A DNA stretch of 64,000 nucleotides, taken from contig NZ_CP032418.1 in NCBI RefSeq assembly GCF_003595195.1, positions 2,228,001-2,292,000 of the forward strand, read 5' to 3'. The DNA comes from Paenisporosarcina cavernae. GTDB lineage: Bacteria; Bacillota; Bacilli; Bacillales_A; Planococcaceae. Positions within the stretch are counted from its first letter, which is position 1. Every line of letters begins with the position of its first letter. The notes under the pieces are model-generated. The model was given only the letters and a program-made list of their open reading frames with translations. It ran no database searches and was not told the DNA's origin. A program made the position numbers and the translations under genes. Of this stretch, positions 1 through 64,000 are shown piece by piece.

Positions 1-1093
1 CTCCGATTCGTCCTACTGCTGCAGCCATACCAGATCCAGTTCCACGAACAACGGTCTCATATTGCTCTGGAGTATATGCATATAGCGCACCCCACGCACC
101 TAGGTTAAAGAATGATAATAATGCACCTGAAGTTAATAAAATCCATGTTACATCTGCATTGCCGAAAATATACGCACTTAAAGCCGTTCCAAGTAAAAAG
201 CTTACTAACACAAATTTACGTCCAATTTTTTCAATTAACCAAGCGGCTAAGAAGTAACCAGGCAATTGAGCAATCGTCATTAATAACACATACTCAAAAC
301 TCTTAATAAGTGTAAAACCTTTGATAACCATTACACTTGGTAACCATAAAAACATTCCGTAATAAGAAAACACGACAGTGAACCACAAGATCCATAACAT
401 TAACGTGTTTTTCGTATACTTTTTGCTCCAGATTAATGCTAAGCGCTCTGTTATTGGTGGAACTTTTTCGCGCTTCGCCACGAATTGTGGAGAGTCTGGC
501 AATTTCAAACGAAGATAAACAGCATAAAACGCAGGCAGCGCCGTCAAAATTAATGCGATTTTCCAACCATTATCAAAGTTAGGAATAATAAAATAGGAAA
601 TAATTGCTGCTACTAACCAACCTGCTGCCCAAAAGCTTTCGAGTAAAACGACGATTCTGCCACGTTCTTTTGGCTCAACACTTTCAGATACTAGTGTAGA
701 CGCAACTGGAAGTTCGCCACCTAGTCCCATTCCAACGAAGAATCGTAAGATTAAAAACGCTGCAAGTGTTGTCGTAAATGCGGATAGTCCACTTGCGACT
801 GAAAATAATACCAAGGTCATAATGAATATTTGTTTTCGACCAATTTTATCTGCGAACATTCCGAAGACCATAGCACCTACTGCCATACCAATTGAGTTCA
901 CACTACCAATCCAGCCCATTTCTGCTGGAGTTAAGCTCCATTCTACTGCGAGCGCCGCGATGATGAATGATAAAATCCCCACGTCCATCGCATCGAACAT
1001 CCACCCTAATCCTGCGATCCCAAGCAATTTATTTCGACTAATTTCCTTTTCTGGTTTACTTTTAACGGCAGTTTCCGTTATTGCTGTTGTCAT
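1..1093 (-). CDS. niaP: MFS transporter, NiaP (niacin)-like, C-terminus cut by window edge
   Basis: This gene encodes a twelve-helix major facilitator transporter that resembles the NiaP/YceI niacin carriers. I translated it from the reverse strand. It starts MTTAITETAVKSKPEKE at the ATG ending at 1093, behind a good AAGGGG ribosome binding site, and stays open to base 1. About 364 residues are present and roughly 35 are probably missing. The sugar/acid-transporter motifs are visible: GMVFGMFADKIGRK-like in loop 2-3, and GLGGELPVAS followed by EPKERGR in the first half. The niacin assignment rests on overall resemblance plus the paired TGTC/GACA palindromes in its promoter region. Another aromatic-acid substrate is possible. 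Confidence 0.75.
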   Translation of the reverse strand, partial: MTTAITETAVKSKPEKEISRNKLLGIAGLGWMFDAMDVGILSFIIAALAVEWSLTPAEMGWIGSVNSIGMAVGAMVFGMFADKIGRKQIFIMTLVLFSVASGLSAFTTTLAAFLILRFFVGMGLGGELPVASTLVSESVEPKERGRIVVLLESFWAAGWLVAAIISYFIIPNFDNGWKIALILTALPAFYAVYLRLKLPDSPQFVAKREKVPPITERLALIWSKKYTKNTLMLWILWFTVVFSYYGMFLWLPSVMVIKGFTLIKSFEYVLLMTIAQLPGYFLAAWLIEKIGRKFVLVSFLLGTALSAYIFGNADVTWILLTSGALLSFFNLGAWGALYAYTPEQYETVVRGTGSGMAAAVGRIG

Positions 1094-1113
1094 TTCTACA
1101 TCCCCTTTTTATA

Positions 1114-1160
1114 GTGTCTTGACACTTGTCGCAACATCAGTATATTCCTGTCATGACAGA
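1114..1160. promoter_or_regulatory. Paired TGTC..GACA palindromes, candidate NiaR operators
   Basis: Two short palindromes lie directly upstream of the NiaP-like gene: GTGTCTTGACAC at 1114-1125 and CTGTCATGACAG at 1149-1160. Both have TGTC/GACA arms around a two-base centre. NiaR (YrxA) is the known niacin-responsive repressor of niaP and nad genes in Bacillales. The arm sequence fits my memory of its sites, but I could not check the published consensus. Confidence 0.45.
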
Positions 1161-1296
1161 TATACAATAGGATATTTGAAGACGGAATTTTCTGTTTTTC
1201 ATCTCTTTTCATTTACCCTACTGGATGGCTTATAAGCACGGAGAGTGAGGCTAATTGTGGCAGTCACAAATCTCAATGAATAAAACTTAAAATCTT

Positions 1297-1381
1297 TATC
1301 AAAATTGTATTATCAATCTACTTTTATCAGCGAGAAAGCCATTTCTATCAACCCTCGAGAGACTGCTATCAGCGGTTATTC
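1297..1381. repeat. Degenerate intergenic TATCA array (locus 1 of the 21-bp family)
   Basis: The 411-bp gap between the NiaP-like gene and zupT holds five TATCA words, starting at 1297, 1311, 1325, 1346 and 1377 (steps of 14, 14, 21 and 31). Read on the minus strand, two of them sit in the context CGCTGATA. This resembles the units at about 20.70 kb and is the most degenerate member of the family. A weak hairpin at 1393-1418 (CGCATCC/GGATGCG) and the zupT terminator follow. I see no gene in this gap. Confidence 0.45.
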
Positions 1382-1447
1382 CATTCTTTCGGCGCATCCG
1401 ATTTTTCGTTTGGATGCGTTGAATAAAGAATAGTTCTTTCCCTTTCA

Positions 1448-1481
1448 AGAAAAAATGCCACGAATCCTAGATTCGCGGCAT
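1448..1481 (-). terminator. Terminator of zupT
   Basis: A 12-bp stem with one mismatch (ATGCC.CGAATC arms) at 1455-1481 is followed on the minus strand by a run of T. It lies just after the zupT stop. Confidence 0.8.
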
Positions 1482-1504
1482 GAAGGAATATACATGTAGA
1501 TTGA

Positions 1505-2314
1505 TTAAATAAACAACACTAAACTGACAGCCATCACTGCCATTCCTGCAACTAATCCATAAATTGAATAGTGCGTTTCATCGTATTTTTGTGCTGCAGG
1601 TAATAACTCATCTAACGAGATAAAGACCATAATTCCTGCTACGGCTGCAAACACGACTCCAAACATGATGCCATTTAAGAAAGGCATCAAAAGTAAATAG
1701 GCAATTAGCGCACCCACTGGTTCCGATAAGCCCGAAATAAACGACCATTTAAAGGCTTTTTTTCGATTGCCGGTTGCATAGTAAAGAGGGATTGCTACTG
1801 CAATACCTTCTGGAATATTATGAATGGCGATTGCAAACGCGATTGCGATCCCTAAATTTGGATCTTGCATTGCTGACATGAAAGTGGCAATACCTTCAGG
1901 GAAATTGTGAATGCCTACCGCTAGAGCAGTGAAAATACCCATTCTCATTAACTTTGTGTATTCATCATTAGAAGGAGTTTTCTCCATATCTTCTACACCC
2001 TTCACTTCGTGAGGGTTTGTTGTTTTAGGAAGTAGTTTATCAATAAGTGCTATCACGAGTATTCCAAGGAAGAATCCTCCAATTGTTGCCCAATATCCTG
2101 GTTTTTCCCCAAGTTCGTCAACTAACGCCACTTTTGCTTTTACGAATATCTCCACTAACGAAACATAAATCATGACTCCCGCTGAAAACCCAAGTGAGAG
2201 AGACAGAAATTTTGTATTTGTGCGTTTCGTGACAAATGCAAGTAAACTTCCGATTCCCGTGGCTAAACCTGCGAGCAATGTTAAGCCAAGTGCAAATAGA
2301 ACATTTCCATCCAT
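1505..2314 (-). CDS. zupT: ZIP-family divalent metal transporter
   Basis: This gene encodes a 269-residue inner-membrane ZIP transporter that imports zinc, iron or manganese ions, close in length to E. coli ZupT (257). Around residues 133-165 it shows the two metal-binding helix motifs, HNFPEG and HNIPEG, which mark the ZupT/GufA branch. I chose the ATG at 2314 (MDGNVLFALG) because it has an AAGGA site, whereas the longer frame adds 21 non-membrane residues without one. A promoter and a possible MntR box precede it and a hairpin terminator follows, so it is probably a single-gene unit. Confidence 0.88.
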   Translation of the reverse strand: MDGNVLFALGLTLLAGLATGIGSLLAFVTKRTNTKFLSLSLGFSAGVMIYVSLVEIFVKAKVALVDELGEKPGYWATIGGFFLGILVIALIDKLLPKTTNPHEVKGVEDMEKTPSNDEYTKLMRMGIFTALAVGIHNFPEGIATFMSAMQDPNLGIAIAFAIAIHNIPEGIAVAIPLYYATGNRKKAFKWSFISGLSEPVGALIAYLLLMPFLNGIMFGVVFAAVAGIMVFISLDELLPAAQKYDETHYSIYGLVAGMAVMAVSLVLFI

Positions 2315-2348
2315 TACAAATCCTTCTTTCTGCGAACTTCTTAAGTGT

Positions 2349-2378
2349 AGTGTATGCGAAATGTTTCCTATATGCAAC
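2349..2378 (-). promoter_or_regulatory. zupT promoter with MntR-like box over the -35
   Basis: On the minus strand TTGCAT (2372-2377) and TACACT (2349-2354) are separated by 17 bp. The sequence at 2362-2378 (minus GTTGCATATAGGAAACA) resembles the manganese-repressor MntR box, TTTGCCTTAAGGAAACT in my memory, at 12 of 17 positions. It overlaps the -35, where a repressor would block RNA polymerase. Confidence 0.5.
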
Positions 2379-2505
2379 TTTTTTTAGTAAAGAAAACTTG
2401 AAATTTATTTTTCATCGCTTTTCTATGGCATTCCTGTATGTGAACTCGGCTTTTCTTTTCATACATCCACAAAATTTTTTCGACAGGTAAATGAAGTACA
2501 TCCCT

Positions 2506-3156
2506 TTAAACTAAATTATTCTTTAAAAACTCTCCTATCGCTGTCCAGTCTGCTATCATAGAGTCTTTTAAAGACGGTCGATAAAAAATAGAAGCTGGAT
2601 GAAGTGTCGGAATAAGCGTATAGTTTCGATTGGTCCATCCATAGTCGTTTCCTGCTAATTTTCTTATTTCATGAGAAATTACTTTTCCCTGATACTCTTT
2701 TAGTTTCCAATCCGGCCCCAACAACCGTGTAAAGCCAACTGATCCAACTGGAATAATGAGTTCCGGTTGAATATGTTCTATTTCATAATCAAGCACGCCA
2801 GCATGTGCTAAAATTTCTTTTTTTGTAGGAGGACGATTGTATTTTCGTTCAATTGTTGAACCGTCTCGCAACTTCTTCGTACCCCACCGATATGGTCGAC
2901 TTCTCACTGCACTTGTCATAAAAACATCATCTCGTGTGATTTCCGCAATTTCCATCATTTGTTCTAACACTTTCCCTGCACGTCCAATAAACGGAACGCC
3001 TTCCACTGCTTCATTTTCACCTGGAGCTTCACCAACAATCATGATTCGCACATTCGCAGACGCTTTGGAGATGACGAATCCTTCCACAGGTGCATCTCCC
3101 ATTCGTTCGATGGCTGTTTGTTGAATGTGATGTGGTATGTGAAACAAATCACTCAT
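2506..3156 (-). CDS. Uracil-DNA glycosylase, family 4-like without Fe-S cysteines
   Basis: This 216-residue protein belongs to the uracil-DNA glycosylase superfamily, which removes uracil from DNA. Motif A is GEAPGENEA (residues 42-50) and motif B is LHPAS (185-189), as in families 4/5. The protein contains no cysteine at all, so it cannot carry the 4Fe-4S cluster of classical family 4 enzymes. This cluster-less form is common in Bacillus. The start at 3156 follows AGAGG and overlaps the PAP2 stop by 8 bp (ATGAGTGA), suggesting translational coupling to that gene. The exact substrate range cannot be read from sequence. Confidence 0.82.
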   Translation of the reverse strand: MSDLFHIPHHIQQTAIERMGDAPVEGFVISKASANVRIMIVGEAPGENEAVEGVPFIGRAGKVLEQMMEIAEITRDDVFMTSAVRSRPYRWGTKKLRDGSTIERKYNRPPTKKEILAHAGVLDYEIEHIQPELIIPVGSVGFTRLLGPDWKLKEYQGKVISHEIRKLAGNDYGWTNRNYTLIPTLHPASIFYRPSLKDSMIADWTAIGEFLKNNLV

Positions 3157-3769
3157 ATCGCTTAGACCTCTTTCGTAACGAACGGTTAAGATATTCATAC
3201 CAATATACAACCACCATAAATAAGAAATATCCTATTGCCCATCCTGCAACGACATCAGTTCCATAGTGATGGTTTCCAGCGATTCGTGATAAGCCTATGA
3301 GGATGGTTAATACACTTGCAACTATCCAAATGACCACGGATTTTTTTCGATCATCGATATACTCAGACGCAAAATAAGCCACTGTAAATAAATATAAGAT
3401 ACTAATCATGGCATGTCCGGACGGAAAGCTATAGCTAGTTAGTTGATGAGGTAATTCCGGTCGAACCCTTGCAACATATTCTTTGATCGCATTGTTCAAA
3501 AATGCACCACCTGCAACGGTTATTAAAACAAAAATAAGGCCCCGATAATTTTTCTTTAGAAATAAAAATACTAATAGAATGAGTGAGACCATAATGACAA
3601 ACCATGGGTCTCCAAATAAGGAGAAAAAATTAATTTCTTTTATTCCTAAAAACATTTCACTTGCCCACTTGTCGAATGCTACCATCGTATCGTTTGAAAA
3701 ATTAAAAAATAATAGTAGAAAACCTATTAGTGCTATGGCTGCCGTTGATACTCTTATAAAATCTTTCAT
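3149..3769 (-). CDS. PAP2-family membrane phosphatase
   Basis: This 206-residue polytopic membrane protein is of the PAP2 (type 2 phosphatidic acid phosphatase) family. It would hydrolyse lipid phosphates such as undecaprenyl pyrophosphate or phosphatidylglycerol phosphate on the outer membrane face. All three phosphatase motifs are present: KEYVARVRP, PSGHA and SRIAGNHHYGTD, with both catalytic histidines. The ATG at 3769 is preferred over the GTG at 3778 because AGAGGTGG is well spaced from it. It is the first gene of a two-gene unit with the overlapping glycosylase. Confidence 0.88.
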   Translation of the reverse strand: MKDFIRVSTAAIALIGFLLLFFNFSNDTMVAFDKWASEMFLGIKEINFFSLFGDPWFVIMVSLILLVFLFLKKNYRGLIFVLITVAGGAFLNNAIKEYVARVRPELPHQLTSYSFPSGHAMISILYLFTVAYFASEYIDDRKKSVVIWIVASVLTILIGLSRIAGNHHYGTDVVAGWAIGYFLFMVVVYWYEYLNRSLRKRSKRYE

Positions 3770-3821
3770 ATTTACCACCTCTCATGTGACTGAATCATAA
3801 GAACTATTTACCCCTTTTTGC

Positions 3822-3846
3822 GTTTAGGTAACGTAATGGGAGGTAT
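3822..3846 (+). promoter_or_regulatory. Sigma-B-like promoter of yflT
   Basis: GTTTAG (3822-3827) is followed after 13 bp by AGGTAT (3841-3846), close to the sigma-B consensus GTTT(A/T)(A/T)-N12-15-GGG(A/T)A(A/T). This fits the general stress gene that follows. Confidence 0.6.
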
Positions 3847-3887
3847 TTATATTGTTGTAAGCTAGTTTTGAAGGAGGAATTCAGATT

Positions 3888-4232
3888 ATGACAGTTCATT
3901 ACAAAGAATATGTTAGTGATGCAGAAGCAATCCGTGGAATTCAAGAAATCAAAACAAAAGGTGTTCATGAAAATGATATTTATGTTTTAACTCATGAAGA
4001 TCGGCGTACAGATGATGTAGCGGAGGCAGCCGATGCTAACACAGTTGGAATGGAAGAAACAGGTTTTGGAACTGCTATGGCAAACGTCTTCCGCAAAAAA
4101 GGTGACGAGCTCCGTTCCCAATTCCAAGAATTAGGGTTCAGCCAACCAGAAGCAGAACGACTTGAAGAAAAGTTAGATCAGAATAAAGTAGTGGTGGTTG
4201 TAAAAAACCCTCCTACCAATTTCACCATGTAA
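3888..4232 (+). CDS. yflT: General stress protein 17M-like (YflT)
   Basis: This 114-residue soluble protein contains the YflT/heat-induced stress domain: an N-terminal beta-alpha segment (YVSDAEAIRGIQEIKTKGVHENDIYVLTHE region) and a helical C-terminal half rich in Glu and Lys. The B. subtilis relative belongs to the sigma-B general stress regulon, but its molecular role is unknown. A GGAGG site precedes the ATG, a sigma-B-like promoter lies 42 bp upstream and a strong terminator follows, so it is an independent unit. Confidence 0.85.
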   Translation: MTVHYKEYVSDAEAIRGIQEIKTKGVHENDIYVLTHEDRRTDDVAEAADANTVGMEETGFGTAMANVFRKKGDELRSQFQELGFSQPEAERLEEKLDQNKVVVVVKNPPTNFTM

Positions 4233-4247
4233 GTAAAAATATGTATA

Positions 4248-4287
4248 AAAACGAGCAAGAAATCCCCCCCGATTTCTTGCTCGTTTT
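4248..4287. terminator. Strong bidirectional terminator
   Basis: CGAGCAAGAAATC (4252-4264) pairs perfectly with 4271-4283 across a C6 loop, flanked by A4 and T4. This 17-bp stem ends yflT; the convergent esterase gene stops about 115 bp further on. Confidence 0.9.
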
Positions 4288-4403
4288 ACGTGTTGCATGA
4301 ATTTTTTCAACGTACCACTCTTTACACTCGTTTAATCCTTGAATACGAAATAAATAACATACTCTATTGAGTTACCTTATCTGGCAAAGTTGATTTGCAC
4401 ATT

Positions 4404-5012
4404 CTAAGCAAATAATGTCGTGTACCACTTTTTCGCTTCATCTAATTCAGCATAGCTTAACTGATGTCCTTGATTGTCCCAAAAGGTTTCAACACTTGCT
4501 CCTGCATTTTGTAGAAGAGCTTGTAAGTCTTCTGTTTCCTGTGGAGGACATATTGGATCATTTTTCCCTGCCGCAATAAAGACATTTTTTCCATCTAAAT
4601 TTGGTAAATCTATTCCTCTCCGAGGTACCATCGGATGATGTAAAATTGCTCCGCGAAGAGACTCCGCGCGATGAAATAGCATGCTAGATGCTATATTTGC
4701 ACCGTTAGAATATCCAACTGCCACCACGTTATGTCGATCAAACTCATATTTTTCTGCTGACTCTGTAATAAAGTCATCGAGTTCTTTTGTACGAAAAATC
4801 AAATCTTCTTCATCAAAGATTCCTTCTGCAAGACGACGGAAAAAACGAGGCATGCCATTTTCAGAGACATTTCCTCTCACACTTAACAACGAAGCGGTAT
4901 CATCTAAACGTTCTGCTAACGGAAGTAAATCACGTTCTGTTCCGCCAGTACCATGCAAAAGCAGTAATACCGGCTTCATTGGATCTGTCCCTTTTGTAAA
5001 TACATGAATCAT
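4404..5012 (-). CDS. Alpha/beta-hydrolase, carboxylesterase (MhqD/YodD-like)
   Basis: This 202-residue cytoplasmic esterase of the phospholipase/carboxylesterase family has an oxyanion-type LLHGTGG near the start, a nucleophile elbow GYSNGA (about residues 99-104), an acid in AGKNDPICP and the catalytic histidine in GHQLS near the end. Relatives such as MhqD are induced by quinones, but nothing here proves that. The ATG at 5012 follows GGAGG and lies 13 bp after the lipoprotein stop, so the two are probably co-transcribed. Confidence 0.82.
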   Translation of the reverse strand: MIHVFTKGTDPMKPVLLLLHGTGGTERDLLPLAERLDDTASLLSVRGNVSENGMPRFFRRLAEGIFDEEDLIFRTKELDDFITESAEKYEFDRHNVVAVGYSNGANIASSMLFHRAESLRGAILHHPMVPRRGIDLPNLDGKNVFIAAGKNDPICPPQETEDLQALLQNAGASVETFWDNQGHQLSYAELDEAKKWYTTLFA

Positions 5013-5025
5013 CTGAAAGTCCTCC

Positions 5026-5874
5026 CTAAAGTTCGTTTGCTTCCTTCTTCACGTCATCGGGTACTTTTATTTCATCAAGCTCATTAAACTTTCCATATGT
5101 GGATTTCATGTCTTGTGTAATTTTCATTGATTGGCCATTTGATTCCACATTCATTGCCATTTGAACATCCATTTTAGTCACATAAAACGTTTTCTTATCA
5201 ATTTCGATGACATAATGGATGGATTCAATGTCCATATTATCAAGAAACTCTTGTTCTCCAGCACCCATTTCTGACATGCTTTTCATTTGCTTTTCGATTA
5301 ACGACTTAAATTGATCGCCTTTTGAATCGAGTGTTAAGACGTAATGATTAGCAGTTTGTTCAAAGGTAAAATCCTTTTTATACTCTTCTAAGTCCTGTAA
5401 TTGTTTCGAAGGATCCGCTTGAGAAGTGGAGGACTTTAATAACTTATCCGACATTTCTTTCGGTAATTTCGACCACATATCCGAAAGTCCGTCGTAAATG
5501 TAGAAGCCTTCCTCCGTTAAATAACTTTCATTCTCATATTTCTGGGGCTCGCCAGTATCAGAACTAGTAGACGAAGACGTAGTTCCTTTTTGGTAAACCG
5601 CTAAAGGCGATGTTTGCAAATTCATCGTCGTATCCGATTTCGTGACAAACTCCATTTCTTCTTCTCCGACAAGCATGGTTTGTTGCGAGCTAATTTCCGA
5701 TTGGAGATTTTTAATGTCTGCTGATTTTTCTTGTGTTTTTGCAAATACTTCTTCTAGTGTCAATTCACTCGTTTGTTCTTTCGTTACACCGTCTGTCGGT
5801 GTAGCAGAGTCGTTACAAGCACTTAATAATAATACACTGGCTAATACTCCAGTAATCCATCGTTTGTTTTTCAA
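5026..5874 (-). CDS. Lipoprotein, DUF6612-like
   Basis: This 282-residue secreted lipoprotein starts MKNKRWITGVLASVLLLSAC; LLSAC is a canonical lipobox, so the mature protein begins at Cys20 and is anchored outside the membrane. The mature part has a Ser/Thr/Gln-rich linker and a long beta-rich domain of the LolA/DUF6612 type. The start is a TTG at 5874, chosen because GGAG lies 9 bp upstream and the signal peptide begins there. No enzymatic residues are recognisable. It is the first gene of a pair with the downstream esterase. Confidence 0.75.
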   Translation of the reverse strand: MKNKRWITGVLASVLLLSACNDSATPTDGVTKEQTSELTLEEVFAKTQEKSADIKNLQSEISSQQTMLVGEEEMEFVTKSDTTMNLQTSPLAVYQKGTTSSSTSSDTGEPQKYENESYLTEEGFYIYDGLSDMWSKLPKEMSDKLLKSSTSQADPSKQLQDLEEYKKDFTFEQTANHYVLTLDSKGDQFKSLIEKQMKSMSEMGAGEQEFLDNMDIESIHYVIEIDKKTFYVTKMDVQMAMNVESNGQSMKITQDMKSTYGKFNELDEIKVPDDVKKEANEL

Positions 5875-5968
5875 CCATTCCAGCTCCAATCATCATATTA
5901 AATTTCTATCTTCTATTGTACCTATCTCCTACTTGATTCTCTAGAGAAGAAATAGAATTTTCTTATTT

Positions 5969-8077
5969 TTAGTACTTCGTTCGCATTAATCGTAAGGAGT
6001 TAAGTACTACTAATAATGTAGCCCCTACATCCGCAAAAATGGCGAGCCAAAGTGTTAGCCAACCTGGAATGATCAACAAGAGCGCGACTACTTTTAATAA
6101 AAAGGCAAAGAGTACATTTTGATAAATAATTCGAACCGTTTTCCGACTTAATGCAATCGTATATGGTAGTTTCTCTAAATCATCTGCCATTAAAGCAATG
6201 TCTGCTGTTTCTAGCGCTGTATCTGTCCCTGCTCCGCCCATTGCAATTCCAACAGAAGCAGCAGCGAGTGCTGGTGCATCATTCACACCATCTCCAACCA
6301 TCGCAACTTTCCCGTGGTTTTCTTGTAGTTCTTTTACTGCGGCAAGCTTTTGTTCGGGCATTAGCGCTGCTCGAATATCTGCGACTCCTACTCGATTTCC
6401 GATCGCATTTGCTGTTCTAACGTTATCTCCAGTAAGAAGTACCGTTCGACTTATCCCTAACTCGGACAATTTCGAAATGATACTTGCCGAAGTATCTCTT
6501 ACTTTATCTTCTATCCCAAATAACGCGAGTATTTCCTCCTCTGTTCCAAATAGAACTACAGTTTTTCCTTGTTGTTGCAAGAAAGAAATCGTCTCATTCA
6601 CTTCCGATTGGATGGTCATTTTTTCTTGGAATAAAGAAGGACTTCCAATGAAATACTCTCTTTCATTTACTCGTGCGACAGCACCTCTACCTGTGAAGGA
6701 TTGGAAAGAAGTGACAGCAGGAAATTCCGTTATCGATTCCCTTGCTTTATTCACAATAGCATTCGCTAAGGGATGCTTTGATTGTTGCTCTATCGCCGCA
6801 GCAATTTGAAGCGTTTGGACTTCCGGAAACTCTCCTACAATTTGCAGGTCGGTTACAACCGGACGACCTTCTGTTAAGGTTCCAGTTTTATCAAATGCAA
6901 TAACGGATAATCGACCGGTTTCTTCTAAGTGAACGCCACCTTTAATCAACACACCATTTCTAGCTGCATTTCCAATCGCCGTGACGATTGCAACTGGTGT
7001 CGAGACAACGAGTGCACATGGGCAACCAACGACTAATACAGCAAGCCCACGGTAAATCCATTCACTCCAATCCGATGCCATAAATACTGGCGGAATAATC
7101 ATAACCATGGCTGCGATCGCCATAATTGCAGGAGTATAATAGGTTGCGAAACGATCAACAAATGCTTGAGAAGGTGCTTTCTCTGCTTGCGCTTCCTCGA
7201 CTAAATGAATAATTTTCGCAATCGTCGTATCTTCCACTCGTTTCGTGATTTCTATATCCAAGACGCCTTCTTCATTCAACGTTCCGGCAAACACTTCATC
7301 ACCTATCATTTTCGCAATAGGCATAGACTCTCCCGTGATGGCAGCTTGATTAACAGAAGATGTTCCCGATTGGATGATTCCATCCATCGGAATTTTTTCC
7401 CCTGGTCGAACAACAATCGTTTGACCAATGACTAAATCATCCACGTCTACTTCCACGAACTCATTGCCTTTTCGAACCGTTGCTTTCGTTGGTGCAATTT
7501 TCATCAACGACTGAATGGAATGACGAGCTTTATCCATGGAGTATGTCTCTAACGCTTCACTAATCGCGAATAAAAATACCACAAAGGCACCTTCGCCCCA
7601 CTCTCCAATGAGCGCGGCCCCAATAATGGCAATCGTCATCAGTGTTTTCATATCAAATCGGACGCGAACAAAATTTTGTACACCTGTGGTTAATAAACGA
7701 TAGCCCCCAATGACGATTGAAATAGCATATAACGAGATGGTCATCCAGTCTCCTTCACCATTCAACCAAGTAGAAAGACTACCCAGAAGAAGAAAAAGGA
7801 AAGACATTACAGTTGATCTCGTCTCTTCTTTCTTCCAAAACGGTATTTTTTCGTCTACGACACGACTTTTTTCCGGAAATACTTTGATGCCATCGAATGC
7901 ACCCGCTTTTTCTAGCTCTTCAATTGTGACATCCCCAACGACTGTTAGCTTGGATGCACCAAAATTAAGTTGAACCGTCTCTACTGCGGGAATTGCTTGC
8001 ACATTCCGTTCAAAAGTAGCTGCACAACTAGTACATGATAAGTTTTGAAGGCGATAGATTGTTTTATCTTGTTCCAT
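5969..8077 (-). CDS. cadA: Heavy-metal P1B-type ATPase (Cd/Zn/Pb efflux)
   Basis: This 702-residue metal-exporting P-type ATPase has an N-terminal heavy-metal domain with LSCTSCAA (Cys15, Cys18). It is followed by membrane helices, the CPC transport site in VGCPCAL (about residue 350), the phosphorylation motif DKTGTLTEG (about 390), the SKHPLA histidine-proline motif and GDGVNDAPAL. CPC with a single HMA fits zinc/cadmium/lead export from the cytoplasm. Its start overlaps the regulator gene by 14 bp, so the two form a cadCA operon read from one metal-responsive promoter. Confidence 0.93.
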   Translation of the reverse strand: MEQDKTIYRLQNLSCTSCAATFERNVQAIPAVETVQLNFGASKLTVVGDVTIEELEKAGAFDGIKVFPEKSRVVDEKIPFWKKEETRSTVMSFLFLLLGSLSTWLNGEGDWMTISLYAISIVIGGYRLLTTGVQNFVRVRFDMKTLMTIAIIGAALIGEWGEGAFVVFLFAISEALETYSMDKARHSIQSLMKIAPTKATVRKGNEFVEVDVDDLVIGQTIVVRPGEKIPMDGIIQSGTSSVNQAAITGESMPIAKMIGDEVFAGTLNEEGVLDIEITKRVEDTTIAKIIHLVEEAQAEKAPSQAFVDRFATYYTPAIMAIAAMVMIIPPVFMASDWSEWIYRGLAVLVVGCPCALVVSTPVAIVTAIGNAARNGVLIKGGVHLEETGRLSVIAFDKTGTLTEGRPVVTDLQIVGEFPEVQTLQIAAAIEQQSKHPLANAIVNKARESITEFPAVTSFQSFTGRGAVARVNEREYFIGSPSLFQEKMTIQSEVNETISFLQQQGKTVVLFGTEEEILALFGIEDKVRDTSASIISKLSELGISRTVLLTGDNVRTANAIGNRVGVADIRAALMPEQKLAAVKELQENHGKVAMVGDGVNDAPALAAASVGIAMGGAGTDTALETADIALMADDLEKLPYTIALSRKTVRIIYQNVLFAFLLKVVALLLIIPGWLTLWLAIFADVGATLLVVLNSLRLMRTKY

Positions 8078-8438
8078 GGGAAATTCCTTCTTTCGAATGC
8101 TCTAACGCAATGTTCACTAATTGGTGAACATGATCATCAGCTAGGGAATAAAACACCAATTTTCCTTCTTTTCGATATTTTGCTAACTTTCCATTTCGTA
8201 AATAACGTAAGTGATGAGATGCAGTCGCTGTCGTCGATCCAATGACATGCGCCACGTCACACACACACATCTCTTTTTCCAGTGTTAATGCATATGCAAT
8301 CTTCAAGCGCGTCGCATCTGCAAGTGCCTTAAAAAGAAGCTCCACTCCATTTGTGTCCTGTAATCTTGGTGTCACTCTATTCACAAGCGCTTCATCAAAA
8401 CACGCAACTTCACACACATCTAGCTCTTTCGTTTTCAT
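8064..8438 (-). CDS. cadC: ArsR/SmtB-family metal sensor repressor
   Basis: This 124-residue winged-helix repressor of the CadC type binds operator DNA and releases it on Cd, Pb or Zn. It has the N-terminal pair VCEVAC and the alpha-3 motif CVCD, which together supply the four thiols of the CadC alpha-3N site. The recognition region reads STTATASHHLRYL. The ATG at 8438 follows GGAG at 7 bp; the longer frame adds five residues without support. It sits first in the operon, directly downstream of its presumed operator. Confidence 0.9.
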   Translation of the reverse strand: MKTKELDVCEVACFDEALVNRVTPRLQDTNGVELLFKALADATRLKIAYALTLEKEMCVCDVAHVIGSTTATASHHLRYLRNGKLAKYRKEGKLVFYSLADDHVHQLVNIALEHSKEGISHGTR

Positions 8439-8453
8439 ATTTGCACTCCTCAT

Positions 8454-8510
8454 TCAAATATTCGTTTGATTGTTTGAACTTAGTGTATGCAACTACCACC
8501 AAGAAGTCAA
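8454..8510 (-). promoter_or_regulatory. cadCA promoter and CadC-like operator
   Basis: On the minus strand TTGACT (8505-8510) and TACACT (8482-8487) are 17 bp apart. Just downstream, TCAAA-N6-TTTGA at 8454-8469 is an inverted repeat like the cadO of plasmid pI258, placed between the start of transcription and the cadC ribosome binding site. Confidence 0.75.
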
Positions 8511-8532
8511 CTGCTTCAAGGCGACAAAAATA

Positions 8533-8553
8533 GCCATGAACAATGTTCATGGC
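8533..8553 (-). terminator. Terminator of nos
   Basis: A perfect 10-bp stem (GCCATGAACA/TGTTCATGGC) with a one-base centre is followed by TATTTTT on the minus strand, 25 bp after the NOS stop. Confidence 0.8.
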
Positions 8554-8577
8554 ATACATTTACGAAAATATAGGGTC

Positions 8578-9642
8578 TTATTTTTTTTCGACATAAGGGG
8601 AGGGTTGGTAGTAAAAGTTAGGAGACTTCATTTCATTTGAATACGGTTGATGGAAAACATGGGTTGCAGCAGGTGACATCGGTGGAATTAGCCAACTCCA
8701 ATTCCCCGTTACTTCCCTGCCTTTCTTTTTCTCCTGTTGTTCAAATTGCTTGAACTGAAGAGCAGCAGTATGATGATCCACTATGCTAACACCTTGTGAG
8801 CGGAAGGAATGCAGCACTGCAAGGTTTAACTCTACTAACGCTCGATCTTTCCAAAGACTAGCTGCTGATTGTTGATTGAAGTTAAATAATGAAGCTACAT
8901 TCGGTAATTGATTATAACGATTTACATCAGCCAGATTACGTGCACCAATTTCTGTACCCATGTACCATCCGTTAAATGGTGCAGCTGGAAATTCGATGCC
9001 CCCAACTTCTAACTTCATCGAAGAAATTATCGGAACCGCATACCACTTTAAATTCAGTGATGCAAAACCCGGATGATCAGGATGTGTAATAGGTACTTCC
9101 AATACTACCTCTGGTGGGATATCAAACCAAACGGGAGGATTGCTTCCCACTTGAATGACTAATGGCAATATATCAAATGATGACTTCTCACCTGACCAGC
9201 CTAGTTTTTCACAAACATTTGTAAATGCCAGGGAATCAGCATCTCCAACGACTTTCTCCTCCACTTGGTATCCAGCATAGCGAATCAATTGGTGGTTCCA
9301 AATTCGAACGGAAGGGTGAAAAATTGTGATGGTTGGCTTCACTTTCCCGTTATTTGTGGCAAAGCTAATATGGTGAATAAGTGCATCAAAAATAGCTTTT
9401 TCCTCGATCAATTCTCGGCGATCATCGACATGCATTGTCTGCCAAAACAATCGCCCTATACACTTGTTACTGTTTCTCCAAGCCACTTTCGCACCATATG
9501 CTAACTCATCGTGATTCAGTGTATATGTATTTGTTTGTTGTAGTTCTTCTTCGATTTCATTCCAACGAGAAGAAAAGAATTCCTTTCCTCTGTCCTGCTC
9601 GTCCGTATATTGCTGTAAGAATGCTAATGCTTTTTCTCTCAT
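8578..9642 (-). CDS. nos: Bacterial nitric oxide synthase oxygenase
   Basis: This 354-residue protein corresponds to the oxygenase half of animal nitric oxide synthase, with no reductase domain, as in other Bacillales. It oxidises arginine to citrulline and NO with electrons from a shared flavodoxin. The haem ligand is Cys61 in WRNSNKCIGR, and the substrate region contains WYMGTEIGARNLAD. The length matches B. subtilis NOS (about 360). The ATG follows GGAGGG and a terminator ends the gene. No partner gene is adjacent. Confidence 0.93.
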   Translation of the reverse strand: MREKALAFLQQYTDEQDRGKEFFSSRWNEIEEELQQTNTYTLNHDELAYGAKVAWRNSNKCIGRLFWQTMHVDDRRELIEEKAIFDALIHHISFATNNGKVKPTITIFHPSVRIWNHQLIRYAGYQVEEKVVGDADSLAFTNVCEKLGWSGEKSSFDILPLVIQVGSNPPVWFDIPPEVVLEVPITHPDHPGFASLNLKWYAVPIISSMKLEVGGIEFPAAPFNGWYMGTEIGARNLADVNRYNQLPNVASLFNFNQQSAASLWKDRALVELNLAVLHSFRSQGVSIVDHHTAALQFKQFEQQEKKKGREVTGNWSWLIPPMSPAATHVFHQPYSNEMKSPNFYYQPSPYVEKK

Positions 9643-9809
9643 AACTAGTTCCCTCCACTTTTTATATACTAATTTCCGGCACAGTCAAAATGCAAAGGAA
9701 GACGGTACCCTTCTGTGCAAGTTATGGCGGGAATATGTCAGAGAATTTTTTCCAATATAAAACCATGAAACGTGTTCACAGTATTTCACCACTAGGTAAT
9801 GTTGAAAAA

Positions 9810-9845
9810 AGCTGCAGTCCCGACCAATTGGTAGGAACTACAGCT
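9810..9845 (-). terminator. Terminator of the peptide transporter gene
   Basis: AGCTGTAGTTCC-type arms pair around an AATT-containing loop and are followed by T6 on the minus strand. Confidence 0.8.
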
Positions 9846-9853
9846 ATGAAACA

Positions 9854-11341
9854 TTATCGAACGCCACGCATGAATTCTTCAATTTTTGGTGCAAAGAAGA
9901 ATAATAGTAATCCGATACCTAACGCGACAGCACCTATTACACCGAAGTACATGATTTCATTTTCCGGTGTGTATAATTTAACCACTTGCGCATTAATTGC
10001 CTGTGCAGATGCGTTTGTTAGGAACCACAAACTCATCGTTTGAGCTGCAAAGGCACCAGGAGCTAGCTTCGTTGTTGCCGATAGCCCTACCGGAGAAAGT
10101 AGCAATTCACCAAGAACTACTAGGAAAAAGCTTAATACTAACCACCACGGACTAACGAGCGTCTCTGTTCCATTAAAATAAGCCGGAATGATCATCACCA
10201 AAAATGACATACTAGCAAAAAATAATCCGAAAGCAAATTTCTTTGGAGTCGAAGGCTGACGTTCACCCAGTCGAATCCATAACCACGCAAACACTGGAGC
10301 AAGCGCAATGATGAATAACGGATTAAGCGATTGGAACCAAGCTGGCGAAATATCAAATGACCCAAGACTTAAATCTGTACGTTGGTCTGCATATTGCGCA
10401 AGAATAATGGATCCTTGTTCTTGAATTGCCCAGAACATCATTGCCGCAACGAATAAAGGAATATATGCAAGTACACGTGATTTTTCATCTGCATTTGTTT
10501 TCGAGCTTCGGTACATCACAATAAAGTAAATTGTCGGGATCACAATCCCTAAAATCGATACGATCATGGTAAAGACATCAATTGTCATAATTCCTAATTG
10601 AATGAGGATAAACCCAATGATAGCAACTGCTACAATTCCAATTGCAATTCGAGTAAATACACTTTTGCGTTCTTCTCTTGTAAGCGGATTAGGAACGTGA
10701 GATCCTGCTAATCCTAAGTATTTTTTCTTTGTAAACCAGAACACGATTAAACCAACGAACATTCCAATAGCGGCTAAACTAAATCCTAAATGGAAGTTAT
10801 AGTCTAATCCAACTGTTCCGACAATTAATGGCGCAATAAGTGCACCCATGTTAATTCCCATATAGAAAATCGAGAATCCTGAATCACGACGAACATCGTT
10901 ATCAGCATACAAGTCACCAACAATACTCGAGATATTCGGTTTTAATAATCCTGTACCAATAACGATTAATGCCATTGATCCGAAAAGGGTGGTTAATCCG
11001 CCCGGCAATGACAGGACGATATGTCCGAACATGATTAAAATACCACCGTAAAAGACGGTTCGTGTTGTACCGAACAATCGGTCAGCGATCCATCCTCCGA
11101 TGATACCTGACATATACACAAGAGACCCATACACTGCCATAATCGAGTTAGCAGTAGACTGTTCTAGTCCTAGACCACCTTGTGTAACTTCGTAGTACAT
11201 ATAGTAAAGTAAAATTGCGCGCATTCCGTAGTAGGAAAAACGTTCCCAGAATTCCGTAAAGAATAGAGAAAGTAATCCTTTTGGATGGCCAAAAAATCCT
11301 CGTTGAGGAACTGAGTTCACGATTTCTTGTTTTGTAACCAT
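9854..11341 (-). CDS. dtpT: POT-family proton-coupled di/tripeptide transporter
   Basis: This 495-residue polytopic membrane protein is of the POT/PTR family, which imports di- and tripeptides with protons. The diagnostic ExxERFxYYG motif appears as EFWERFSYYG (about residues 30-39), and the second signature, GTGLLKPNIS, lies near 130. The length is typical for bacterial DtpT. The start follows GGAAGGG and the gene stands alone between two terminators. Substrate preference cannot be read. Confidence 0.9.
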   Translation of the reverse strand: MVTKQEIVNSVPQRGFFGHPKGLLSLFFTEFWERFSYYGMRAILLYYMYYEVTQGGLGLEQSTANSIMAVYGSLVYMSGIIGGWIADRLFGTTRTVFYGGILIMFGHIVLSLPGGLTTLFGSMALIVIGTGLLKPNISSIVGDLYADNDVRRDSGFSIFYMGINMGALIAPLIVGTVGLDYNFHLGFSLAAIGMFVGLIVFWFTKKKYLGLAGSHVPNPLTREERKSVFTRIAIGIVAVAIIGFILIQLGIMTIDVFTMIVSILGIVIPTIYFIVMYRSSKTNADEKSRVLAYIPLFVAAMMFWAIQEQGSIILAQYADQRTDLSLGSFDISPAWFQSLNPLFIIALAPVFAWLWIRLGERQPSTPKKFAFGLFFASMSFLVMIIPAYFNGTETLVSPWWLVLSFFLVVLGELLLSPVGLSATTKLAPGAFAAQTMSLWFLTNASAQAINAQVVKLYTPENEIMYFGVIGAVALGIGLLLFFFAPKIEEFMRGVR

Positions 11342-11484
11342 TCTTCATTTCCCTTCCTTCTAAGGTTTCTATCGTAAAAAAACAACTTTTATAGTGTACC
11401 TTCCCCGAAAAGTATTGTCAAAAACCTCTCTAAACCAACATTTGAGGTATAATTTTTAAATAGAGAGAGAGTGAGGTCAATTCT

Positions 11485-13200
11485 ATGTTAAAAAAATTCT
11501 TTTCTTACTATAAACCACACAAACGATTGTTTTTAATTGATTTTTGTAGTGCTATATTCGTAGCACTTTTAGAGCTAGCATTTCCAATTGCTGTACAAGA
11601 ATTTATCGATCAACTTTTACCATCGGGAAATTGGGACATCATTGTCACCGTCAGTATTTTGCTGTTCATTGTGTATTTACTAAGTACGTTTTTGCAGTTC
11701 ATCGTGAGCTACTTAGGACATAAACTAGGAGCCAACATTGAAACAGATATGCGAGAGCAGCTTTTTACGCATGTTCAACGACAGTCGTTTCGCTTTTTTG
11801 ACAATACGAAAACTGGCCATATTATGAGTCGCATCACCAATGACCTTTTCGACATTGGAGAACTGGCGCATCATGGACCAGAGGATTTTTTCATTGCCAT
11901 CATGACCTTTATTGGCGCCTTTGCCATCATGTTTCACATTAATCCGGAGCTTGCAATTGTAGCCGTCGTTACGCTGCCGTTTCTAATAGTTCTTGTTACT
12001 GTATCTAATTTCAAGATGAATGCAGCTTGGCGAAATATGTACGGTCGAATTGCAGACGTAAATGCTCGCGTGGAAGACAGCGTTTCTGGAGCCCGAGTTG
12101 TCCAATCGTTTACGAACCAAGCATTTGAAATTAAACGTTTCCAACAAGATAATGGGCAATTTCGTCTAGCAAAAATTGCAGCCTACAAGGTAATGGCTGG
12201 TACGCACTCCAGCATTTATATGATGACGCGTCTCATCACCTTACTGGTTTTAGTATTCGGCGCATGGTTTACGTACCAAGGAACACTTTCATATGGAGAA
12301 ATGGTAAGTTTCGTTCTGTATGTAAATGTCTTAATTAAGCCTGTCGATAAAATTAGTGCTTTACTTGAACTGTATCCAAAAGGAATGGCCGGCTTCCGCC
12401 GCTTCTTGGATATATTAGAACAGGAGCCAGAAATTACAGACTCTCCTCAGGCAGTAACGGTCTCATCGCTTAAAGGAAATATCGATTTTCACCATGTAAG
12501 CTTTGGATACGATGACACACAACAGGTTCTTTCTGACATCGACTTATCGATTCAGTCAGGACAAACCATTGCATTTGTTGGACCTTCTGGAGCAGGAAAA
12601 ACAACGATCTGCTCACTCATCCCTCGGTTTTACGATGTAGATGAAGGATCCATCACCATAGATGGAATAGATACACGAGACATGACTTTAGAATCGTTGC
12701 GATCTCAAATCGGAATCGTTCAACAAGACGTGTTTTTATTCACTGGGACAATTAAAGAAAATATCGCCTATGGAAAAAAACATGCTACCGAAGATGAAAT
12801 ACTAGAGGCAGCTAGAAAAGCTCATTTAGAAGAATTCATCCAAGATTTACCGTTAGGATACGAAACGCAAATTGGAGAACGAGGGTTAAAATTATCTGGA
12901 GGACAAAAACAACGTCTTGCGATTGCTCGAATGTTCTTAAAGAATCCGCCTATTCTCATATTAGATGAAGCAACATCTGCGCTCGATACGGAAACAGAAA
13001 AAATCATCCAGCGATCATTAGAGGAACTTGCCGAGGACCGAACAACACTTGTGATTGCACATCGTCTTGCTACAATTCGCGGCGCTGACCGAGTCATCGT
13101 GGTGACAAAAGACGGTATCGCCGAAGATGGGAAATATCATGAACTCCTTGAAAGTGGCGGAATTTTCGCCAACTTACACAACATCCAATTTGAATCGTAA
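11485..13200 (+). CDS. ABC-type exporter half-transporter
   Basis: This 571-residue fused ABC exporter has about six membrane helices in the first 310 residues and an ATPase domain carrying GPSGAGKTT (Walker A, about 368), LSGGQ and ILILDEATSALD. It should act as a homodimer for lipid, peptide or drug export; relatives in Bacillus include YgaD and BmrA. A TATAAT at 11448-11453 and a GAGG site precede it. The degenerate array at 13243 lies just after its stop, with no clear terminator in between. Confidence 0.88.
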   Translation: MLKKFFSYYKPHKRLFLIDFCSAIFVALLELAFPIAVQEFIDQLLPSGNWDIIVTVSILLFIVYLLSTFLQFIVSYLGHKLGANIETDMREQLFTHVQRQSFRFFDNTKTGHIMSRITNDLFDIGELAHHGPEDFFIAIMTFIGAFAIMFHINPELAIVAVVTLPFLIVLVTVSNFKMNAAWRNMYGRIADVNARVEDSVSGARVVQSFTNQAFEIKRFQQDNGQFRLAKIAAYKVMAGTHSSIYMMTRLITLLVLVFGAWFTYQGTLSYGEMVSFVLYVNVLIKPVDKISALLELYPKGMAGFRRFLDILEQEPEITDSPQAVTVSSLKGNIDFHHVSFGYDDTQQVLSDIDLSIQSGQTIAFVGPSGAGKTTICSLIPRFYDVDEGSITIDGIDTRDMTLESLRSQIGIVQQDVFLFTGTIKENIAYGKKHATEDEILEAARKAHLEEFIQDLPLGYETQIGERGLKLSGGQKQRLAIARMFLKNPPILILDEATSALDTETEKIIQRSLEELAEDRTTLVIAHRLATIRGADRVIVVTKDGIAEDGKYHELLESGGIFANLHNIQFES

Positions 13201-13242
13201 TAGTGAAAGATACATCGGGTGAAACTGCGGCGTTTCTTGAAA

Positions 13243-13291
13243 AATCGCACCAAATTTCCGAGAATCGCACCAGTTAGACCCGCAATCGCAC
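13243..13291. repeat. Intergenic array of AATCGCAC units (locus 2 of the 21-bp family)
   Basis: AATCGCAC occurs at 13243, 13263 and 13284 (steps of 20 and 21 bp). On the minus strand the core reads GGTGCGATT, with unrelated 10-12 bp fillers between units. The array lies in a 309-bp gap between two convergent genes that otherwise contains only the hflX terminator. Confidence 0.65.
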
Positions 13292-13467
13292 CGCATTTGT
13301 GAACGAGGAACTAGAATAGTAAATGTGCATACGAATAATACCCGATCTACACTAGTATTTTGATATTTCCTTACGGATCATTTTCGACTTTGTCGAAAAT
13401 CTCTTTATTTCATCACAACATCTTCTGATCGAAGGTGTTACGGCGGCATGAAGAACTCAGCATACAC

Positions 13468-13509
13468 AAAAAAGGTTTTCCAACGACAAGATCATTGGAA
13501 AACCTTTTT
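13468..13509 (-). terminator. Terminator of hflX
   Basis: AAAAAAGGTTTTCCAA pairs with TTGGAAAACCTTTTT around a short loop, with T-runs on both strands. It directly abuts the hflX stop. Confidence 0.85.
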
Positions 13510-14781
13510 CTATTCATTAAGTACGTATTCCTTATATTTGTCGTAATCGGATTGTTTTACTTCTACTTTAAGCAGCGTTCCTTCTTCCATATATTCAGAG
13601 GAAAGGATTGATGCGTTTTCATTTAAATACGAAACGATTTCTCCTCGCTCATAGGGAAGGACCATTTCACAAACAACATAATCCGCGAACAAATGCGCGC
13701 GTATTAAATCGATCAGCTCTGTTAAACCTTTCCCTTCTTTAGCAGACAACCAAATGGTATCTCCTTTTACAACAGGGTAGGGTTCATTCGCTAAATCTGC
13801 TTTGTTCATCACTTGAATGGTTGGAACATTTTCTACTCCTACTTCTTGTAAGGTTTCGTTGGTCACTTCCATCATAAATTGGTGCTCATGGTGAGACATA
13901 TCCACAACATGCAACAACAAATCGGCATCTTTCGCTTCTTCTAAAGTGGAGCGAAATGCTTTTACTAGATGATGGGGAAGCTTACTGACAAATCCTACCG
14001 TGTCGGTTAATAAAAACTCTTTTTGGTCAGGTAATTGAATATGGCGAACAGACGTATCGAGCGTTGCAAAAAGCATATCTTTCTCGAAAACTTTTTTCGC
14101 ATCCGACTGTCCAGTCTTCATTAACAGGTGGTTTAACAGAGTCGATTTCCCTGCATTCGTATATCCAACGATTGATACGACCGGGATACCGTTTTTCTTC
14201 CGCTGCTTTCGCTGTGTTTGACGTTGCTCTTTTACGTGCTCTAAATCTTTTCGTAGTTTGGCGATTTGATCTTCAATTTTACGGCGATCGAGCTCCAATT
14301 TCGTCTCCCCAGCACCACGGTTTCTAAATCCGCCTCCTGTACCACCACCTTGTCTACTCAAGGATGCACGTAGACCAACTAGACGAGGAAGCATGTATTG
14401 AAGTTGAGCAAGTTCGACCTGCATTTGCGCTTCTTTCGAGTTGGCACGTCGACCGAAAATGTCCAAAATCAGCATTGTCCGATCAATCACTTTACATTCC
14501 AAATCGCCCTCCAAATTTCGGATTTGCGACGGGGAAAGCTCATCGTTGAAAATCACGATATTTGCATCCATTTCATCGTAAAGCGCTTTAATTTCGATGA
14601 TTTTCCCTGTACCCACATAGTGCGATGGGTTAATACGTTCTAAATTCTGTTCTATTTTACCAACGACTTCCACGTCAATTGCTTGTGCTAAATTCATCAA
14701 TTCTTCCATTGAATACGCAAAATGTGCATCATTTTTCCGATTCACTCCAACGAGAATGGCTCTTTCTTGTATCGTTTCCAT
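13510..14781 (-). CDS. hflX: Ribosome-associated GTPase HflX
   Basis: This 423-residue OBG-HflX GTPase splits stalled or hibernating 70S ribosomes. The N-terminal HflX domain contains YVGTGK and NDELSPSQ, then the glycine-rich SRQGGGTGGGFRNRGAGE, a helical linker (about 165-195) and the G domain with GYTNAGKST (206-214), DTVGF and NKAD. The ATG follows GGGGG and begins only 11 bp after the TetR stop, so it may be read through from the efflux operon upstream. That neighbourhood is unusual for this housekeeping gene. Confidence 0.93.
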   Translation of the reverse strand: METIQERAILVGVNRKNDAHFAYSMEELMNLAQAIDVEVVGKIEQNLERINPSHYVGTGKIIEIKALYDEMDANIVIFNDELSPSQIRNLEGDLECKVIDRTMLILDIFGRRANSKEAQMQVELAQLQYMLPRLVGLRASLSRQGGGTGGGFRNRGAGETKLELDRRKIEDQIAKLRKDLEHVKEQRQTQRKQRKKNGIPVVSIVGYTNAGKSTLLNHLLMKTGQSDAKKVFEKDMLFATLDTSVRHIQLPDQKEFLLTDTVGFVSKLPHHLVKAFRSTLEEAKDADLLLHVVDMSHHEHQFMMEVTNETLQEVGVENVPTIQVMNKADLANEPYPVVKGDTIWLSAKEGKGLTELIDLIRAHLFADYVVCEMVLPYERGEIVSYLNENASILSSEYMEEGTLLKVEVKQSDYDKYKEYVLNE

Positions 14782-14792
14782 CCAGACACCCC

Positions 14793-15425
14793 CTATTTCG
14801 TATATATCCCATTTTGTAGCATATCCAGAAATGTATCCACTTCATCCATCACTTTTTCTGGTGATTCTACTAATTCCTGTACCCTATTTTGATACAACTG
14901 TATCACATGATTGGAAATGGAATCCAATACAAGGCGGATGTACGTGGTAACTACTTCTCGATCTAATCCTTCTCGTAGGGGGGCTTTTTCTAACTTTCGA
15001 AACAGTGCTTGATCACTAAACGACTCTATTTCACTCGATTTTTGTGCTAAAAGTTGATGGATTTCGTGTTGCAACTCAATAGGAGGTTGCAGAAATGACG
15101 TCATCATAAACGCATAAGCATCGGGTTTTTCTAAAGCTACACGTATTTTATTCCCAAGAAAAATCCGAATTTCCTCAAAAAAGTCTGCTTGCTCGTCTGC
15201 TTGCTCTTGCTTCTTAAGATGGGCTACTAATTCATCCGTTGCGTCCTCGAGCAACAGGAGAAACAGCTTTTTTTTGGAATGAAAATAATGAAAAATCAGC
15301 CCTTTGGAAACATTTGCTTTTTCCGCAATCACGTTTGTAGACGTATTTTTGTACCCTTTTGTCGTAAATTCTTGAAGCGCTACTTCCGCTATCTTCATTT
15401 CTTTTTCTTCTGTAAATTTGCTCAT
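14793..15425 (-). CDS. TetR-family repressor of the upstream ABC operon
   Basis: This 210-residue TetR/AcrR regulator has an N-terminal helix-turn-helix reading TSTNVIAEKANVSKGLIFHYFHSKKKLF, a clear family signature, followed by a helical ligand domain. The true start is the ATG at 15425, which overlaps the permease stop by one base (TGATG); the longer frame lies inside the permease gene. It is the third gene of an operon whose promoter carries two identical palindromes, so it most likely represses its own operon. Confidence 0.88.
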   Translation of the reverse strand: MSKFTEEKEMKIAEVALQEFTTKGYKNTSTNVIAEKANVSKGLIFHYFHSKKKLFLLLLEDATDELVAHLKKQEQADEQADFFEEIRIFLGNKIRVALEKPDAYAFMMTSFLQPPIELQHEIHQLLAQKSSEIESFSDQALFRKLEKAPLREGLDREVVTTYIRLVLDSISNHVIQLYQNRVQELVESPEKVMDEVDTFLDMLQNGIYTK

Positions 15426-16222
15426 CACACCACAATATCCTTGCGCATAAATTGCCATCTTGCTAGTAGGATACCGACCACACTCACTACTACTAGTACC
15501 AGAATATACTCCCACCGGAAAGTTTCATTCGCCAAAATTGTGGATGCATCTACATAGAAAAATGGCGACAAATACGCTAATTTCTCAAGTGATTCCGAGA
15601 TGGAGGCAGCGATATTTAAAAAATACGTTCCTAAGACGATTGCCAGCACCATTGCGGTGGTTTGACGTTGTTTACGAAAGAAGGAAGAGATCCCAAACGC
15701 CAAGTAGGCAAACGTGAGATGTAAGAGAAACGGCGCGAACATCAGTAACCAAAACTCTGTTGTCCGAAACGCAGATTCTTCTGCCAGTTCAAATCCTATC
15801 GCCATCACTACTGTCAGAAACACATTAAAGCAAAGTATTACAACACCAATCGCTGCTGCTTTTTGTGCCACAATAGAGCTTCTTGAAATTGGTTTGGCCA
15901 ATAAAAATTCAATCGTTTTATCACTTTCTTCTTTTACTAGCATATTTCCGCCTAACAAACTGGCGAATATACTACCAAACAAAGTTACGAACATATACCC
16001 TTCTATTCCGTAAAATCCTAATGCCGTTTCAAAGCCAAGTGACTCAATATTAAAAGCTTTCAGCATCGCTTCCGGGTAAAGTTGAATGAGCTCTTCTAAT
16101 TGCGCTTTGTTTGCCGCAAATTGTGGATAAACACTTAATATTAATACGCACATTGCACCGAGTGAGATCGCCCATAGCCAAAGAGACTTTTGCGCTCGCT
16201 TCCATTCTCTTTTAAAGACCAT
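15425..16222 (-). CDS. ABC-2 type transporter permease
   Basis: This 265-residue membrane protein with about six helices belongs to the ABC-2 permease family. The central NMLVKEESDKTIEFLLAKPISR segment is the typical cytoplasmic coupling loop. AAGGAGG lies too close to the first ATG, so I chose the ATG at 16222 nine bases further on. It overlaps the ATPase stop by 11 bp and the TetR start by one base, showing tight coupling. It would form the channel for the neighbouring ATPase, exporting an unknown toxic compound. Confidence 0.85.
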   Translation of the reverse strand: MVFKREWKRAQKSLWLWAISLGAMCVLILSVYPQFAANKAQLEELIQLYPEAMLKAFNIESLGFETALGFYGIEGYMFVTLFGSIFASLLGGNMLVKEESDKTIEFLLAKPISRSSIVAQKAAAIGVVILCFNVFLTVVMAIGFELAEESAFRTTEFWLLMFAPFLLHLTFAYLAFGISSFFRKQRQTTAMVLAIVLGTYFLNIAASISESLEKLAYLSPFFYVDASTILANETFRWEYILVLVVVSVVGILLARWQFMRKDIVV

Positions 16223-17105
16223 TTGAGTCATCCTCCTTGTAATAGTGCATGAAAACTTCTTCTAATGATGGATCTTCGACGGTAATATCATCAAATTCCA
16301 CCTCGTGTAAAGAAAGCATTAAATCTTTTACATTTCCTTTGTACAGAAAGGACATCGACGTGTCGCTTTTATGCTGTTCAATCATTCCTGGTAAACTTTG
16401 CACGTGAAGTTCTTTTTCATGGGAATGAAGTGTCACTTTCTTCACCGTGTCTTTTCGCATATTATCCATGCTTTCAATTGCAGCAATTTTTCCTTCTTTT
16501 ATAATAACGACACGGTTACACAGTTTTTGCACTTCATTTAAATAATGAGAAGAAAAGAAAATAGTTGTGCCTTTGTCACGTGCTTCTTTTAATAACTCAA
16601 AAAAAGTCGATTGCATCAGTGGATCCAATCCAGAAGTTGGTTCGTCTAATACCAATAACTCTGGCTCATGCATCATCGCGAGAACAATTCCCACTTTCTT
16701 CTTATTCCCAAATGATAAATCTTCCACTTTCCGAGTCGTATCAAGCTTTAGACGGTCTGCTAACGTCAAAGCATGCGTGAGAGAATCGTGGGAATAAAAA
16801 CCTGCTGAAAATTTCAGCATTTCCTTTACCGTTAAATCTTCATAAAAGTGAACCTCAGAAGGTAAATAACCGATTCGTTTTTTCAACTCAACATGATGTT
16901 GTGCAGAATCGAGACCAAAAATTTCTGCTTTTCCAGAAGTTGCATGCAAGAAATTCAATAACGTACGAATTGTTGTACTTTTCCCTGCCCCGTTCGGTCC
17001 TATAAAACCTACAATTTCTCCTTTTTCAACGGAAAAAGTGATATTTTCCATTCCTCTTGCCTTGCCATACATTTTTGTTAATTCGTGAAAGGATAGTATA
17101 GACAT
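16212..17105 (-). CDS. ABC transporter ATP-binding protein
   Basis: This 297-residue ATPase subunit of a two-component drug-type exporter has Walker A GPNGAGKST (about 36), signature LSFGNKKK (a variant of LSGGQ seen in ABC-2 systems), Walker B LLVLDEPTSGLD and a C-terminal accessory domain. The ATG at 17105 follows GGAGGGTGAG; the in-frame ATG at 17120 is part of the leader. It heads the ATPase-permease-TetR operon and starts 16 bp from the proximal palindrome. Confidence 0.9.
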   Translation of the reverse strand: MSILSFHELTKMYGKARGMENITFSVEKGEIVGFIGPNGAGKSTTIRTLLNFLHATSGKAEIFGLDSAQHHVELKKRIGYLPSEVHFYEDLTVKEMLKFSAGFYSHDSLTHALTLADRLKLDTTRKVEDLSFGNKKKVGIVLAMMHEPELLVLDEPTSGLDPLMQSTFFELLKEARDKGTTIFFSSHYLNEVQKLCNRVVIIKEGKIAAIESMDNMRKDTVKKVTLHSHEKELHVQSLPGMIEQHKSDTSMSFLYKGNVKDLMLSLHEVEFDDITVEDPSLEEVFMHYYKEDDSNGL

Positions 17106-17120
17106 GTGCTCACCCTCCAT

Positions 17121-17175
17121 TGACCATATGGTCAGTTATTACTTTCACTATACTCCAAGTTGACCATATGGTCAA
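17121..17175 (-). promoter_or_regulatory. Operon promoter with two identical perfect operators
   Basis: TGACCATATGGTCA, a perfect 14-bp palindrome, occurs at 17121-17134 and again at 17161-17174, exactly 40 bp apart. The minus-strand promoter is TTGACC (17170-17175) and TATAGT (17147-17152) with 17-bp spacing, so the distal operator covers the -35 and the proximal one blocks elongation. These are the likely TetR sites. Confidence 0.85.
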
Positions 17176-17207
17176 CAGAATTTATTCGTCGTATATTTAC
17201 TAGCAAA

Positions 17208-17237
17208 AAAGGCAACCCATTAATAGGGCTGCCTTTA
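17208..17237 (-). terminator. Terminator of putP
   Basis: AAAGGCA.CCC pairs with GGG.TGCCTTT and is followed by T6 on the minus strand. Confidence 0.8.
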
Positions 17238-17246
17238 GGTAATCGA

Positions 17247-18731
17247 TTATTCTTTTGAATGAACGAGCGCTACTGCCTCATCAAATTCTTTTTCCAATTC
17301 TGGTTTTGGTTTGTACGTCATTAAACTTACAACCCATGCAACGAGCAAGCAGAGAATGAATCCTGGAATGATTTCATACAGCATTCCAGACAATTTCTCA
17401 CTGTTACCCCAAATGACGACTACAACTGCACCTACAACCATCCCAGCTAACGCGCCCATAGAAGTGAGTTTGCGCCAGAATAGTGAAAGTAAAATAATTG
17501 GTCCAAACGCTGCGCCAAATCCTGCCCATGCATACGCTACTAAGTCAAGAATCGTTTTGTTTTGCTCCCATGCAAGCGCCATTGCCACAATAGATACGAC
17601 AAGTACTGCTAAACGGCCAAGTAAAACCATTTGTTTATCTGTTGCATTTGTTTTAATAACTGCTTTGTATAAATCTTCGATTAACGCCGAAGACGTGACA
17701 ATTAATTGAGAAGAAATCGTACTCATGATCGCTGCTAAAATCGCTGCAAGCATAATTCCCGCAATGAATGGGTGGAATAACACTTGCCCCATTGCGATAA
17801 AAATAGCTTCTGGATCTGTTAAAGTCTCATTTGGATTTTGTTGGAAGTAAGCAAGACCAATTAAGGCTGTTGCTAATGCACCTAATAAGCTGATGATCAT
17901 CCAACCAATACCGATACGACGTGCTTGCTTCGTTTCTTTTACCGTTTTAATTGCCATGAAACGAACAATAATATGCGGTTGACCGAAATAACCAAGGCCC
18001 CACGCTACTGCGGAAATGATTCCTAAGAACGTTGCACCCTCTACAAGATTTAATTGTTGTGGATCCACTGCACGGATACTTTCAGTAGCACCATCAATTC
18101 CACCAACGACGAATATCCCTACTGCTGGAACTAAAATTAATGCTAAGAACATGATTAAACCTTGCACAAAGTCCGTGTAACTTACTGCTAAGAAGCCACC
18201 AAATAACGTGTAAGCTATAACAACTGCTGCAACTACTAACAGTCCTGTTGTGTAGTCAAAGCCGAATGATTCTTGGAAGAATACTCCTCCTGCTACCATT
18301 CCAGAAGATACATAGAACGTAAAGAATAATAAGATAATAATCCCTGAAACAATACGTAATAAGCGAGAATTATCTTTTAAACGATTCTCTAAAAAGCTTG
18401 GTATTGTAATGGAATCATTGGAAACCTGTGAATACGCACGTAGACGTGGTGCAACTAGTAACCAGTTTAAGTACGCACCAACAGTTAGTCCTATTGCAAT
18501 CCATGCTTCTACTAATCCGGAAGCATAAATTGCTCCTGGTAAGCCCATTAGTAACCAACCTGACATATCGGAAGCTCCGGCTGAAAGTGCCGTTACTGCT
18601 GGTCCAAGAGAACGACCACCTAACATATAGTCATTTAAATTTGCTGTTCTACGGAATGAATAATATCCGATCGCCAGCATCGCGATCATGTAAAGTACAA
18701 TTGCAATTGCTTGATACACTGCATCAGACAT
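17247..18731 (-). CDS. putP: Sodium/proline symporter
   Basis: This 494-residue protein of the sodium:solute symporter family couples Na+ entry to proline uptake for nutrition or osmoprotection. It carries the N-terminal YMLGGRSLGP and LSAGASDMSGWLLMGLPG segments typical of PutP, including the Na+-binding helix region, and the length matches E. coli PutP (502). The ATG follows AAAGGGG. A promoter TTGGGT-N17-TATGAT lies upstream, with TGTCTTGACA at 18775-18784 inside the spacer. No catabolic put genes are adjacent, which favours an osmotic role. Confidence 0.9.
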   Translation of the reverse strand: MSDAVYQAIAIVLYMIAMLAIGYYSFRRTANLNDYMLGGRSLGPAVTALSAGASDMSGWLLMGLPGAIYASGLVEAWIAIGLTVGAYLNWLLVAPRLRAYSQVSNDSITIPSFLENRLKDNSRLLRIVSGIIILLFFTFYVSSGMVAGGVFFQESFGFDYTTGLLVVAAVVIAYTLFGGFLAVSYTDFVQGLIMFLALILVPAVGIFVVGGIDGATESIRAVDPQQLNLVEGATFLGIISAVAWGLGYFGQPHIIVRFMAIKTVKETKQARRIGIGWMIISLLGALATALIGLAYFQQNPNETLTDPEAIFIAMGQVLFHPFIAGIMLAAILAAIMSTISSQLIVTSSALIEDLYKAVIKTNATDKQMVLLGRLAVLVVSIVAMALAWEQNKTILDLVAYAWAGFGAAFGPIILLSLFWRKLTSMGALAGMVVGAVVVVIWGNSEKLSGMLYEIIPGFILCLLVAWVVSLMTYKPKPELEKEFDEAVALVHSKE

Positions 18732-19000
18732 AAAAACTACCCCTTTCTGAATTTAGTTCTTTATAATCATAACATGTCTTGACAGGTCACCCAACCCTAG
18801 AAGGGCAATTCCAAGGCTTTTCTTGCAGAATTTCACCGTTAAATGCGGAAACTTTCTAGATAATGGAATATAGTTGTAAAGTCTTACCTTTTTATTCATT
18901 ATCCCCCAACGGAAATGAATTAATTCCTTCTAACGCATCCATCGTTTTCATTCATCAGCAGACTAAAAATGAAAGGTTAGCCATTTACTCGGTTTCAACG

Positions 19001-20434
19001 TTACCGTTTCTTTAAAGCTCCGAAAATACCTCTTACTAACTCACGTCCAATTTGTCTGCCAACTGTTTGAAGAAGAGAACCAGCGGCTTTTTCCAATTCG
19101 GTTTTCTTTTTTGGAGGCACTTTAGGCGTATGTTTTTTCTCACTCAGCACTTCTGGTTCTGGAATTCGTTTTGCCAATGTTTCATACGCAGAGTCCCGAT
19201 CGATCGACTGGGCGTATTTTGGACGAAGGGAAGAATTTTCTATCGTACTCTTTTTTACTCCTTCATCCACGACGCCTATCAGACTCTTGGGAGCATATAT
19301 CATCGCTTTTTGCACTTCTAACGGTCTCCCTTTTTCATCTAAAAAAGAAACCAATGCTTCTCCAACACCTAGATTCGTCAATTCTTCTTCCACATTCAAC
19401 CGCGGGTTTTTCCTAAATGTCTCCGCAGTTTGTTTAATGGCTTTTTGGTCTTTCGGCGTAAAGGCACGTAACGAATGTTGAACGCGATTTCCAAGTTGCG
19501 CTAAAATTTCGTCCGGCAAATCAGTCGGATTCTGAGTAACGAAATAAATGCCAATTCCTTTGGATCGAATGAGTCGTACGACTTGTTCCAATTGATCTCG
19601 AAGTGATTTAGACGATTCTTCGATGATTAAATGAGCTTCATCGAAGAAAAACACCATTTTAGGTTTCTCAAGATCTCCGGTTTCCTGCAACTCTTCAAAG
19701 AGCTCGGAAAGAAGCCACAACAAAAAAGTGGAATACAAAATGGGAGAAGAGAATAGTCTTTTTGCCGAAAGAATATGAATGATACCTTCTCCTTCACTTG
19801 TTGTGTTAATTAAATCATGAATGGAAATGGCGGGTTCTCCAAAAAACACGTCCCCTCCTTGCTCTTCTAATTGGAGCAAGCCACGTTGAATCGCACCAAT
19901 AGATGCAGAAGAAATATTTCCGTATTCTAAGCGCAATTCTTTCGCTTTTTCCCCCACTAGTTGTAGTGCTCCACGTAAATCTTTTAAGTCGAGTAACAGT
20001 AATCCTTCATCATCTGCCACTTTGAAGACAATCTGTAAAATACCCGTCTGTGTTTCATTTAACGAAAGCAAACGCGCCATTAACACAGGACCGATTTCCG
20101 ACACCGTTGTTCGTAGAGGTATTCCTTCCTCTCCAAAGACATCCCAGAATTCTACTGGGAATGAACGGAAGGAGTGATTCGTAATCCCCATTTCATCCAA
20201 GCGAGATTGAAGTTTGTCTGACATCATGCCAGGTTGAGCTAAACTTCCCAAATCTCCTTTTATGTCGGCTAAAAAAACTGGAATGCCATTTTCACTCAAT
20301 CGCTCTGCCATCACTTTGAGTGTAATTGTTTTTCCAGTACCAGTTGCCCCAGCAATTAATCCATGCCGATTCATCATCGATGAAAGTACGCCTACTTCCT
20401 GCTCGCTTTTACCGAGTACATACATGTCTTGCAT
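19001..20434 (-). CDS. HerA-like / DUF853 (YjgR-type) P-loop ATPase
   Basis: This 477-residue protein is of the DUF853 family, related to HerA/FtsK hexameric ATPases. It has Walker A GATGTGKTITLK (about residue 29), Walker B VFFFDEAHLI, an arginine-containing RSKGIGIYFVTQNP sensor region and a basic C-terminal tail (RQIGRELVRGIFGALKKR). The function of the family is unknown; DNA translocation is an inference from the fold. The ATG at 20434 follows GAGGAG, while the longer frame has no site. It stands alone. Confidence 0.82.
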   Translation of the reverse strand: MQDMYVLGKSEQEVGVLSSMMNRHGLIAGATGTGKTITLKVMAERLSENGIPVFLADIKGDLGSLAQPGMMSDKLQSRLDEMGITNHSFRSFPVEFWDVFGEEGIPLRTTVSEIGPVLMARLLSLNETQTGILQIVFKVADDEGLLLLDLKDLRGALQLVGEKAKELRLEYGNISSASIGAIQRGLLQLEEQGGDVFFGEPAISIHDLINTTSEGEGIIHILSAKRLFSSPILYSTFLLWLLSELFEELQETGDLEKPKMVFFFDEAHLIIEESSKSLRDQLEQVVRLIRSKGIGIYFVTQNPTDLPDEILAQLGNRVQHSLRAFTPKDQKAIKQTAETFRKNPRLNVEEELTNLGVGEALVSFLDEKGRPLEVQKAMIYAPKSLIGVVDEGVKKSTIENSSLRPKYAQSIDRDSAYETLAKRIPEPEVLSEKKHTPKVPPKKKTELEKAAGSLLQTVGRQIGRELVRGIFGALKKR

Positions 20435-20699
20435 CGCCTCACTCCTCTTCAAAACCTCTTTATGTTTTATTCGACAAAAAATCTGTAAATCCTTTTCTAC
20501 CAAGCTTCCTATGTATGGTAAATCTGCTTTCCTCCATAGAGCTTTACGTGATTTTTCGGCACAATAACTCGACATTCATTTTTATCATGTCAGACTGTGA
20601 TTAAAGTGCGGAGTCGTTTTACTAGATACCCACTTGCTCCGAGAAATAGGTGCGCAAAAAAGTAAAACGATTTATAAAATTCCAGTACAAAAAGTTGCC

Positions 20700-20749
20700 T
20701 ATCAGCGCAAATCTCTCTATAGGCGCAAATGACCATTCTATCAGCGCAA
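20700..20749. repeat. Intergenic array of TAT(C/A)(A/G)GCGCAA units (locus 3 of the 21-bp family)
   Basis: Units begin at 20700, 20718 and 20739 (steps of 18 and 21 bp); a lone GCGCAA lies at 20652. On the minus strand they read TTGCGCTGATAG, nearly the core of the array at 41.74 kb. The array sits between the HerA-like gene and the HD-GYP terminator. Confidence 0.65.
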
Positions 20750-20798
20750 CCTTTTTCGATACGACCCGTATCGTACTCTCGGAATTCGACAAATAAAA

Positions 20799-20829
20799 AA
20801 ATGCCGTGCACATGAAGTGCGCGACATTT
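20799..20829 (-). terminator. Terminator of the HD-GYP gene
   Basis: A 13-bp stem with one mismatch and one wobble pair is followed by T7 on the minus strand, 20 bp after the stop. Confidence 0.8.
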
Positions 20830-20848
20830 CCATTTGTTCTATGTAGGT

Positions 20849-21784
20849 TTATAACCAGTTATAGTCGATTTCTTCGAGCATGTGTAAAAATTCATCTAGG
20901 ACAGTGGGATGAAATTGCGTTCCCCTTCCACGCTTCATTTCTTCGATTGCTTCTTCCATTGTCAGGGCATTGCGGTACACTCGATTTGTTATCATCGCGT
21001 CAAAAGCGTCGACAATTGATACAATGGACGCTTCTATAGAAATCTCATCTCCTTTTAAACCATTCGGATATCCTTTTCCATCATACCGCTCATGGTGTTG
21101 TTCAACGATGAAGGCACAATCGTGTAACCAATCTATCTCGTGGTTTCGTATAAGTTCCGCTCCGAATGAGGCATGTTGTTTCATTAACTCCCATTCCAAG
21201 TCAGTGAGCGGTCCTTTTTTATTCAGTATATCCAACGGAATTTTTAGTTTTCCAATATCGTGAAAGTAGGCACCCCAGCGTAGGTTTGATGCCCCTTCTA
21301 CCGGTTGATTTAAACGAGTCCATAATTTCAATGAGTAATCTTTTATTCGCGTGCAGTGGTGGTAGGTGTATCCATCCACTTTTTCAATGGCATTTGCATC
21401 TCGTTGCACTGCGATTGTTTCAAAAAAGTCTTTTATGTATTCATCCTTCGACATTTCGATTAAAATTTCTGTTTCATTCTCAGCATAACATTCCGTTAAA
21501 CCATCGATTATGGATGCGTCAATCGTCTCACCAGGTTCCACTAATTTTTCGAACGCTGGATTGGACACTTTTAACGATCCCGCTAACACAACGTATCGTT
21601 CTTGTAATTCTACATTCTCTTTCGGGTTGTAGTAAAACCAAAATGATTTCCCAGCTCGCAATGTAAATAAACCATAGGACACTTCATCACTTGAACCGAT
21701 ATAGATCGTATGTGCATGTCCCAATTCAACCGAAAAAAGGGATGAATTTTCTTTAATATGCGTTATTTGATTGCGTGTAAGCAT
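20849..21784 (-). CDS. HD-GYP phosphodiesterase with a cupin-like N-terminal domain
   Basis: This 311-residue soluble protein has an N-terminal beta-rich domain of about 110 residues that looks cupin-like. The C-terminal HD-GYP domain carries YFHDIGKLKIP, HHERYDGKGYPNG and DAFDAM, so the metal ligands and GYP loop are intact. Such proteins hydrolyse cyclic di-GMP (or related cyclic dinucleotides). No membrane segment is present, so it should act in the cytoplasm. The ATG follows GGAGGTG. It is one of two HD-GYP genes in this window, which also holds a c-di-GMP riboswitch. Confidence 0.85.
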   Translation of the reverse strand: MLTRNQITHIKENSSLFSVELGHAHTIYIGSSDEVSYGLFTLRAGKSFWFYYNPKENVELQERYVVLAGSLKVSNPAFEKLVEPGETIDASIIDGLTECYAENETEILIEMSKDEYIKDFFETIAVQRDANAIEKVDGYTYHHCTRIKDYSLKLWTRLNQPVEGASNLRWGAYFHDIGKLKIPLDILNKKGPLTDLEWELMKQHASFGAELIRNHEIDWLHDCAFIVEQHHERYDGKGYPNGLKGDEISIEASIVSIVDAFDAMITNRVYRNALTMEEAIEEMKRGRGTQFHPTVLDEFLHMLEEIDYNWL

Positions 21785-21884
21785 GAGAGCACCTCCCCGA
21801 AAACAGTTGCAATATAAGTCTTCTTCCTACTGTAACGCTTTTTTTCCAACATGTCATTAGTGAATTTCAATAATTATACAGAAA

Positions 21885-21911
21885 AACCCTCCTTTTTGAT
21901 GAAGGAGGGTT
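21885..21911 (-). terminator. Terminator of floT
   Basis: A perfect 10-bp stem AACCCTCCTT/AAGGAGGGTT with a 7-base loop is followed by TTTTTC on the minus strand. Confidence 0.85.
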
Positions 21912-21923
21912 CGACGCATTTAA

Positions 21924-23471
21924 TTAAATAGATACGGTATCTTCTTCTTTTTCTGTGTCTTTGGATGTTCCTTCAGAGGAATTTAAGCCGTATGCAATGC
22001 GATCAAGACTTGGTTTAATTGTTCCTTTGCCAGAATAGTTTTCCAGCATCTCTTTCACATCGATTCCAGAGGATGCTTTTAAACTCTCTTGTAACGTCGC
22101 CATTAAGTTTGTCGCATAGCCAGTGACTTTGTTTGCTCCGCCACCTTCGCCTCCACCTGTATCGACGACGGTAATTTTGTCGATGTTTCCAAGTGGTGCA
22201 GAAACTTGCTTCGCATATTCCGGTAACATTTTCACAATCATGTCGAGCACAGCCGCTTGACCATACTGCTCGAATGCTTCCGCAATTTTCCGTTTCGCTT
22301 CGGCCTCAGCAAGACCTTTTAGACGGATAATATCTGCTTCTGATTCCCCTTGTGCGCGTTCAGAGTCGGCTTTTGCCATACCATCTAAACGAACTTTTTC
22401 CGCATCTGCTTTCGCTTTTGCTTCGATACGATATTTTTCTGCGTCCGCTTCTGCCATTTCACGTGCTTTAGCTGCTGCTGCATTTTGTTCAATTGCATAA
22501 CGATCTGCGTCCGCTTTTTTCTTCACTTCAGAATCGTATTGACGCTCACGACGTAAAATTTCTTTCTCTTCTAGCTCAATTTGTTTTTGACGTTCAATAA
22601 TTTGAATTTGCATTTCTTGTTCTGTTACTTCTTGTTTCGAACGAGCCGTTTCTAATTCATACGCTTGGTCCGCACGAGCTTTTAGCGTATCTTGCTCTCT
22701 TCGATATTCAGCTACTTTTAATTGATTTTCTTTTTCTGCTTCGGCGATTTCTGTAGCACGCTCTAATTCTGCACGTTTTGCATCTTTATCTGCCTCTGCA
22801 CGTTTAATCCGCGTTTCTTTTTCTGCTTCCGCCGTAGCAATGTCTGCATCTCGCTTCACTTGCGCAATACGGGGTTTACCTAACGAATCTAAGTAACCAT
22901 TTTTATCACGTACATCTTTGATGGTGAATGAAACAATCACAAGACCCATCTTCGCTAAGTCTTGAGAAGCGACTCGTTGCACTTCTTGGGAGAATTTATC
23001 TCGATTTTTGTAAATTTCTTCGACTGTCATTGAACCTAAAATCGAACGCAAGTGACCTTCTAATACTTCTTTTGCTTCATTTTCACGGTCTTCTTTGTTT
23101 TTCCCTAAAAATTGCTCGGCAGCTGTCGCAATTTCTGCAATCGAACCACCAATTTTGATAATGGCTGTTCCGTCTGCCATCACCGGAACGCCTTGTTCTG
23201 TATATACTTCAGGCGTCGTTACTTCTAATTTGCTCGATAACAGACTAAGTGGTTCTGCTTGTTGAAATACAGGAAATACGAACGTACCTCCACCGCGAAT
23301 TATCTTAATTCTATTGCCAGATTCATCCGTATGAACAGTTTTTGACCCTAAATAGCTACCTGTTACAATGAGTGCTTCATCTGGTCCTACCGTCCGGTAC
23401 TTTGCTACATACACCAAAATTATTGCGAGTAAAACAAATGCCACAACACCTAACGCGATCCATAAAGTCAT
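21924..23471 (-). CDS. floT: Flotillin-like membrane scaffold protein
   Basis: This 515-residue flotillin organises functional membrane microdomains. It begins with a membrane hairpin (LWIALGVVAFVLLAIILVYV), followed by an SPFH domain to about residue 200 and a long Ala/Glu/Lys-rich coiled coil (about 205-400) with repeated EAEK/ADAEK stretches. A C-terminal glycine-rich region ends it. The length matches B. subtilis FloT (509). It lies 12 bp after yuaF in a two-gene operon behind a sigma-W-type promoter and ends at a strong terminator. Confidence 0.94.
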   Translation of the reverse strand: MTLWIALGVVAFVLLAIILVYVAKYRTVGPDEALIVTGSYLGSKTVHTDESGNRIKIIRGGGTFVFPVFQQAEPLSLLSSKLEVTTPEVYTEQGVPVMADGTAIIKIGGSIAEIATAAEQFLGKNKEDRENEAKEVLEGHLRSILGSMTVEEIYKNRDKFSQEVQRVASQDLAKMGLVIVSFTIKDVRDKNGYLDSLGKPRIAQVKRDADIATAEAEKETRIKRAEADKDAKRAELERATEIAEAEKENQLKVAEYRREQDTLKARADQAYELETARSKQEVTEQEMQIQIIERQKQIELEEKEILRRERQYDSEVKKKADADRYAIEQNAAAAKAREMAEADAEKYRIEAKAKADAEKVRLDGMAKADSERAQGESEADIIRLKGLAEAEAKRKIAEAFEQYGQAAVLDMIVKMLPEYAKQVSAPLGNIDKITVVDTGGGEGGGANKVTGYATNLMATLQESLKASSGIDVKEMLENYSGKGTIKPSLDRIAYGLNSSEGTSKDTEKEEDTVSI

Positions 23472-23483
23472 CTTTTTTCCCCC

Positions 23484-23996
23484 TTATTTTTCTTGGAATG
23501 AAAGAATTGGCACATAGGCTTGAACGAGAAATGTTCCATCCTTTACATCCACGATTAATACTTCTTTTCCATACTCTATTTCTTCATTACTCCAACCCGC
23601 AGCTCGTTTCGGTACATTTCCGCCACCAGCTTTTACTAGAATTTCTCCAAACCCATCCGAAGGAATTGGTACGATGACGGTTGCGGTTTGGCCAGCTAGC
23701 TGAGCGTCGCTATATGCAACAGACGTTTCCGCAGAGGAAAGAGGCACTAATAAGAAATAGTAAAATGCAAACGTAAGAATGCTTGCAATTACCATACTTA
23801 TGAACACAATGAGCACTTCATTCCAAGAGGTGAGGTAATGAAAAAGAAATCCTCCAGCTGAAGTTAGCGTTAGAAATGCTAATAATGTCGAGAAACTGAT
23901 AACTCCATCACCTGCGTCTGATAGATCCCCAAAAAACGCATACAATACACTTAGTACTCCACAGATGATCAGAGCATAAAAATAGATTTCTTGCAT
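23484..23996 (-). CDS. yuaF: NfeD-like membrane protein YuaF, flotillin partner
   Basis: This 170-residue protein has four predicted membrane helices in the first 100 residues and a C-terminal OB-fold of the NfeD type (TATVIVPIPSDGFGEILVKAGGG). It is the usual partner of FloT in membrane microdomain formation. The ATG at 23996 follows AAGGAG; the six extra upstream residues of the open frame have no site. It is the first gene of the yuaF-floT operon. Confidence 0.88.
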   Translation of the reverse strand: MQEIYFYALIICGVLSVLYAFFGDLSDAGDGVISFSTLLAFLTLTSAGGFLFHYLTSWNEVLIVFISMVIASILTFAFYYFLLVPLSSAETSVAYSDAQLAGQTATVIVPIPSDGFGEILVKAGGGNVPKRAAGWSNEEIEYGKEVLIVDVKDGTFLVQAYVPILSFQEK

Positions 23997-24040
23997 TCTA
24001 ACAACTCCTTCCATTTAAGGAAATCCTCTTATAACTTTAC

Positions 24041-24066
24041 TACGAACAACTCCCGATTAAGTTTCA
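24041..24066 (-). promoter_or_regulatory. Sigma-W-type ECF promoter of yuaF-floT
   Basis: On the minus strand TGAAAC (24061-24066) and CGTA (24041-24044) are separated by exactly 16 bp, a perfect match to the sigma-W consensus. The same operon is sigma-W dependent in B. subtilis. Confidence 0.85.
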
Positions 24067-24150
24067 CTAAAATTCAAAAAATACCGAAAGAGGACAAACT
24101 AGGAAAAAAAGCGTAGACTATTGTCGAATAATAATGAGAGGATTTTTCAC

Positions 24151-26247
24151 ATGAAGCAAATAGCATCAGTCGTTACACGTTTTTATAAATCTGTTTTAAT
24201 CATCTGGCTCATTGCCGCCCTTGCACTCGGTTATTTTGCGAGTCTTTTACCTTCGATATTAGAAGGAGATGGGTTCCGTGTAGATGGCGAACACGAAAAA
24301 GTGATGAAGGAATTATCCGAGACGTTTGATTTACCTGAAGAAACGTTATTAGTCGTTTTTAAAAATCAATCCGACAGCGAGATTACTTCTATCTTAAATG
24401 ACATAAAATCGATTGATGAAATCGATTCCATTCAATCGCCACTGGAGAACGACACTTTAGTAAAAGGTTCTGTTTCCTACGCTATTTTAGAATTACAACC
24501 ATCCATTCCGCATATGGCGGATGTTGTGCATGAAGTAAATGAAGTAACCTCATCGACAAAAGGAGTAGCTCTTACGGGTGGACCAGCTATTTCAGAGGAT
24601 ATTAATGAGGCAAGTCAAAGCGATTTAGCACATGCTGAAATGATTGGTTTACCGATTGCGGTCATCGTATTGTTATTTGCCTTCGGAAGTTTAGTTGCGT
24701 CCATCGTTCCACTGATTATCGGACTGTTTACAGTCGTCATTTCGTTTGGAACACTCTACTTCATTGGTGTTGAACTAGACTTATCCATTTTCGTTTTAAA
24801 TATTGTACCAATGCTTGGTCTAGCTTTATCAATCGATTTCTCCCTCTTATTTATCAATCGGTACCGAGAAGAACGGAAGAAATCTTCTATTATAGAAGCG
24901 ATTCATACGACGATAGGAACTGCTGGACGATCGATCATTTTTTCTGCCATCTGTGTATTCATCGGATTAGGCGCAATGCTCGTAATTCAAGTTGAAATTT
25001 TTCAAAATATTGCCATTGGTGGCATGGTCATCGTGACAGTTGCAGTACTTAGCTCGTTAACATTGTTACCAGCTGTCATTCGATTAATCGGTGATCGTTT
25101 AAATAAATGGACAATCGTCAAAGTGAAAGACGGTGCATCTAATAATTGGCGTAAATTCGCAAATTTCGTGATGCGTCATCCGATCACTATTACGATAGCA
25201 GCCGTTATTTTATTAGCCATTGGCATGATTCCTGTAAAAGATATGGACCTTGCCATACCACAAGCAGATGCTCTGCCTAATTCTTTCGAGTCGAGACAGG
25301 CTTATGACTTACTGGATACAACGTTCGACTTTGGTTCCACTTCTTCTAACTATTTATTAATAGAAAGAGAGGACGCATGGGATTCAAAAAAGGGATATGA
25401 AGAAATAGAACAACTGACAAAAACGTTGGAACAAGATTCACTCGTAAAAGAGTTTTCCACCATTTTTACGGAAGGCGAGATAAAAACTGCAGCGGAATGG
25501 GAGCAAGCGATGCAAGTCCCTCAAATAAGCGAGCAGCTGACGCCATTGAAAGAAGTATTTATCGAAGATAACCAATTATTTGTTCCCGTTACGCTATCTG
25601 TCGGAAGCACGTCCGATGCTGCAGCCGATTGGGTTCGTGAATGGTCTAGTAAAGATGACATTTCTGTCGCAGGTAACGCTAAATTCAATCAAGAGATCTT
25701 TGATGAGATTACGAACAAGATTGCACTAGCACTTGCGATTATTTTAATTTCCACCTTTATCATTTTAATGGTGGCATTCCGATCGATTATTATCCCGTTA
25801 AAAGCCATTGTTATGAACATACTGGGACTCTCAGCTACGTTTGGAATACTCGTATTCCTATTTCAATATGGACATTTGGGAATAGACCCAGGAACGATTG
25901 CGCTTGTCATTCCTGTCATTGTGTTTAGTTTAGTATTCGGCTTGAGTATGGATTACGAAGTGTTTTTAATCTCCAGAATTCAAGAAGAGTATTTGAAGCA
26001 CAACGATAACACCCGAGCGACGGTTGAAGGATTAACCAATACAAGCAAAATCATTACCTCTGCCGCACTTATTATGATCGTTATTACTGGAGCTTTTGCA
26101 TTTACTGATGTTATGCCAGTAAAACAAATAGGAGTTGGGATTGCCATAGCTGTTGCAATTGACGCAACGATAATACGGTTAATGTTAGTACCTAGCTTAA
26201 TGAAGTTATTCGGAAAATGGAATTGGTGGCTTCCTTTTAAAATGTGA
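24151..26247 (+). CDS. MMPL/RND-family membrane transporter
   Basis: This 698-residue protein has two repeats, each with an extracytoplasmic domain and a block of membrane helices. The repeat motifs LSIDFSLLFINRYREER and LSMDYEVFLISR carry the paired acidic residues used for proton coupling in MMPL transporters (YdfJ/YdgH type). The substrate is unknown; lipids or hydrophobic toxins are usual. I chose the ATG at 24151 (MKQIASVVTR) behind GAGAGG rather than the TTG 30 bp upstream. It is divergent from yuaF-floT and stands alone. Confidence 0.85.
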   Translation: MKQIASVVTRFYKSVLIIWLIAALALGYFASLLPSILEGDGFRVDGEHEKVMKELSETFDLPEETLLVVFKNQSDSEITSILNDIKSIDEIDSIQSPLENDTLVKGSVSYAILELQPSIPHMADVVHEVNEVTSSTKGVALTGGPAISEDINEASQSDLAHAEMIGLPIAVIVLLFAFGSLVASIVPLIIGLFTVVISFGTLYFIGVELDLSIFVLNIVPMLGLALSIDFSLLFINRYREERKKSSIIEAIHTTIGTAGRSIIFSAICVFIGLGAMLVIQVEIFQNIAIGGMVIVTVAVLSSLTLLPAVIRLIGDRLNKWTIVKVKDGASNNWRKFANFVMRHPITITIAAVILLAIGMIPVKDMDLAIPQADALPNSFESRQAYDLLDTTFDFGSTSSNYLLIEREDAWDSKKGYEEIEQLTKTLEQDSLVKEFSTIFTEGEIKTAAEWEQAMQVPQISEQLTPLKEVFIEDNQLFVPVTLSVGSTSDAAADWVREWSSKDDISVAGNAKFNQEIFDEITNKIALALAIILISTFIILMVAFRSIIIPLKAIVMNILGLSATFGILVFLFQYGHLGIDPGTIALVIPVIVFSLVFGLSMDYEVFLISRIQEEYLKHNDNTRATVEGLTNTSKIITSAALIMIVITGAFAFTDVMPVKQIGVGIAIAVAIDATIIRLMLVPSLMKLFGKWNWWLPFKM

Positions 26248-26376
26248 CAAATTTGTTATCGTAGAATTATATCTACCCGAAAAGTAACAGAAAAGATATG
26301 TCGAATCACTTGATTGTTTGATATGATAAAGGATGTTTCAACTTTCACCAATATATGACAAGTCCAGGAGGCTTTT

Positions 26377-26997
26377 ATGTTCGACTCAAAAAAACCAGAT
26401 CCTTTTTTCCAATCACTTTTAGACATTGCGAAAAACGTCCAAACCGCAACTCATTATGCTGAAGATTTCAAGGTCGATTCTGTTTCTCAATTGAAAGAAT
26501 TAAGCTTTAAATTAAAAGAGTTTGAAACGAGTGGTGATACGTTAATCCATGAGTTAACAACGAAACTGAATACATCTTTTATGACACCGATTGAACGAGA
26601 AGATATTTTACAACTCGCAGTCAAAATGGATGATATTTTGGACGGGATTGAGCATTTCACAGCACATTTGGAAATGTACTCACTTATTGAGATCGATGAC
26701 TACATGCGTACGTTTGTTAATTACATCGTGAAATGTACGGATGAAATTGTGAAGGCTATGGAATTATTAATGAAGAAAAAATTATTGGCCATGCGTGATC
26801 ATGCTGTTTTAATTAAAGATTACGAACGCAAGTGTGATGATGTGTTGCGTTCATCCATCAAAAACTTATTCTTACATGAAACGAATCCAATTCGGATTAT
26901 TCAATTTAAAGATTTGTATGAACAACTTGAAGATATCGCTGATTATTCTCAAAGTGTGGCAAACACGATTGAGACAATCATTATGCGAAATGCATAG
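26377..26997 (+). CDS. PhoU-like DUF47 protein, partner of phosphate transporter
   Basis: This 206-residue all-helical cytoplasmic protein is of the DUF47/PhoU-like family (YkaA in B. subtilis). It contains the repeated acidic motif pair EREDILQLAVKMDDILDGIEH and KDLYEQLEDIADYSQ, which bind metal clusters in PhoU folds. It starts behind CAGGAGG and precedes the pit gene by 11 bp. This is a standard pair in which the PhoU-like protein is thought to regulate low-affinity phosphate uptake. Confidence 0.88.
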   Translation: MFDSKKPDPFFQSLLDIAKNVQTATHYAEDFKVDSVSQLKELSFKLKEFETSGDTLIHELTTKLNTSFMTPIEREDILQLAVKMDDILDGIEHFTAHLEMYSLIEIDDYMRTFVNYIVKCTDEIVKAMELLMKKKLLAMRDHAVLIKDYERKCDDVLRSSIKNLFLHETNPIRIIQFKDLYEQLEDIADYSQSVANTIETIIMRNA

Positions 26998-27008
26998 GAG
27001 CGATTGCG

Positions 27009-28007
27009 ATGGATTCCATACTCATACTAACTATACTAGTCGTGGTGTTTGCGTTAGCGTTTGACTTTATCAATGGTTTTCACGATACGGCAAATGCTAT
27101 CGCCACTTCTGTATCTACTAGAGCTTTAACGCCAAGACGTGCCGTTTTATTAGCAGCTGCAATGAATTTCGTTGGTGCATTAACCTTTACAGGTGTCGCA
27201 AAAACAATTACGAAAGATATCGTCGATCCTTTTGCTCTGCAAAATGGATCCCTAATTATACTTGCCGCTTTACTTTCGGCAATCGCTTGGAACTTGATCA
27301 CCTGGTATTTTGGCATCCCTTCGAGCTCTTCCCATGCGATTATTGGGTCGATTGCAGGTGCATCCATTTCTGCAGCGGGTTTTGCTATTTTAAATTACGA
27401 TGGTTTTATTAAAATCTTAGAAGCACTACTAATTTCGCCTTTTTTAGCATTAACCATTGGATTTATCGTCATGAGTATTTTTAAAGTGGTTTTTAAAAAC
27501 AACAATTTATATCGAAGCAACAAGGGGTTTCGTTATTTCCAAGTTGTGACCGCAGCACTACAAGCATTTACACATGGGACGAATGATGCCCAAAAAGCGA
27601 TGGGGATTATTACAATGGCCCTAATTGCAGCCAATTTGCATACAACAGATGATATTCCGTTATGGGTTCGAATTGCTGCAGCTACGGCAATGGGTCTTGG
27701 AACTTCCATTGGAGGCTACAAAATCATTAAAACTGTCGGCGGGAAAATTATGAAGATCCGCCCAGTAAACGGAGTAGCAGCTGATTTATCTTCTGCCATG
27801 ATTATCTTTGGGGCTACAGCAATACATTTACCCGTTTCGACAACTCATGTAATTTCTTCTGCTATTATGGGTGTCGGTTCTGCTCAACGTGTTCGTGGAG
27901 TAAAGTGGGGAGTAGCGCGAAAAATTGTGATTACATGGATTATTACACTACCTATTTCCGCTATACTAGCAGCACTCATTTATCAATTATTAGCGTTGTT
28001 TTCTTAA
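27009..28007 (+). CDS. pit: Low-affinity inorganic phosphate transporter (PiT family)
   Basis: This 332-residue membrane protein imports phosphate or metal-phosphate with protons or sodium. The duplicated PiT signature is intact: GFHDTANAIATS near the N-terminus and FTHGTNDAQKAMG in the second half. It is the second gene of the DUF47-pit operon and ends at a terminator shared with the convergent pentapeptide gene. Confidence 0.92.
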   Translation: MDSILILTILVVVFALAFDFINGFHDTANAIATSVSTRALTPRRAVLLAAAMNFVGALTFTGVAKTITKDIVDPFALQNGSLIILAALLSAIAWNLITWYFGIPSSSSHAIIGSIAGASISAAGFAILNYDGFIKILEALLISPFLALTIGFIVMSIFKVVFKNNNLYRSNKGFRYFQVVTAALQAFTHGTNDAQKAMGIITMALIAANLHTTDDIPLWVRIAAATAMGLGTSIGGYKIIKTVGGKIMKIRPVNGVAADLSSAMIIFGATAIHLPVSTTHVISSAIMGVGSAQRVRGVKWGVARKIVITWIITLPISAILAALIYQLLALFS

Positions 28008-28041
28008 TACTATTTCCCGGGAAATAGACAGATTTCCCCAT

Positions 28042-28077
28042 AAAAAAGAGGCGGCTATAATGGCCACCTCTTTTTTT
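28042..28077. terminator. Bidirectional terminator between pit and the pentapeptide gene
   Basis: AAAAAAGAGG.GGC pairs with GCC.CCTCTTTTTTT around a TATAATG loop, giving U-tracts on both strands. An unrelated perfect 18-bp palindrome (CTATTTCCCGGGAAATAG) precedes it at 28010-28027. Confidence 0.85.
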
Positions 28078-28711
28078 AGTTCTCTTCTATCACAATGCCA
28101 AGCGTTTTTGCGAATCCTAATGCTTGTTGCTCTGTTACGATGCACCCTTTTAATAATTCAATAGAAACTGTAAGGCTCTCATATGTTGAGGTACTCAAAT
28201 TCACACCATTCAAGTTGGTTCCTGAAAGATTCACACCATCTAACGTGCACACTTCCAATTCCAGCGATTTCCACTCACATTCGAAAAAATCGACTTCTCG
28301 GAATGAAGTGCGTGTCCATTGAGACGCAGTGACTTTGTTAAAACTCATATTGGCATAGTCAGCAATACAACGATCTAATAACGTATGATTCCAACTAGCG
28401 TGAGTGAGTGATGCACCGAGCAATTTGCACTCGACAAATTCCACACGATGAAATAGCACATTTCCGAAATGTGCATTCGAAAAATCGCATCGTTCAAAGC
28501 GACAGTCGATGAATTCAACTTGATCAAAATGGATGTCTTCTAATGAAAGATCTTGAAACACTATTTGATCAAACTGCAACTTTTCTTCCCAATATTTATC
28601 CATCTTCCATTCACGAATGATGCCATTCGAAATATAGTGATCTTCTTCCAACACTGAAGGTAAATCGAGCTCACTTAAACTAGTGGGCAGTTTCGGTTTT
28701 ACTCGTTTCAT
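28076..28711 (-). CDS. Pentapeptide-repeat protein
   Basis: This 211-residue soluble protein should fold as a right-handed quadrilateral beta-helix. Residues about 50-180 follow the A(D/N)LXX-type five-residue period with F/L at the centre (FIDCRFERCDFSNAHF, VNLSGTNLNGVNLS). The size and the closing helical tail recall Qnr/MfpA-type DNA-mimic proteins that protect gyrase, but most members of the family have no known function. AAGGAG precedes the ATG. It follows the DUF gene upstream by 11 bp and is probably co-transcribed with it. Confidence 0.8.
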   Translation of the reverse strand: MKRVKPKLPTSLSELDLPSVLEEDHYISNGIIREWKMDKYWEEKLQFDQIVFQDLSLEDIHFDQVEFIDCRFERCDFSNAHFGNVLFHRVEFVECKLLGASLTHASWNHTLLDRCIADYANMSFNKVTASQWTRTSFREVDFFECEWKSLELEVCTLDGVNLSGTNLNGVNLSTSTYESLTVSIELLKGCIVTEQQALGFAKTLGIVIEEN

Positions 28712-28722
28712 CTACTCGCTCC

Positions 28723-29199
28723 TTACTTGCCTGGTCGGAATCCTTCACTTAGTAAATATTCTTCTGCTTCGTCAAATGACCCAAAGCTTTCTTCTAGGTT
28801 CGATCCGTGATACACATTCCATAATGTATCTTCTTCCACAAGCTGTAACGATTGACCTTCTCGGTTCGTCCAGTTTTGATCAATTGTTTCTACTTCTTCT
28901 ACTACTTCTTCTACTACTTCTTCCGTCGATAGAATCGCGATAGAATCTTCAATCATTTCACGAATTTCCGCTTCCGACGCTTCACGAATATTTACGAGTC
29001 CTTTTGCATCTGAATCGTATTTTTTTAGGTCTCCCACAAAGATATATCCATTCCCATTAGGATGTAAATGATGAACGACTACTGTTTTATCATACAAGCT
29101 TTTTTCATAATGATAATTCAGACGTTTCATCGATACTTCTTTTTTCGTTAAATCCGTATATGATTCAATAATGGTTTGTTTCTCTTCAAAACTTAACAT
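28723..29199 (-). CDS. Conserved protein of unknown function
   Basis: I do not recognise this 158-residue soluble protein. It begins MLSFEEKQTIIESYTDLTKKEVSMKR. A central segment, YDKTVVVHHLHPNGNGYIF, looks like a beta-sheet core. An acidic Val/Glu tract (EVVEEVVEEVE) is followed by a C-terminal WNVYHGSNLEESFGSFDEAEEYL region. The ATG at 29199 follows AAGAGG; the open frame extends 31 residues upstream but lacks a site. It forms a minus-strand pair with the pentapeptide gene. Confidence 0.65.
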   Translation of the reverse strand: MLSFEEKQTIIESYTDLTKKEVSMKRLNYHYEKSLYDKTVVVHHLHPNGNGYIFVGDLKKYDSDAKGLVNIREASEAEIREMIEDSIAILSTEEVVEEVVEEVETIDQNWTNREGQSLQLVEEDTLWNVYHGSNLEESFGSFDEAEEYLLSEGFRPGK

Positions 29200-29302
29200 A
29201 TGATTCCTCTTTCCCGTCTTAGATGCGCTTATTATACCACAGATAGACCTCCCTTCATTCTCGTCCAAACAAGTTGTGTCTGCTGTCTTCAAAAATATGT
29301 TG

Positions 29303-29332
29303 TTGACACATAATTCTTCTACAGCGTATAAT
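29303..29332 (+). promoter_or_regulatory. Consensus sigma-A promoter of the proS leader
   Basis: TTGACA (29303-29308) and TATAAT (29327-29332) are both perfect hexamers with 18-bp spacing. Transcription should start near 29339. Confidence 0.85.
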
Positions 29333-29338
29333 CACTCT

Positions 29339-29590
29339 CAATACGAAAAACGCGTTGACGAGGGATTAGTAAAGATTCTCGAAGGATTTAGAGAGGAAGC
29401 TGAGTGGTGAAAGGCTTCTATCCGCCGACTCTTGAACCTACCTTCTATAGTATGACTATGAAAATAGTTCACGGCGACAGTCGTTATCTTGTAAAGAGTG
29501 TGAAGCTTTGCTTCAAATGAGGGTGGTACCGCCAGTTACATCTGGTCCCTCGTTTGTTGCAGAGCTTTTTTTATTCCAATAAAAGAGGTG
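29339..29590 (+). ncRNA. T-box leader (tRNA-Pro sensing) upstream of proS
   Basis: This untranslated leader of about 250 nt carries the T-box sequence AGGGTGGTACCGC at 29520-29532, followed by a stem (GAGGG...CCCTC, about 29519-29552) and a T7 run near 29567. The likely specifier codon is CCT (Pro) at 29437-29439 in the context GAACCTACC. Uncharged tRNA-Pro would bind both the specifier and the T-box bulge and let transcription reach proS. The specifier position is inferred from context, but it agrees with the downstream gene. Confidence 0.9.
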
Positions 29591-29597
29591 TTTGGCG

Positions 29598-31031
29598 ATG
29601 GCAAAAGAATTTGTGAAAGATGTAACAGCGATGGAAGATGATTTTGCGAAATGGTATACCGATGTTGTGACGAAAGCTGAACTTGTGGACTACTCATCTG
29701 TCCGTGGATCGATGATTATTCGACCATACGGCTATGCGCTTTGGGAGAATGTGAAGGAAGCGTTAGATCAGCGCATTAAAGCTACCGGTCATGAGAATGT
29801 CTATATGCCGCTCTTCATTCCAGAGTCTTTATTAACAAAAGAGAAGGATCACATCGAAGGATTTGCGCCAGAAGTTGCTTGGGTAACGCACGGAGGGGAT
29901 GAAAAATTAGCTGAACGTTTAGTTGTTCGTCCTACATCTGAAGTTTTGTTCTGTGAGCATTATTCGAACATCATCCATTCCTACCGTGACTTACCAAAAC
30001 TGTATAACCAATGGTCGAATGTCGTCCGTTGGGAAAAAACAACACGTCCATTTCTACGAACGCTGGAATTTTTATGGCAAGAAGGTCATACAGCTCACGC
30101 TACAGCCGAAGAAGCACAAGAAGAAACCATTCGCATGTTAGAAGAATACGCCTATATTTGCGAAGAATTTCTAGGGATCCCAGTCGTGAAAGGACAAAAA
30201 ACGGAAAAAGAGAAATTTGCCGGAGCGGATGCAACATATACGATTGAAACGCTAATGCATGATGGAAAAGCACTCCAATCTGCAACATCTCATAATTTCG
30301 GTGACGGCTTTGCAAAAGCATTCAACATTCAATATTTAAACAAAGATGGAAAACAAGCGTATGTTCACCAGACTTCGTGGGGATTTACCACACGTGTCAT
30401 TGGCGCACTGATTATGGTACACGGTGACAATCGCGGATTAGTTATTCCGCCTCGTATCGCACCAACACAAGTGATGATTGTGCCAATCGCACAACATAAA
30501 GAAGGTGTGTTAGATTATGCGTATGCGTTAAAGAATAGTCTAGCTAGCTCGATTCGAGTAGGAATTGATGCGAGCGATAAAAAACCAGGTTGGAAGTTCA
30601 ATGAATATGAAATGAAAGGTATTCCACTTCGATTAGAAGTCGGTCCGAAAGATATCGAAGCAGGTCAAGTTGTCTTAGCACGTCGCGATACAGGAGAAAA
30701 AATGACAGTTGCTGCAGACCGAGTGAAAGAAGTAATCCATGTATTACTCGAGACAATTCAACGAGATATGTTTGATAAAGCGTTGGAGCATCGGGAAGCA
30801 AATACCGCATCCGTCACTTCTTACGAGGAATTTGTCACGTTATTTGATGGGAAAAACCCTGGATTTGTAAAAGCAATGTGGTGTGGAGAACGTGCATGTG
30901 AAGATAAGATAAAAGAAGAGACTTCCGCAACAAGTCGATGCATTCCATTTGAGCAGGAAAGCATTGGTAACACATGTGTTTGTTGTGGAAAAGAAGCGAC
31001 CAAACTCGTCTATTGGGCAAAAGCATATTAG
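29598..31031 (+). CDS. proS: Prolyl-tRNA synthetase, archaeal/eukaryal type
   Basis: This 477-residue class II aminoacyl-tRNA synthetase charges tRNA-Pro. It is of the short ProS type 3 (archaeal-like), without the bacterial editing insertion. It has an anticodon-binding domain ([14 protein letters not shown] onward) and a C-terminal zinc domain with Cys pairs (CGERAC, CVCCGK), ending in Tyr (YWAKAY). Motif 2 is seen as [19 protein letters not shown]. The ATG at 29598 follows AGAGGTG. Many Bacillales also own a bacterial-type ProS, so this could be the second copy. It is controlled by the T-box leader. Confidence 0.94.
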
Positions 31032-31088
31032 ATTTTTGAAGCGACAAGCCGCTATTCTAATGGCAGTTTAGCGGCACGTCATTTCTAT

Positions 31089-31289
31089 TTACTGCTCCAA
31101 AATATCGCATACCCGACCGATTTGGTCATCTTCTAACCGGACTTTTATACCATGTGGATGAAACGAAGCATTTGTGAGTAAATCTTTTACAATACCTTCC
31201 GTTTTCTCCCCAGTTCGTTGATGGGCTTTTAAAATAATATTCACTTTTGTACCAGGTTTCACATCGGATCTGTTTTGTCCGTTTTTCAT
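31089..31289 (-). CDS. ywbE: YwbE-family small protein
   Basis: This 66-residue conserved protein begins MKNGQNRSDVKPGTKVNIILK and ends with a KVRLEDDQIGRVCDIL strand. The whole protein looks like a small KOW/SH3-like beta-barrel, the YwbE family, whose function is unknown. The ATG at 31289 follows AAGGGGAG; the longer open frame (21 more residues) runs into the promoter side of the OsmC gene and has no site. Confidence 0.8.
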   Translation of the reverse strand: MKNGQNRSDVKPGTKVNIILKAHQRTGEKTEGIVKDLLTNASFHPHGIKVRLEDDQIGRVCDILEQ

Positions 31290-31336
31290 GAGGCAACTCC
31301 CCTTTTGTATATAAATAAACACAACGAGGTGACATA

Positions 31337-31783
31337 ATGGTTCGTCATTCATTTACCGTATCATCTAACTGGCCAGGTCGTCGAAACGACGTAGGAACAA
31401 TAAAGGCTGAGCGTCTACAAACAAGTATTTCCATCCCTCCTGAAATGGACGGTCCAGGAATCGGCACAAATCCTGATGAAATGCTCCTAGGTGCCGCAGC
31501 AACTTGCTACATTATTACGTTAGCAGCCATGCTAGAACGAAGCTCCATTGAAAAAGAGTCCTTAACGATGGAATCAGAAGGCATTGTAGATGTCACAAAT
31601 GGTGTTTTCACATACGAAAAAATTATTCATCGACCGCACATTGTTCTTCCAACTGGCACAACCGAAATAGACCGAAAGAAAGTGGAACGATTAGCTAAGA
31701 AAGCGGAAACGTCCTGCATGATTAGTCGCGCCATTGCCGGAAATGTTGCACTCGAACTTCATGCAACTATTGATGTCATTTAG
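31337..31783 (+). CDS. OsmC/Ohr-family protein
   Basis: This 148-residue protein of the OsmC superfamily is a likely thiol-dependent organic hydroperoxide reductase. The two reactive cysteines of the family are present in AATCYIITLAAML and AETSCMISRAI, and an arginine near the N-terminus (PGRRNDVG) could be the third active-site residue. It is of the SACOL1771 subtype rather than classical Ohr. Its stop codon overlaps the stop of the convergent SDR gene by four bases, leaving no room for a terminator. Confidence 0.82.
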   Translation: MVRHSFTVSSNWPGRRNDVGTIKAERLQTSISIPPEMDGPGIGTNPDEMLLGAAATCYIITLAAMLERSSIEKESLTMESEGIVDVTNGVFTYEKIIHRPHIVLPTGTTEIDRKKVERLAKKAETSCMISRAIAGNVALELHATIDVI

Positions 31784-32514
31784 TGCTCGTAAATCATTTT
31801 CCGAGTCATACCGCCATCCACAACTAAATTTGTTCCTGTCACAAAATCATTTTGCGGATCGGTTAAATAAAGACATGCCTTCGCAATATCCGAAGGTTTC
31901 CCTACTCGATTGGATAAATGCTGTTCATGATCTACCTTACGCAGATCTTGGTAATCATTTACTTCGATCCAACCAGGGGAAATCGCATTTACTGTTATAG
32001 AATAATCCGAAAGCGTGACAGAGAGCGCATGTGTTAAGGCGACAATTCCACCTTTCGTGGCAGAATAGGCTTCCGTGTTTGCTTCTGACATAAGTGCTCG
32101 AGTCGAGGCAATGTTTACAATTGAGCCCCCACTCTTTTGCTCCTTCATGACTTTTGCAACAGCTTGAGAACAGACGAAGACACTGCGTAAGTTGGTTTGA
32201 ATGATTTCTTCCCAATTTTCTATAGTCATGTCGAAAAAGTTCATAAACTTACTAATGCCTGCATTGTTGACTAACACATCAATTTGTCCATATTCTTTTT
32301 TCACTTGCTTTACTAATCTATCCACCTCTTGAGGATCTTTCACATCTGTCGGAATGAAAGTCGATCCTATTAAGTGAGATTCTGTCTCTTTTCCGTGTTT
32401 TTCATTCACATCCGCAACAATTACTTGAGCACCTGCAGCTACGTATGCCTCTGCAATACCTCGTCCAATGCCGTGCGCTCCACCAGTGACAATCACTACT
32501 TGACTATTTGGCAT
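31780..32514 (-). CDS. Short-chain dehydrogenase/reductase
   Basis: This 244-residue NAD(P)-dependent oxidoreductase has the classical SDR pattern: TGGAHGIGRGIAE cofactor loop, NNAG (about 87), catalytic Ser in NIASTRA, YSATKGG with Tyr and Lys, and the C-terminal FVTGTNLVVDGG. An acidic residue after strand 2 (VADVNEKHG) favours NAD. The substrate is unknown. It follows a 33-codon reading frame by only three bases, suggesting translational coupling. Confidence 0.86.
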   Translation of the reverse strand: MPNSQVVIVTGGAHGIGRGIAEAYVAAGAQVIVADVNEKHGKETESHLIGSTFIPTDVKDPQEVDRLVKQVKKEYGQIDVLVNNAGISKFMNFFDMTIENWEEIIQTNLRSVFVCSQAVAKVMKEQKSGGSIVNIASTRALMSEANTEAYSATKGGIVALTHALSVTLSDYSITVNAISPGWIEVNDYQDLRKVDHEQHLSNRVGKPSDIAKACLYLTDPQNDFVTGTNLVVDGGMTRKMIYEH

Positions 32515-32517
32515 AGT

Positions 32518-32619
32518 TTAATCCCCTCTCGTTAGTATCTCCGTTATGACAATAATTGCGACGACAACAATAAATGCTAGTATATAAAACCAAGTCGGCA
32601 CTCCGCTAAAACTAAACAT
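32518..32619 (-). CDS. 33-residue single-pass membrane peptide
   Basis: This short gene starts at the ATG ending at 32619 behind GAGGGGAG and ends TAA three bases before the SDR ATG. It begins MFSFSGVPTWFYILAFIV, continues with a hydrophobic helix of about 20 residues (WFYILAFIVVVAIIVITEIL), then a short charged tail TRGD. It has the shape of a small single-pass membrane protein. I recognise no family. The ribosome binding site, tight coupling and coherent hydrophobicity argue that it is real. Confidence 0.6.
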   Translation of the reverse strand: MFSFSGVPTWFYILAFIVVVAIIVITEILTRGD

Positions 32620-32691
32620 CGCAAACTCCCCTCTCATAAGACGCTTTTCCATATGATATCATGAAATCATCGAAAGAAAGGGTGACAAGAG

Positions 32692-33618
32692 TTGAATGAG
32701 ATGAAACGTATCGCAGTTGTGGGAGCTGGCACAATCGGATTGTCATGGGCAACATTATTTGCCACGAAGGGTTTTCGAGTCTTTATTTATGATCCTAGAA
32801 ATGATCTGAAGGAAGTATTTGAAGAGTACGTTCAGAGTATCAAACCCACTTTGGAACTCCTTGAGTTACCAACCGAAGAATGGGTGCAGCATATTACGTT
32901 AAGTACGTCACTTGAAGAAGCGGTTAAAGATGCACAAATTATCCAAGAAAACGGACCAGAAAATTTAGCATGGAAACAGCAATTGTACGCGGAAATGGAG
33001 CAATTCGTTGCGCCGGACACCTTGTTTTTATCTTCCAGCTCAACTTTAGGTGCAAGTGATATTGCCGAGAAAATGCAAATGCCTGGTCGAATGCTCATCG
33101 GACATCCGTTTAATCCACCTTTAGTGATGCCACTCGTGGAAGTTGTGCCTGGAAAATCTACTTCTCAAGACTCGGTAGAATCAGCGATGACGTTTTATGC
33201 ATCACTTGGGAAGAAGCCACGTTTGATTCAAAAAGAAGTATTTGGATTCGTGGCGAATCGTTTACAGTTTGCCATGCTTCAAGAAGCAATGCACTTAGTC
33301 GATTCAGGAGTCGTCTCGATGAATGATTTAGATGAAATTGTGAAAGATTCGATTGGACTGCGTTGGGCTGTTACTGGACCTATGCTCGGAATGCATCTCG
33401 GTGGAGGTCAAAGTGGAATGGAAGCATTTCTGCGTCACTTAGGAACAACAATGGAACGAACGTGGCGAGAACAAGGCGATGTCGTTTTAGACGATGAAAC
33501 CATTAAACGCTTAGCGGAAAAATCGTTAGGTGCTTATGGGCATCGAACGATTGCAGAGCATGGACGTGCGCGCGATGAATTGCAGATTGAATTTTTAACA
33601 AAACGACGTGAGAAATAG
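32692..33618 (+). CDS. 3-hydroxyacyl-CoA / L-carnitine dehydrogenase-like protein
   Basis: This 308-residue NAD-dependent dehydrogenase has an N-terminal Rossmann fold (AVVGAGTIGLSWA), the catalytic-region motif GHPFNPPLVMPLVEVV and a C-terminal helical domain. The GHPFNPP form and the single-domain length fit L-carnitine or L-gulonate 3-dehydrogenases as well as acyl-CoA enzymes, so the substrate is open. The TTG at 32692 has AAAGGGTG at a good distance; the ATG at 32701 is an alternative. It is divergent from the SDR pair and ends near a repeat array. Confidence 0.8.
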   Translation: MNEMKRIAVVGAGTIGLSWATLFATKGFRVFIYDPRNDLKEVFEEYVQSIKPTLELLELPTEEWVQHITLSTSLEEAVKDAQIIQENGPENLAWKQQLYAEMEQFVAPDTLFLSSSSTLGASDIAEKMQMPGRMLIGHPFNPPLVMPLVEVVPGKSTSQDSVESAMTFYASLGKKPRLIQKEVFGFVANRLQFAMLQEAMHLVDSGVVSMNDLDEIVKDSIGLRWAVTGPMLGMHLGGGQSGMEAFLRHLGTTMERTWREQGDVVLDDETIKRLAEKSLGAYGHRTIAEHGRARDELQIEFLTKRREK

Positions 33619-33669
33619 TAGTTCTTAAGTTGATGTGTCGAAATGATGTGAACAGAGGCACATGTGGTG

Positions 33670-33716
33670 TGCGATTCCCGAAGATTTTGTGCGATACAGG
33701 GTAAAGTTGGTGCGAT
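33670..33716. repeat. Intergenic array of TGCGAT units (locus 4 of the 21-bp family)
   Basis: TGCGAT occurs at 33670, 33690 and 33711 (steps of 20 and 21 bp, the same steps as the array at 13.24 kb), preceded by G/T-rich bases (GTG, TTG, TGG). It lies between two convergent genes just before their shared terminator. Confidence 0.65.
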
Positions 33717-33742
33717 AGTTACGCGTTAAATAATCTACATAA

Positions 33743-33769
33743 AAAAGACACGAATTACTCGTGTCTTTT
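33743..33769. terminator. Bidirectional terminator
   Basis: AAAAGACACGA (33743-33753) pairs perfectly with TCGTGTCTTTT (33759-33769) and serves both convergent genes. Confidence 0.85.
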
Positions 33770-34823
33770 AATTTTCATTTTCTAACAACCATTTGTTTGC
33801 TTCCATTTTGAATAGCTTCATCGATACTTTTCTTTCGCCACGATTAATTAAACTGTCATGAATTCGCTGTTTCTGAGAAGCGGTCATTTCTTGTGCATAA
33901 ATCATTTCATATGCATTGTACTGTGTAATTCGATCTCTTGTTTCCGCGCGAAGCAAGTCGCTCGTTTTCTGCATTGCTTGTAACGACTGCTCCATGCCAA
34001 CTTCATAACCTGAATCGCTTCCAAGTACCCAACGATTAGGATATTTCTCCATTAGGGGAATAAAATCTGATAGTTCATAGGAGGATGCTTCATTATAATC
34101 TGTAAAACCTGCGAAAAAGTCTAGCATAATATTCGGTCGAGTTTTTAACAAGTCTTCTAAATCATCTAAAGACGAGAAAACATTTGCATGTGCTAAAATA
34201 ATCGTCGTATTTGGATGTTTAGCTGCTGCTAGCTTTAGTTTTGTTAGTTGAAACGTATTTAACGGGTCAATGTGTATCAGAACAGGAACATCATATTGCG
34301 CAGCCAATTCATAAATCGCCGGCAAGTTGCCATCGTAAGCATTTTTTGCTTTCCACTTAGCGTCAGAGAAAGCGGAGTACGTGGATGCTACGAATATTTC
34401 GCCAATAAATGGAACACCTTTTTCAAGCTGATCACGGAGGTAATCTTCACCATTTGAACCTTTTCGTAAAGGAAAGCCAGAAATCGAAGGAATAATGGCA
34501 TCTGGATATTTTTCGTAATAGTTCCAAGCAACTCGATCTGTCGCGACCGCTTTCGGATCGGAGACTGCTCCAAACAATACGGTTCGTGTCACGTCGTGAT
34601 CTTTCCAAAGCTGGATGGTTGGTGGAACAAAGTGAGTATCACTCGATAGGACCGGTGACAGCGTTGACGCATCATGATTATGAATATCAATAATGCCTTT
34701 TTTCTCAGGAAGCTGTAAATCCCCTGCTCGTTTAGAGACGATTTGTATGTCCGTACGATTCATGGCCAAACAAACGAGCAGCATGCTTGAAAAAAGGAGA
34801 AAAAGAAATATTTTTTTTGTCAT
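33768..34823 (-). CDS. Exported amidohydrolase-family (TIM-barrel) protein
   Basis: This 351-residue protein has an N-terminal hydrophobic signal (KKIFLFLLFSSMLLVCLA), so it is exported or membrane-anchored. The amidohydrolase-2 barrel follows with metal-site motifs IIDIHNHD, VLIHIDP, ILAHAN and VLGSDSG. The LLVC before the cysteine is not a proper lipobox. It could be a hydrolase or decarboxylase of the PF04909 group; the substrate cannot be read. It follows the dipeptidase gene by 12 bp in the same direction, so they form a probable operon. Confidence 0.78.
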   Translation of the reverse strand: MTKKIFLFLLFSSMLLVCLAMNRTDIQIVSKRAGDLQLPEKKGIIDIHNHDASTLSPVLSSDTHFVPPTIQLWKDHDVTRTVLFGAVSDPKAVATDRVAWNYYEKYPDAIIPSISGFPLRKGSNGEDYLRDQLEKGVPFIGEIFVASTYSAFSDAKWKAKNAYDGNLPAIYELAAQYDVPVLIHIDPLNTFQLTKLKLAAAKHPNTTIILAHANVFSSLDDLEDLLKTRPNIMLDFFAGFTDYNEASSYELSDFIPLMEKYPNRWVLGSDSGYEVGMEQSLQAMQKTSDLLRAETRDRITQYNAYEMIYAQEMTASQKQRIHDSLINRGERKVSMKLFKMEANKWLLENEN

Positions 34824-34835
34824 TCTACTCTTCTC

Positions 34836-35780
34836 CTAACGTTGATTCTCCAAAAAATGAGTATCTAAATACTGTAAAAAGTTAGCTTCGCAAATAGCCT
34901 TAACCTCTTCAGTCGAAAATACTTCTTGAAGTTTCGCAATGAAAGAGGGTGTATCTGACGCATTCTCTAAGCCCTCAATAAAAATCGTAATGCCATCAAA
35001 ATCTGACCCTAGCCCTATTTTGTCGACACCAATAAGGGAAACGATATATCGAGCATGATTCACTAAATCATCTTGTGTTACCGTTTCACTTTGATCGTTT
35101 GTGAATAACGGATAAAACACTAAATGAATATGTCCTCCAGAACGAGACAGCGCAAGTAGTTGTTCATCTGTTAAATTCCTCGGATGATCACAGAGTACTC
35201 GTGCATTCGAATGACTGGCGATGATGTGATTTGCTTGGCTGATTACATCCCAGAAACCCGCCTCATTTAAATGCGATACGTCTACAATAATTTCTTTTTC
35301 ATTTAAAAGATGAAGCACTTCATTGCCAAAAGGAGTAAGCCCTTTCGACGGATCTTCTAACGCCCCAAAACCGACGGCATTTTCAAAATTCCATGTTAGC
35401 CCAACAAGCTTTACGCCTGCTTGAAGAAGTGCAGAGAGTTTGCCAATATCTGTACCTATTGCGTCACAACCTTCGAGTGTTAACACTGCACCAATTTGGT
35501 CTTCTTGTAAAAGGGAGATCTGTTTCCAATCGGTAATAAACACCATTTCGGGATTTGGAGCTAACACATGCGTGTGGAAAAATTCCACTTGTCGTAGTGC
35601 TTCTAAAAACTTTTTCTCATCCGGTACGGAAGGATCAACGAAAATTGCAAAAAATTGAAGGTTTACTCCAGCTATTTGAAGTCGTTCTAAGTTTGCTTGT
35701 AATCGCGGATCATCTCGAAACCGCATGTCTCCGTCTGCTTGAGATAATTGATAAAGAACATCACAATGCAGATCGATCAT
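34836..35780 (-). CDS. Membrane dipeptidase-family (M19) metallopeptidase
   Basis: This 314-residue cytoplasmic zinc dipeptidase is of the renal dipeptidase family. The metal ligands appear in order: DLHCDVL (HxD, residues 4-6), LTLEGCDAIG (bridging Glu), VDVSHLNE, IASHSNAR and the terminal IGLGSDFDG. It hydrolyses dipeptides, possibly with D-residues. It is the second gene of a string GNAT-dipeptidase-amidohydrolase, with 6-bp and 12-bp gaps. Confidence 0.88.
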   Translation of the reverse strand: MIDLHCDVLYQLSQADGDMRFRDDPRLQANLERLQIAGVNLQFFAIFVDPSVPDEKKFLEALRQVEFFHTHVLAPNPEMVFITDWKQISLLQEDQIGAVLTLEGCDAIGTDIGKLSALLQAGVKLVGLTWNFENAVGFGALEDPSKGLTPFGNEVLHLLNEKEIIVDVSHLNEAGFWDVISQANHIIASHSNARVLCDHPRNLTDEQLLALSRSGGHIHLVFYPLFTNDQSETVTQDDLVNHARYIVSLIGVDKIGLGSDFDGITIFIEGLENASDTPSFIAKLQEVFSTEEVKAICEANFLQYLDTHFLENQR

Positions 35781-35786
35781 GAACGA

Positions 35787-36299
35787 TCACCTCCGTTGAA
35801 TAAATAAGTTCATATGCCATTCGTCGATAAATCTATCGTTATTCTTCATTGATTTCTCTTCAAGTCCCCACTTAACAAACCCTATTTTTTCATATAGGCG
35901 TATTGCTGGAACATTTGTCGAGACGACTGTAAGATCTAGTACCTCTACTTCTGAATTTTGTTCTATGTAAGAGATTAATGTCTGCATGATCGCTTCTGCG
36001 ATTCCTTTTCCTCTTGCAGATGGTGTGACATATACGCCAAAAATGGATGCTTTATGTTGCAGTTTCGGCATCGTTTGAAACGAGACAATGATATTCCCGA
36101 TTAACTCACCATCTTGGAAAGCACCAAATGTCTTCGCACTATTACTACTTAAAATATCCGCTACTCGCTGAACCGGATTTTCACGCATTACTGCTTCTTC
36201 GTATGAAGTAGCAAAACTTTCTGGACTTTCTTGTAGTGCTTCTAACCGAAGCTTCCAATAAGCAGAAGCATCTTCTGCTGTTAAGATTCTAGTTTGCAC
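35787..36299 (-). CDS. GNAT-family N-acetyltransferase
   Basis: This 170-residue acetyltransferase has the acetyl-CoA loop VTPSARGKGIAEAIM (motif A) and the C-terminal VPAIRLYEKIGFVKWG. I favour a GTG start at 36299 (MQTRILTAEDA) because GGGGG lies 7 bp from it; the ATG two codons earlier is too close. It heads the string with the dipeptidase. The acceptor substrate is unknown. Confidence 0.8.
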   Translation of the reverse strand: MQTRILTAEDASAYWKLRLEALQESPESFATSYEEAVMRENPVQRVADILSSNSAKTFGAFQDGELIGNIIVSFQTMPKLQHKASIFGVYVTPSARGKGIAEAIMQTLISYIEQNSEVEVLDLTVVSTNVPAIRLYEKIGFVKWGLEEKSMKNNDRFIDEWHMNLFIQRR

Positions 36300-36386
36300 A
36301 ACCATTCCCCCTGTTGACTAAATTAGTATTAGTATAGCGAAAGTAGAACGATAACGGAGAAAATTTTGGAAAGATGAACCAATTCT

Positions 36387-36920
36387 TTATCCTAAGAAAT
36401 TTAATTTTTCCAGAATAGAATCCGTAATATCATCAATAGATTGATTTTCTGTCTGAATATATTTTCCAAAATTGTTCATTTTGTATGCTTCCAAACACAG
36501 TTCCGTTTGTTGAAAACACCAATTACCTTCTTCCTCCCCTCGTTGCTTCAACCTTTTGAAAATCGTATCTTTTGTAGCAGTTAAGCAAAAATGAAAGGTG
36601 TTCGTATCGATTAAAGAAAATCCATGGAATATATAATGGAAATACTCAGGATTTCGAATTGTCATAGGCACTATTAAATTAACCTTGTATTCTTCGACTA
36701 TACGACGTGCAGTAGTCACCGTTAATTCTTTCCAAAGATTTAAATCTTGGAAGTCACCTGACTCTGATTCTTTCATTTTTATCGAATGCGGTAGAACATT
36801 ACGTAACATGTATCCGATTTCTTCCGGATCAAATATCAAACTATTTTCTAAAAGCTCATTTAAGCGATTTGAAATAGTTGTCTTTCCCACTCCAAATGCT
36901 CCATTAATCATCAAGATCAT
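36387..36920 (-). CDS. TmrB-like ATP-binding protein
   Basis: This 177-residue P-loop protein resembles TmrB, the B. subtilis tunicamycin-resistance protein: Walker A INGAFGVGKTTISNRL, then FDPEEIGYMLR, LIVPMTIRNPEYF and a conserved IQTENQSIDDI near the end. TmrB-type proteins are membrane-associated ATP binders that may phosphorylate or sequester small molecules. The ATG follows AAGGAGG. Whether it protects against tunicamycin here is unknown. Confidence 0.78.
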   Translation of the reverse strand: MILMINGAFGVGKTTISNRLNELLENSLIFDPEEIGYMLRNVLPHSIKMKESESGDFQDLNLWKELTVTTARRIVEEYKVNLIVPMTIRNPEYFHYIFHGFSLIDTNTFHFCLTATKDTIFKRLKQRGEEEGNWCFQQTELCLEAYKMNNFGKYIQTENQSIDDITDSILEKLNFLG

Positions 36921-37009
36921 TTCATAACCTCCTTGAATTTTTATCTTTTATACTTACACATTTAGTAAAGACGGTACACCAACTAAATATGATTCATTCC
37001 ATAATTATC

Positions 37010-37037
37010 TGAAACTTTTTTGCTTCGTTACCGGTAT
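37010..37037 (+). promoter_or_regulatory. Possible ECF-type promoter before the CPBP gene
   Basis: TGAAAC (37010-37015) is followed after 16 bp by CGGTAT. The -35 and spacing fit sigma-W, but the -10 (CGTA) is imperfect. CPBP proteases are often in ECF regulons of Bacillales. Confidence 0.35.
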
Positions 37038-37075
37038 AGAGTAGTGTGAAAGATATATAAGGAAAGGATGAGGAT

Positions 37076-37819
37076 ATGAAGAAATCACCAAAAATGTGGT
37101 GGAAAATTGTTGGGTTAGAATTACTCATTATTTTCTTTTTCTCTGTAAATGGAGCATATGCTTCCATTACTAACCAGACGAACGCTTTTTTAATGTATCT
37201 AGGATTAGTGCCGTTTGCGATTGGAATAGCTATTTACCTGTGGAGGTCGAAAGGTAATCCTTACTTTAAAGACATTGGCCGTTCATTCAAGCAGGACCGT
37301 CTATTCCTTTGGGCACCATTAATACTTCTACTAGGGATTCTTGTCATTGGAAATGGCGGAATTCGAGAAACATCCTTTTCAGAAGTTCTACTTGTTTTTG
37401 TCACTCAGCTTTTAATTGTGGCATTCATTGAAGAAATCGTTTTTCGTGGATTTATGATACATATTTTATTATCAAAAGGCTTTAAATTAGCAGTATTGGT
37501 ATCAAGTATATTTTTTGCTCTCACACATTCCTTACAGCTTTTAGGTGGTCAATCATTAGAGGAAACAATTTTTCAAATCGCATATGCATTTTTAATAGGA
37601 ATGGTTCTTGCTCTTTTAGTGATTCAAACGAAATCGATTCTTTTTGCGATTATTTTTCACGGATTGAACAACTTTTTGCTTATCATTTCAGAAAATAATG
37701 GACCAAGCATTTACAATTATGCGATTATCGTTGGACTAATCGTTTACGCTACTGTCCTATGGCGAAAAGCAGAGAGAAAAGCTCAACATTTCGTGTCACC
37801 AGTGAGTACGAACACTTAA
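37076..37819 (+). CDS. CPBP-family intramembrane metalloprotease (CAAX-like)
   Basis: This 247-residue membrane protein has about eight helices and the Abi/CPBP (Rce1-like) active site: EEIVFRGFMIH, FALTHS and FHGLNN supply the catalytic glutamates and histidines. Bacterial members process bacteriocins or signalling peptides, or give self-immunity; no peptide gene is adjacent here. The ATG follows AAGGA, and a hairpin terminator lies at 37845-37881. Confidence 0.86.
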   Translation: MKKSPKMWWKIVGLELLIIFFFSVNGAYASITNQTNAFLMYLGLVPFAIGIAIYLWRSKGNPYFKDIGRSFKQDRLFLWAPLILLLGILVIGNGGIRETSFSEVLLVFVTQLLIVAFIEEIVFRGFMIHILLSKGFKLAVLVSSIFFALTHSLQLLGGQSLEETIFQIAYAFLIGMVLALLVIQTKSILFAIIFHGLNNFLLIISENNGPSIYNYAIIVGLIVYATVLWRKAERKAQHFVSPVSTNT

Positions 37820-37844
37820 TAATGCATACACTCGATTTCTATCA

Positions 37845-37881
37845 AAAAAAGACTTCCAGTTCACACTTGGTAGTCTTTTTT
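37845..37881 (+). terminator. Terminator of the CPBP gene
   Basis: AAAAAGACT and AGTCTTTTT pair with an inner CCA/TGG and end in T6 on the plus strand. Confidence 0.75.
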
Positions 37882-37896
37882 CATTCATTTCAAGAA

Positions 37897-37935
37897 AAAC
37901 TCGCCAAGAAGAGTAGCTCCTCTTTGACGAGTTTC
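37897..37935 (-). terminator. Terminator of the siderophore-binding protein gene
   Basis: AAACTCG.CAA...AGAG arms pair with CTCTTTG.CGAGTTT, followed by T5 on the minus strand. Confidence 0.75.
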
Positions 37936-37941
37936 AAATTG

Positions 37942-38892
37942 TTACTTTAATTCAAAATATTTTTCGATATCGTCTAACATTAGGTTCGCCGCTAAATACC
38001 CACCTGCTGTATTCCAAATCGTATCACTCACTTCGTATACTTGTCCCGCTTTTGCCACTTCTAAGTTTTGGAATAACGGGTCATTGAGCCATTCTTCTTC
38101 CACTTTCGATGCTTCTTCATCTCCAGTTTCGTAAGTGAAATAGAACATAATATCGCCATCCATCGCTGGAATGCGTTCTTTCGTAACACCTTTTTCCGCA
38201 AAATCATTCATGCTTTGATCTCCAGGACGTGCAAATCCTAATTGATCAAGAATAATCCCAGAGAAAGAATCTTTGTGATAAATACGTACATCACCAGCTA
38301 AGAAACGTACAACAGATACTTCTTTCGACGTTTGATCGCCTAGAGCAGCTTTTATGTCTTCAATACGAGTATCGTATTCAGCCATTTTTTCTTTTCCTAA
38401 CTCTTCTTTATTCACTGCTTTTGCATATAATTCGAAGTTTTCTTTCCAATCACCTTTTAACGTTTCCGCAAATATTGTTGGTGCAATTTTCGTTAATTGT
38501 TCATACACTTTTTCTTGGCGTAATTTATTTCCGATAATCAAATCTGGTTTTAACGCAGCAATTGCATCAAGAGAAGGCTCTGATTCTGTTCCAACCGTCT
38601 TTACATCTGCCATTTGATCCGCAATATGCTCATACCATGGGTCTCCCACCCACGATTCCACTGCTCCTACAGGCGTTACACCTAGTGCAAGTAGCGCTTC
38701 TGTTCCTTCATTTGTTAAAATAACGACACGCTTTGGTTCACCTTTAATAGTCGTTTCGCCCATTGCATGCGAAACTGTATAGCTTTCTTCATTTGTATCA
38801 GAAGTTGTTTCGTCTTTTTCTTCCGTATTGCCACATGCTGCTAAGACTAGCATCACGATTGATAGCCAAACAAGTAGTGAATATTTTTTCAT
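37942..38892 (-). CDS. Iron-siderophore ABC transporter substrate-binding lipoprotein
   Basis: This 316-residue type III periplasmic-binding lipoprotein begins MKKYSLLVWLSIVMLVLAAC, with lipobox VLAAC. The mature part shows the FecB/FeuA-type pattern RVVILTNEGTEALLALGVTPVGA, IAALKPDLIIGN and WLNDPLFQNLEVAKAGQVY. It captures ferric siderophore outside the cell. The ATG at 38892 follows AAAGGAG; the longer open frame reaches into the Fur box. It is transcribed away from the permease genes from a shared Fur-controlled intergenic region. Confidence 0.9.
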   Translation of the reverse strand: MKKYSLLVWLSIVMLVLAACGNTEEKDETTSDTNEESYTVSHAMGETTIKGEPKRVVILTNEGTEALLALGVTPVGAVESWVGDPWYEHIADQMADVKTVGTESEPSLDAIAALKPDLIIGNKLRQEKVYEQLTKIAPTIFAETLKGDWKENFELYAKAVNKEELGKEKMAEYDTRIEDIKAALGDQTSKEVSVVRFLAGDVRIYHKDSFSGIILDQLGFARPGDQSMNDFAEKGVTKERIPAMDGDIMFYFTYETGDEEASKVEEEWLNDPLFQNLEVAKAGQVYEVSDTIWNTAGGYLAANLMLDDIEKYFELK

Positions 38893-38918
38893 GATTGGTC
38901 TGCTCCTTTGTGTTAATT

Positions 38919-38937
38919 GAGAATGAAAATCATTTAC
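38919..38937. promoter_or_regulatory. Fur box
   Basis: GAGAATGAAAATCATTTAC matches the Fur consensus GATAATGATAATCATTATC at 15 of 19 positions. It lies between the divergent binding-protein and permease genes, where it can control both. Confidence 0.82.
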
Positions 38938-39003
38938 AGTCGTTACTTTACGTGTTACGATTTTATTTGTCAACAAAGAAAATAAATTTTTGGAGTTTTT
39001 TAT

Positions 39004-40002
39004 ATGTTACATACAACTTTCGCAAGAAGTACCGGACTAGTGGTAGGCATAATCGTTATCTTTGCTTGCATGTGTGCGAGTCTCGTTTACGGCTACACGA
39101 ATACAACATGGATGGATGCGTATCAATCATTTGTCGCGACGAATGATTCTAATATACATATTATTATTCAACAAGTTCGACTACCCCGCGCTATCGTGGC
39201 AGCTCTAGTAGGGATTTGTTTAGGTGTTTCCGGTGCAATTTTACAGTCTATAACGCGAAATCCATTATCCTCACCTGGAATTTTAGGAGTGAACGCTGGA
39301 GCAAGCTTTTTCGTCGTAGTTGGCGTCGTCTTCTTCTCCGTTCAGAGTTTACAAAGCTTCATGATGCTTAGTTTTGTGGGGGCCTTCATTGCCTTTGCTT
39401 TCGTATATTTATTAAGTAGTTTTGGACGTGAAGGACTAACGCCATTAAAACTTACTTTAGCTGGTGCAGCAATTAGTGCTTTGTTTTCTTCCTTTACTCA
39501 AGGCATGCTCGTGTTAAATGAAACTGCTCTTGATCAAGTGCTTTTCTGGTTAGCAGGTTCTGTTGCGAATCGTCCGATTGAAATGGTGTTGATAGTATTG
39601 CCTTACGTCATTGTGGCGTTGATCCTCGTTTTTATTCGTGCGAAAGAGTTGAATGTATTAAGTATTGGGGATGATGTGGCAACCGGTCTTGGTCAAAAAA
39701 CTGGCTGGATTAAATTTTTCTTCGGTTTGTTTGCCGTCGTTTTAGCTGCTGCCTCGGTTGCGGTAGCTGGACCGATTGGCTTTGTAGGAATCATTATTCC
39801 TCATTTAGTGCGTTCGCTAGTCGGAATCGATCATCGATGGGTGTTGCCATACTCAGCTATTGGCGGAGCAATTTTATTACTTCTCGCAGACATTATTGGT
39901 CGTTATGTGCTCATGCCACAGGAATTACCGGTAGGTGTCATGACTGCATTAATTGGCGTTCCTTTTTTCATCTATGTAGCGCGCAGAAAGTTGGGTGTTT
40001 AA
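39004..40002 (+). CDS. FecCD-family iron-siderophore permease, first subunit
   Basis: This 332-residue integral membrane permease of the BtuC/FecCD family has about ten helices. It shows VRLPRAIVAALVGICLGVSG, LQSITRNPLSSPGILGVNAGA and the cytoplasmic coupling motif GPIGFVGIIIPHLVR. It forms the channel with the following gene. GGAG precedes the ATG, and the two permease genes are separated by one base. Confidence 0.92.
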   Translation: MLHTTFARSTGLVVGIIVIFACMCASLVYGYTNTTWMDAYQSFVATNDSNIHIIIQQVRLPRAIVAALVGICLGVSGAILQSITRNPLSSPGILGVNAGASFFVVVGVVFFSVQSLQSFMMLSFVGAFIAFAFVYLLSSFGREGLTPLKLTLAGAAISALFSSFTQGMLVLNETALDQVLFWLAGSVANRPIEMVLIVLPYVIVALILVFIRAKELNVLSIGDDVATGLGQKTGWIKFFFGLFAVVLAAASVAVAGPIGFVGIIIPHLVRSLVGIDHRWVLPYSAIGGAILLLLADIIGRYVLMPQELPVGVMTALIGVPFFIYVARRKLGV

Positions 40003-40003
40003 C

Positions 40004-41032
40004 ATGGGGCGTAAATTTATCGCATTCTTTCAACAACGCTCACCAAAAGTATCCATTATGTCTGTGTTCCTTCTCGTTCTAATTGTTTCCATTTTATCAG
40101 CAGGTTCTGGAGAATTTGTGATTTCACCAATACGTGTTATTCAAGGTCTCTTAGGCTATGGGGATGAGCTTGATCAAATTATCTTACTTGATTTCCGTTT
40201 ACCTCGAATTGTCATGGCCATTTTTGTCGGGATGGGCTTAGCTGTTGCGGGGGCTATTTTACAAGGAATTACGAAAAACCCGTTAGCATCACCTGATTTA
40301 ATCGGTATTACTGCCGGAGCATCTTTTGCAGTAGTCCTTTTTTTAACGTTATTCTCTGATAGCAATAACGCATTAACCGTCAGCATTCAGTGGCTACCAC
40401 TTTTTGCATTCGTAGGGGCAACAGTGACAGCGATTCTGGTCTTTTTATTATCATGGAAAAACGGCATTGCTCCATTTCGAATGCTGTTAATCGGGATTGC
40501 CGTCGCAGCATTTATGCAAGCAGGCACAACCGTTTGGATGTTATTAGGACCAATCTATCAAGCAAGTCAAGCTACCATTTGGACAACCGGAAGTATATAC
40601 GGAGCGAACTGGTCGCAAAATCTTATATTAGTGCCATGGGTTGCCATTTTCATCACACTCTCGTTATTATTACACCGCCAAATGAATATTTTGGCGTTAG
40701 GAGACGACATTGCCGCGGGCGTTGGTTCGAAAGTTCAACTGAACCGAATTATCTTACTTCTATTAAGTACAGCGTTAACAGGGATTTCCGTCTCGTTTGC
40801 AGGTGGCATTGGCTTTGTTGGGCTGATTGCTCCTCATATTGCACGTCGGATTGTTGGTCCGAAATTCGTACCGTTAGCTATTTTCAGTGCTGGAATCGGG
40901 GCGTTACTCGTTGTCATCGCTGACTGGATTGCTCGCGTGGCATTTGCACCAACCGAAGTTCCCGCTGGAATTTGGACAGCTGCTGTCGGGGCACCTTATT
41001 TCATCTATTTACTGATTAAACAACGGAAGTAA
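40004..41032 (+). CDS. FecCD-family iron-siderophore permease, second subunit
   Basis: This 342-residue partner permease has the same fold: FRLPRIVMAIFVGMGLAVAG, LQGITKNPLASPDLIGITAGA and GGIGFVGLIAPHIARRIVG. The ATG at 40004 sits one base after the previous stop, so it is translationally coupled; the GTG nine bases earlier is a less likely start. No ATPase gene follows, so the pair probably uses a shared ATPase encoded elsewhere, as FeuBC uses YusV in B. subtilis. Confidence 0.92.
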   Translation: MGRKFIAFFQQRSPKVSIMSVFLLVLIVSILSAGSGEFVISPIRVIQGLLGYGDELDQIILLDFRLPRIVMAIFVGMGLAVAGAILQGITKNPLASPDLIGITAGASFAVVLFLTLFSDSNNALTVSIQWLPLFAFVGATVTAILVFLLSWKNGIAPFRMLLIGIAVAAFMQAGTTVWMLLGPIYQASQATIWTTGSIYGANWSQNLILVPWVAIFITLSLLLHRQMNILALGDDIAAGVGSKVQLNRIILLLLSTALTGISVSFAGGIGFVGLIAPHIARRIVGPKFVPLAIFSAGIGALLVVIADWIARVAFAPTEVPAGIWTAAVGAPYFIYLLIKQRK

Positions 41033-41044
41033 GGAGGTTTTCAC

Positions 41045-41704
41045 ATGATCACGGAGCAGTTTTTACAAACTGAAACTAGATGGGGCGCGCCAACTCAGGA
41101 CGCTATTTTGTTTCATTGGAAAGATTTATTTCATGATGAGAAGTTGTCTTCGTTATATGCAGAACTCCAATCTACTTTTGGTTATTCCTCATTACCTGCG
41201 GCCGTCTCCGTCGTGGGTAAGCGCATTGGCTATTCAACGACGCTAATTCTTCTCATGAAAACACATGCAGTAAAATCGATTCGTCTTGAAGAGGTTGTGA
41301 TGTATTGGAACGCGACTGAAAGAGACTGGATTCCTACATACTATTTCCCAATTGATGCTCCTCGGAATGAAGAGCCTCTTGCGGAGTGGGTCATTTCTCA
41401 TTTACTTGAATCACAATTGCTGCCATTGATTAACCAATTAGCGAAAACTAAAGGTGTCTCCAAATACGTTTTGTGGGAAAATATTGCCGTCTATTGGAGA
41501 TGGTTATATGTAGAGAAATTTCAAGAACCTACAATTTTTCAGGAACTATCGAACATACCTGCTGAACACTTTGGAATAAAAGAAAATCCGCTTCTCTCCT
41601 ATGATCGGCAATTAGCTAAAATAGGCAAGCGCCGCACGTGTTGTCTTTCCTATATGAATACGAAAAATAGTAGTTATTGTAAAACTTGTCCTTTAAACAG
41701 ATAG
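41045..41704 (+). CDS. FhuF-like [2Fe-2S] ferric-siderophore reductase
   Basis: This 219-residue cytoplasmic protein ends in the FhuF cluster motif C-C-x11-C-x2-C (TCCLSYMNTKNSSYCKTC). It resembles E. coli FhuF, which reduces ferric iron in hydroxamate siderophores to release it. It begins 12 bp after the permease gene behind AAGGAGG, in the same Fur-controlled unit, which fits intracellular iron release. The N-terminal part is poorly conserved. Confidence 0.85.
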   Translation: MITEQFLQTETRWGAPTQDAILFHWKDLFHDEKLSSLYAELQSTFGYSSLPAAVSVVGKRIGYSTTLILLMKTHAVKSIRLEEVVMYWNATERDWIPTYYFPIDAPRNEEPLAEWVISHLLESQLLPLINQLAKTKGVSKYVLWENIAVYWRWLYVEKFQEPTIFQELSNIPAEHFGIKENPLLSYDRQLAKIGKRRTCCLSYMNTKNSSYCKTCPLNR

Positions 41705-41743
41705 TCAGAATTTTGATGTTCGTGGTATTTAATGGATATTTAA

Positions 41744-41848
41744 ACGATAGAACTCAAAAGTTGCGCGATAGAACTCAAAAGTTGCGCGATAGAATTAAAA
41801 AGTTGCACGATAGAATCCAAGAGTTGCAAGATAGAATTTCTCTTAATA
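41744..41848. repeat. Intergenic tandem array, exact 21-bp period (locus 5)
   Basis: Units start at 41744, 41765, 41786, 41807 and 41828, exactly 21 bp apart, with cores (A/G)CGATAGAA or a degenerate form and linkers ending in AGTTGC. The second and third copies are nearly identical and the last is decayed. The array lies between fhuF and the convergent 3D-domain gene. Because 21 bp is seven codons, it creates an open frame with a heptad-like repeat on the minus strand. Confidence 0.85.
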
Positions 41849-41919
41849 TATGCGTTACATGAATACGGGTAATAAAAGGAATTCCGAAAAACCTCTCTTA
41901 CTCTCTCATTCTTCGCAAA

Positions 41920-41949
41920 AAAAGATGAGCCCATTTGGACTCATCTTTT
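41920..41949. terminator. Terminator of the 3D/LysM gene
   Basis: AAAAGATGAG pairs with CTCATCTTTT around a 10-base loop and ends in T-runs on both strands. Confidence 0.82.
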
Positions 41950-41952
41950 CTA

Positions 41953-42744
41953 TTAGTCTAAAATTTTAACTGAAATTGTTTTGCGTCCCCAATTAAGTGC
42001 AGCACCTTTGTCTGCGATGAAGACATCAATTTTGTTCCCTTTAATTGCTCCGCCAGTGTCTCCAGCGATTGCTTCACCATAACCTTCAACCCATACACGT
42101 GATCCAAGTGGAATGACGTTCGGGTCAACAGCGATTACTTTCATGTTTGGATTGGCACGTAGGTCAATTCCAGTTGCCGTTACGCCTGAACATCCCGAAC
42201 AAAATGCTGTGTAAGCTGTTGCCGAAACGGTAATCGTTTGCCCAGCTTGATTAGCAGCAGATGGTGAGGATGATGTAGTAGAGGCTTTTGAAGCGGTGGA
42301 TGCAGTTGTAGCTGTCGCGTTTGCATTGCTGTTAGCATTTGAAGACGCTTTTGCTGCTACCGTAGAGGCACCTTTTACTTTTTCACCTTCGACATATAAT
42401 TCTTGGCCAGGAATGATTAAGCTATCTGTTAATTCATTCCACGTCATTAACTCGTTAAGAGAAATGTCGTTTTCTAAAGCGATGTCGATTAGCGTATCGC
42501 CTTTCACTACTGTATATTTTTTATAATCTTCTTCTAATTTAAGTTCTTGTGAAGGTAAGATTAAGGACGACTCTAAGTCGTTCCATTTTTGAAGGTCTCC
42601 GACACTTACTTCGTTATTTTTGGCAATCGACCAAAGAGTGTCACCTTTTTCTACTGTATACGTAGCTTCTGCAGCGGAAACTTGGCTTGCTGCTCCTACT
42701 ATTAATGCTGAAATTGCAGTTAGTGCAATAATTTGTTTTTTCAT
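41953..42744 (-). CDS. Secreted LysM-3D-domain cell-wall protein (YocH-like)
   Basis: This 263-residue secreted protein has a Sec signal ending near QVSAAEA, two LysM repeats (YTVEKGDTLWSIA and YTVVKGDTLIDIA, about residues 29-120), a Ser/Thr/Ala-rich linker and a C-terminal 3D domain. The 3D domain carries the three aspartates in AVDPNVIPLG, AGDTGGAIKG and IDVF. The 3D fold is that of MltA/EXLX lytic transglycosylases; relatives YocH and YuiC remodel or scavenge peptidoglycan. AAGGAGG lies 12 bp from the ATG, rather far. Confidence 0.88.
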   Translation of the reverse strand: MKKQIIALTAISALIVGAASQVSAAEATYTVEKGDTLWSIAKNNEVSVGDLQKWNDLESSLILPSQELKLEEDYKKYTVVKGDTLIDIALENDISLNELMTWNELTDSLIIPGQELYVEGEKVKGASTVAAKASSNANSNANATATTASTASKASTTSSSPSAANQAGQTITVSATAYTAFCSGCSGVTATGIDLRANPNMKVIAVDPNVIPLGSRVWVEGYGEAIAGDTGGAIKGNKIDVFIADKGAALNWGRKTISVKILD

Positions 42745-42913
42745 GTACTGAAATTCCTCCTTTTGACTAACGAGGTTCATCATACCACCTGCATATAACA
42801 GAATGGTTGCAAAGTCATGTGTTGGAGTTAACAATTACATTACATGAATTCATTTTTTGAGACATTTGTAATATTGACGATTTACACAAAATGTTTTATT
42901 CGCATTTTTTCAA

Positions 42914-42944
42914 AAAAATAGCCCTCTACTCGCAAGTAGAGAGC
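42914..42944 (-). terminator. Terminator of yteA
   Basis: GC.CTCTACT pairs with AGTAGAG.GC around a 4-base loop and is followed by T7 on the minus strand. Confidence 0.8.
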
Positions 42945-42954
42945 CGCATGAATC

Positions 42955-43443
42955 TTATGCTTGATCTGAAGGTGAGTCCGAAGAGCCGAACTCCTCGACC
43001 TCTTCAAAACTATTTTCTGTATCCACCACTTCATTATTTCCCTTTACAGGATTGTCCGTATTGGCATTTAAAATCGCTTCTTCCGAAGGACGGTCTCTCC
43101 AGCTTACGTCATTAGAAGCGTGTTCGATGCACGTTAACGCACTTGGCAATGCCTCTAATCGTTCGAATGGAATATCTCGATGACACACAACACATTTTCC
43201 GTACGTCCCGTTTTCCATCGCTTCAAGTGCCGCTTCGATATGTTGTACTTCTTCTTCTTTATGTTGCTCTAACGCCATTTCCGTATTTTGATCCGTTAAT
43301 TCCGTTGCTGTATCACCAGGATGGTTATCATAATGAGAAAGCTCTGTAGACTCCACTTCTTCCTCTTGGTGCAGTCTGCTTTTCACATCTTCTAATTCTT
43401 CTTGTAATTGTTTTTTTAGTTGACTCATTTGTTGTTTGTTCAT
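42955..43443 (-). CDS. yteA: DksA/TraR-family zinc-finger protein (YteA)
   Basis: This 162-residue protein has an N-terminal coiled coil (MNKQQMSQLKKQLQEELEDV), a YDNHPGDTATELTDQNTEM segment typical of the Gram-positive YteA family, and a partial C4 finger GKCVVC...LTCIEH in which one ligand is His. An acidic tail (DTENSFEEVEEFGSSD) follows. It may act on RNA polymerase as DksA does, but its role in Bacillales is unclear. The ATG at 43443 is 8 bp from GGAGG. Confidence 0.84.
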   Translation of the reverse strand: MNKQQMSQLKKQLQEELEDVKSRLHQEEEVESTELSHYDNHPGDTATELTDQNTEMALEQHKEEEVQHIEAALEAMENGTYGKCVVCHRDIPFERLEALPSALTCIEHASNDVSWRDRPSEEAILNANTDNPVKGNNEVVDTENSFEEVEEFGSSDSPSDQA

Positions 43444-43566
43444 CTTCATTTCCTCCCAAAAGTTTCAGTTCTTTCAGTATTTCCCTTTTTAGTGGAATGA
43501 AAACATGTCGACTATATATGTACAAACTTTGGTTTTAGGATAAGAAGTTCATTTCTAACAACGCGA

Positions 43567-44052
43567 TTACATTCCCACAGTAGTAGATCTTCTTTCATAA
43601 ATAGCGTTATCACGCCAGACGCCATTCATCTCTCCCATTTTTTTGTGAACACCAACTAAACGAAATCCACATTTTTGATGTAGCGCAATACTTCCTTTAT
43701 TCTCGGGAAATATCCCCGCTTTCAACGTCCAATAACCCGCCTTTTCAGAGGTTTCGATCAACGCAGTCAATAGTTCCTTCCCGATTCCTTTTCCCTGCGC
43801 ATTCGGATGCAAATAAATGCTGACCTCTCCAACTCCTCTATAGACATAGCGAGCGGATGTGTATAAGACTTTCGCCCAGCCCATTACGTTACCCTCTATT
43901 TCATAGACAAGATGACAAGCAGGATCTGCGGTCTCCATCCATTTTTCATAGCTAGGTGCCGCCGTTTCAAAAGTTGCATTTCCTCCTTCTATACCATATT
44001 CATAAATCTCTTTTACTTTTGGCCAGTCAGATACCGTCATTGCTCGAATCAC
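43567..44052 (-). CDS. GNAT acetyltransferase, phosphinothricin/arsinothricin (ArsN1)-type
   Basis: This 161-residue acetyltransferase resembles phosphinothricin acetyltransferase and ArsN1. It shows GNATFETAAPSYEKW, the acetyl-CoA loop HPNAQGKGIGKELL, LKAGIFPENKGSIALHQKCGFRLVGV and the closing GVWRDNAIYERRS. ArsN1 N-acetylates the arsenical antibiotic arsinothricin. I favour the GTG at 44052 (MIRAMTVSDW), 8 bp from AAAGGAG. It is transcribed away from the MarR gene across an intergenic region that holds an operator-like palindrome. Confidence 0.83.
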   Translation of the reverse strand: MIRAMTVSDWPKVKEIYEYGIEGGNATFETAAPSYEKWMETADPACHLVYEIEGNVMGWAKVLYTSARYVYRGVGEVSIYLHPNAQGKGIGKELLTALIETSEKAGYWTLKAGIFPENKGSIALHQKCGFRLVGVHKKMGEMNGVWRDNAIYERRSTTVGM

Positions 44053-44079
44053 AAACATTCTCCTTTTTTAAAAAAATAG

Positions 44080-44108
44080 TTGCAAAATGCAAATAGTTAG
44101 CATATGCT
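44080..44108 (+). promoter_or_regulatory. marR-type promoter and operator, copy 1
   Basis: TTGCAAAATGCAA (44080-44092) is an inverted repeat, TTGCA-N3-TGCAA. It overlaps a promoter TTGCAA-N17-TATGCT (44080-44085 and 44103-44108) for the MarR gene. A second copy precedes the flavoprotein gene. Confidence 0.75.
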
Positions 44109-44127
44109 TTCTGTAAGAGGTGATCAC

Positions 44128-44574
44128 ATGGAAAATTATCGTGAAATTTTTCAACTATTAAGTAGACGTTTTGGATTCCTCGATAAGAATTGCTGTTCGG
44201 TTTCTGGAGCCGAGATTTCAACTGTTCATAGTCATATCTTATATGAAATTGACAAACAAACAAGTCCTACTATGCAGCAAGTGTCAGAAGCCCTTGGAAT
44301 TGACGCCACAACGTTTAGTCGACAAGTTCAATCATTAGTCAAGATGAATCTCGTCAAAAAAACACCTTCTACAGAAGATCGTCGCTATTATCATCTTACA
44401 CTTACAATAGAAGGAAAATATATCGCAACATCCATTGACACATCGATGAATCACTACTTACAAGAACTTTTTTCGCATATGAGTGAACAAGAAAAAGCGG
44501 ATGTTATTCGTTCCATTACTATTTTGAATGAAGCAATGGGAAAATCATCCGTCTGTTGCACACCGGTATATTAA
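44128..44574 (+). CDS. MarR-family regulator with vicinal cysteine pairs
   Basis: This 148-residue winged-helix regulator has its recognition region in TSPTMQQVSEALGIDATTFSRQVQSLVKMNLVKK and the beta-wing STEDRRYYHLTLT. Two Cys-Cys pairs stand out: NCCSVSG (residues 22-23) near the N-terminus and SSVCCTPVY at the very end. Such vicinal thiols suit binding of trivalent arsenicals or oxidative switching, but this is an inference. The ATG at 44128 follows AAGAGGTG. Its likely operator overlaps its own promoter and recurs before the next gene. Confidence 0.82.
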   Translation: MENYREIFQLLSRRFGFLDKNCCSVSGAEISTVHSHILYEIDKQTSPTMQQVSEALGIDATTFSRQVQSLVKMNLVKKTPSTEDRRYYHLTLTIEGKYIATSIDTSMNHYLQELFSHMSEQEKADVIRSITILNEAMGKSSVCCTPVY

Positions 44575-44587
44575 GTACCGGTTTTTC
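44562..44587 (+). terminator. Terminator or attenuator after the MarR gene
   Basis: ACCGGTA (44562-44568) pairs with TACCGGT (44576-44582) and is followed by TTTTC; the MarR stop codon lies in the loop. The flavoprotein gene may therefore need its own promoter. Confidence 0.6.
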
Positions 44588-44598
44588 TTAAAATAAAT

Positions 44599-44615
44599 AG
44601 TTGCAAAATGCAACT
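44599..44615. promoter_or_regulatory. MarR-type operator, copy 2
   Basis: AGTTGCAAAATGCAACT is a 17-bp palindrome directly before the AAGGAGG of the flavoprotein gene. Its core and left flank (ATAGTTGCAAAATGCAA) are identical to copy 1 at 44077-44092. Confidence 0.72.
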
Positions 44616-44629
44616 AAGGAGGAATTATA

Positions 44630-45886
44630 ATGAATAATGTCATTATTATTGGTGCTGGTCCAGTTGGTTTAGCAGCTGCAGCACACTTAGTACAAAAAAA
44701 CGAATCATTTCAGATACTTGAAATGGGTTCTGAAGTGGCGCCATCTATACGTGAGTGGGGGCATGTGCAACTATTCTCTCCGTGGAAATTTAACATGGAT
44801 GACGTTGCGGTCTCTTTATTACAAGAAACAGAGTGGATGATGCCTGATGAAACTGCCCACCCGACGGGAAAAGAATTAATCGACGAGTATTTAGTACCAC
44901 TGGCTACACTACCATCCATCGCTCCACATTTACGTTTAAATACGAAAGTGGTGTCGATTAGCAAAAAAGGTCTTGATAAAATGAAAGATACAGGTAGAGA
45001 GGAAGCACTATATTCTGTGTATATTGAAACGAATGGGAAAACGTCTCGTTTAGAGGCGAGCCATATTATCGATGCTACAGGAACATGGACTCAACCTAAC
45101 TCGATTACTTCTTCACAAGTGTGGACTCGCACTGAAACAGAGCTAACCGACAGCATAACGTACGGCATCCCAAATGTGACAACTGAGCTTGCAAATACTT
45201 TACAAAACAAACGTGTCGCGGTAGTCGGTGGTGGACACTCAGCCATAAACTCGTTGTTATCGTTAGCAGAAATTGACGGAATCCATTTAACGTGGATTTT
45301 ACGAAAACCTTCCGTGGAAAAAGCATATGGCGGAGAAAGTCTCGATGCGTTACCTAAACGAGGATTGTTAGGTCGAAAAATACATCGTCTCGTCGATGCA
45401 GGAAAAGTCGAAGTCATGACACCATTTTTCATTGACGTAATAGAACAAATGGATGGGAAGATTTCGTTGATAGGAGACTATGCAGGGGCGGAAACTCGAA
45501 TCGAATCCATTGACCATGTTTTTGCTGCAACTGGTAGTCGTCCTGATTTTTCGTTCCTTCAAGAAGTCAGACTCGACATCGATAGCTCTCTAGAAAGTGT
45601 CAAAGCAATCGCTCCTCTCATTGATCCGAATGTGCATAGCTGTGGAACCGTCCGACCGCATGGGGAAAAAGAGTTACGCCATCCCGACACAAATTTTTAT
45701 ATCGTTGGTATGAAAAGTTATGGTCGTGCGCCAACATTTCTACTTGCAACTGGGTATGAACAAGTTCGTTCTGTAGTCGCCTATATGACTGGTGATGAAG
45801 AAGGTGCAAAAGAAGTCCATTTGAAACTTCCGGAAACAGGAGTTTGTAGTGGACCGAAACGCGAAAAGACGACTTCCTGCTGTTAA
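44630..45886 (+). CDS. FAD/NAD(P)-binding monooxygenase-like flavoprotein (ArsO/CzcO-type)
   Basis: This 418-residue flavoprotein has an N-terminal FAD fingerprint (IIIGAGPVGLAAAAHL), a central NAD(P) Rossmann motif (VAVVGGGHSAINSLLSL, about 193) and a late ATGSRPD motif. The arrangement fits flavin-binding monooxygenases or thioredoxin-reductase-like oxidases such as ArsO and CzcO. The C-terminus carries three extra cysteines (GVCSGPKREKTTSCC). Together with the Cys-rich MarR and the ArsN1-like acetyltransferase, this suggests thiophilic or arsenical stress. No arsB, arsC or acr3 is present. Confidence 0.78.
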   Translation: MNNVIIIGAGPVGLAAAAHLVQKNESFQILEMGSEVAPSIREWGHVQLFSPWKFNMDDVAVSLLQETEWMMPDETAHPTGKELIDEYLVPLATLPSIAPHLRLNTKVVSISKKGLDKMKDTGREEALYSVYIETNGKTSRLEASHIIDATGTWTQPNSITSSQVWTRTETELTDSITYGIPNVTTELANTLQNKRVAVVGGGHSAINSLLSLAEIDGIHLTWILRKPSVEKAYGGESLDALPKRGLLGRKIHRLVDAGKVEVMTPFFIDVIEQMDGKISLIGDYAGAETRIESIDHVFAATGSRPDFSFLQEVRLDIDSSLESVKAIAPLIDPNVHSCGTVRPHGEKELRHPDTNFYIVGMKSYGRAPTFLLATGYEQVRSVVAYMTGDEEGAKEVHLKLPETGVCSGPKREKTTSCC

Positions 45887-45892
45887 TAACTA

Positions 45893-45929
45893 AAAAAGCG
45901 TGCGAGAGAATTCTCGGCACGCCTTTTTA
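45893..45929. terminator. Bidirectional terminator
   Basis: AAAAAAGCGTGC pairs with GCACGCCTTTTT around an inner AGAGAATTCTC segment and serves the flavoprotein and the convergent DUF2188 gene. Confidence 0.75.
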
Positions 45930-46295
45930 GTCCCAATCGTATAAGTGATCCTGTAACTTCCCATCTTGATCATACACATTTAGAATTGCATCCTTTTCGT
46001 TAACGTAAGGTTTTGCTTCTTCTAAGAGTGCATCTTTCGTATCTGCTGAATGAATCGCTTTAGATCCGTTCTCTCTCATCAATTTCCATTTGTCATCTTC
46101 AAACTTTACTTCATATACATCCTGTTCTTTTTTACCTGTCACATATTCCCTTGCTTTGTCCGTTGCGATGGCAATAGCTCGGCCATCTTCCATTCCATCT
46201 CGAAGTAGAGCATTCGCAATCTCAATCGCCTTATCGCGCGTTTCCTTAGACAAATTATTCATCGAATCTGGGTAATCATTTTTACTCCATGGCAC
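45927..46295 (-). CDS. DUF2188-family protein
   Basis: This 122-residue protein has an N-terminal helical part (MPWSKNDYPDSMNNLSKETRDKA), resembling ChaB-like/DUF2188 pairs in Bacillales. The C-terminal half reads KWKLMRENGSKAIHSADTKDALLEEAKPY, which fits the DUF2188 domain. The start is most likely the GTG at 46295, with AAAGGAG 8 bp upstream; the ATG three codons earlier is too close. Function is unknown. Confidence 0.75.
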   Translation of the reverse strand: MPWSKNDYPDSMNNLSKETRDKAIEIANALLRDGMEDGRAIAIATDKAREYVTGKKEQDVYEVKFEDDKWKLMRENGSKAIHSADTKDALLEEAKPYVNEKDAILNVYDQDGKLQDHLYDWD

Positions 46296-46348
46296 AAACA
46301 TCACTCCTTTGCAAGATGTTTTCCCGAATGACTACTCTTCAAACAGCC

Positions 46349-47107
46349 TTATTGCTTGGTGAAATGAACAATCACATCCCGTAAAAATTCCGCTGTACCT
46401 GGAACTGTATGATCGTAAAATGCCGTGAAGCGTTCATCGTCCACATACATTTGCGCTAGCCCTGCATGTGCTTCTTTGGAGTATGTCGTCCAGTATCCCA
46501 TCAACCACTTTTTGTGAAGCGCCACCACTTCCCTTGCCAACTCACTTGTTGGGTCTCCATTTTCTTTTGCTAGTGCGAGTTTCGCATCAATTTCTTTCGC
46601 TAAGTCCTTGGCACGTTCCATATCTTCTGGACGTTGCGCAAGAAACTTTGCATTCGCTTCATCTATTAGTTGGTCACCATACTTCGCACGAATTTCTTTT
46701 CCGTAATTTTGCTCGTTCTCTTCAACAAGTTGTGATTTGAACCCTTCAAATTTCTTCTCATTTTCCAATGGTATCCTTCCTTCCTCTTCCGCAATCGACG
46801 CTTCAATATTTTCTAATAGAAGTTCGATTTGCTGTTTTCGTTGTAGAAGTGCTTTTTTATGGGAATGAAGTGCAGATGCTCGATCAAATGTAGGTTCCTG
46901 CATAAGTTTTTTAATATCCTCCAGTGACATCTCCAGCTCCCGATAAAACAAAATTTGTTGTAAGACGTTTACTTCGTGCGTTCCATAAATTCTGTAACCT
47001 GACGAATTAATTCGAGCAGGAATGAGTAACCCGATTTCATCGTAATAGCGTAGCGTACGTGCACTTACGCCAGCTAATTGAGATAGTTTTTGGATCGTAT
47101 ATTCCAT
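46349..47107 (-). CDS. MerR-family regulator with TipAS drug-sensing domain
   Basis: This 252-residue transcription activator has a MerR winged helix (YTIQKLSQLAGVSARTLRYYDEIGLL), a dimerising coiled coil (about 75-115) and a C-terminal TipAS domain (about 125-250, with GYWTTYSKEAHAGLAQMYVDDERFTAFYD). TipAS domains bind thiopeptides or other hydrophobic drugs; Mta in B. subtilis is a relative. The ATG at 47107 lies 8 bp after AGGAGG. It is autoregulated, judging by the operator in its own promoter. Confidence 0.88.
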   Translation of the reverse strand: MEYTIQKLSQLAGVSARTLRYYDEIGLLIPARINSSGYRIYGTHEVNVLQQILFYRELEMSLEDIKKLMQEPTFDRASALHSHKKALLQRKQQIELLLENIEASIAEEEGRIPLENEKKFEGFKSQLVEENEQNYGKEIRAKYGDQLIDEANAKFLAQRPEDMERAKDLAKEIDAKLALAKENGDPTSELAREVVALHKKWLMGYWTTYSKEAHAGLAQMYVDDERFTAFYDHTVPGTAEFLRDVIVHFTKQ

Positions 47108-47127
47108 CGTATGCACCTCCTAACTTG

Positions 47128-47158
47128 AGAATAAACCTTTACGCAACGTCAAGGTCAA
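47128..47158 (-). promoter_or_regulatory. MerR-type promoter with 19-bp spacer and central dyad
   Basis: On the minus strand TTGACC (47153-47158) and TATTCT (47128-47133) are 19 bp apart, the stretched spacing that MerR activators correct. The dyad CCTT.ACG...CGT.AAGG at 47136-47154 fills the spacer and contains ACGTTGCGT, as in my memory of Mta/BmrR sites. Confidence 0.85.
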
Positions 47159-47172
47159 GAACTTTACATTCA

Positions 47173-47201
47173 TTGACAAACTTCGAAAAGTATGCGATAC
47201 T
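47173..47201 (+). promoter_or_regulatory. Plus-strand promoter of the putative ncRNA
   Basis: TTGACA (47173-47178) and GATACT (47196-47201) are separated by 17 bp, divergent from the MerR promoter. No gene start or ribosome binding site follows. Confidence 0.65.
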
Positions 47202-47207
47202 ATCTTA

Positions 47208-47465
47208 GTTAACTTGTAAGATAGCAGATAGGCGTTGATTTTTGGCATCTGCTTGATGTTTTGTAGGAACACTTATTCACACTGGCGCGACTATAGGGTC
47301 GCAAGGACGTAAAAGAAGGTAGGGTTTACGTTGCTTAAGGAAAACAACCAGTGGATTCTTGACCGCGGCAATACATTCTCAATTATTTGAAATGATTATT
47401 TCAACACAATTTTGTTATCTTATATAATCAAAGGGATGCCCCATTACTGGAGCATCCCTTTTCCA
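47208..47465 (+). ncRNA. Putative structured non-coding RNA of unknown class
   Basis: A transcript of about 255 nt is implied by the upstream promoter and a terminator hairpin at 47431-47460 (AAGGGATGC/GCATCCCTT, then TTTTCC). It folds into a 5' hairpin (GCAGAT 47224-47229 with ATCTGC 47247-47252). A closing stem, CACTGG/CCAGTG (47280-47285 with 47348-47353), encloses two perfect hairpins: GCGAC/GTCGC (47287-47302) and ACGTAAA/TTTACGT (47307-47331). I could not match it to 6S, SRP, tmRNA, RNase P or a riboswitch class. The only ATG (18 codons, near 47256) has no ribosome binding site. Confidence 0.5.
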
Positions 47466-47526
47466 ATTTTATCGGGCTTTTAAGTTTTTCTTTTTCGAAA
47501 AGCTATACTAACTTACTCATTGATCC

Positions 47527-48168
47527 TTAACGCGCTCTAACAATCTCTATGAAATCTGTCATACGCTCCGAGTCGATCACTTGCTGACTACATTTCAAGC
47601 TATCCTGACAAATATAATTGCCTCGCTTTGTGTAAGCACCATTAGCATTTCCTTTTACAGCTGCCGTGAATAATCCGAGTTTGTCATGCTTATGGCAAAT
47701 GGCACAAATACCATCTTTTTTGGAGACTTCAAATGTCCCATAAGTAGGAAGGTGCTTTTCATTCTGCCAAAAAATAAGACACTTCTTATCCGAACCTTTG
47801 TCATTCCACCCTAAAAACGTCTGCAATCGCCAGTCAATTTCTGTGAGATTAGGTATACTCACTTTCTTCAGCTTTGGAAAAAGCTTTCGAATTTTTTCGT
47901 CCGTCAGTGCGGGAAATGGAATGACAAACGGTTGAAGTTTCGCCAAAAATTGTTCTCCTGATTGTTTATCCGTTACGTGTTGAATGGAGTTCAACATATC
48001 TTGTTGCTCCTCGGATAAGTCGGGCAATAAATTACGTACAGATTCCTCACGCACACTAAGTAAAGCTGCAAGAACATTTTTGTCCTTACTTACTCCAGAT
48101 GCGTTTACTAATATTTTTACTTGATCCGTTAAAAAGTGAAATTGATCACTACTTAAAAAAGCTTCCAT
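47527..48168 (-). CDS. EF-G-binding protein, FusB/FusC-like
   Basis: This 213-residue two-domain protein resembles FusB-family proteins, which bind elongation factor G and free it from fusidic-acid-stalled ribosomes. The N-terminal helical bundle is followed by a C-terminal treble-clef zinc domain with four cysteines (ICAICHKH and YICQDSLKC). Chromosomal homologues are common in Bacillales and need not give clinical resistance. The ATG at 48168 follows GGGTG; a GTG at 48177 overlaps the yeeI stop. It is the second gene of a pair with yeeI. Confidence 0.82.
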   Translation of the reverse strand: MEAFLSSDQFHFLTDQVKILVNASGVSKDKNVLAALLSVREESVRNLLPDLSEEQQDMLNSIQHVTDKQSGEQFLAKLQPFVIPFPALTDEKIRKLFPKLKKVSIPNLTEIDWRLQTFLGWNDKGSDKKCLIFWQNEKHLPTYGTFEVSKKDGICAICHKHDKLGLFTAAVKGNANGAYTKRGNYICQDSLKCSQQVIDSERMTDFIEIVRAR

Positions 48169-48169
48169 A

Positions 48170-48889
48170 TTACTCACCCAAATCTACGTTGTGATACACC
48201 TGTTGCACATCTTCCAAATCTTCAATCGCATCAATCATTTTTTCAAATTGCGCTGCGTCCTCTGGTGATAATGAAATATCATTTTGAGCAAGCATCGTTA
48301 ACTCCGCAATCGAAAACTCCGTAATTCCTGCCGTTTTGAATGCTTCCTGCACTGCATGGAATTGGTCTGGTTCCGCGTAAACGATTACAGCATTATCTTC
48401 TTCTAATACATCTCGTACATCTACATCCGCTTCTAGCATCATGTCTAGGACTTCCTCTGCAGTCTTACCTTCAATCCCAATAACAGCAGTCGCATCAAAC
48501 ATATACGCAACGGAACCACTGACACCCATGTTACCACCATTTTTACCAAAAGCAGCACGTACATCAGATGCCGTGCGATTCACATTATTCGTTAGCGCAT
48601 CTACAATCACCATTGAACCGCTCGGGCCGAATCCTTCATAACGAAGCTCATCGTAGTTCTCTTCTGAACCACCCTTTGCTTTCTCAATCGCTTTATCAAT
48701 AATATGTTTTGGCACACTATATGTTTTTGCGCGTTCTAACACGACTTTCAATGCACGGTTTGACTCAGGATCCGGCTCCCCTTGTTTCGCAGCCACATAT
48801 ATCTCACGGCCAAATTTCGCATAAATTCTACTTGTATTCGCATCTTTTGATGCTTTCTTTTCTTTAATATTATTCCATTTACGACCCAT
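48170..48889 (-). CDS. yeeI: YebC/PmpR-family protein YeeI
   Basis: This 239-residue protein is of the YebC (TACO1) family. It begins [35 protein letters not shown] and shows the family block [28 protein letters not shown]. Long called transcription regulators, YebC proteins are now also linked to relief of ribosome stalling on proline-rich sequences. The length matches B. subtilis YeeI. It is followed without a gap by the EF-G-binding gene, which suggests a shared translation-related role. Confidence 0.92.
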
Positions 48890-49028
48890 TATTGTTCACT
48901 CTCTTTCCGAACCTATTTCTACTTTCTTCCTGTGACATTATACACCAGTTCGGAGGGAAAATCACATATAGGAGGAGGGCTTGTAACGAAGGAGGGAAGT
49001 GAGTGGAAAGAGGAAAGAGTGGTTTTAA

Positions 49029-49196
49029 GCGACATTAAGACACTTTCTTGCGACAATAGGACACTTTCAGCAAGCATTGGGACACTTTGCCGCGACATTG
49101 GGACACTTTAGGCAAACATTAGGACACTCTCGCCAAACATTAGGACACTTTAGACAAACATTAGGACACTTTAGGCAAACATTAGGACACTTCGAT
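49029..49196. repeat. Eight-unit intergenic tandem array, exact 21-bp period (locus 6)
   Basis: Eight consecutive 21-bp units start at 49029, 49050, 49071, 49092, 49113, 49134, 49155 and 49176. Each holds (GCG/CAA)(A/G)CA(T/A)T(A/G)(G/A)GACACT followed by a few variable bases. Units 5-8 are nearly identical and units 1-3 more diverged, as if copied from one end. The array fills most of the 366-bp gap between yeeI and a small acidic gene. There are no unique spacers, so it is not CRISPR. Confidence 0.92.
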
Positions 49197-49223
49197 TAAC
49201 CTTCCTATTTTCTCCAAAAAAAT

Positions 49224-49250
49224 CCCGCTAACTCCAAATGAGTTAGCGGC
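49224..49250 (-). terminator. Terminator of the 49-residue gene
   Basis: CCGCTAACTC pairs perfectly with GAGTTAGCGG across five bases and is followed by a T-run on the minus strand. Confidence 0.8.
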
Positions 49251-49255
49251 ATGTT

Positions 49256-49405
49256 TTACAGTCCATTTGTATTGATTCGAGGTTCTTCTGTGACAACTTC
49301 TGTATTTTCAGCTTTTTCTTCCGATATGTCGTTTGACGATAACTTCGAATCTTTTTCAATTGCTTCTTCTCGGTCTTGTTCTTGTGGGTGCTTTGGATCC
49401 TTCAT
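49256..49405 (-). CDS. 49-residue acidic protein
   Basis: This small hydrophilic protein begins MKDPKHPQEQDREEAIEKDS and ends with EEPRINTNGL. It is rich in Glu, Asp, Lys and Asn and lacks any hydrophobic core, so it is probably disordered. It resembles small Bacillales proteins of unknown role. The ATG at 49405 lies 8 bp after AAGGAG, and a perfect terminator follows the stop. I am fairly confident that it is a gene but know no function. Confidence 0.65.
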   Translation of the reverse strand: MKDPKHPQEQDREEAIEKDSKLSSNDISEEKAENTEVVTEEPRINTNGL

Positions 49406-49517
49406 GTTCATCTCTCCTTCGGTGTTTATAAATTACTTACCCTCATTTTGTCAATTTCATTCCTTTTCGTATAAATGTGATTTAAAATGGAAGAATCGAA
49501 CGAAATGAGGGATTATT

Positions 49518-50027
49518 ATGCGTTTAGTGGAACCAACGGCTGATTGGAAAGAGGAACATATCGCTTACATAGAAGAGTGGCCAGATGAGGAGAAGGTTGT
49601 GCCGTGGAGTTTGGATTTGCGTCAGTATGAGAGTTTCGAGGAGTTTATGGAGAAATTCCCTGCAGGAAAAACTGGCGGTGAAGGTTGGGTTCGGAATGCT
49701 AGTTATTATTTGGTGAATGAAGAAAACCGAATCGTGGCGATGATCAATTTGCGTTTTGGTTTAAATGATTTCTTACGTAATGTTGGCGGAAATGTCGGAT
49801 ATGGTGTTCGACCTTCCGAACGGAAAAAGGGCTATGGTTCAAAAATTCTCCGCGAGTCTTTGAAGATTTGTAAAGAAGAAGGGTTGGACCATGTACTCAT
49901 TACTTGCGACAAAGACAATCTCGGTTCAGCTGGCGTCATCTTAAATAATGGTGGTGTGGAGGATTCTCCTTTTGTCGAGGAATCAGGCAATGTAAAACGC
50001 CGCTTTTGGATCGATACTAAAAACTAA
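49518..50027 (+). CDS. GNAT-family N-acetyltransferase
   Basis: This 169-residue acetyltransferase begins MRLVEPTADWKEEHIAYIEE. The acetyl-CoA loop is GYGVRPSERKKGYGSKILRE (about 93-112), and the C-terminal part ends NVKRRFWI. The layout matches the YjgM/DUF-type GNATs of Bacilli that start with a PTxxxKEE segment. GAGG precedes the ATG by 7 bp. The substrate is unknown. Confidence 0.82.
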   Translation: MRLVEPTADWKEEHIAYIEEWPDEEKVVPWSLDLRQYESFEEFMEKFPAGKTGGEGWVRNASYYLVNEENRIVAMINLRFGLNDFLRNVGGNVGYGVRPSERKKGYGSKILRESLKICKEEGLDHVLITCDKDNLGSAGVILNNGGVEDSPFVEESGNVKRRFWIDTKN

Positions 50028-50032
50028 CATAG

Positions 50033-50072
50033 AAACGCCTCTCCCACTCAGTTTGAATGGAGAGGCGTTTTG
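50033..50072. terminator. Bidirectional terminator
   Basis: AAACGCCTCTCC pairs with GGAGAGGCGTTT across about 14 bases. It ends the GNAT and the convergent surface-protein gene. Confidence 0.82.
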
Positions 50073-50074
50073 CT

Positions 50075-51274
50075 TTAATCTTTCCCGTGGTCGTTGGATT
50101 CTTTTTTATCTTTCTCATTGTCTCTTTTTTCCGATGCTTTGCTTTCAGATTTATCTTCTTTATCTTCTTTATCTTCTTTATCTTCTTTTTTCGTTTCACG
50201 TATAGATTCTTTTTCATCTTTCTCGTCTGCTTTTTCTTGTTTCTTCGTTTCTTTCACTTCTGCTTTTTCTTGCTTCTTCGATTCTTTTACTTCTGACTTT
50301 TCTTGTTTCTTTCCTTCTTTTTGTACATTTTTGTGTTCAGTTGTTGGTGCTGTTGCTTGTTTTTCCTTGTCCTTTTCGGGTTCAACTTTCACTGTAGAGC
50401 TATCCGTACCGCTTACAGTTGCACTTGAGTTAGTTTCTGCAGACTCAGTATTCTCACTAGAATCCGTCGTTTCTGTAGTCACTTCTTCCGCTACAACTTC
50501 ATCGGCAGGTTTTTCATCTACTGTTCCATTTTCTTCTGTGGTAGATTCTGTATCTTCTGCCTCTGTCGAGTCTTCTTCATTTTCTTGAGCAAGCAGTTTT
50601 GCCAATTTTTTTGACATCTTCTTTTCTAATTTCTTTTGTGCTTTTTCAATATTTTTCGTTAAAGATTCGCTAGCTTGTTCACTTCCTACTTTTTCAAGAG
50701 CAGCTTGCAACGCTACAATATTTTGAGAAAATTTTGCTATAAGTTTTTCTTCTGGTGTTAATTCTACGTCCTCAGCAGGAGTTTCTTCTGTCGTATCGGT
50801 ATTTTCAGTGACTTCTTCTGTGGAATCTGTTTCTTGAACAGCTTCCTCATCAGTGGTCGATTCTTCATTTACAACTTCATCCGAACTTGTTTGTTCTGAT
50901 GAGCCATCTTCAGAGACTTCCGTTCCTTGCTCCAGTTGATCAAATGCGTCTGTGTATTGCTCGATAGCCGCTTCTAACGTTTCTACCGCTTTTTCTTCTT
51001 CACCCGCATCGTATAGAGCCTCGGCTTCCGCGATCCGTTCAGCAGCAAACTCATTTAATAGTTCGGCTTCTTTTAAATCATCAAACGTTAGTGCTAATTG
51101 AATAGATTCTTTTAGCTCCTTTAGGAAGTAAAAGAAGTCACCAGGTATAAGTGCTGGTTCTACCACTTCTTCCTCCGCCGCTGCGTCTGTGTTTGCAAAA
51201 GCGGATGTTGTAGATCCTATTGTGAAGATGGCAATTAAAATTGCAAAACTATACTTCCAAGATAATTTACTCAT
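50075..51274 (-). CDS. Secreted acidic DUF5667-type protein under c-di-GMP control
   Basis: This 399-residue secreted protein has a signal peptide ending near SAFANTD, then a DUF5667 helical domain (ALIPGDFFYFLKELKESIQLALTFDD, about 40-115). Two long Thr/Glu/Ser-rich disordered segments flank a coiled part (about 175-235), and a highly charged Lys/Glu tail follows with repeated KKQEK(A/S) and KEDKEDKED tracts. It has no LPXTG or other anchor. Its role may be at the envelope. The mRNA leader carries a c-di-GMP-I riboswitch. Confidence 0.8.
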   Translation of the reverse strand: MSKLSWKYSFAILIAIFTIGSTTSAFANTDAAAEEEVVEPALIPGDFFYFLKELKESIQLALTFDDLKEAELLNEFAAERIAEAEALYDAGEEEKAVETLEAAIEQYTDAFDQLEQGTEVSEDGSSEQTSSDEVVNEESTTDEEAVQETDSTEEVTENTDTTEETPAEDVELTPEEKLIAKFSQNIVALQAALEKVGSEQASESLTKNIEKAQKKLEKKMSKKLAKLLAQENEEDSTEAEDTESTTEENGTVDEKPADEVVAEEVTTETTDSSENTESAETNSSATVSGTDSSTVKVEPEKDKEKQATAPTTEHKNVQKEGKKQEKSEVKESKKQEKAEVKETKKQEKADEKDEKESIRETKKEDKEDKEDKEDKSESKASEKRDNEKDKKESNDHGKD

Positions 51275-51329
51275 GATTTCTCTCCCTATCTTTATGATGG
51301 AAGAAATCGGTGCATTGGATTGCTCCTCA

Positions 51330-51415
51330 TTCTTCGGTAGCTCAGCCGCCTTAGAAGACTCTTTAGGCCCGGAACTTTGCGTCCTGATTTTTCAATCAGT
51401 TTGCCTTTTTCGAAA
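51330..51415 (-). ncRNA. Cyclic di-GMP-I (GEMM) riboswitch
   Basis: Reading the minus strand, the aptamer signature appears in order: GGCAAAC (51400-51406), GACGCAAAG (51377-51385), GGCCTAAA (51363-51370) and CTACCGAA (51334-51341). This fits the GEMM-I consensus, including the GACGCAAAG strand and the receptor-type closing loop. It lies 56 bp before the DUF5667 gene. No U-tract terminator separates it from the start, so control may be translational, or a weak terminator escaped me. Confidence 0.85.
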
Positions 51416-51593
51416 TGTCAGGGTTCTCCTGATAATTCAACGATACACTTACCTATTTTTTGATACAATATTTCTATCTATCTAAAAAAATAGCTTCTTT
51501 TCAATGGTTGATACATTTTTTTGAAATTACCATGACTTTATGATTATAACCTTATAGTCTTTTAGTCCTTTCATAAAAACTGGAGGTCCTTTT

Positions 51594-52781
51594 ATGAACA
51601 AACCCTTGTTACTCGTTATTGGAGGAGTATTTTCTCTTTTTATTGCCATGAGTATTGGCCGCTTTGCATATACGCCTATCCTTCCCTTCATGCAGGAGGA
51701 GAAAGAGTTTTCGACTATTTTCGCGGGGTATTTAGCATCTAGTAATTATGCCGGTTATTTGGTCGGGGCGATTATTGGTAGTTTGTTCCCGATTCAACAA
51801 AATCGGAGCTTGTTGCTTCGAATTAGTATAGCCGTGAGTATCGGGTTGACGATTGCGATGGGACTGACGGATCACACAGCGCTATGGGTTGTTTTTCGTT
51901 TTGTTTCCGGGGTGGCCAGCGCATTTGTCTTCGTGTTAACGTCGAGTATCGTGCTCGATCAACTAGCTGCCAAAGGAAAAATGGGGTTAGTTGGAGTGAT
52001 GTACGGTGGTGTTGGTTTAGGCATTTTTGTTTCTTCTCTTCTTGTGCCTTTTCTTGTAACGACGTATGGGAGTGATGGAACTTGGATTGGTCTTGGAATT
52101 CTGGCTCTGATCGTTAGTACGATTGTGTTTCTTTTTGTGAATGAAGACAGGAGCCTTCCAGCGATTTCACAAAAAACGACCAAAAAAAAGAAGCCATCTG
52201 TTAAAAAATGGCTTCCTTGGTTACTCATTGCTTACGGATTAGAGGGGCTCGGATATATCGTAACAGGAACGTTTATCGTAGCAATTGCGGAACAAACGCC
52301 AATCTTCCATGGAAATGGGACGAGTGTTTGGCTCTTGGTCGGCCTAGCCGCTATTCCTTCTTGCGTTGTATGGGCTTATTACGGCAATCGATTTGGATGG
52401 ATGACATCATTTTTTGTACTTCTACTCATCCAATCCATCGGAATTGCACTTCCTGCCTTCTCTTCATCCATTGTTAGTTTTTACATTAGTGCACTTTTAT
52501 TTGGTGCGACGTTTATGGGTGTTACTACCCTTGTTGCCGCTTATGCGAGAGGAAAACTTCCCCATGCAAGCGCACGTATTCTAGCTATTTTAACGATTAC
52601 GTACGCTTTAGGGCAAATGGTTGGACCGAGTATAGCTGGCATTGTCACAGATGCAAGCGGAGATTATCATTTAGCTCTGTATGGTGCAGCAATTGCCGTG
52701 TTTCTTGGCGCATTATTTGTCATCCCGCTGATGGCTCAGGAAAGAGAAGAAAAGTCCGCTGCTTCGGAAAGTAACGTATAA
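51594..52781 (+). CDS. MFS transporter, YbfB/YjiJ-like
   Basis: This 395-residue twelve-helix transporter begins [33 protein letters not shown], the YbfB/YjiJ family pattern, with a basic cytoplasmic loop [10 protein letters not shown] between the halves. The substrate is unknown. GGAGG precedes the ATG. Its 3' end runs 46 bp into the convergent luciferase-like gene. Confidence 0.84.
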
Positions 52782-53740
52782 GATTTTTTCCGCTTCTCTT
52801 GATCATAAATATAGGAGACTGCCATCAACTCATCAAAGTGGATGGCTTTTTTCATTGCCAAAAGCTGACTACGCACTGTTTCTACGTCACCACGTAGTGT
52901 GTATGTCGACATATCTTTCACAGCTCGTTCTTCAAATGGTGACCATAGTCCATCTAGCGATTCAACAGGCGGCTTTAAAAATTCTTCCGTTCTGCGCACG
53001 ACATTTAAGTAAAACAACGTACTCGAGGTTGCTAAGAAATCCGCTTGTTCGTTCGATTCCGTAACGACAGCGTTCACACAAACAATGACATACGGTTCCT
53101 TTAAGTACTCAGAAGGCTGAAATTGTTCTCGGTAAATTGCTACCGCATCTTGTAGATGTGTCGGAGCAAAATGTGCGGCAAAGGCATATGGCAAGCCCAG
53201 GCGTGCGGCTAAAATGGCACTGGATGTACTGGATCCCAAAATATACGTGGGGACATTTGTGTCTGTACCAGGAAATGCACGCACCATACCTTGTTGGTCT
53301 AGTGGCTTGAAGTATTGTTGTAGTTCCACGACGTCTTGTGGGAATGAAAAAGTCGTCTCTTGTGATGTTCTCCGAAGCGCACGAGCTGTTTGCATATCGG
53401 TTCCTGGCGCACGACCGAGACCTAAATCCACACGGTCTCCATAAATGGTCGCCAATGTACCAAATTGTTCTGCTACCACTAATGGCGTATGATTCGGTAG
53501 CATGACGCCTCCAGAACCAACTCGGATGGAATCCGTATGCTGTAAAACATGACCGATTAAAAGAGAAGTAGCGGAACTAATAACCGATGGCATATTATGA
53601 TGTTCTGTTAGCCAGTATCGTGTGAAGCCTAATTTTTCCGCATGTTTTGCGAGTCCCGTCATATCTTGAATCGCATCTTTATTGGAGTGTCCTTCTCGAA
53701 CTGACACTAAATCTAATATAGATAGTGGAATTGAATGCAT
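52736..53740 (-). CDS. LLM-class flavin-dependent oxidoreductase (luciferase-like)
   Basis: This 334-residue FMNH2-dependent monooxygenase-type enzyme is of the bacterial luciferase superfamily (YwcH-like). It shows the N-terminal [11 protein letters not shown] and [18 protein letters not shown], followed by [23 protein letters not shown] and [11 protein letters not shown], the block that defines the alkanal monooxygenase-like group. The substrate is unknown. Its last 46 bases overlap the convergent MFS gene. Confidence 0.88.
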
Positions 53741-53873
53741 AGTGTTGTCCCTCTTTTCATTATCAAAAGCTAAAGAACAGTGTAGAACTTCTTGCCGATG
53801 TGCTCAAGGAATGTGCTCATAGACGTCATGTGTTTGAACCTTTGGTAAGATAATGAAAAAAGGAGTGGTGATA

Positions 53874-54275
53874 ATGAGAAAGATGATGAAATTATACCTC
53901 TTAACATTTGTGATTTTCTTTGCAGTCGATTTTGTCTGGTTGGGGTTTGTAGCACCTAGTGTCTATGATCACTACATCGGCTTTTTACTTGCGGAGGATG
54001 TGAATTTCTGGGCAGCAGGAATTTTTTATATTTTGTACATTTTTGGCCTTGTCTATTTTGTCATTCAACCGGCAATAAACAAAGGGAGTGTCAAACGCGC
54101 TCTAGTTACTGGTGCTTTCTTCGGATTTATCACGTACGCAACTTATGACTTAACTAACCTTGCAACCATTGAAGGTTGGCCAGTTGCTGTTACCATCATC
54201 GATCTTATATGGGGCAGTTTGTTAAACGGAGTAACTAGCGCTATTGTTACATGGATTTATTTACGAAAAAAATAA
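53874..54275 (+). CDS. DUF2177-family membrane protein
   Basis: This 133-residue membrane protein with four helices begins MRKMMKLYLLTFVIFFAVDFVWLGFV and contains FFGFITYATYDLTNLATIEGWP, the DUF2177 signature. The function of the family is unknown. The ATG at 53874 follows AAAAGGAGTGG; the ATG seven codons upstream is upstream of that site. The HD-GYP gene follows 59 bp later in the same direction. Confidence 0.84.
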   Translation: MRKMMKLYLLTFVIFFAVDFVWLGFVAPSVYDHYIGFLLAEDVNFWAAGIFYILYIFGLVYFVIQPAINKGSVKRALVTGAFFGFITYATYDLTNLATIEGWPVAVTIIDLIWGSLLNGVTSAIVTWIYLRKK

Positions 54276-54334
54276 TATCGTTCGTGACAATGCTCTTGCC
54301 GCAAGGGATAATAAGGAAAAAGCAGGAGGGGTGA

Positions 54335-55855
54335 ATGGCAATGGAGAAGGTGTATCAAACGTTTTTACAACGGTTAATACGCGATTACTTAATCGGATCC
54401 GGAATTGCAGTATTAGGTGTTGGGAGCATCTTCATCTATGCCGCACTCGACGCCCCTCCTATCGAAGGTGTTCGCTTGCTGCTCATTTTAGTTGTTTCTT
54501 TACTCGTGATGGTTGCAGCAGAAATTATCGCTATTCGAAAACATCTTGCGCCTATAAAACAATTGGTTTCCACCCCTGATGCTTCTATATCTAGCCTAAA
54601 ATCGGTTTATCACCACGTTCACCGATTACCATTGCTCGCATTAAAACGAATTTTCGGACCACACTTAATGGGGATTTCCATTCCAGCCGGACTATTATTA
54701 GTCGTGAGCATATGGCAAGAATGGATTAATCTTCCCTATACATACATCATTTTAGCTGCAATAGGCGGACCTCTCGTCGCATGCATGCATGCGTTCGTCG
54801 AGTTTTTTCTTAATTCCGAAACGATGAAACCGCTCGCAGTGGCAATTCAACGAAAAGCGTTCGAGCAACATGGGATTGATCTTTCACTCGATGGAGAAGT
54901 TGTTGTCTCCATCCGCAGAAAATTCCTATGGAGCATGTTTCTGATCGGGACATTTCCGTTATTTCTATTCATTCTCGGCGGCTATATTCGAGTGGATATC
55001 TTATCTAATTCAGTCGACTACTGGGTGTGGGCTGGAATCATAATCTTAGTAGGTATTTCCTTTTCCGCCTTAGGGGCATGGGTTCTGACACGTGAAATCA
55101 CGCACCCTATTCAACAAACAATCACCGCGATGGCGGCAGTTCAAGACGGAAACTTCGAACAAAAAGTATCAGATATCTATTCCGATGAATTCTCCCAAGT
55201 TGTTACTGGATTTAATTCCATGGTAGATGGCTTAAAAATGCGAGAACAAAAAAATGATCAGCTAATTCAAAGTTACTTCGCCACGTTAGCAGCTGCTCTC
55301 GATGCACGAGATCCTTACACAGCCGGGCATTCGGAACGAGTAGCCGCTTATTCAGTTGAAATTGGCAAACTTGCCGGATTACCTATAGACGAAATTGAAA
55401 CTCTTCAAAAATCAGCGTTGTTACATGACATTGGCAAAATTGGAATTCGTGATGAAATTCTTTTAAAAGAAGGAAAATTAACAGAAGAAGAATACAGTAA
55501 AATTAAAGAACACCCATTAACAGGTGAAGCCATTTTGAAAGAAATAAAACCGGCAGAATCCATGGCACCCCTTCTTCCGGGGGTTCGTTCACACCATGAG
55601 TCATATAACGGAAAAGGATATCCAGACGGTCTTGTAGGAGAAGCTATTCCGCTTCAAGGAAGAATTATGGCAATTGCTGATGCTTTTGATGCGATGACAT
55701 CGGATCGCCCGTATCGAAAAGGAATGGAAACGGCGAAAGCACTGCAAATCCTTCGCGAAGGCAGTGGCATTCAATGGGATCCCATATTAACTCCACTCTT
55801 CATACAGAACTACTCGGTAATTGAAAAGCGCATTCAAAAAAATCGTGGCAAGTAA
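54335..55855 (+). CDS. Membrane HD-GYP c-di-GMP phosphodiesterase with HAMP domain
   Basis: This 506-residue sensor-type enzyme has several membrane helices in the first 265 residues, a HAMP domain (LTREITHPIQQTITAMAAVQDGN) and a complete HD-GYP domain (DARDPYTAGHSERVA, LLHDIGKIGI, HHESYNGKGYPDG, ADAFDAMTSDRPYR). It should degrade c-di-GMP in response to a membrane or extracellular signal. A neighbouring riboswitch senses the same nucleotide. AGGAGG precedes the ATG; an ATG two codons later is possible. Confidence 0.9.
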   Translation: MAMEKVYQTFLQRLIRDYLIGSGIAVLGVGSIFIYAALDAPPIEGVRLLLILVVSLLVMVAAEIIAIRKHLAPIKQLVSTPDASISSLKSVYHHVHRLPLLALKRIFGPHLMGISIPAGLLLVVSIWQEWINLPYTYIILAAIGGPLVACMHAFVEFFLNSETMKPLAVAIQRKAFEQHGIDLSLDGEVVVSIRRKFLWSMFLIGTFPLFLFILGGYIRVDILSNSVDYWVWAGIIILVGISFSALGAWVLTREITHPIQQTITAMAAVQDGNFEQKVSDIYSDEFSQVVTGFNSMVDGLKMREQKNDQLIQSYFATLAAALDARDPYTAGHSERVAAYSVEIGKLAGLPIDEIETLQKSALLHDIGKIGIRDEILLKEGKLTEEEYSKIKEHPLTGEAILKEIKPAESMAPLLPGVRSHHESYNGKGYPDGLVGEAIPLQGRIMAIADAFDAMTSDRPYRKGMETAKALQILREGSGIQWDPILTPLFIQNYSVIEKRIQKNRGK

Positions 55856-55916
55856 TTTGCTCGTTCATGACTAAAGTGCCAAAAAACGAGCAAGCTCGAA
55901 ATATTCCAAAAAGAAA

Positions 55917-55960
55917 AACAAACCGCCGAACGTTATGCTGTTCAGTTGGTTTGTTTTTTT
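55917..55960. terminator. Terminator after the HD-GYP gene
   Basis: AAACAAACC and GGTTTGTTT form an outer stem with GAAC/GTTC inside, and T7 follows on the plus strand. A weaker TTGCTCG/CGAGCAA hairpin precedes it at 55857-55893. Confidence 0.75.
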
Positions 55961-56001
55961 GAACTGATGTGAAAATCCGATTTAGATGATTTGCATCTCT
56001 C

Positions 56002-56814
56002 TTAGTGATTACTTGCTTTCGTAGCATGTTCCTCAATCACTTTTTTCCAGGAAACAATCGTCGTACTGTCTCTGCCATTATTTTCTTGAACCGTTTGTAG
56101 TAACGACCTCACTGCTTCTTCATCAGACATCTGTTCGAACTTTTGGAAAATAGTAGCTGGCTGTTCATACTTATTTCCAGGAAACTCAAGAAGACCATCT
56201 GTCGTGATAAGAAGATGGTTCTCACCTTTTCGCAATTCTTTCACTCCACTGCTATAGCAAGGAATAACTTGCGCGAATGTATTCACTTGACCAATCCATT
56301 CATAAAAATGACGTTGATTCACTTGGTACTGATTTAACTTCGTGAGTTCGGGATGTACCAAATATAGTATCCCATCCCCCACCGAAAACCAGTAAAGATA
56401 CTTTCCTTTGCGAACAGCTAGTAGAAATGCTGTTTCACCTGTCACGCTTCTGCATTTTTGCAAAAAGGACTCTGATTGATACATAGTAAGAATTTCATTT
56501 TCCACTGAACGAAAATACGATTTCGAAAGTACTTGAGACAACAAACTTTCCATGGCTGCCTGATTTTCTTCGAACAAAGACAGAATAATCTCAGCACTCT
56601 CCGAGGAATTATGTGCATCCATGACAACCACCGTTTCCCAATCGTGTACTTCATTCAGCCAAACGATACACGCATCCTCATTTTTGTATTGACCAGCGGA
56701 ACTATTACCACCAAATCTACCTACCAACACATGATTTATTTGCTGAACGTCCACCTGATCAACAAAATGTTCTCTACTACCGACCCACGACATCTTGCAT
56801 TCTTTATTTTTCAT
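56002..56814 (-). CDS. PP2C-like protein phosphatase domain protein
   Basis: This 270-residue cytoplasmic protein resembles PP2C/SpoIIE-type metal-dependent phosphatases. It shows NEDACIVWLN, VVVMDAHNSSESAEI (in place of the classic DGMGG), a central FSVGDGILYLV strand and LLITTDGLLEFPG, ending GRDSTTIVSWK. Metal-binding aspartates appear kept, though the first motif is divergent, so activity is uncertain. I chose the ATG at 56814, which follows AGAGGAG. Confidence 0.72.
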   Translation of the reverse strand: MKNKECKMSWVGSREHFVDQVDVQQINHVLVGRFGGNSSAGQYKNEDACIVWLNEVHDWETVVVMDAHNSSESAEIILSLFEENQAAMESLLSQVLSKSYFRSVENEILTMYQSESFLQKCRSVTGETAFLLAVRKGKYLYWFSVGDGILYLVHPELTKLNQYQVNQRHFYEWIGQVNTFAQVIPCYSSGVKELRKGENHLLITTDGLLEFPGNKYEQPATIFQKFEQMSDEEAVRSLLQTVQENNGRDSTTIVSWKKVIEEHATKASNH

Positions 56815-56847
56815 TGCAATCATTCTCCTCTTATTAGACATAGAAAA

Positions 56848-56878
56848 GACATCCTCCACCATTTGGAAAGAGGATGTC
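56848..56878 (-). terminator. Terminator of the small membrane protein gene
   Basis: GACATCCTC and GAGGATGTC pair perfectly, with TTTTC following on the minus strand. It lies between the 88-residue gene and the PP2C-like gene. Confidence 0.75.
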
Positions 56879-56882
56879 CGAA

Positions 56883-57149
56883 TCACAAATTAGAACGAAC
56901 TCTATTTCGTTTAAATTGCCCAATCTCTTTGAATAAAAACTGCCAGAAAGCGATCGAAGCAACAAGTAAAAAGAGTAGCTTCCATATATCACTCCAGTCG
57001 TTATTGTACACATAGTACGCAATTGCACTAAAAGCATAAATATAGAAGATTAGCCCCCACAGAAGTGAGTCTTTTTTTACCATAAACTTAATGAAAAATA
57101 GTAAAACACCAATTCCTAGTAGCACCCATTTCGTCGTTTCAAAATCCAT
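56883..57149 (-). CDS. Small membrane protein of unknown function
   Basis: This 88-residue protein has about three hydrophobic segments (WVLLGIGVLLFFIKFMV, SLLWGLIFYIYAFSAIAYYV and LLFLLVASIAFWQFLF) and a basic C-terminus, QFKRNRVRSNL. I recognise no family. The ATG at 57149 lies 9 bp after AAGGGG, and its own terminator follows, so it is probably a single-gene unit. Confidence 0.65.
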   Translation of the reverse strand: MDFETTKWVLLGIGVLLFFIKFMVKKDSLLWGLIFYIYAFSAIAYYVYNNDWSDIWKLLFLLVASIAFWQFLFKEIGQFKRNRVRSNL

Positions 57150-57381
57150 TCCCACAAACCCCTTTTTATGTTCTTTATTCTATTTTATCAAATTATAGTC
57201 TTAAGATTCCGTTAAATAACGATATAGTTTTGGTTCTTACGTATATACTTCGATAACATCTATGCTGCTCAACATGATTTCTAAGTAGAAAGTTTCTATC
57301 CCATCCTCGATATTACATGAAAAAAGTCATTTCCCCCCAATTATTTCTGCTAAACTAGTAAAAATAGAAAGAGGTGCTTAC

Positions 57382-57924
57382 ATGTTTTATTGTTCATTAA
57401 CCGAAAATGCTTATTTGAAATTATTAACGCCAGAAGATGCGGAAGCATTGTTCCAAGCTACGGATGAATCTCGTGCTCATTTAAAAGAGTGGTTACCATT
57501 TATCGATTACACAAAAACGAGCGAAGATTCTCTTAACTTTATTCGCAGTACAATGAAGCAATTTAGTGACAATAATGGAATTCAAGCAGGGATTTGGTAT
57601 GACGGAAAGTTAGCCGGTGTCATTGGTTTTCACGCGGTGAATTGGTCGAACAAGTCCACTAGTTTAGGGTACTGGCTATCAAACAAATTTACCGGTAAAG
57701 GGTTAATGACCCTTGCTGTTCAAGCGATGGTAACGCATGCATTTCACACGTGGAAATTGCATCGAGTAGAAATCCGTGCGGCAGAAGAAAATGTGAAAAG
57801 TCGTGCAATTCCGGAAAGATTAGGATTTATAAAAGAAGGCGTATTGCGTGATTCTGAATGGTTGTATGATCACTTTGTCAGTCATGTAGTGTATGCCATG
57901 ATTGCGGAGGATTGGGGGAAATGA
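57382..57924 (+). CDS. RimJ/RimL-type GNAT N-acetyltransferase
   Basis: This 180-residue acetyltransferase of the ribosomal-protein-serine/alanine type (YdaF-like) has LLTPEDAEALFQATDESRAHLKEWLPF at the start and the acetyl-CoA loop GYWLSNKFTGKGLMTLAV. The closing IPERLGFIKEGVLRDSEWLYD is the usual RimJ/RimL tail. It follows AGAGGTG. The target protein or small molecule is unknown. The 232-bp upstream gap shows nothing else. Confidence 0.87.
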   Translation: MFYCSLTENAYLKLLTPEDAEALFQATDESRAHLKEWLPFIDYTKTSEDSLNFIRSTMKQFSDNNGIQAGIWYDGKLAGVIGFHAVNWSNKSTSLGYWLSNKFTGKGLMTLAVQAMVTHAFHTWKLHRVEIRAAEENVKSRAIPERLGFIKEGVLRDSEWLYDHFVSHVVYAMIAEDWGK

Positions 57925-58026
57925 AAATAACTATAAAATATATCTTTTATTATCAAGCTTGGCCTTTTAATGAAAGATATAATTTATAGTCATATTAGTA
58001 AATCCTCAAAATTTTTCATTTGAGAA

Positions 58027-59094
58027 TTATACATATCCTTTTGCAATATCAATAATTTTTTCTGAATAGTTCATTATGTCAGTTAAATTTTCAAGCTGTA
58101 ATTTAGTTTTGTACTCGTCATTTAGTGTCATCGTTTTTTTATTTTTTTCTAGACTTAATCTAACAACCCATTTTCGTATATTATTGTCGATTAGTACATT
58201 AAGATAACTTTGATTATCTTTGTAGAATACTCTTTCTGGATTGATAACATCTTTTAGAATTATTTTCACCATTGTATACCCTTGAATTTCATCTTCTGTC
58301 GTGACGATCACTGGTTCATTGCTTGGATGGATTTCCTCCTTGGATGGTACAACTGGAGGAGCATTTTCTATAGAATCGTTTGTACTTTTTAAAGCCGCAT
58401 TCAATTTTTCATTAACTTGTTCATTTATAAATTGTTTAAATGCTTTCTTAATTATTGGTTCGAATCTATCAATAGTATTTTTCGTTTTTACGCCATCGTA
58501 AACCTGACTAACAAGATATTTAACAAAGCTCTCACTAGGAAATTCCAATTCGGATGATAAATACGATTTTAATTTATTTAAATATTTTAATTCTGAAGCT
58601 GTAGTAAAAATATTTTCAAGATCAAAGCTTTCTTTATGAAACTTGTACAATTCTTGTAGAGATGTTTCTTTCAATTCAAGTAAGTTAAACTCGAAAAAAG
58701 GAGTATCGTCCATTTTGTTTTGCTCTTCTAAATCAGTATAGAACCTATATATTATTCCATTAGTTAAAATACCAAATTTAGCAGTAGTCGTTCCAAAATA
58801 TCTAAACAATTGTGAATCATGCTTGTGTAAATGTTCACTGATTGATTTTGCTTCAATCAAAATAACAGGATTACCGTCATCCATTATGGCATAATCAACT
58901 TTTTCTCCTTTTTTTATTCCAACATCAGCAATAAACTCCGGTGTAAACTCTGATGGATTAAAAATGTCATATCCTAGATTTTGAAAAAAAGGCATGATTA
59001 TTGAGGTTTTTGTTGCTTCTTCTGTAAAAATATTATCTTTAATATTCTCGACTCGTTTTGCAAGTAATTTTATTTCAGATATAAATTTTTCCAT
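58027..59094 (-). CDS. Orphan HsdR-N-type restriction endonuclease-like protein
   Basis: This 355-residue protein has an N-terminal type I restriction R-subunit-like nuclease domain. The catalytic PD-(D/E)xK core is visible in KVDYAIMDDGNPVILIEAKS, with a Glu in the preceding helix. It lacks the helicase part and no HsdM or HsdS gene is adjacent. The C-terminal half is Lys/Asn/Ile-rich and not recognised. The gene looks AT-rich beside its neighbours, suggesting transfer. The ATG at 59094 follows GGAGGTG; the longer frame adds a hydrophobic leader without a site. Confidence 0.75.
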   Translation of the reverse strand: MEKFISEIKLLAKRVENIKDNIFTEEATKTSIIMPFFQNLGYDIFNPSEFTPEFIADVGIKKGEKVDYAIMDDGNPVILIEAKSISEHLHKHDSQLFRYFGTTTAKFGILTNGIIYRFYTDLEEQNKMDDTPFFEFNLLELKETSLQELYKFHKESFDLENIFTTASELKYLNKLKSYLSSELEFPSESFVKYLVSQVYDGVKTKNTIDRFEPIIKKAFKQFINEQVNEKLNAALKSTNDSIENAPPVVPSKEEIHPSNEPVIVTTEDEIQGYTMVKIILKDVINPERVFYKDNQSYLNVLIDNNIRKWVVRLSLEKNKKTMTLNDEYKTKLQLENLTDIMNYSEKIIDIAKGYV

Positions 59095-59188
59095 AGTACC
59101 GCACCTCCGAAATATGAATATTCTGATAAAATAATAATACCATTTTTTAGAAAAAATAGAAATCATTCTTTTAAGGAGGAATTTTTGA

Positions 59189-59740
59189 ATGTACGCAATA
59201 CTTGCAAATTTTGATGATACGTTAGATAAACGTATTCGTGAATTATGGAGCGGTTTAGAGATAGCTGGACTTACCGATTATGCCTCGCAAGTTGCAGACA
59301 GGGAACCTCACGTGACACTTGCTTCATACGAAAATGTACATGTGGAGAATTTTAAGCGAGATATGGATAGTTATTTTGCTACGCAACAAGCTTTTCCAAT
59401 TACTTTTCAATCCCTTGGCATATTTGCCAAAACAGATATTATCTATTTAGCTCCAACGGTTACCTCAAGCTTGTTGCAGTTTCATCAATCCTATTACGAC
59501 GCTTTTTCCACATATAATGAAGGACCGAATTCTTTGTATGTCCCTGGTAAGTGGATTCCACATTGTACAATGGCAAACCATGTAGGGAAGGATCGAATTC
59601 CAGACATTTTGTCGTATTTAGTTCACCAAGCGGAATCATTACAAGGAATGATTACGTCTATTTCATTGTTAGAAACGGAATTTTCTGATGGAAAATGTAT
59701 TCGTGCTACCGTTATCCACCGAACGAATTTGACCTGTTAA
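59189..59740 (+). CDS. 2'-5' RNA ligase / cyclic phosphodiesterase-family protein
   Basis: This 183-residue 2H phosphoesterase has the two catalytic HxT motifs in EPHVTLASYE (about residue 41) and IPHCTMANHV (about 130). Such proteins act on 2',3'-cyclic phosphates of RNA or related molecules. The ATG follows AAGGAGG. The stop overlaps the stop of a convergent 62-residue gene by four bases. Confidence 0.84.
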   Translation: MYAILANFDDTLDKRIRELWSGLEIAGLTDYASQVADREPHVTLASYENVHVENFKRDMDSYFATQQAFPITFQSLGIFAKTDIIYLAPTVTSSLLQFHQSYYDAFSTYNEGPNSLYVPGKWIPHCTMANHVGKDRIPDILSYLVHQAESLQGMITSISLLETEFSDGKCIRATVIHRTNLTC

Positions 59741-59925
59741 TCCTTTTCTGTCTTAGCACCATTGGTTGCTACTTCTTTTAATATCACGACACCAATAATA
59801 CTTAAAACAGCAGATGCGATAAAGAGAAGAATTTGTACTACTTGAGGTACAGGGAGCAATAATGCGAAAAGTAAAAAGGATGATCCTAACGTAGTGAATG
59901 ATATTCCTTGGGATGTATTGTTCAA
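59737..59925 (-). CDS. Small two-helix membrane protein
   Basis: This 62-residue protein has two hydrophobic segments (GSSFLLFALLLPVPQVVQILLF and ASAVLSIIGVVILK) and a charged tail. The start is a TTG at 59925 with AAGGGG about 10 bp upstream, so it is less certain than most. I recognise no family. Confidence 0.5.
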   Translation of the reverse strand: MNNTSQGISFTTLGSSFLLFALLLPVPQVVQILLFIASAVLSIIGVVILKEVATNGAKTEKD

Positions 59926-59956
59926 TGAAACCTAGCCCCTTTCAAAGGAGAATAGA

Positions 59957-60550
59957 ATGAATTTACCGATTTGTATCGATTTTATCATACATAACCGTCC
60001 CAAAACTGGCAGATTTATCGTCGGAATCGATGGAATGAGTCGTTCAGGAAAGAGTACACTTGCTGAAAAAATAAAGTACTCACTGGAAGAACAAAGTATT
60101 CCCGCCATTCTTCTTCATATTGATGATCATATCGTAAAACGTGAACAGCGCTATGAAACAGGGAAACCAGAATGGCAGGAATACTACAAATTTCAATGGA
60201 ATGTAGATAAATTAGTCCATTCCCTTTTTCAACCTTAGCGAACTGCAAACACATTGATTCTCGATTTTTATGACAATGAAACGGATTTTCTTTTATCTAA
60301 ATCGATACATATTCCGAAGATTGCAATCGTATTAATAGAAGGAGTTTTTCTTCAGCGCGCCGAATGGAGAGATTATTATGATCAGGTTATTTTCCTTCAT
60401 TGCTCAAAAAAGAAACGATTTGAACGAGAATCGATTTCGACGCAGCGAAATCGCGATAAATTTGAACGTCGCTATTGGCCAGCTGAAGCAAGTTATTTGT
60501 GGGAAATAAAACCCCATAAATCAGCAGATATAACTTTACGAAATGAGTGA
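59957..60550 (+). pseudogene. Uridine-kinase-like P-loop kinase, broken by an in-frame TAG
   Basis: The frame opens MNLPICIDFIIHNRP behind AAAGGAG and carries Walker A GIDGMSRSGKST, then HIDDHI. An amber TAG at 60236-60238 (codon 94) stops it. The same frame continues without shift to TGA at 60548, still encoding the second half of a nucleoside-kinase-like protein (IVLIEGVFLQRAEWRDYYDQ, FERRYWPAEASYL). One point mutation would restore a gene of about 197 codons. A sequencing error is possible. Confidence 0.8.
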
Positions 60551-60552
60551 TA

Positions 60553-61014
60553 ATGATGAGTTTAGAATTACGACCGATGGATGAATCATATTATGATAGT
60601 TATTTGGAAGAAGCGGTAAAAGAGTACGCGGAAGAGAAAGTTACAGCAGGGAATTGGGACGAGGAAGGATCTTTGGAAAAATCTCGCGACGAATATACTC
60701 GATTGTTGCCAGATGGAGTTAATAGTAAGGATAATTTTCTCTTTACTGCTTATGTAGACGAGCAACCAGTCGGGATGATTTGGTTTGCGAAGACTTCTCC
60801 TGAAAAAGCATTTATTTATGATGTCAAAATTCATGAGACAGAACAAGGCAAAGGATATGGAAAGCAACTGATGTTGGCTTGTGAAGTTGAAGCGAAAAAA
60901 GAGGGCTTTTTGTTGTTAGAGCTTCATGTATTCGGTCACAATCGGATTGCGCGTAACTTGTACGAAAGATTAGCGTATGAAACGAAGAACGTCATTATGG
61001 CGAAGAAATTATAA
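60553..61014 (+). CDS. GNAT-family N-acetyltransferase
   Basis: This acetyltransferase of about 153 residues begins MMSLELRPMDESYYDSYLEEAVKEYA and has the acetyl-CoA loop IHETEQGKGYGKQLM, then FGHNRIARNLYERLAYETKNV. It follows the kinase frame by two bases, so the broken kinase may affect its translation. The ATG at 60553 or the one three bases later could start it; the ribosome binding site (GAG) is weak. Confidence 0.78.
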   Translation: MMSLELRPMDESYYDSYLEEAVKEYAEEKVTAGNWDEEGSLEKSRDEYTRLLPDGVNSKDNFLFTAYVDEQPVGMIWFAKTSPEKAFIYDVKIHETEQGKGYGKQLMLACEVEAKKEGFLLLELHVFGHNRIARNLYERLAYETKNVIMAKKL

Positions 61015-61042
61015 AGTGGTAAGCCATCACGTTCATTTATAA

Positions 61043-61075
61043 AAAAAGTGCAGCAACTGAGCTGCACTTTTTACT
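61043..61075. terminator. Bidirectional terminator
   Basis: AAAAAGTGCAGC pairs with GCTGCACTTTTT across six bases. It lies between the GNAT and the convergent cysteine-rich gene. Confidence 0.85.
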
Positions 61076-61076
61076 A

Positions 61077-61403
61077 TTATGCCACCAGTTTACGACAAGC
61101 TTCTGCACACTTGCGGCACGACTCTGCACATCTTTTACAATGTTCATGCTCGTGTTTACCACATTCCTCTGCACATTGTTCGCAAACTTTTGCGCAAAGC
61201 TCTAGGTAGTCATTTAAAAAAGGACTATTACGTGTGATTACATTCATCGTATTGGCACATACATCGGCACATTCACGGTCAAGTCGAATACATTCTGCCA
61301 TCATTTTCACATCGTCTTCTTGTAAACATGAATCAAAACAATTGTTGCATGCATCTAGGCATTCCATTAGAATTTTCATCGTTTCTTCATTCTTTGCTTG
61401 CAT
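61077..61403 (-). CDS. Four-helix copper-binding protein (DUF326/Csp-like)
   Basis: This 108-residue protein contains repeated Cys-x2/3-Cys helices (CLDACNNCFDSC, CIRLDRECADVC, CAKVCEQCAEEC, CKRCAESCRKCAEAC), the pattern of the DUF326/YhjQ and Csp families that store Cu(I) inside a helical bundle. It lacks a Tat signal, so it should be cytoplasmic. No copper regulator or ATPase gene is near. Confidence 0.86.
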   Translation of the reverse strand: MQAKNEETMKILMECLDACNNCFDSCLQEDDVKMMAECIRLDRECADVCANTMNVITRNSPFLNDYLELCAKVCEQCAEECGKHEHEHCKRCAESCRKCAEACRKLVA

Positions 61404-61465
61404 CCAATCTCCTCGCTTTCATGTAGTTATACATTCTTTTCCACTGAAAGCTCGTCGTAAACGTA

Positions 61466-61675
61466 TTATTCCTCTTTTGTATATTCGAGTATGTCTCCCG
61501 GTTGGCAATCGAGTGCTTTACAAATGCCCTCTAGCGTCGAAAATCGAATCGCTTTTGCTTTGCCATTTTTAAGAATGGATAGGTTCGCCATCGTAATTCC
61601 CACTTTTTCTGTTAACTCCGTGACACTCATTTTTCGCTTAGCAAGCATGACGTCAATATGAATAATTATTCCCAT
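61466..61675 (-). CDS. XRE-family HTH regulator (YozG-like)
   Basis: This 69-residue protein consists of one helix-turn-helix: MLAKRKMSVTELTEKVGITMANLSILKNGKAKAIRF, then a closing helix (LEGICKALDCQPGDILEY). This is the short Cro/C1-type pattern of YozG proteins. It begins 9 bp after the DUF2975 stop, a standing pair in Bacillales. Confidence 0.85.
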   Translation of the reverse strand: MGIIIHIDVMLAKRKMSVTELTEKVGITMANLSILKNGKAKAIRFSTLEGICKALDCQPGDILEYTKEE

Positions 61676-61684
61676 ACTCTCACC

Positions 61685-62164
61685 TCAAACCGTTAAATCA
61701 TTTTCAGATTTTATGTCGATCGCATTTGTTAATAATTTTTGAAGCACTGCTGCAAAAACTGCCACGACAAAGGACGCCCCAACAAAGACAGCTCCTATTA
61801 AGATAAAACCTGGTGAATCATCCTTATCTCCAAACAAAAAGAAAAACGGCATGACAGCAAGATAAATTAGGCTAATGACAATGGCACAAAGTTTAATTAC
61901 TTTAATCGCTTGAACAGATGATCTGGTAAATGCATTTCCTTTGTCGATAAATGTCAGTAACTTTAACGCTTGAAAAAGCGCATAAAAGAATGGAATTGCC
62001 GCTGTATACATTGCGACGATTATCGGATATAAATATTTCCCTAATGGATCAGCATGTTGGCGAATGTCTGAGATTAACCAAGGTAAAAAAAAGACACACA
62101 ACCCCAAAATAAAGAGTCCTAATAAGACGATGACTACCTTCAAAAAGATGGTTTCTCGTTTCAT
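61685..62164 (-). CDS. DUF2975 membrane protein
   Basis: This 159-residue protein has four membrane helices and a signature FLPWLISDIRQHADPLGKYLYP, and is of the DUF2975 family, which usually lies next to an XRE regulator of the YozG type. Function is unknown; it may sequester or control its partner. The ATG at 62164 follows GAGGTG. Confidence 0.84.
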   Translation of the reverse strand: MKRETIFLKVVIVLLGLFILGLCVFFLPWLISDIRQHADPLGKYLYPIIVAMYTAAIPFFYALFQALKLLTFIDKGNAFTRSSVQAIKVIKLCAIVISLIYLAVMPFFFLFGDKDDSPGFILIGAVFVGASFVVAVFAAVLQKLLTNAIDIKSENDLTV

Positions 62165-62392
62165 GATACGTAACACCTCACATGTTCTAATTAAGGATAG
62201 TTTACCATCATATTTATCGAATATCAATAAATAAATATTGAATTTTAATGTTTTTTAGTGTCCGTATTGCTTTATCAAAACGAATTCTTTGGAACGTGTC
62301 CTGTTAAGTAACGCGAAAATCGTGCAACAAGCATTTATTCCCTTATGAAAAAACGTTTTAGTTAGCGAGAACGTACCTTAAAACGAAAAAAA

Positions 62393-62416
62393 CACGAACC
62401 CTACAATGGATTCGTG
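62393..62416 (-). terminator. Terminator of the F510_1955-like gene
   Basis: CACGAA.CC pairs with GG.TTCGTG, with T7 following on the minus strand. The 260-bp gap up to the DUF2975 gene otherwise shows nothing clear. Confidence 0.78.
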
Positions 62417-62424
62417 CATTTCTT

Positions 62425-63384
62425 CTATTCCAATAAATTTTTCCAACCTGTTCCACCATCAACCGTTTGATAAATCGAATTTTCCGTTGTAACAAGTGTA
62501 AACTCTTTTGAATCTACGGGTGAAACAGCAAAATAGAGAATCGGTTCTTGAGCAATTTCGTCCGGTAGCGCAATTTCTTGTACTTTTGTATCACGTAAAT
62601 CGATTTGATGTAATTTCGGTTTGCCGTTCTCAACAATCGCAACGTACAAGCTATTTTCAGTGAAAAACAGACTCGATACAGATCCTTTTTGAACCAGCTC
62701 AACCGACTGCCCTGAGTTTTCACTGATATATGCACCTTGGTCCGTTCCAATTGCCATTACTGCTGGAGTTGTTGGATGCGCCGCGAGACTAGAGAGCTGA
62801 TTTGCTTGTAATCCTTTTACTGCCATTTCACTGAACACGTTTCCATTGTCGTCTGTGTAATAAAATCCGCCTGCAAGTTTTTCAGTCGGCATTTCATTGA
62901 AAACATATAAACGGTTCGTGTCATACCCTGCCGCTAAGTAATGAAAATCAATTTCTCCTTCAAAGTTGAATGTCTCGAAACTTTCCCCTTTGTTTGTACT
63001 TTTAATAATGCCAAGTGGATTCTCATAGTCCGTATTAGGTGAAGGATGTCCGCTTGAATAAAAGCCTTCTTTTACTGCTTGAAATCCCATGTAATCATGC
63101 TTTTCAGCGCTTGACTCCATCCATTTCCCATTAGCGTAAAGAACTGGGCCGGTATGTGTCGCAATCATCACATCTCCTTCGCCATTGGGGTATCCTAATC
63201 CGTGAATGTGGTCGATTGAAGGTTTCGCGACTTCTTTATAAAAAGAGGATGTTCCCTCGGTTGTTTCCTTTTGCGTTGTCTCTTCTGCGGAGTTTTTTTC
63301 CGCTTTTTCCTCCGTTACTGTTTCGGAGCTACAAGCTGATAAAAGCAAAAGAGTTGCTACTCCAACTGTTAATCTTTTTTTCAT
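62425..63384 (-). CDS. Lipoprotein with BNR-type beta-propeller, F510_1955-like
   Basis: This 319-residue lipoprotein begins MKKRLTVGVATLLLLSAC (lipobox LLSAC) and has a Glu/Thr-rich linker. A seven-bladed-type propeller region follows, with repeated asp-box-like strands (IHGLGYPNGEGDVMIATHTG, IIKSTNKGESFETF, YISENSGQS, YQTVDGGTGW). It is the F510_1955-type family annotated as glycosyl-hydrolase-like, whose activity is not shown. The ATG at 63384 follows AAAGGGTG. Confidence 0.78.
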   Translation of the reverse strand: MKKRLTVGVATLLLLSACSSETVTEEKAEKNSAEETTQKETTEGTSSFYKEVAKPSIDHIHGLGYPNGEGDVMIATHTGPVLYANGKWMESSAEKHDYMGFQAVKEGFYSSGHPSPNTDYENPLGIIKSTNKGESFETFNFEGEIDFHYLAAGYDTNRLYVFNEMPTEKLAGGFYYTDDNGNVFSEMAVKGLQANQLSSLAAHPTTPAVMAIGTDQGAYISENSGQSVELVQKGSVSSLFFTENSLYVAIVENGKPKLHQIDLRDTKVQEIALPDEIAQEPILYFAVSPVDSKEFTLVTTENSIYQTVDGGTGWKNLLE

Positions 63385-63472
63385 CACACACTTCACCCTT
63401 TCACGTGCCATTTTACCACCAATTCGTACGCAACGCTTTTTTGACGCTATACTATTTCCAAGAGGTGATCCA

Positions 63473-64000
63473 ATGTACAAATGGTTAGAAAGTGTAACGA
63501 ATGATACAGTCGTTTCTCACTCCTCCTTAAAAGGTGGAATATCATCAAAGATTTCGGTGGTTTATTTCCAAAAGAGTGAACCGCTCGTGGTGAGAGAAAT
63601 TACCGATACGAAATGGCTAGAACAAGAGCCCGATTTGATCCAGCATGAAAGAGCGAGTTTAGATGTAATGGTCTCTTCCACTGTTCCAACACCCACATTT
63701 ATCGCGATGAATAAAGATACCCATATGCTCTCGATGACGCATTTACCAGGGAGGGTTCGTTTAGATTTGGATTTACACGCTTCTCTTCTAAGAGAACTTT
63801 CGGAAACTTTACTTACTATACATGCAACCGAGATTCCGCCACATTTCCTGTGGGAATACGAAGCCTATACATCGATTTCGTCCATTACGATTCCGAGCTG
63901 GGTGCAAAATAGAACACTTTGGGAGGATGCCATTCATTTATTAAAAACGTCCACTCCCACTTACATACCGACTTTCATTCACCGCGACTATCATCCGACG
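63473..64000 (+). CDS. Aminoglycoside-phosphotransferase-type kinase, C-terminus cut by window edge
   Basis: The frame begins MYKWLESVTNDTVVSHSSLK behind AAGAGGTG, and 176 codons are visible. The kinase N-lobe includes LVVREITD, then MLSMTHLPG (hinge). The last bases encode FIHRDYHPT, the catalytic HRDxxxxN loop of the APH family. The substrate is unknown; chromosomal APH-fold proteins act on many small molecules. The rest lies beyond the window. Confidence 0.8.
   Translation, partial: MYKWLESVTNDTVVSHSSLKGGISSKISVVYFQKSEPLVVREITDTKWLEQEPDLIQHERASLDVMVSSTVPTPTFIAMNKDTHMLSMTHLPGRVRLDLDLHASLLRELSETLLTIHATEIPPHFLWEYEAYTSISSITIPSWVQNRTLWEDAIHLLKTSTPTYIPTFIHRDYHPT

Follow-up and report, generated by a model that had tools for sequence, protein, structure and literature searches.

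BsrC (Rfam RF01410) is a small RNA encoded between ydaG and ydaH in Bacillus subtilis and has been reported as expressed in B. subtilis and P. riograndensis, and no function for it was found in the literature searched. In strand-specific tiling arrays of B. subtilis, the bsrC segment was joined to its upstream gene (Rasmussen 2009, PMC2784878). It tops the sRNA table of Hfq-associated RNAs of this bacterium, with a ratio of 53.6 obtained from a library that was not strand-specific (PMC3574147), and a second B. subtilis match to the Rfam bsrC model is noted in BSGatlas (PMC8208703).

The locus analysed here lies in a 64,000-nucleotide stretch of the Paenisporosarcina cavernae genome (NZ_CP032418.1, positions 2,228,001 to 2,292,000), referred to below as the window. 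The gap between a MerR-TipAS gene and an EF-G-binding-protein gene contains a plus-strand promoter, several hairpins and a terminator (Table 1). The promoter, the hairpins, the CACTGG/CCAGTG pairing and the terminator described in a first-pass annotation of the DNA are all present. The terminator hairpin is bidirectional and serves the convergent EF-G-binding-protein gene on the minus strand. We interpret the locus as a free-standing plus-strand gene for a non-coding RNA that represents the Rfam BsrC family in Planococcaceae and would act in trans through a partner-docking P3 loop, and we assign this reading as a whole a probability of about 0.62.

Table 1. Features of the RNA gene and its surroundings (positions in the window)
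Feature	Position	Strand	Basis or remarks
MerR-TipAS gene	46349-47116	minus	Pfam TipAS + MerR
Promoter (TTGACA, 17 nt, TG-n-GATACT)	47173-47201	plus	TTGACA at 47173, GATACT at 47201, extended -10 TG present; 10/12 match; recurs in relatives
RNA gene, BsrC family, about 255 nt	47208-47463	plus	Promoter/terminator conservation and covariation; ends deduced from promoter and terminator, not mapped
P0 5' arm, closing the whole RNA	47215-47228	plus	Pairs with 47411-47424; MFE fold and end-swap test
TTGGCATC, conserved, single-stranded-looking, planococcal form	47242-47249	plus	Alignment
Rfam BsrC match	47257-47344	minus	69.3 bits, E 5e-10
Conserved core	47258-47355	plus	Covariance model R1, 90.3 bits; overlaps Rfam BsrC match
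P1 5' arm	47271-47274	plus	Pairs with 47337-47340; changes on both sides
Near-invariant linker ATTCACACTGGC between P1 and P2	47275-47286	plus	Alignment
P4 (CACTGG 47280-47285 with CCAGTG 47348-47353)	47280-47353	plus	Enclosing stem of the first-pass annotation
P2 hairpin (47287-47291 with 47298-47302)	47287-47302	plus	97.6% of cells paired; 5/5 pairs double-changed
P3 hairpin (47303-47313 with 47325-47336)	47303-47336	plus	97.2% of cells paired; 7/11 pairs double-changed
P3 loop AGAAGGTAGGG	47314-47324	plus	Consensus AGNAGGNNGGG; 1 base shorter outside Planococcaceae
P1 3' arm	47337-47340	plus	Pairs with 47271-47274
ACCGCGGC, conserved planococcal motif	47362-47369	plus	Alignment
P0 3' arm	47411-47424	plus	MFE fold and end-swap test
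Intrinsic terminator hairpin and tail	47430-47469	plus	Hairpin 47430-47461, last letters CCCTTTTCCAATTTT; recurs 3' of homologues
EF-G-binding-protein (FusB-like) gene	47527-48177	minus	Pfam EF-G-binding_N + FBP_C

The only Rfam match in the gap is to BsrC; its score is well above the gathering cut-off of 38 bits, and its strand is opposite to that of the transcript. The first-pass annotation had called the RNA unclassified, a label that this strong match, though antisense, takes away. The BsrC family was matched in 45 of 61 relatives, with B. subtilis itself positive as the control. Homology to the published locus was found through B. halotolerans, in which the core lies between ydaG and amj/ydaH on the same strand and scores 79.3 bits against RF01410. 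Judged from sequence comparison, the RNA very probably belongs to the BsrC family and is very probably encoded on the plus strand, and RF01410 seems to represent its antisense: the locus family is shared, but the strand of the model looks wrong. The family is known, though apparently listed under its antisense strand and with a fold not described before, and the form found in this genome is an extended, planococcal one. No description of the plus-strand fold was found in the literature searched, nor did the structured-RNA discovery papers give a match in the searched terms. Elsewhere in the window, a T-box leader (29346-29553, plus strand, 100 bits) and a c-di-GMP-I riboswitch (51333-51415, minus strand, 75 bits) were detected. 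The latter lies just upstream of a minus-strand gene (50075-51274) whose secreted product, a DUF5667 protein, has a long, charged tail of low complexity, and c-di-GMP may control this surface or secreted protein.

The assignment of the RNA to the plus strand is based on three independent lines of evidence. A plus-strand promoter was found at a near-constant offset, with a mean best score of 10.1 out of 12 and at least 10/12 in 26 of the 36 planococcal homologues, whereas the minus-strand scan gave a mean best score of 7.8, equal to the shuffled mean (7.8), and no homologue at or above 10/12. A terminator-type hairpin follows the core in 27 of the 36 relatives when read on the plus strand and in 30 when read on the minus strand; a minus-strand terminator past the other end of the core was found in one of the 36. 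An RNA with its own plus-strand promoter and terminator, as proposed in the first-pass annotation, is therefore supported. In the Bacillaceae homologues, a sigma-70 promoter was not evident by simple scan. The second line comes from the wobble pairs: in the three helices of the homologue alignment there are 122 G.U cells, which pair on the plus strand only, versus 7 A.C cells, which would pair on the minus strand only. The third line is the gene order at the bsrC locus, with ydaG, the core and ydaH all on one strand in B. halotolerans, and the reported joining of bsrC to its upstream gene (PMC2784878) fits the plus strand as well; where the published RNA is concerned, this third line is inferred. 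Folding alone cannot assign the strand, since both strands fold better than shuffled sequences (z = -3.9 for plus and -4.8 for minus).

In 42 diverse homologues the core forms a three-way junction of the helices P1, P2 and P3, with 89.8% of the cells paired compared to 76.3% in shuffles. Double-change cells in these helices numbered 159 versus 57.5 in the shuffles, and 18 of 22 pairs had changed on both sides. Structures slid along the alignment paired in 36-45% of the cells, a control that favours the tested structure because this was drawn by hand from the same sequences, a dependence that does not affect the shuffles or RNAalifold in the same way. RNAalifold, with no structure supplied, returned the same helices, with changes on both sides in 15 of 19 pairs. 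In P1, the column pair 26-92 occurs as UA, GU, AU, CG and GC, and pairs 24-94 and 25-93 had also changed on both sides. The compensatory changes in stems that the first-pass annotation had named as a test are thus decisively present, and covariation upholds its three-way junction, except that the conserved junction stem is P1 and not CACTGG/CCAGTG. Among the unpaired segments, the linker ATTCACACTGG and the P3 loop stand out as invariant.

The stem P0 closes the RNA outside the core. The duplex between a homologue's own 5' and 3' ends reached -20.3 kcal/mol versus -16.7 kcal/mol when ends were swapped between distant relatives, and the own ends paired better in 31 of 35 cases. P4 would either form a pseudoknot with P1 or take its place. 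It is mostly invariant in Planococcaceae, with C-G to U-A changes in a few loci, and is absent from most Bacillaceae; the swap test was not discriminating for this stem. CACTGG/CCAGTG was rejected as the family junction, as it is not conserved outside the planococcal form. At the site of ACCGCGGC, CCGCGG was found in one of 118 Bacillaceae/Paenibacillaceae loci. The motif is also strongly conserved in a few other families. No internal pairing partner for it was found in the RNA, and pairing with the 530 loop of 16S rRNA was rejected, since 58% of shuffles contain a 9-mer antisense match by chance and the number of 8-mer matches, 5 compared to 4.8 expected, is at background.

Of the 398 Bacilli genomes searched with the plus-strand covariance model R1, 212 carry the RNA, usually as a single copy and at most as four. 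In a sample of 299 genomes from across the phylum Bacillota, matches were confined to members of the Bacilli. B. halotolerans, a relative of B. subtilis, has two copies, one between ydaG and ydaH and the other between ydeB and cspC; with two copies, the phenotypes of single deletions could be masked. The neighbouring genes vary: several members of the genus have YebC/TACO1 beside the RNA, other members of the family have unrelated genes there, and many Bacillaceae have ydeB (CarD type) upstream, with csp genes nearby in several. As the MerR-TipAS and EF-G-binding-protein genes are not shared by relatives, neither these genes nor a drug can be linked to the RNA; the connection to the drug-sensing MerR or FusB-like gene suggested in the first-pass annotation is not supported, the neighbours being different in almost every relative examined. 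Homologues adjoin cold-shock protein genes in several families and a DEAD-box helicase gene at one locus; the loci concerned are three from Anoxybacillus and Thermolongibacillus and four others. This may be a cold-shock neighbourhood or may be due to chance.

Several other explanations of the conserved element were considered. One is a cis-acting leader or riboswitch that controls the gene downstream, such as a leader responding to cold shock or to a drug. It would account for the four Bacillaceae loci in which the core lies directly upstream of csp on the same strand, but it is improbable, as the downstream genes differ and are often oppositely oriented, without a conserved same-strand gene; the planococcal RNA stops at a strong terminator ahead of the next gene, which in the window is convergent. 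Still less probable is that Rfam is right and that the functional BsrC is read from the minus strand, with C/U-rich stretches (CCCUACCUUCU and UCCUU) pairing with Shine-Dalgarno regions in the manner of other sRNAs of Gram-positive bacteria. The minus strand is the sole strand matched by RF01410, folds well and has C/U-rich segments that resemble anti-Shine-Dalgarno seeds, yet such a reading would break the 122 G.U cells and lacks a conserved promoter and, in all but one of the 36 relatives, a terminator past the core, and the segments are the antisense of the conserved loop, which accounts for their conservation. The type I toxin-antitoxin label that BSGatlas (PMC8208703) gives to the bsrC match describes what is almost certainly a different kind of RNA: neither a conserved ORF nor a hydrophobic peptide was found among the homologous cores, and the structure is conserved and mostly present once per genome. 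In agreement with the earlier view that the gap holds no convincing ORF, no phase is open across the 98 nt in 133 of 155 homologous cores, and the phase of the few frames that are open differs between cores. A TTG-started ORF (MLK...QW..DRG, or MLK...QW..DRGTESK) behind the Shine-Dalgarno-like P3 loop AGGTAGGG, seen in Planococcaceae loci, was rejected as a coding sequence; its frame is broken in several relatives and in Bacillaceae meets a stop two codons on (TTG TTT TAG). It is probably not translated.

It is likely that the RNA acts in trans, as the first-pass annotation had suggested, because it has its own promoter, a tight structure, an invariant loop and no fixed neighbour. P0 would close the RNA by a long-range stem and the three-way junction would hold P3 out, so that the near-invariant purine-rich loop, together with the invariant linker, could form the site at which a partner docks, this partner most likely being an RNA-binding protein. 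We give this putative docking site about an even chance. Protein docking is preferred since the loop and linker hardly change whereas the stems do, and since the search for complementary mRNA sites revealed none that is conserved. The competing idea, that the P3 loop is the seed of a base-pairing sRNA for particular mRNAs, draws on the loop being the most conserved unpaired part and on the gene being a stand-alone sRNA gene; it is rather unlikely, as a search with exact 11-mers in nine genomes of the genus gave no conserved loop-complementary site other than the antisense of the gene itself. Exact loop-complementary matches in the genus were no commoner than those of the reversed control pattern, and mostly represented this antisense. 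Titration of CsrA by GGA motifs would fit the conserved AAGGA and AGG/GGG motifs, but a sponge of this type is highly improbable, because seven RNA-bearing genomes have no CsrA match and AAGGA is paired within P3 and lost (AGTGA) in the ydaG-ydaH copy.

Among candidate partners of the docking site, Hfq is the only one with published support, in B. subtilis; it may not be a universal partner and is unlikely to be the main one. The distal face of Gram-positive Hfq recognises (A-L)n (PMC10628458), which the Bacillus P3 loop AGAGAGG fits and some planococcal loops (AGCAGGUUGGG) do not. No Hfq match was found in two genomes with the RNA, and Hfq, CsrA and Spo0A, each missing from some RNA-bearing genomes, were rejected as obligatory partners by co-occurrence. 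More speculatively, the RNA might be a general, housekeeping-like RNA of the Bacilli, in which the three-way junction and an invariant protein-docking loop form the core of a novel RNP hidden by an antisense Rfam entry.

A structured RNA present in about half of the sampled Bacilli genomes, including B. subtilis, is thus apparently on the wrong strand in the reference library. If RF01410 is antisense, the annotations, probes and target predictions built on that entry address the antisense; with strand and fold corrected, the function can be tested directly in B. subtilis.

The conserved core is the same as that of BsrC. The Rfam model represents the opposite strand and a single stem, whereas the RNA described here is about 255 nt long, folds as a three-way junction and adds the closing stem P0 and the planococcal extras P4, TGGCAT and ACCGCGG. 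CsfG, or the ylbH element, provides a precedent of a Bacillus RNA motif that was first put on the wrong strand and later reversed (PMC3574147), although its sequence and locus differ and its loops are CU-rich whereas the loop here is purine-rich. Like 6S RNA, the RNA comes from a stand-alone gene that has a promoter and a terminator of its own, and it is closed by a long-range stem; however, it has no Rfam 6S match, and its three-way junction contrasts with the one long bulged hairpin of 6S RNA.
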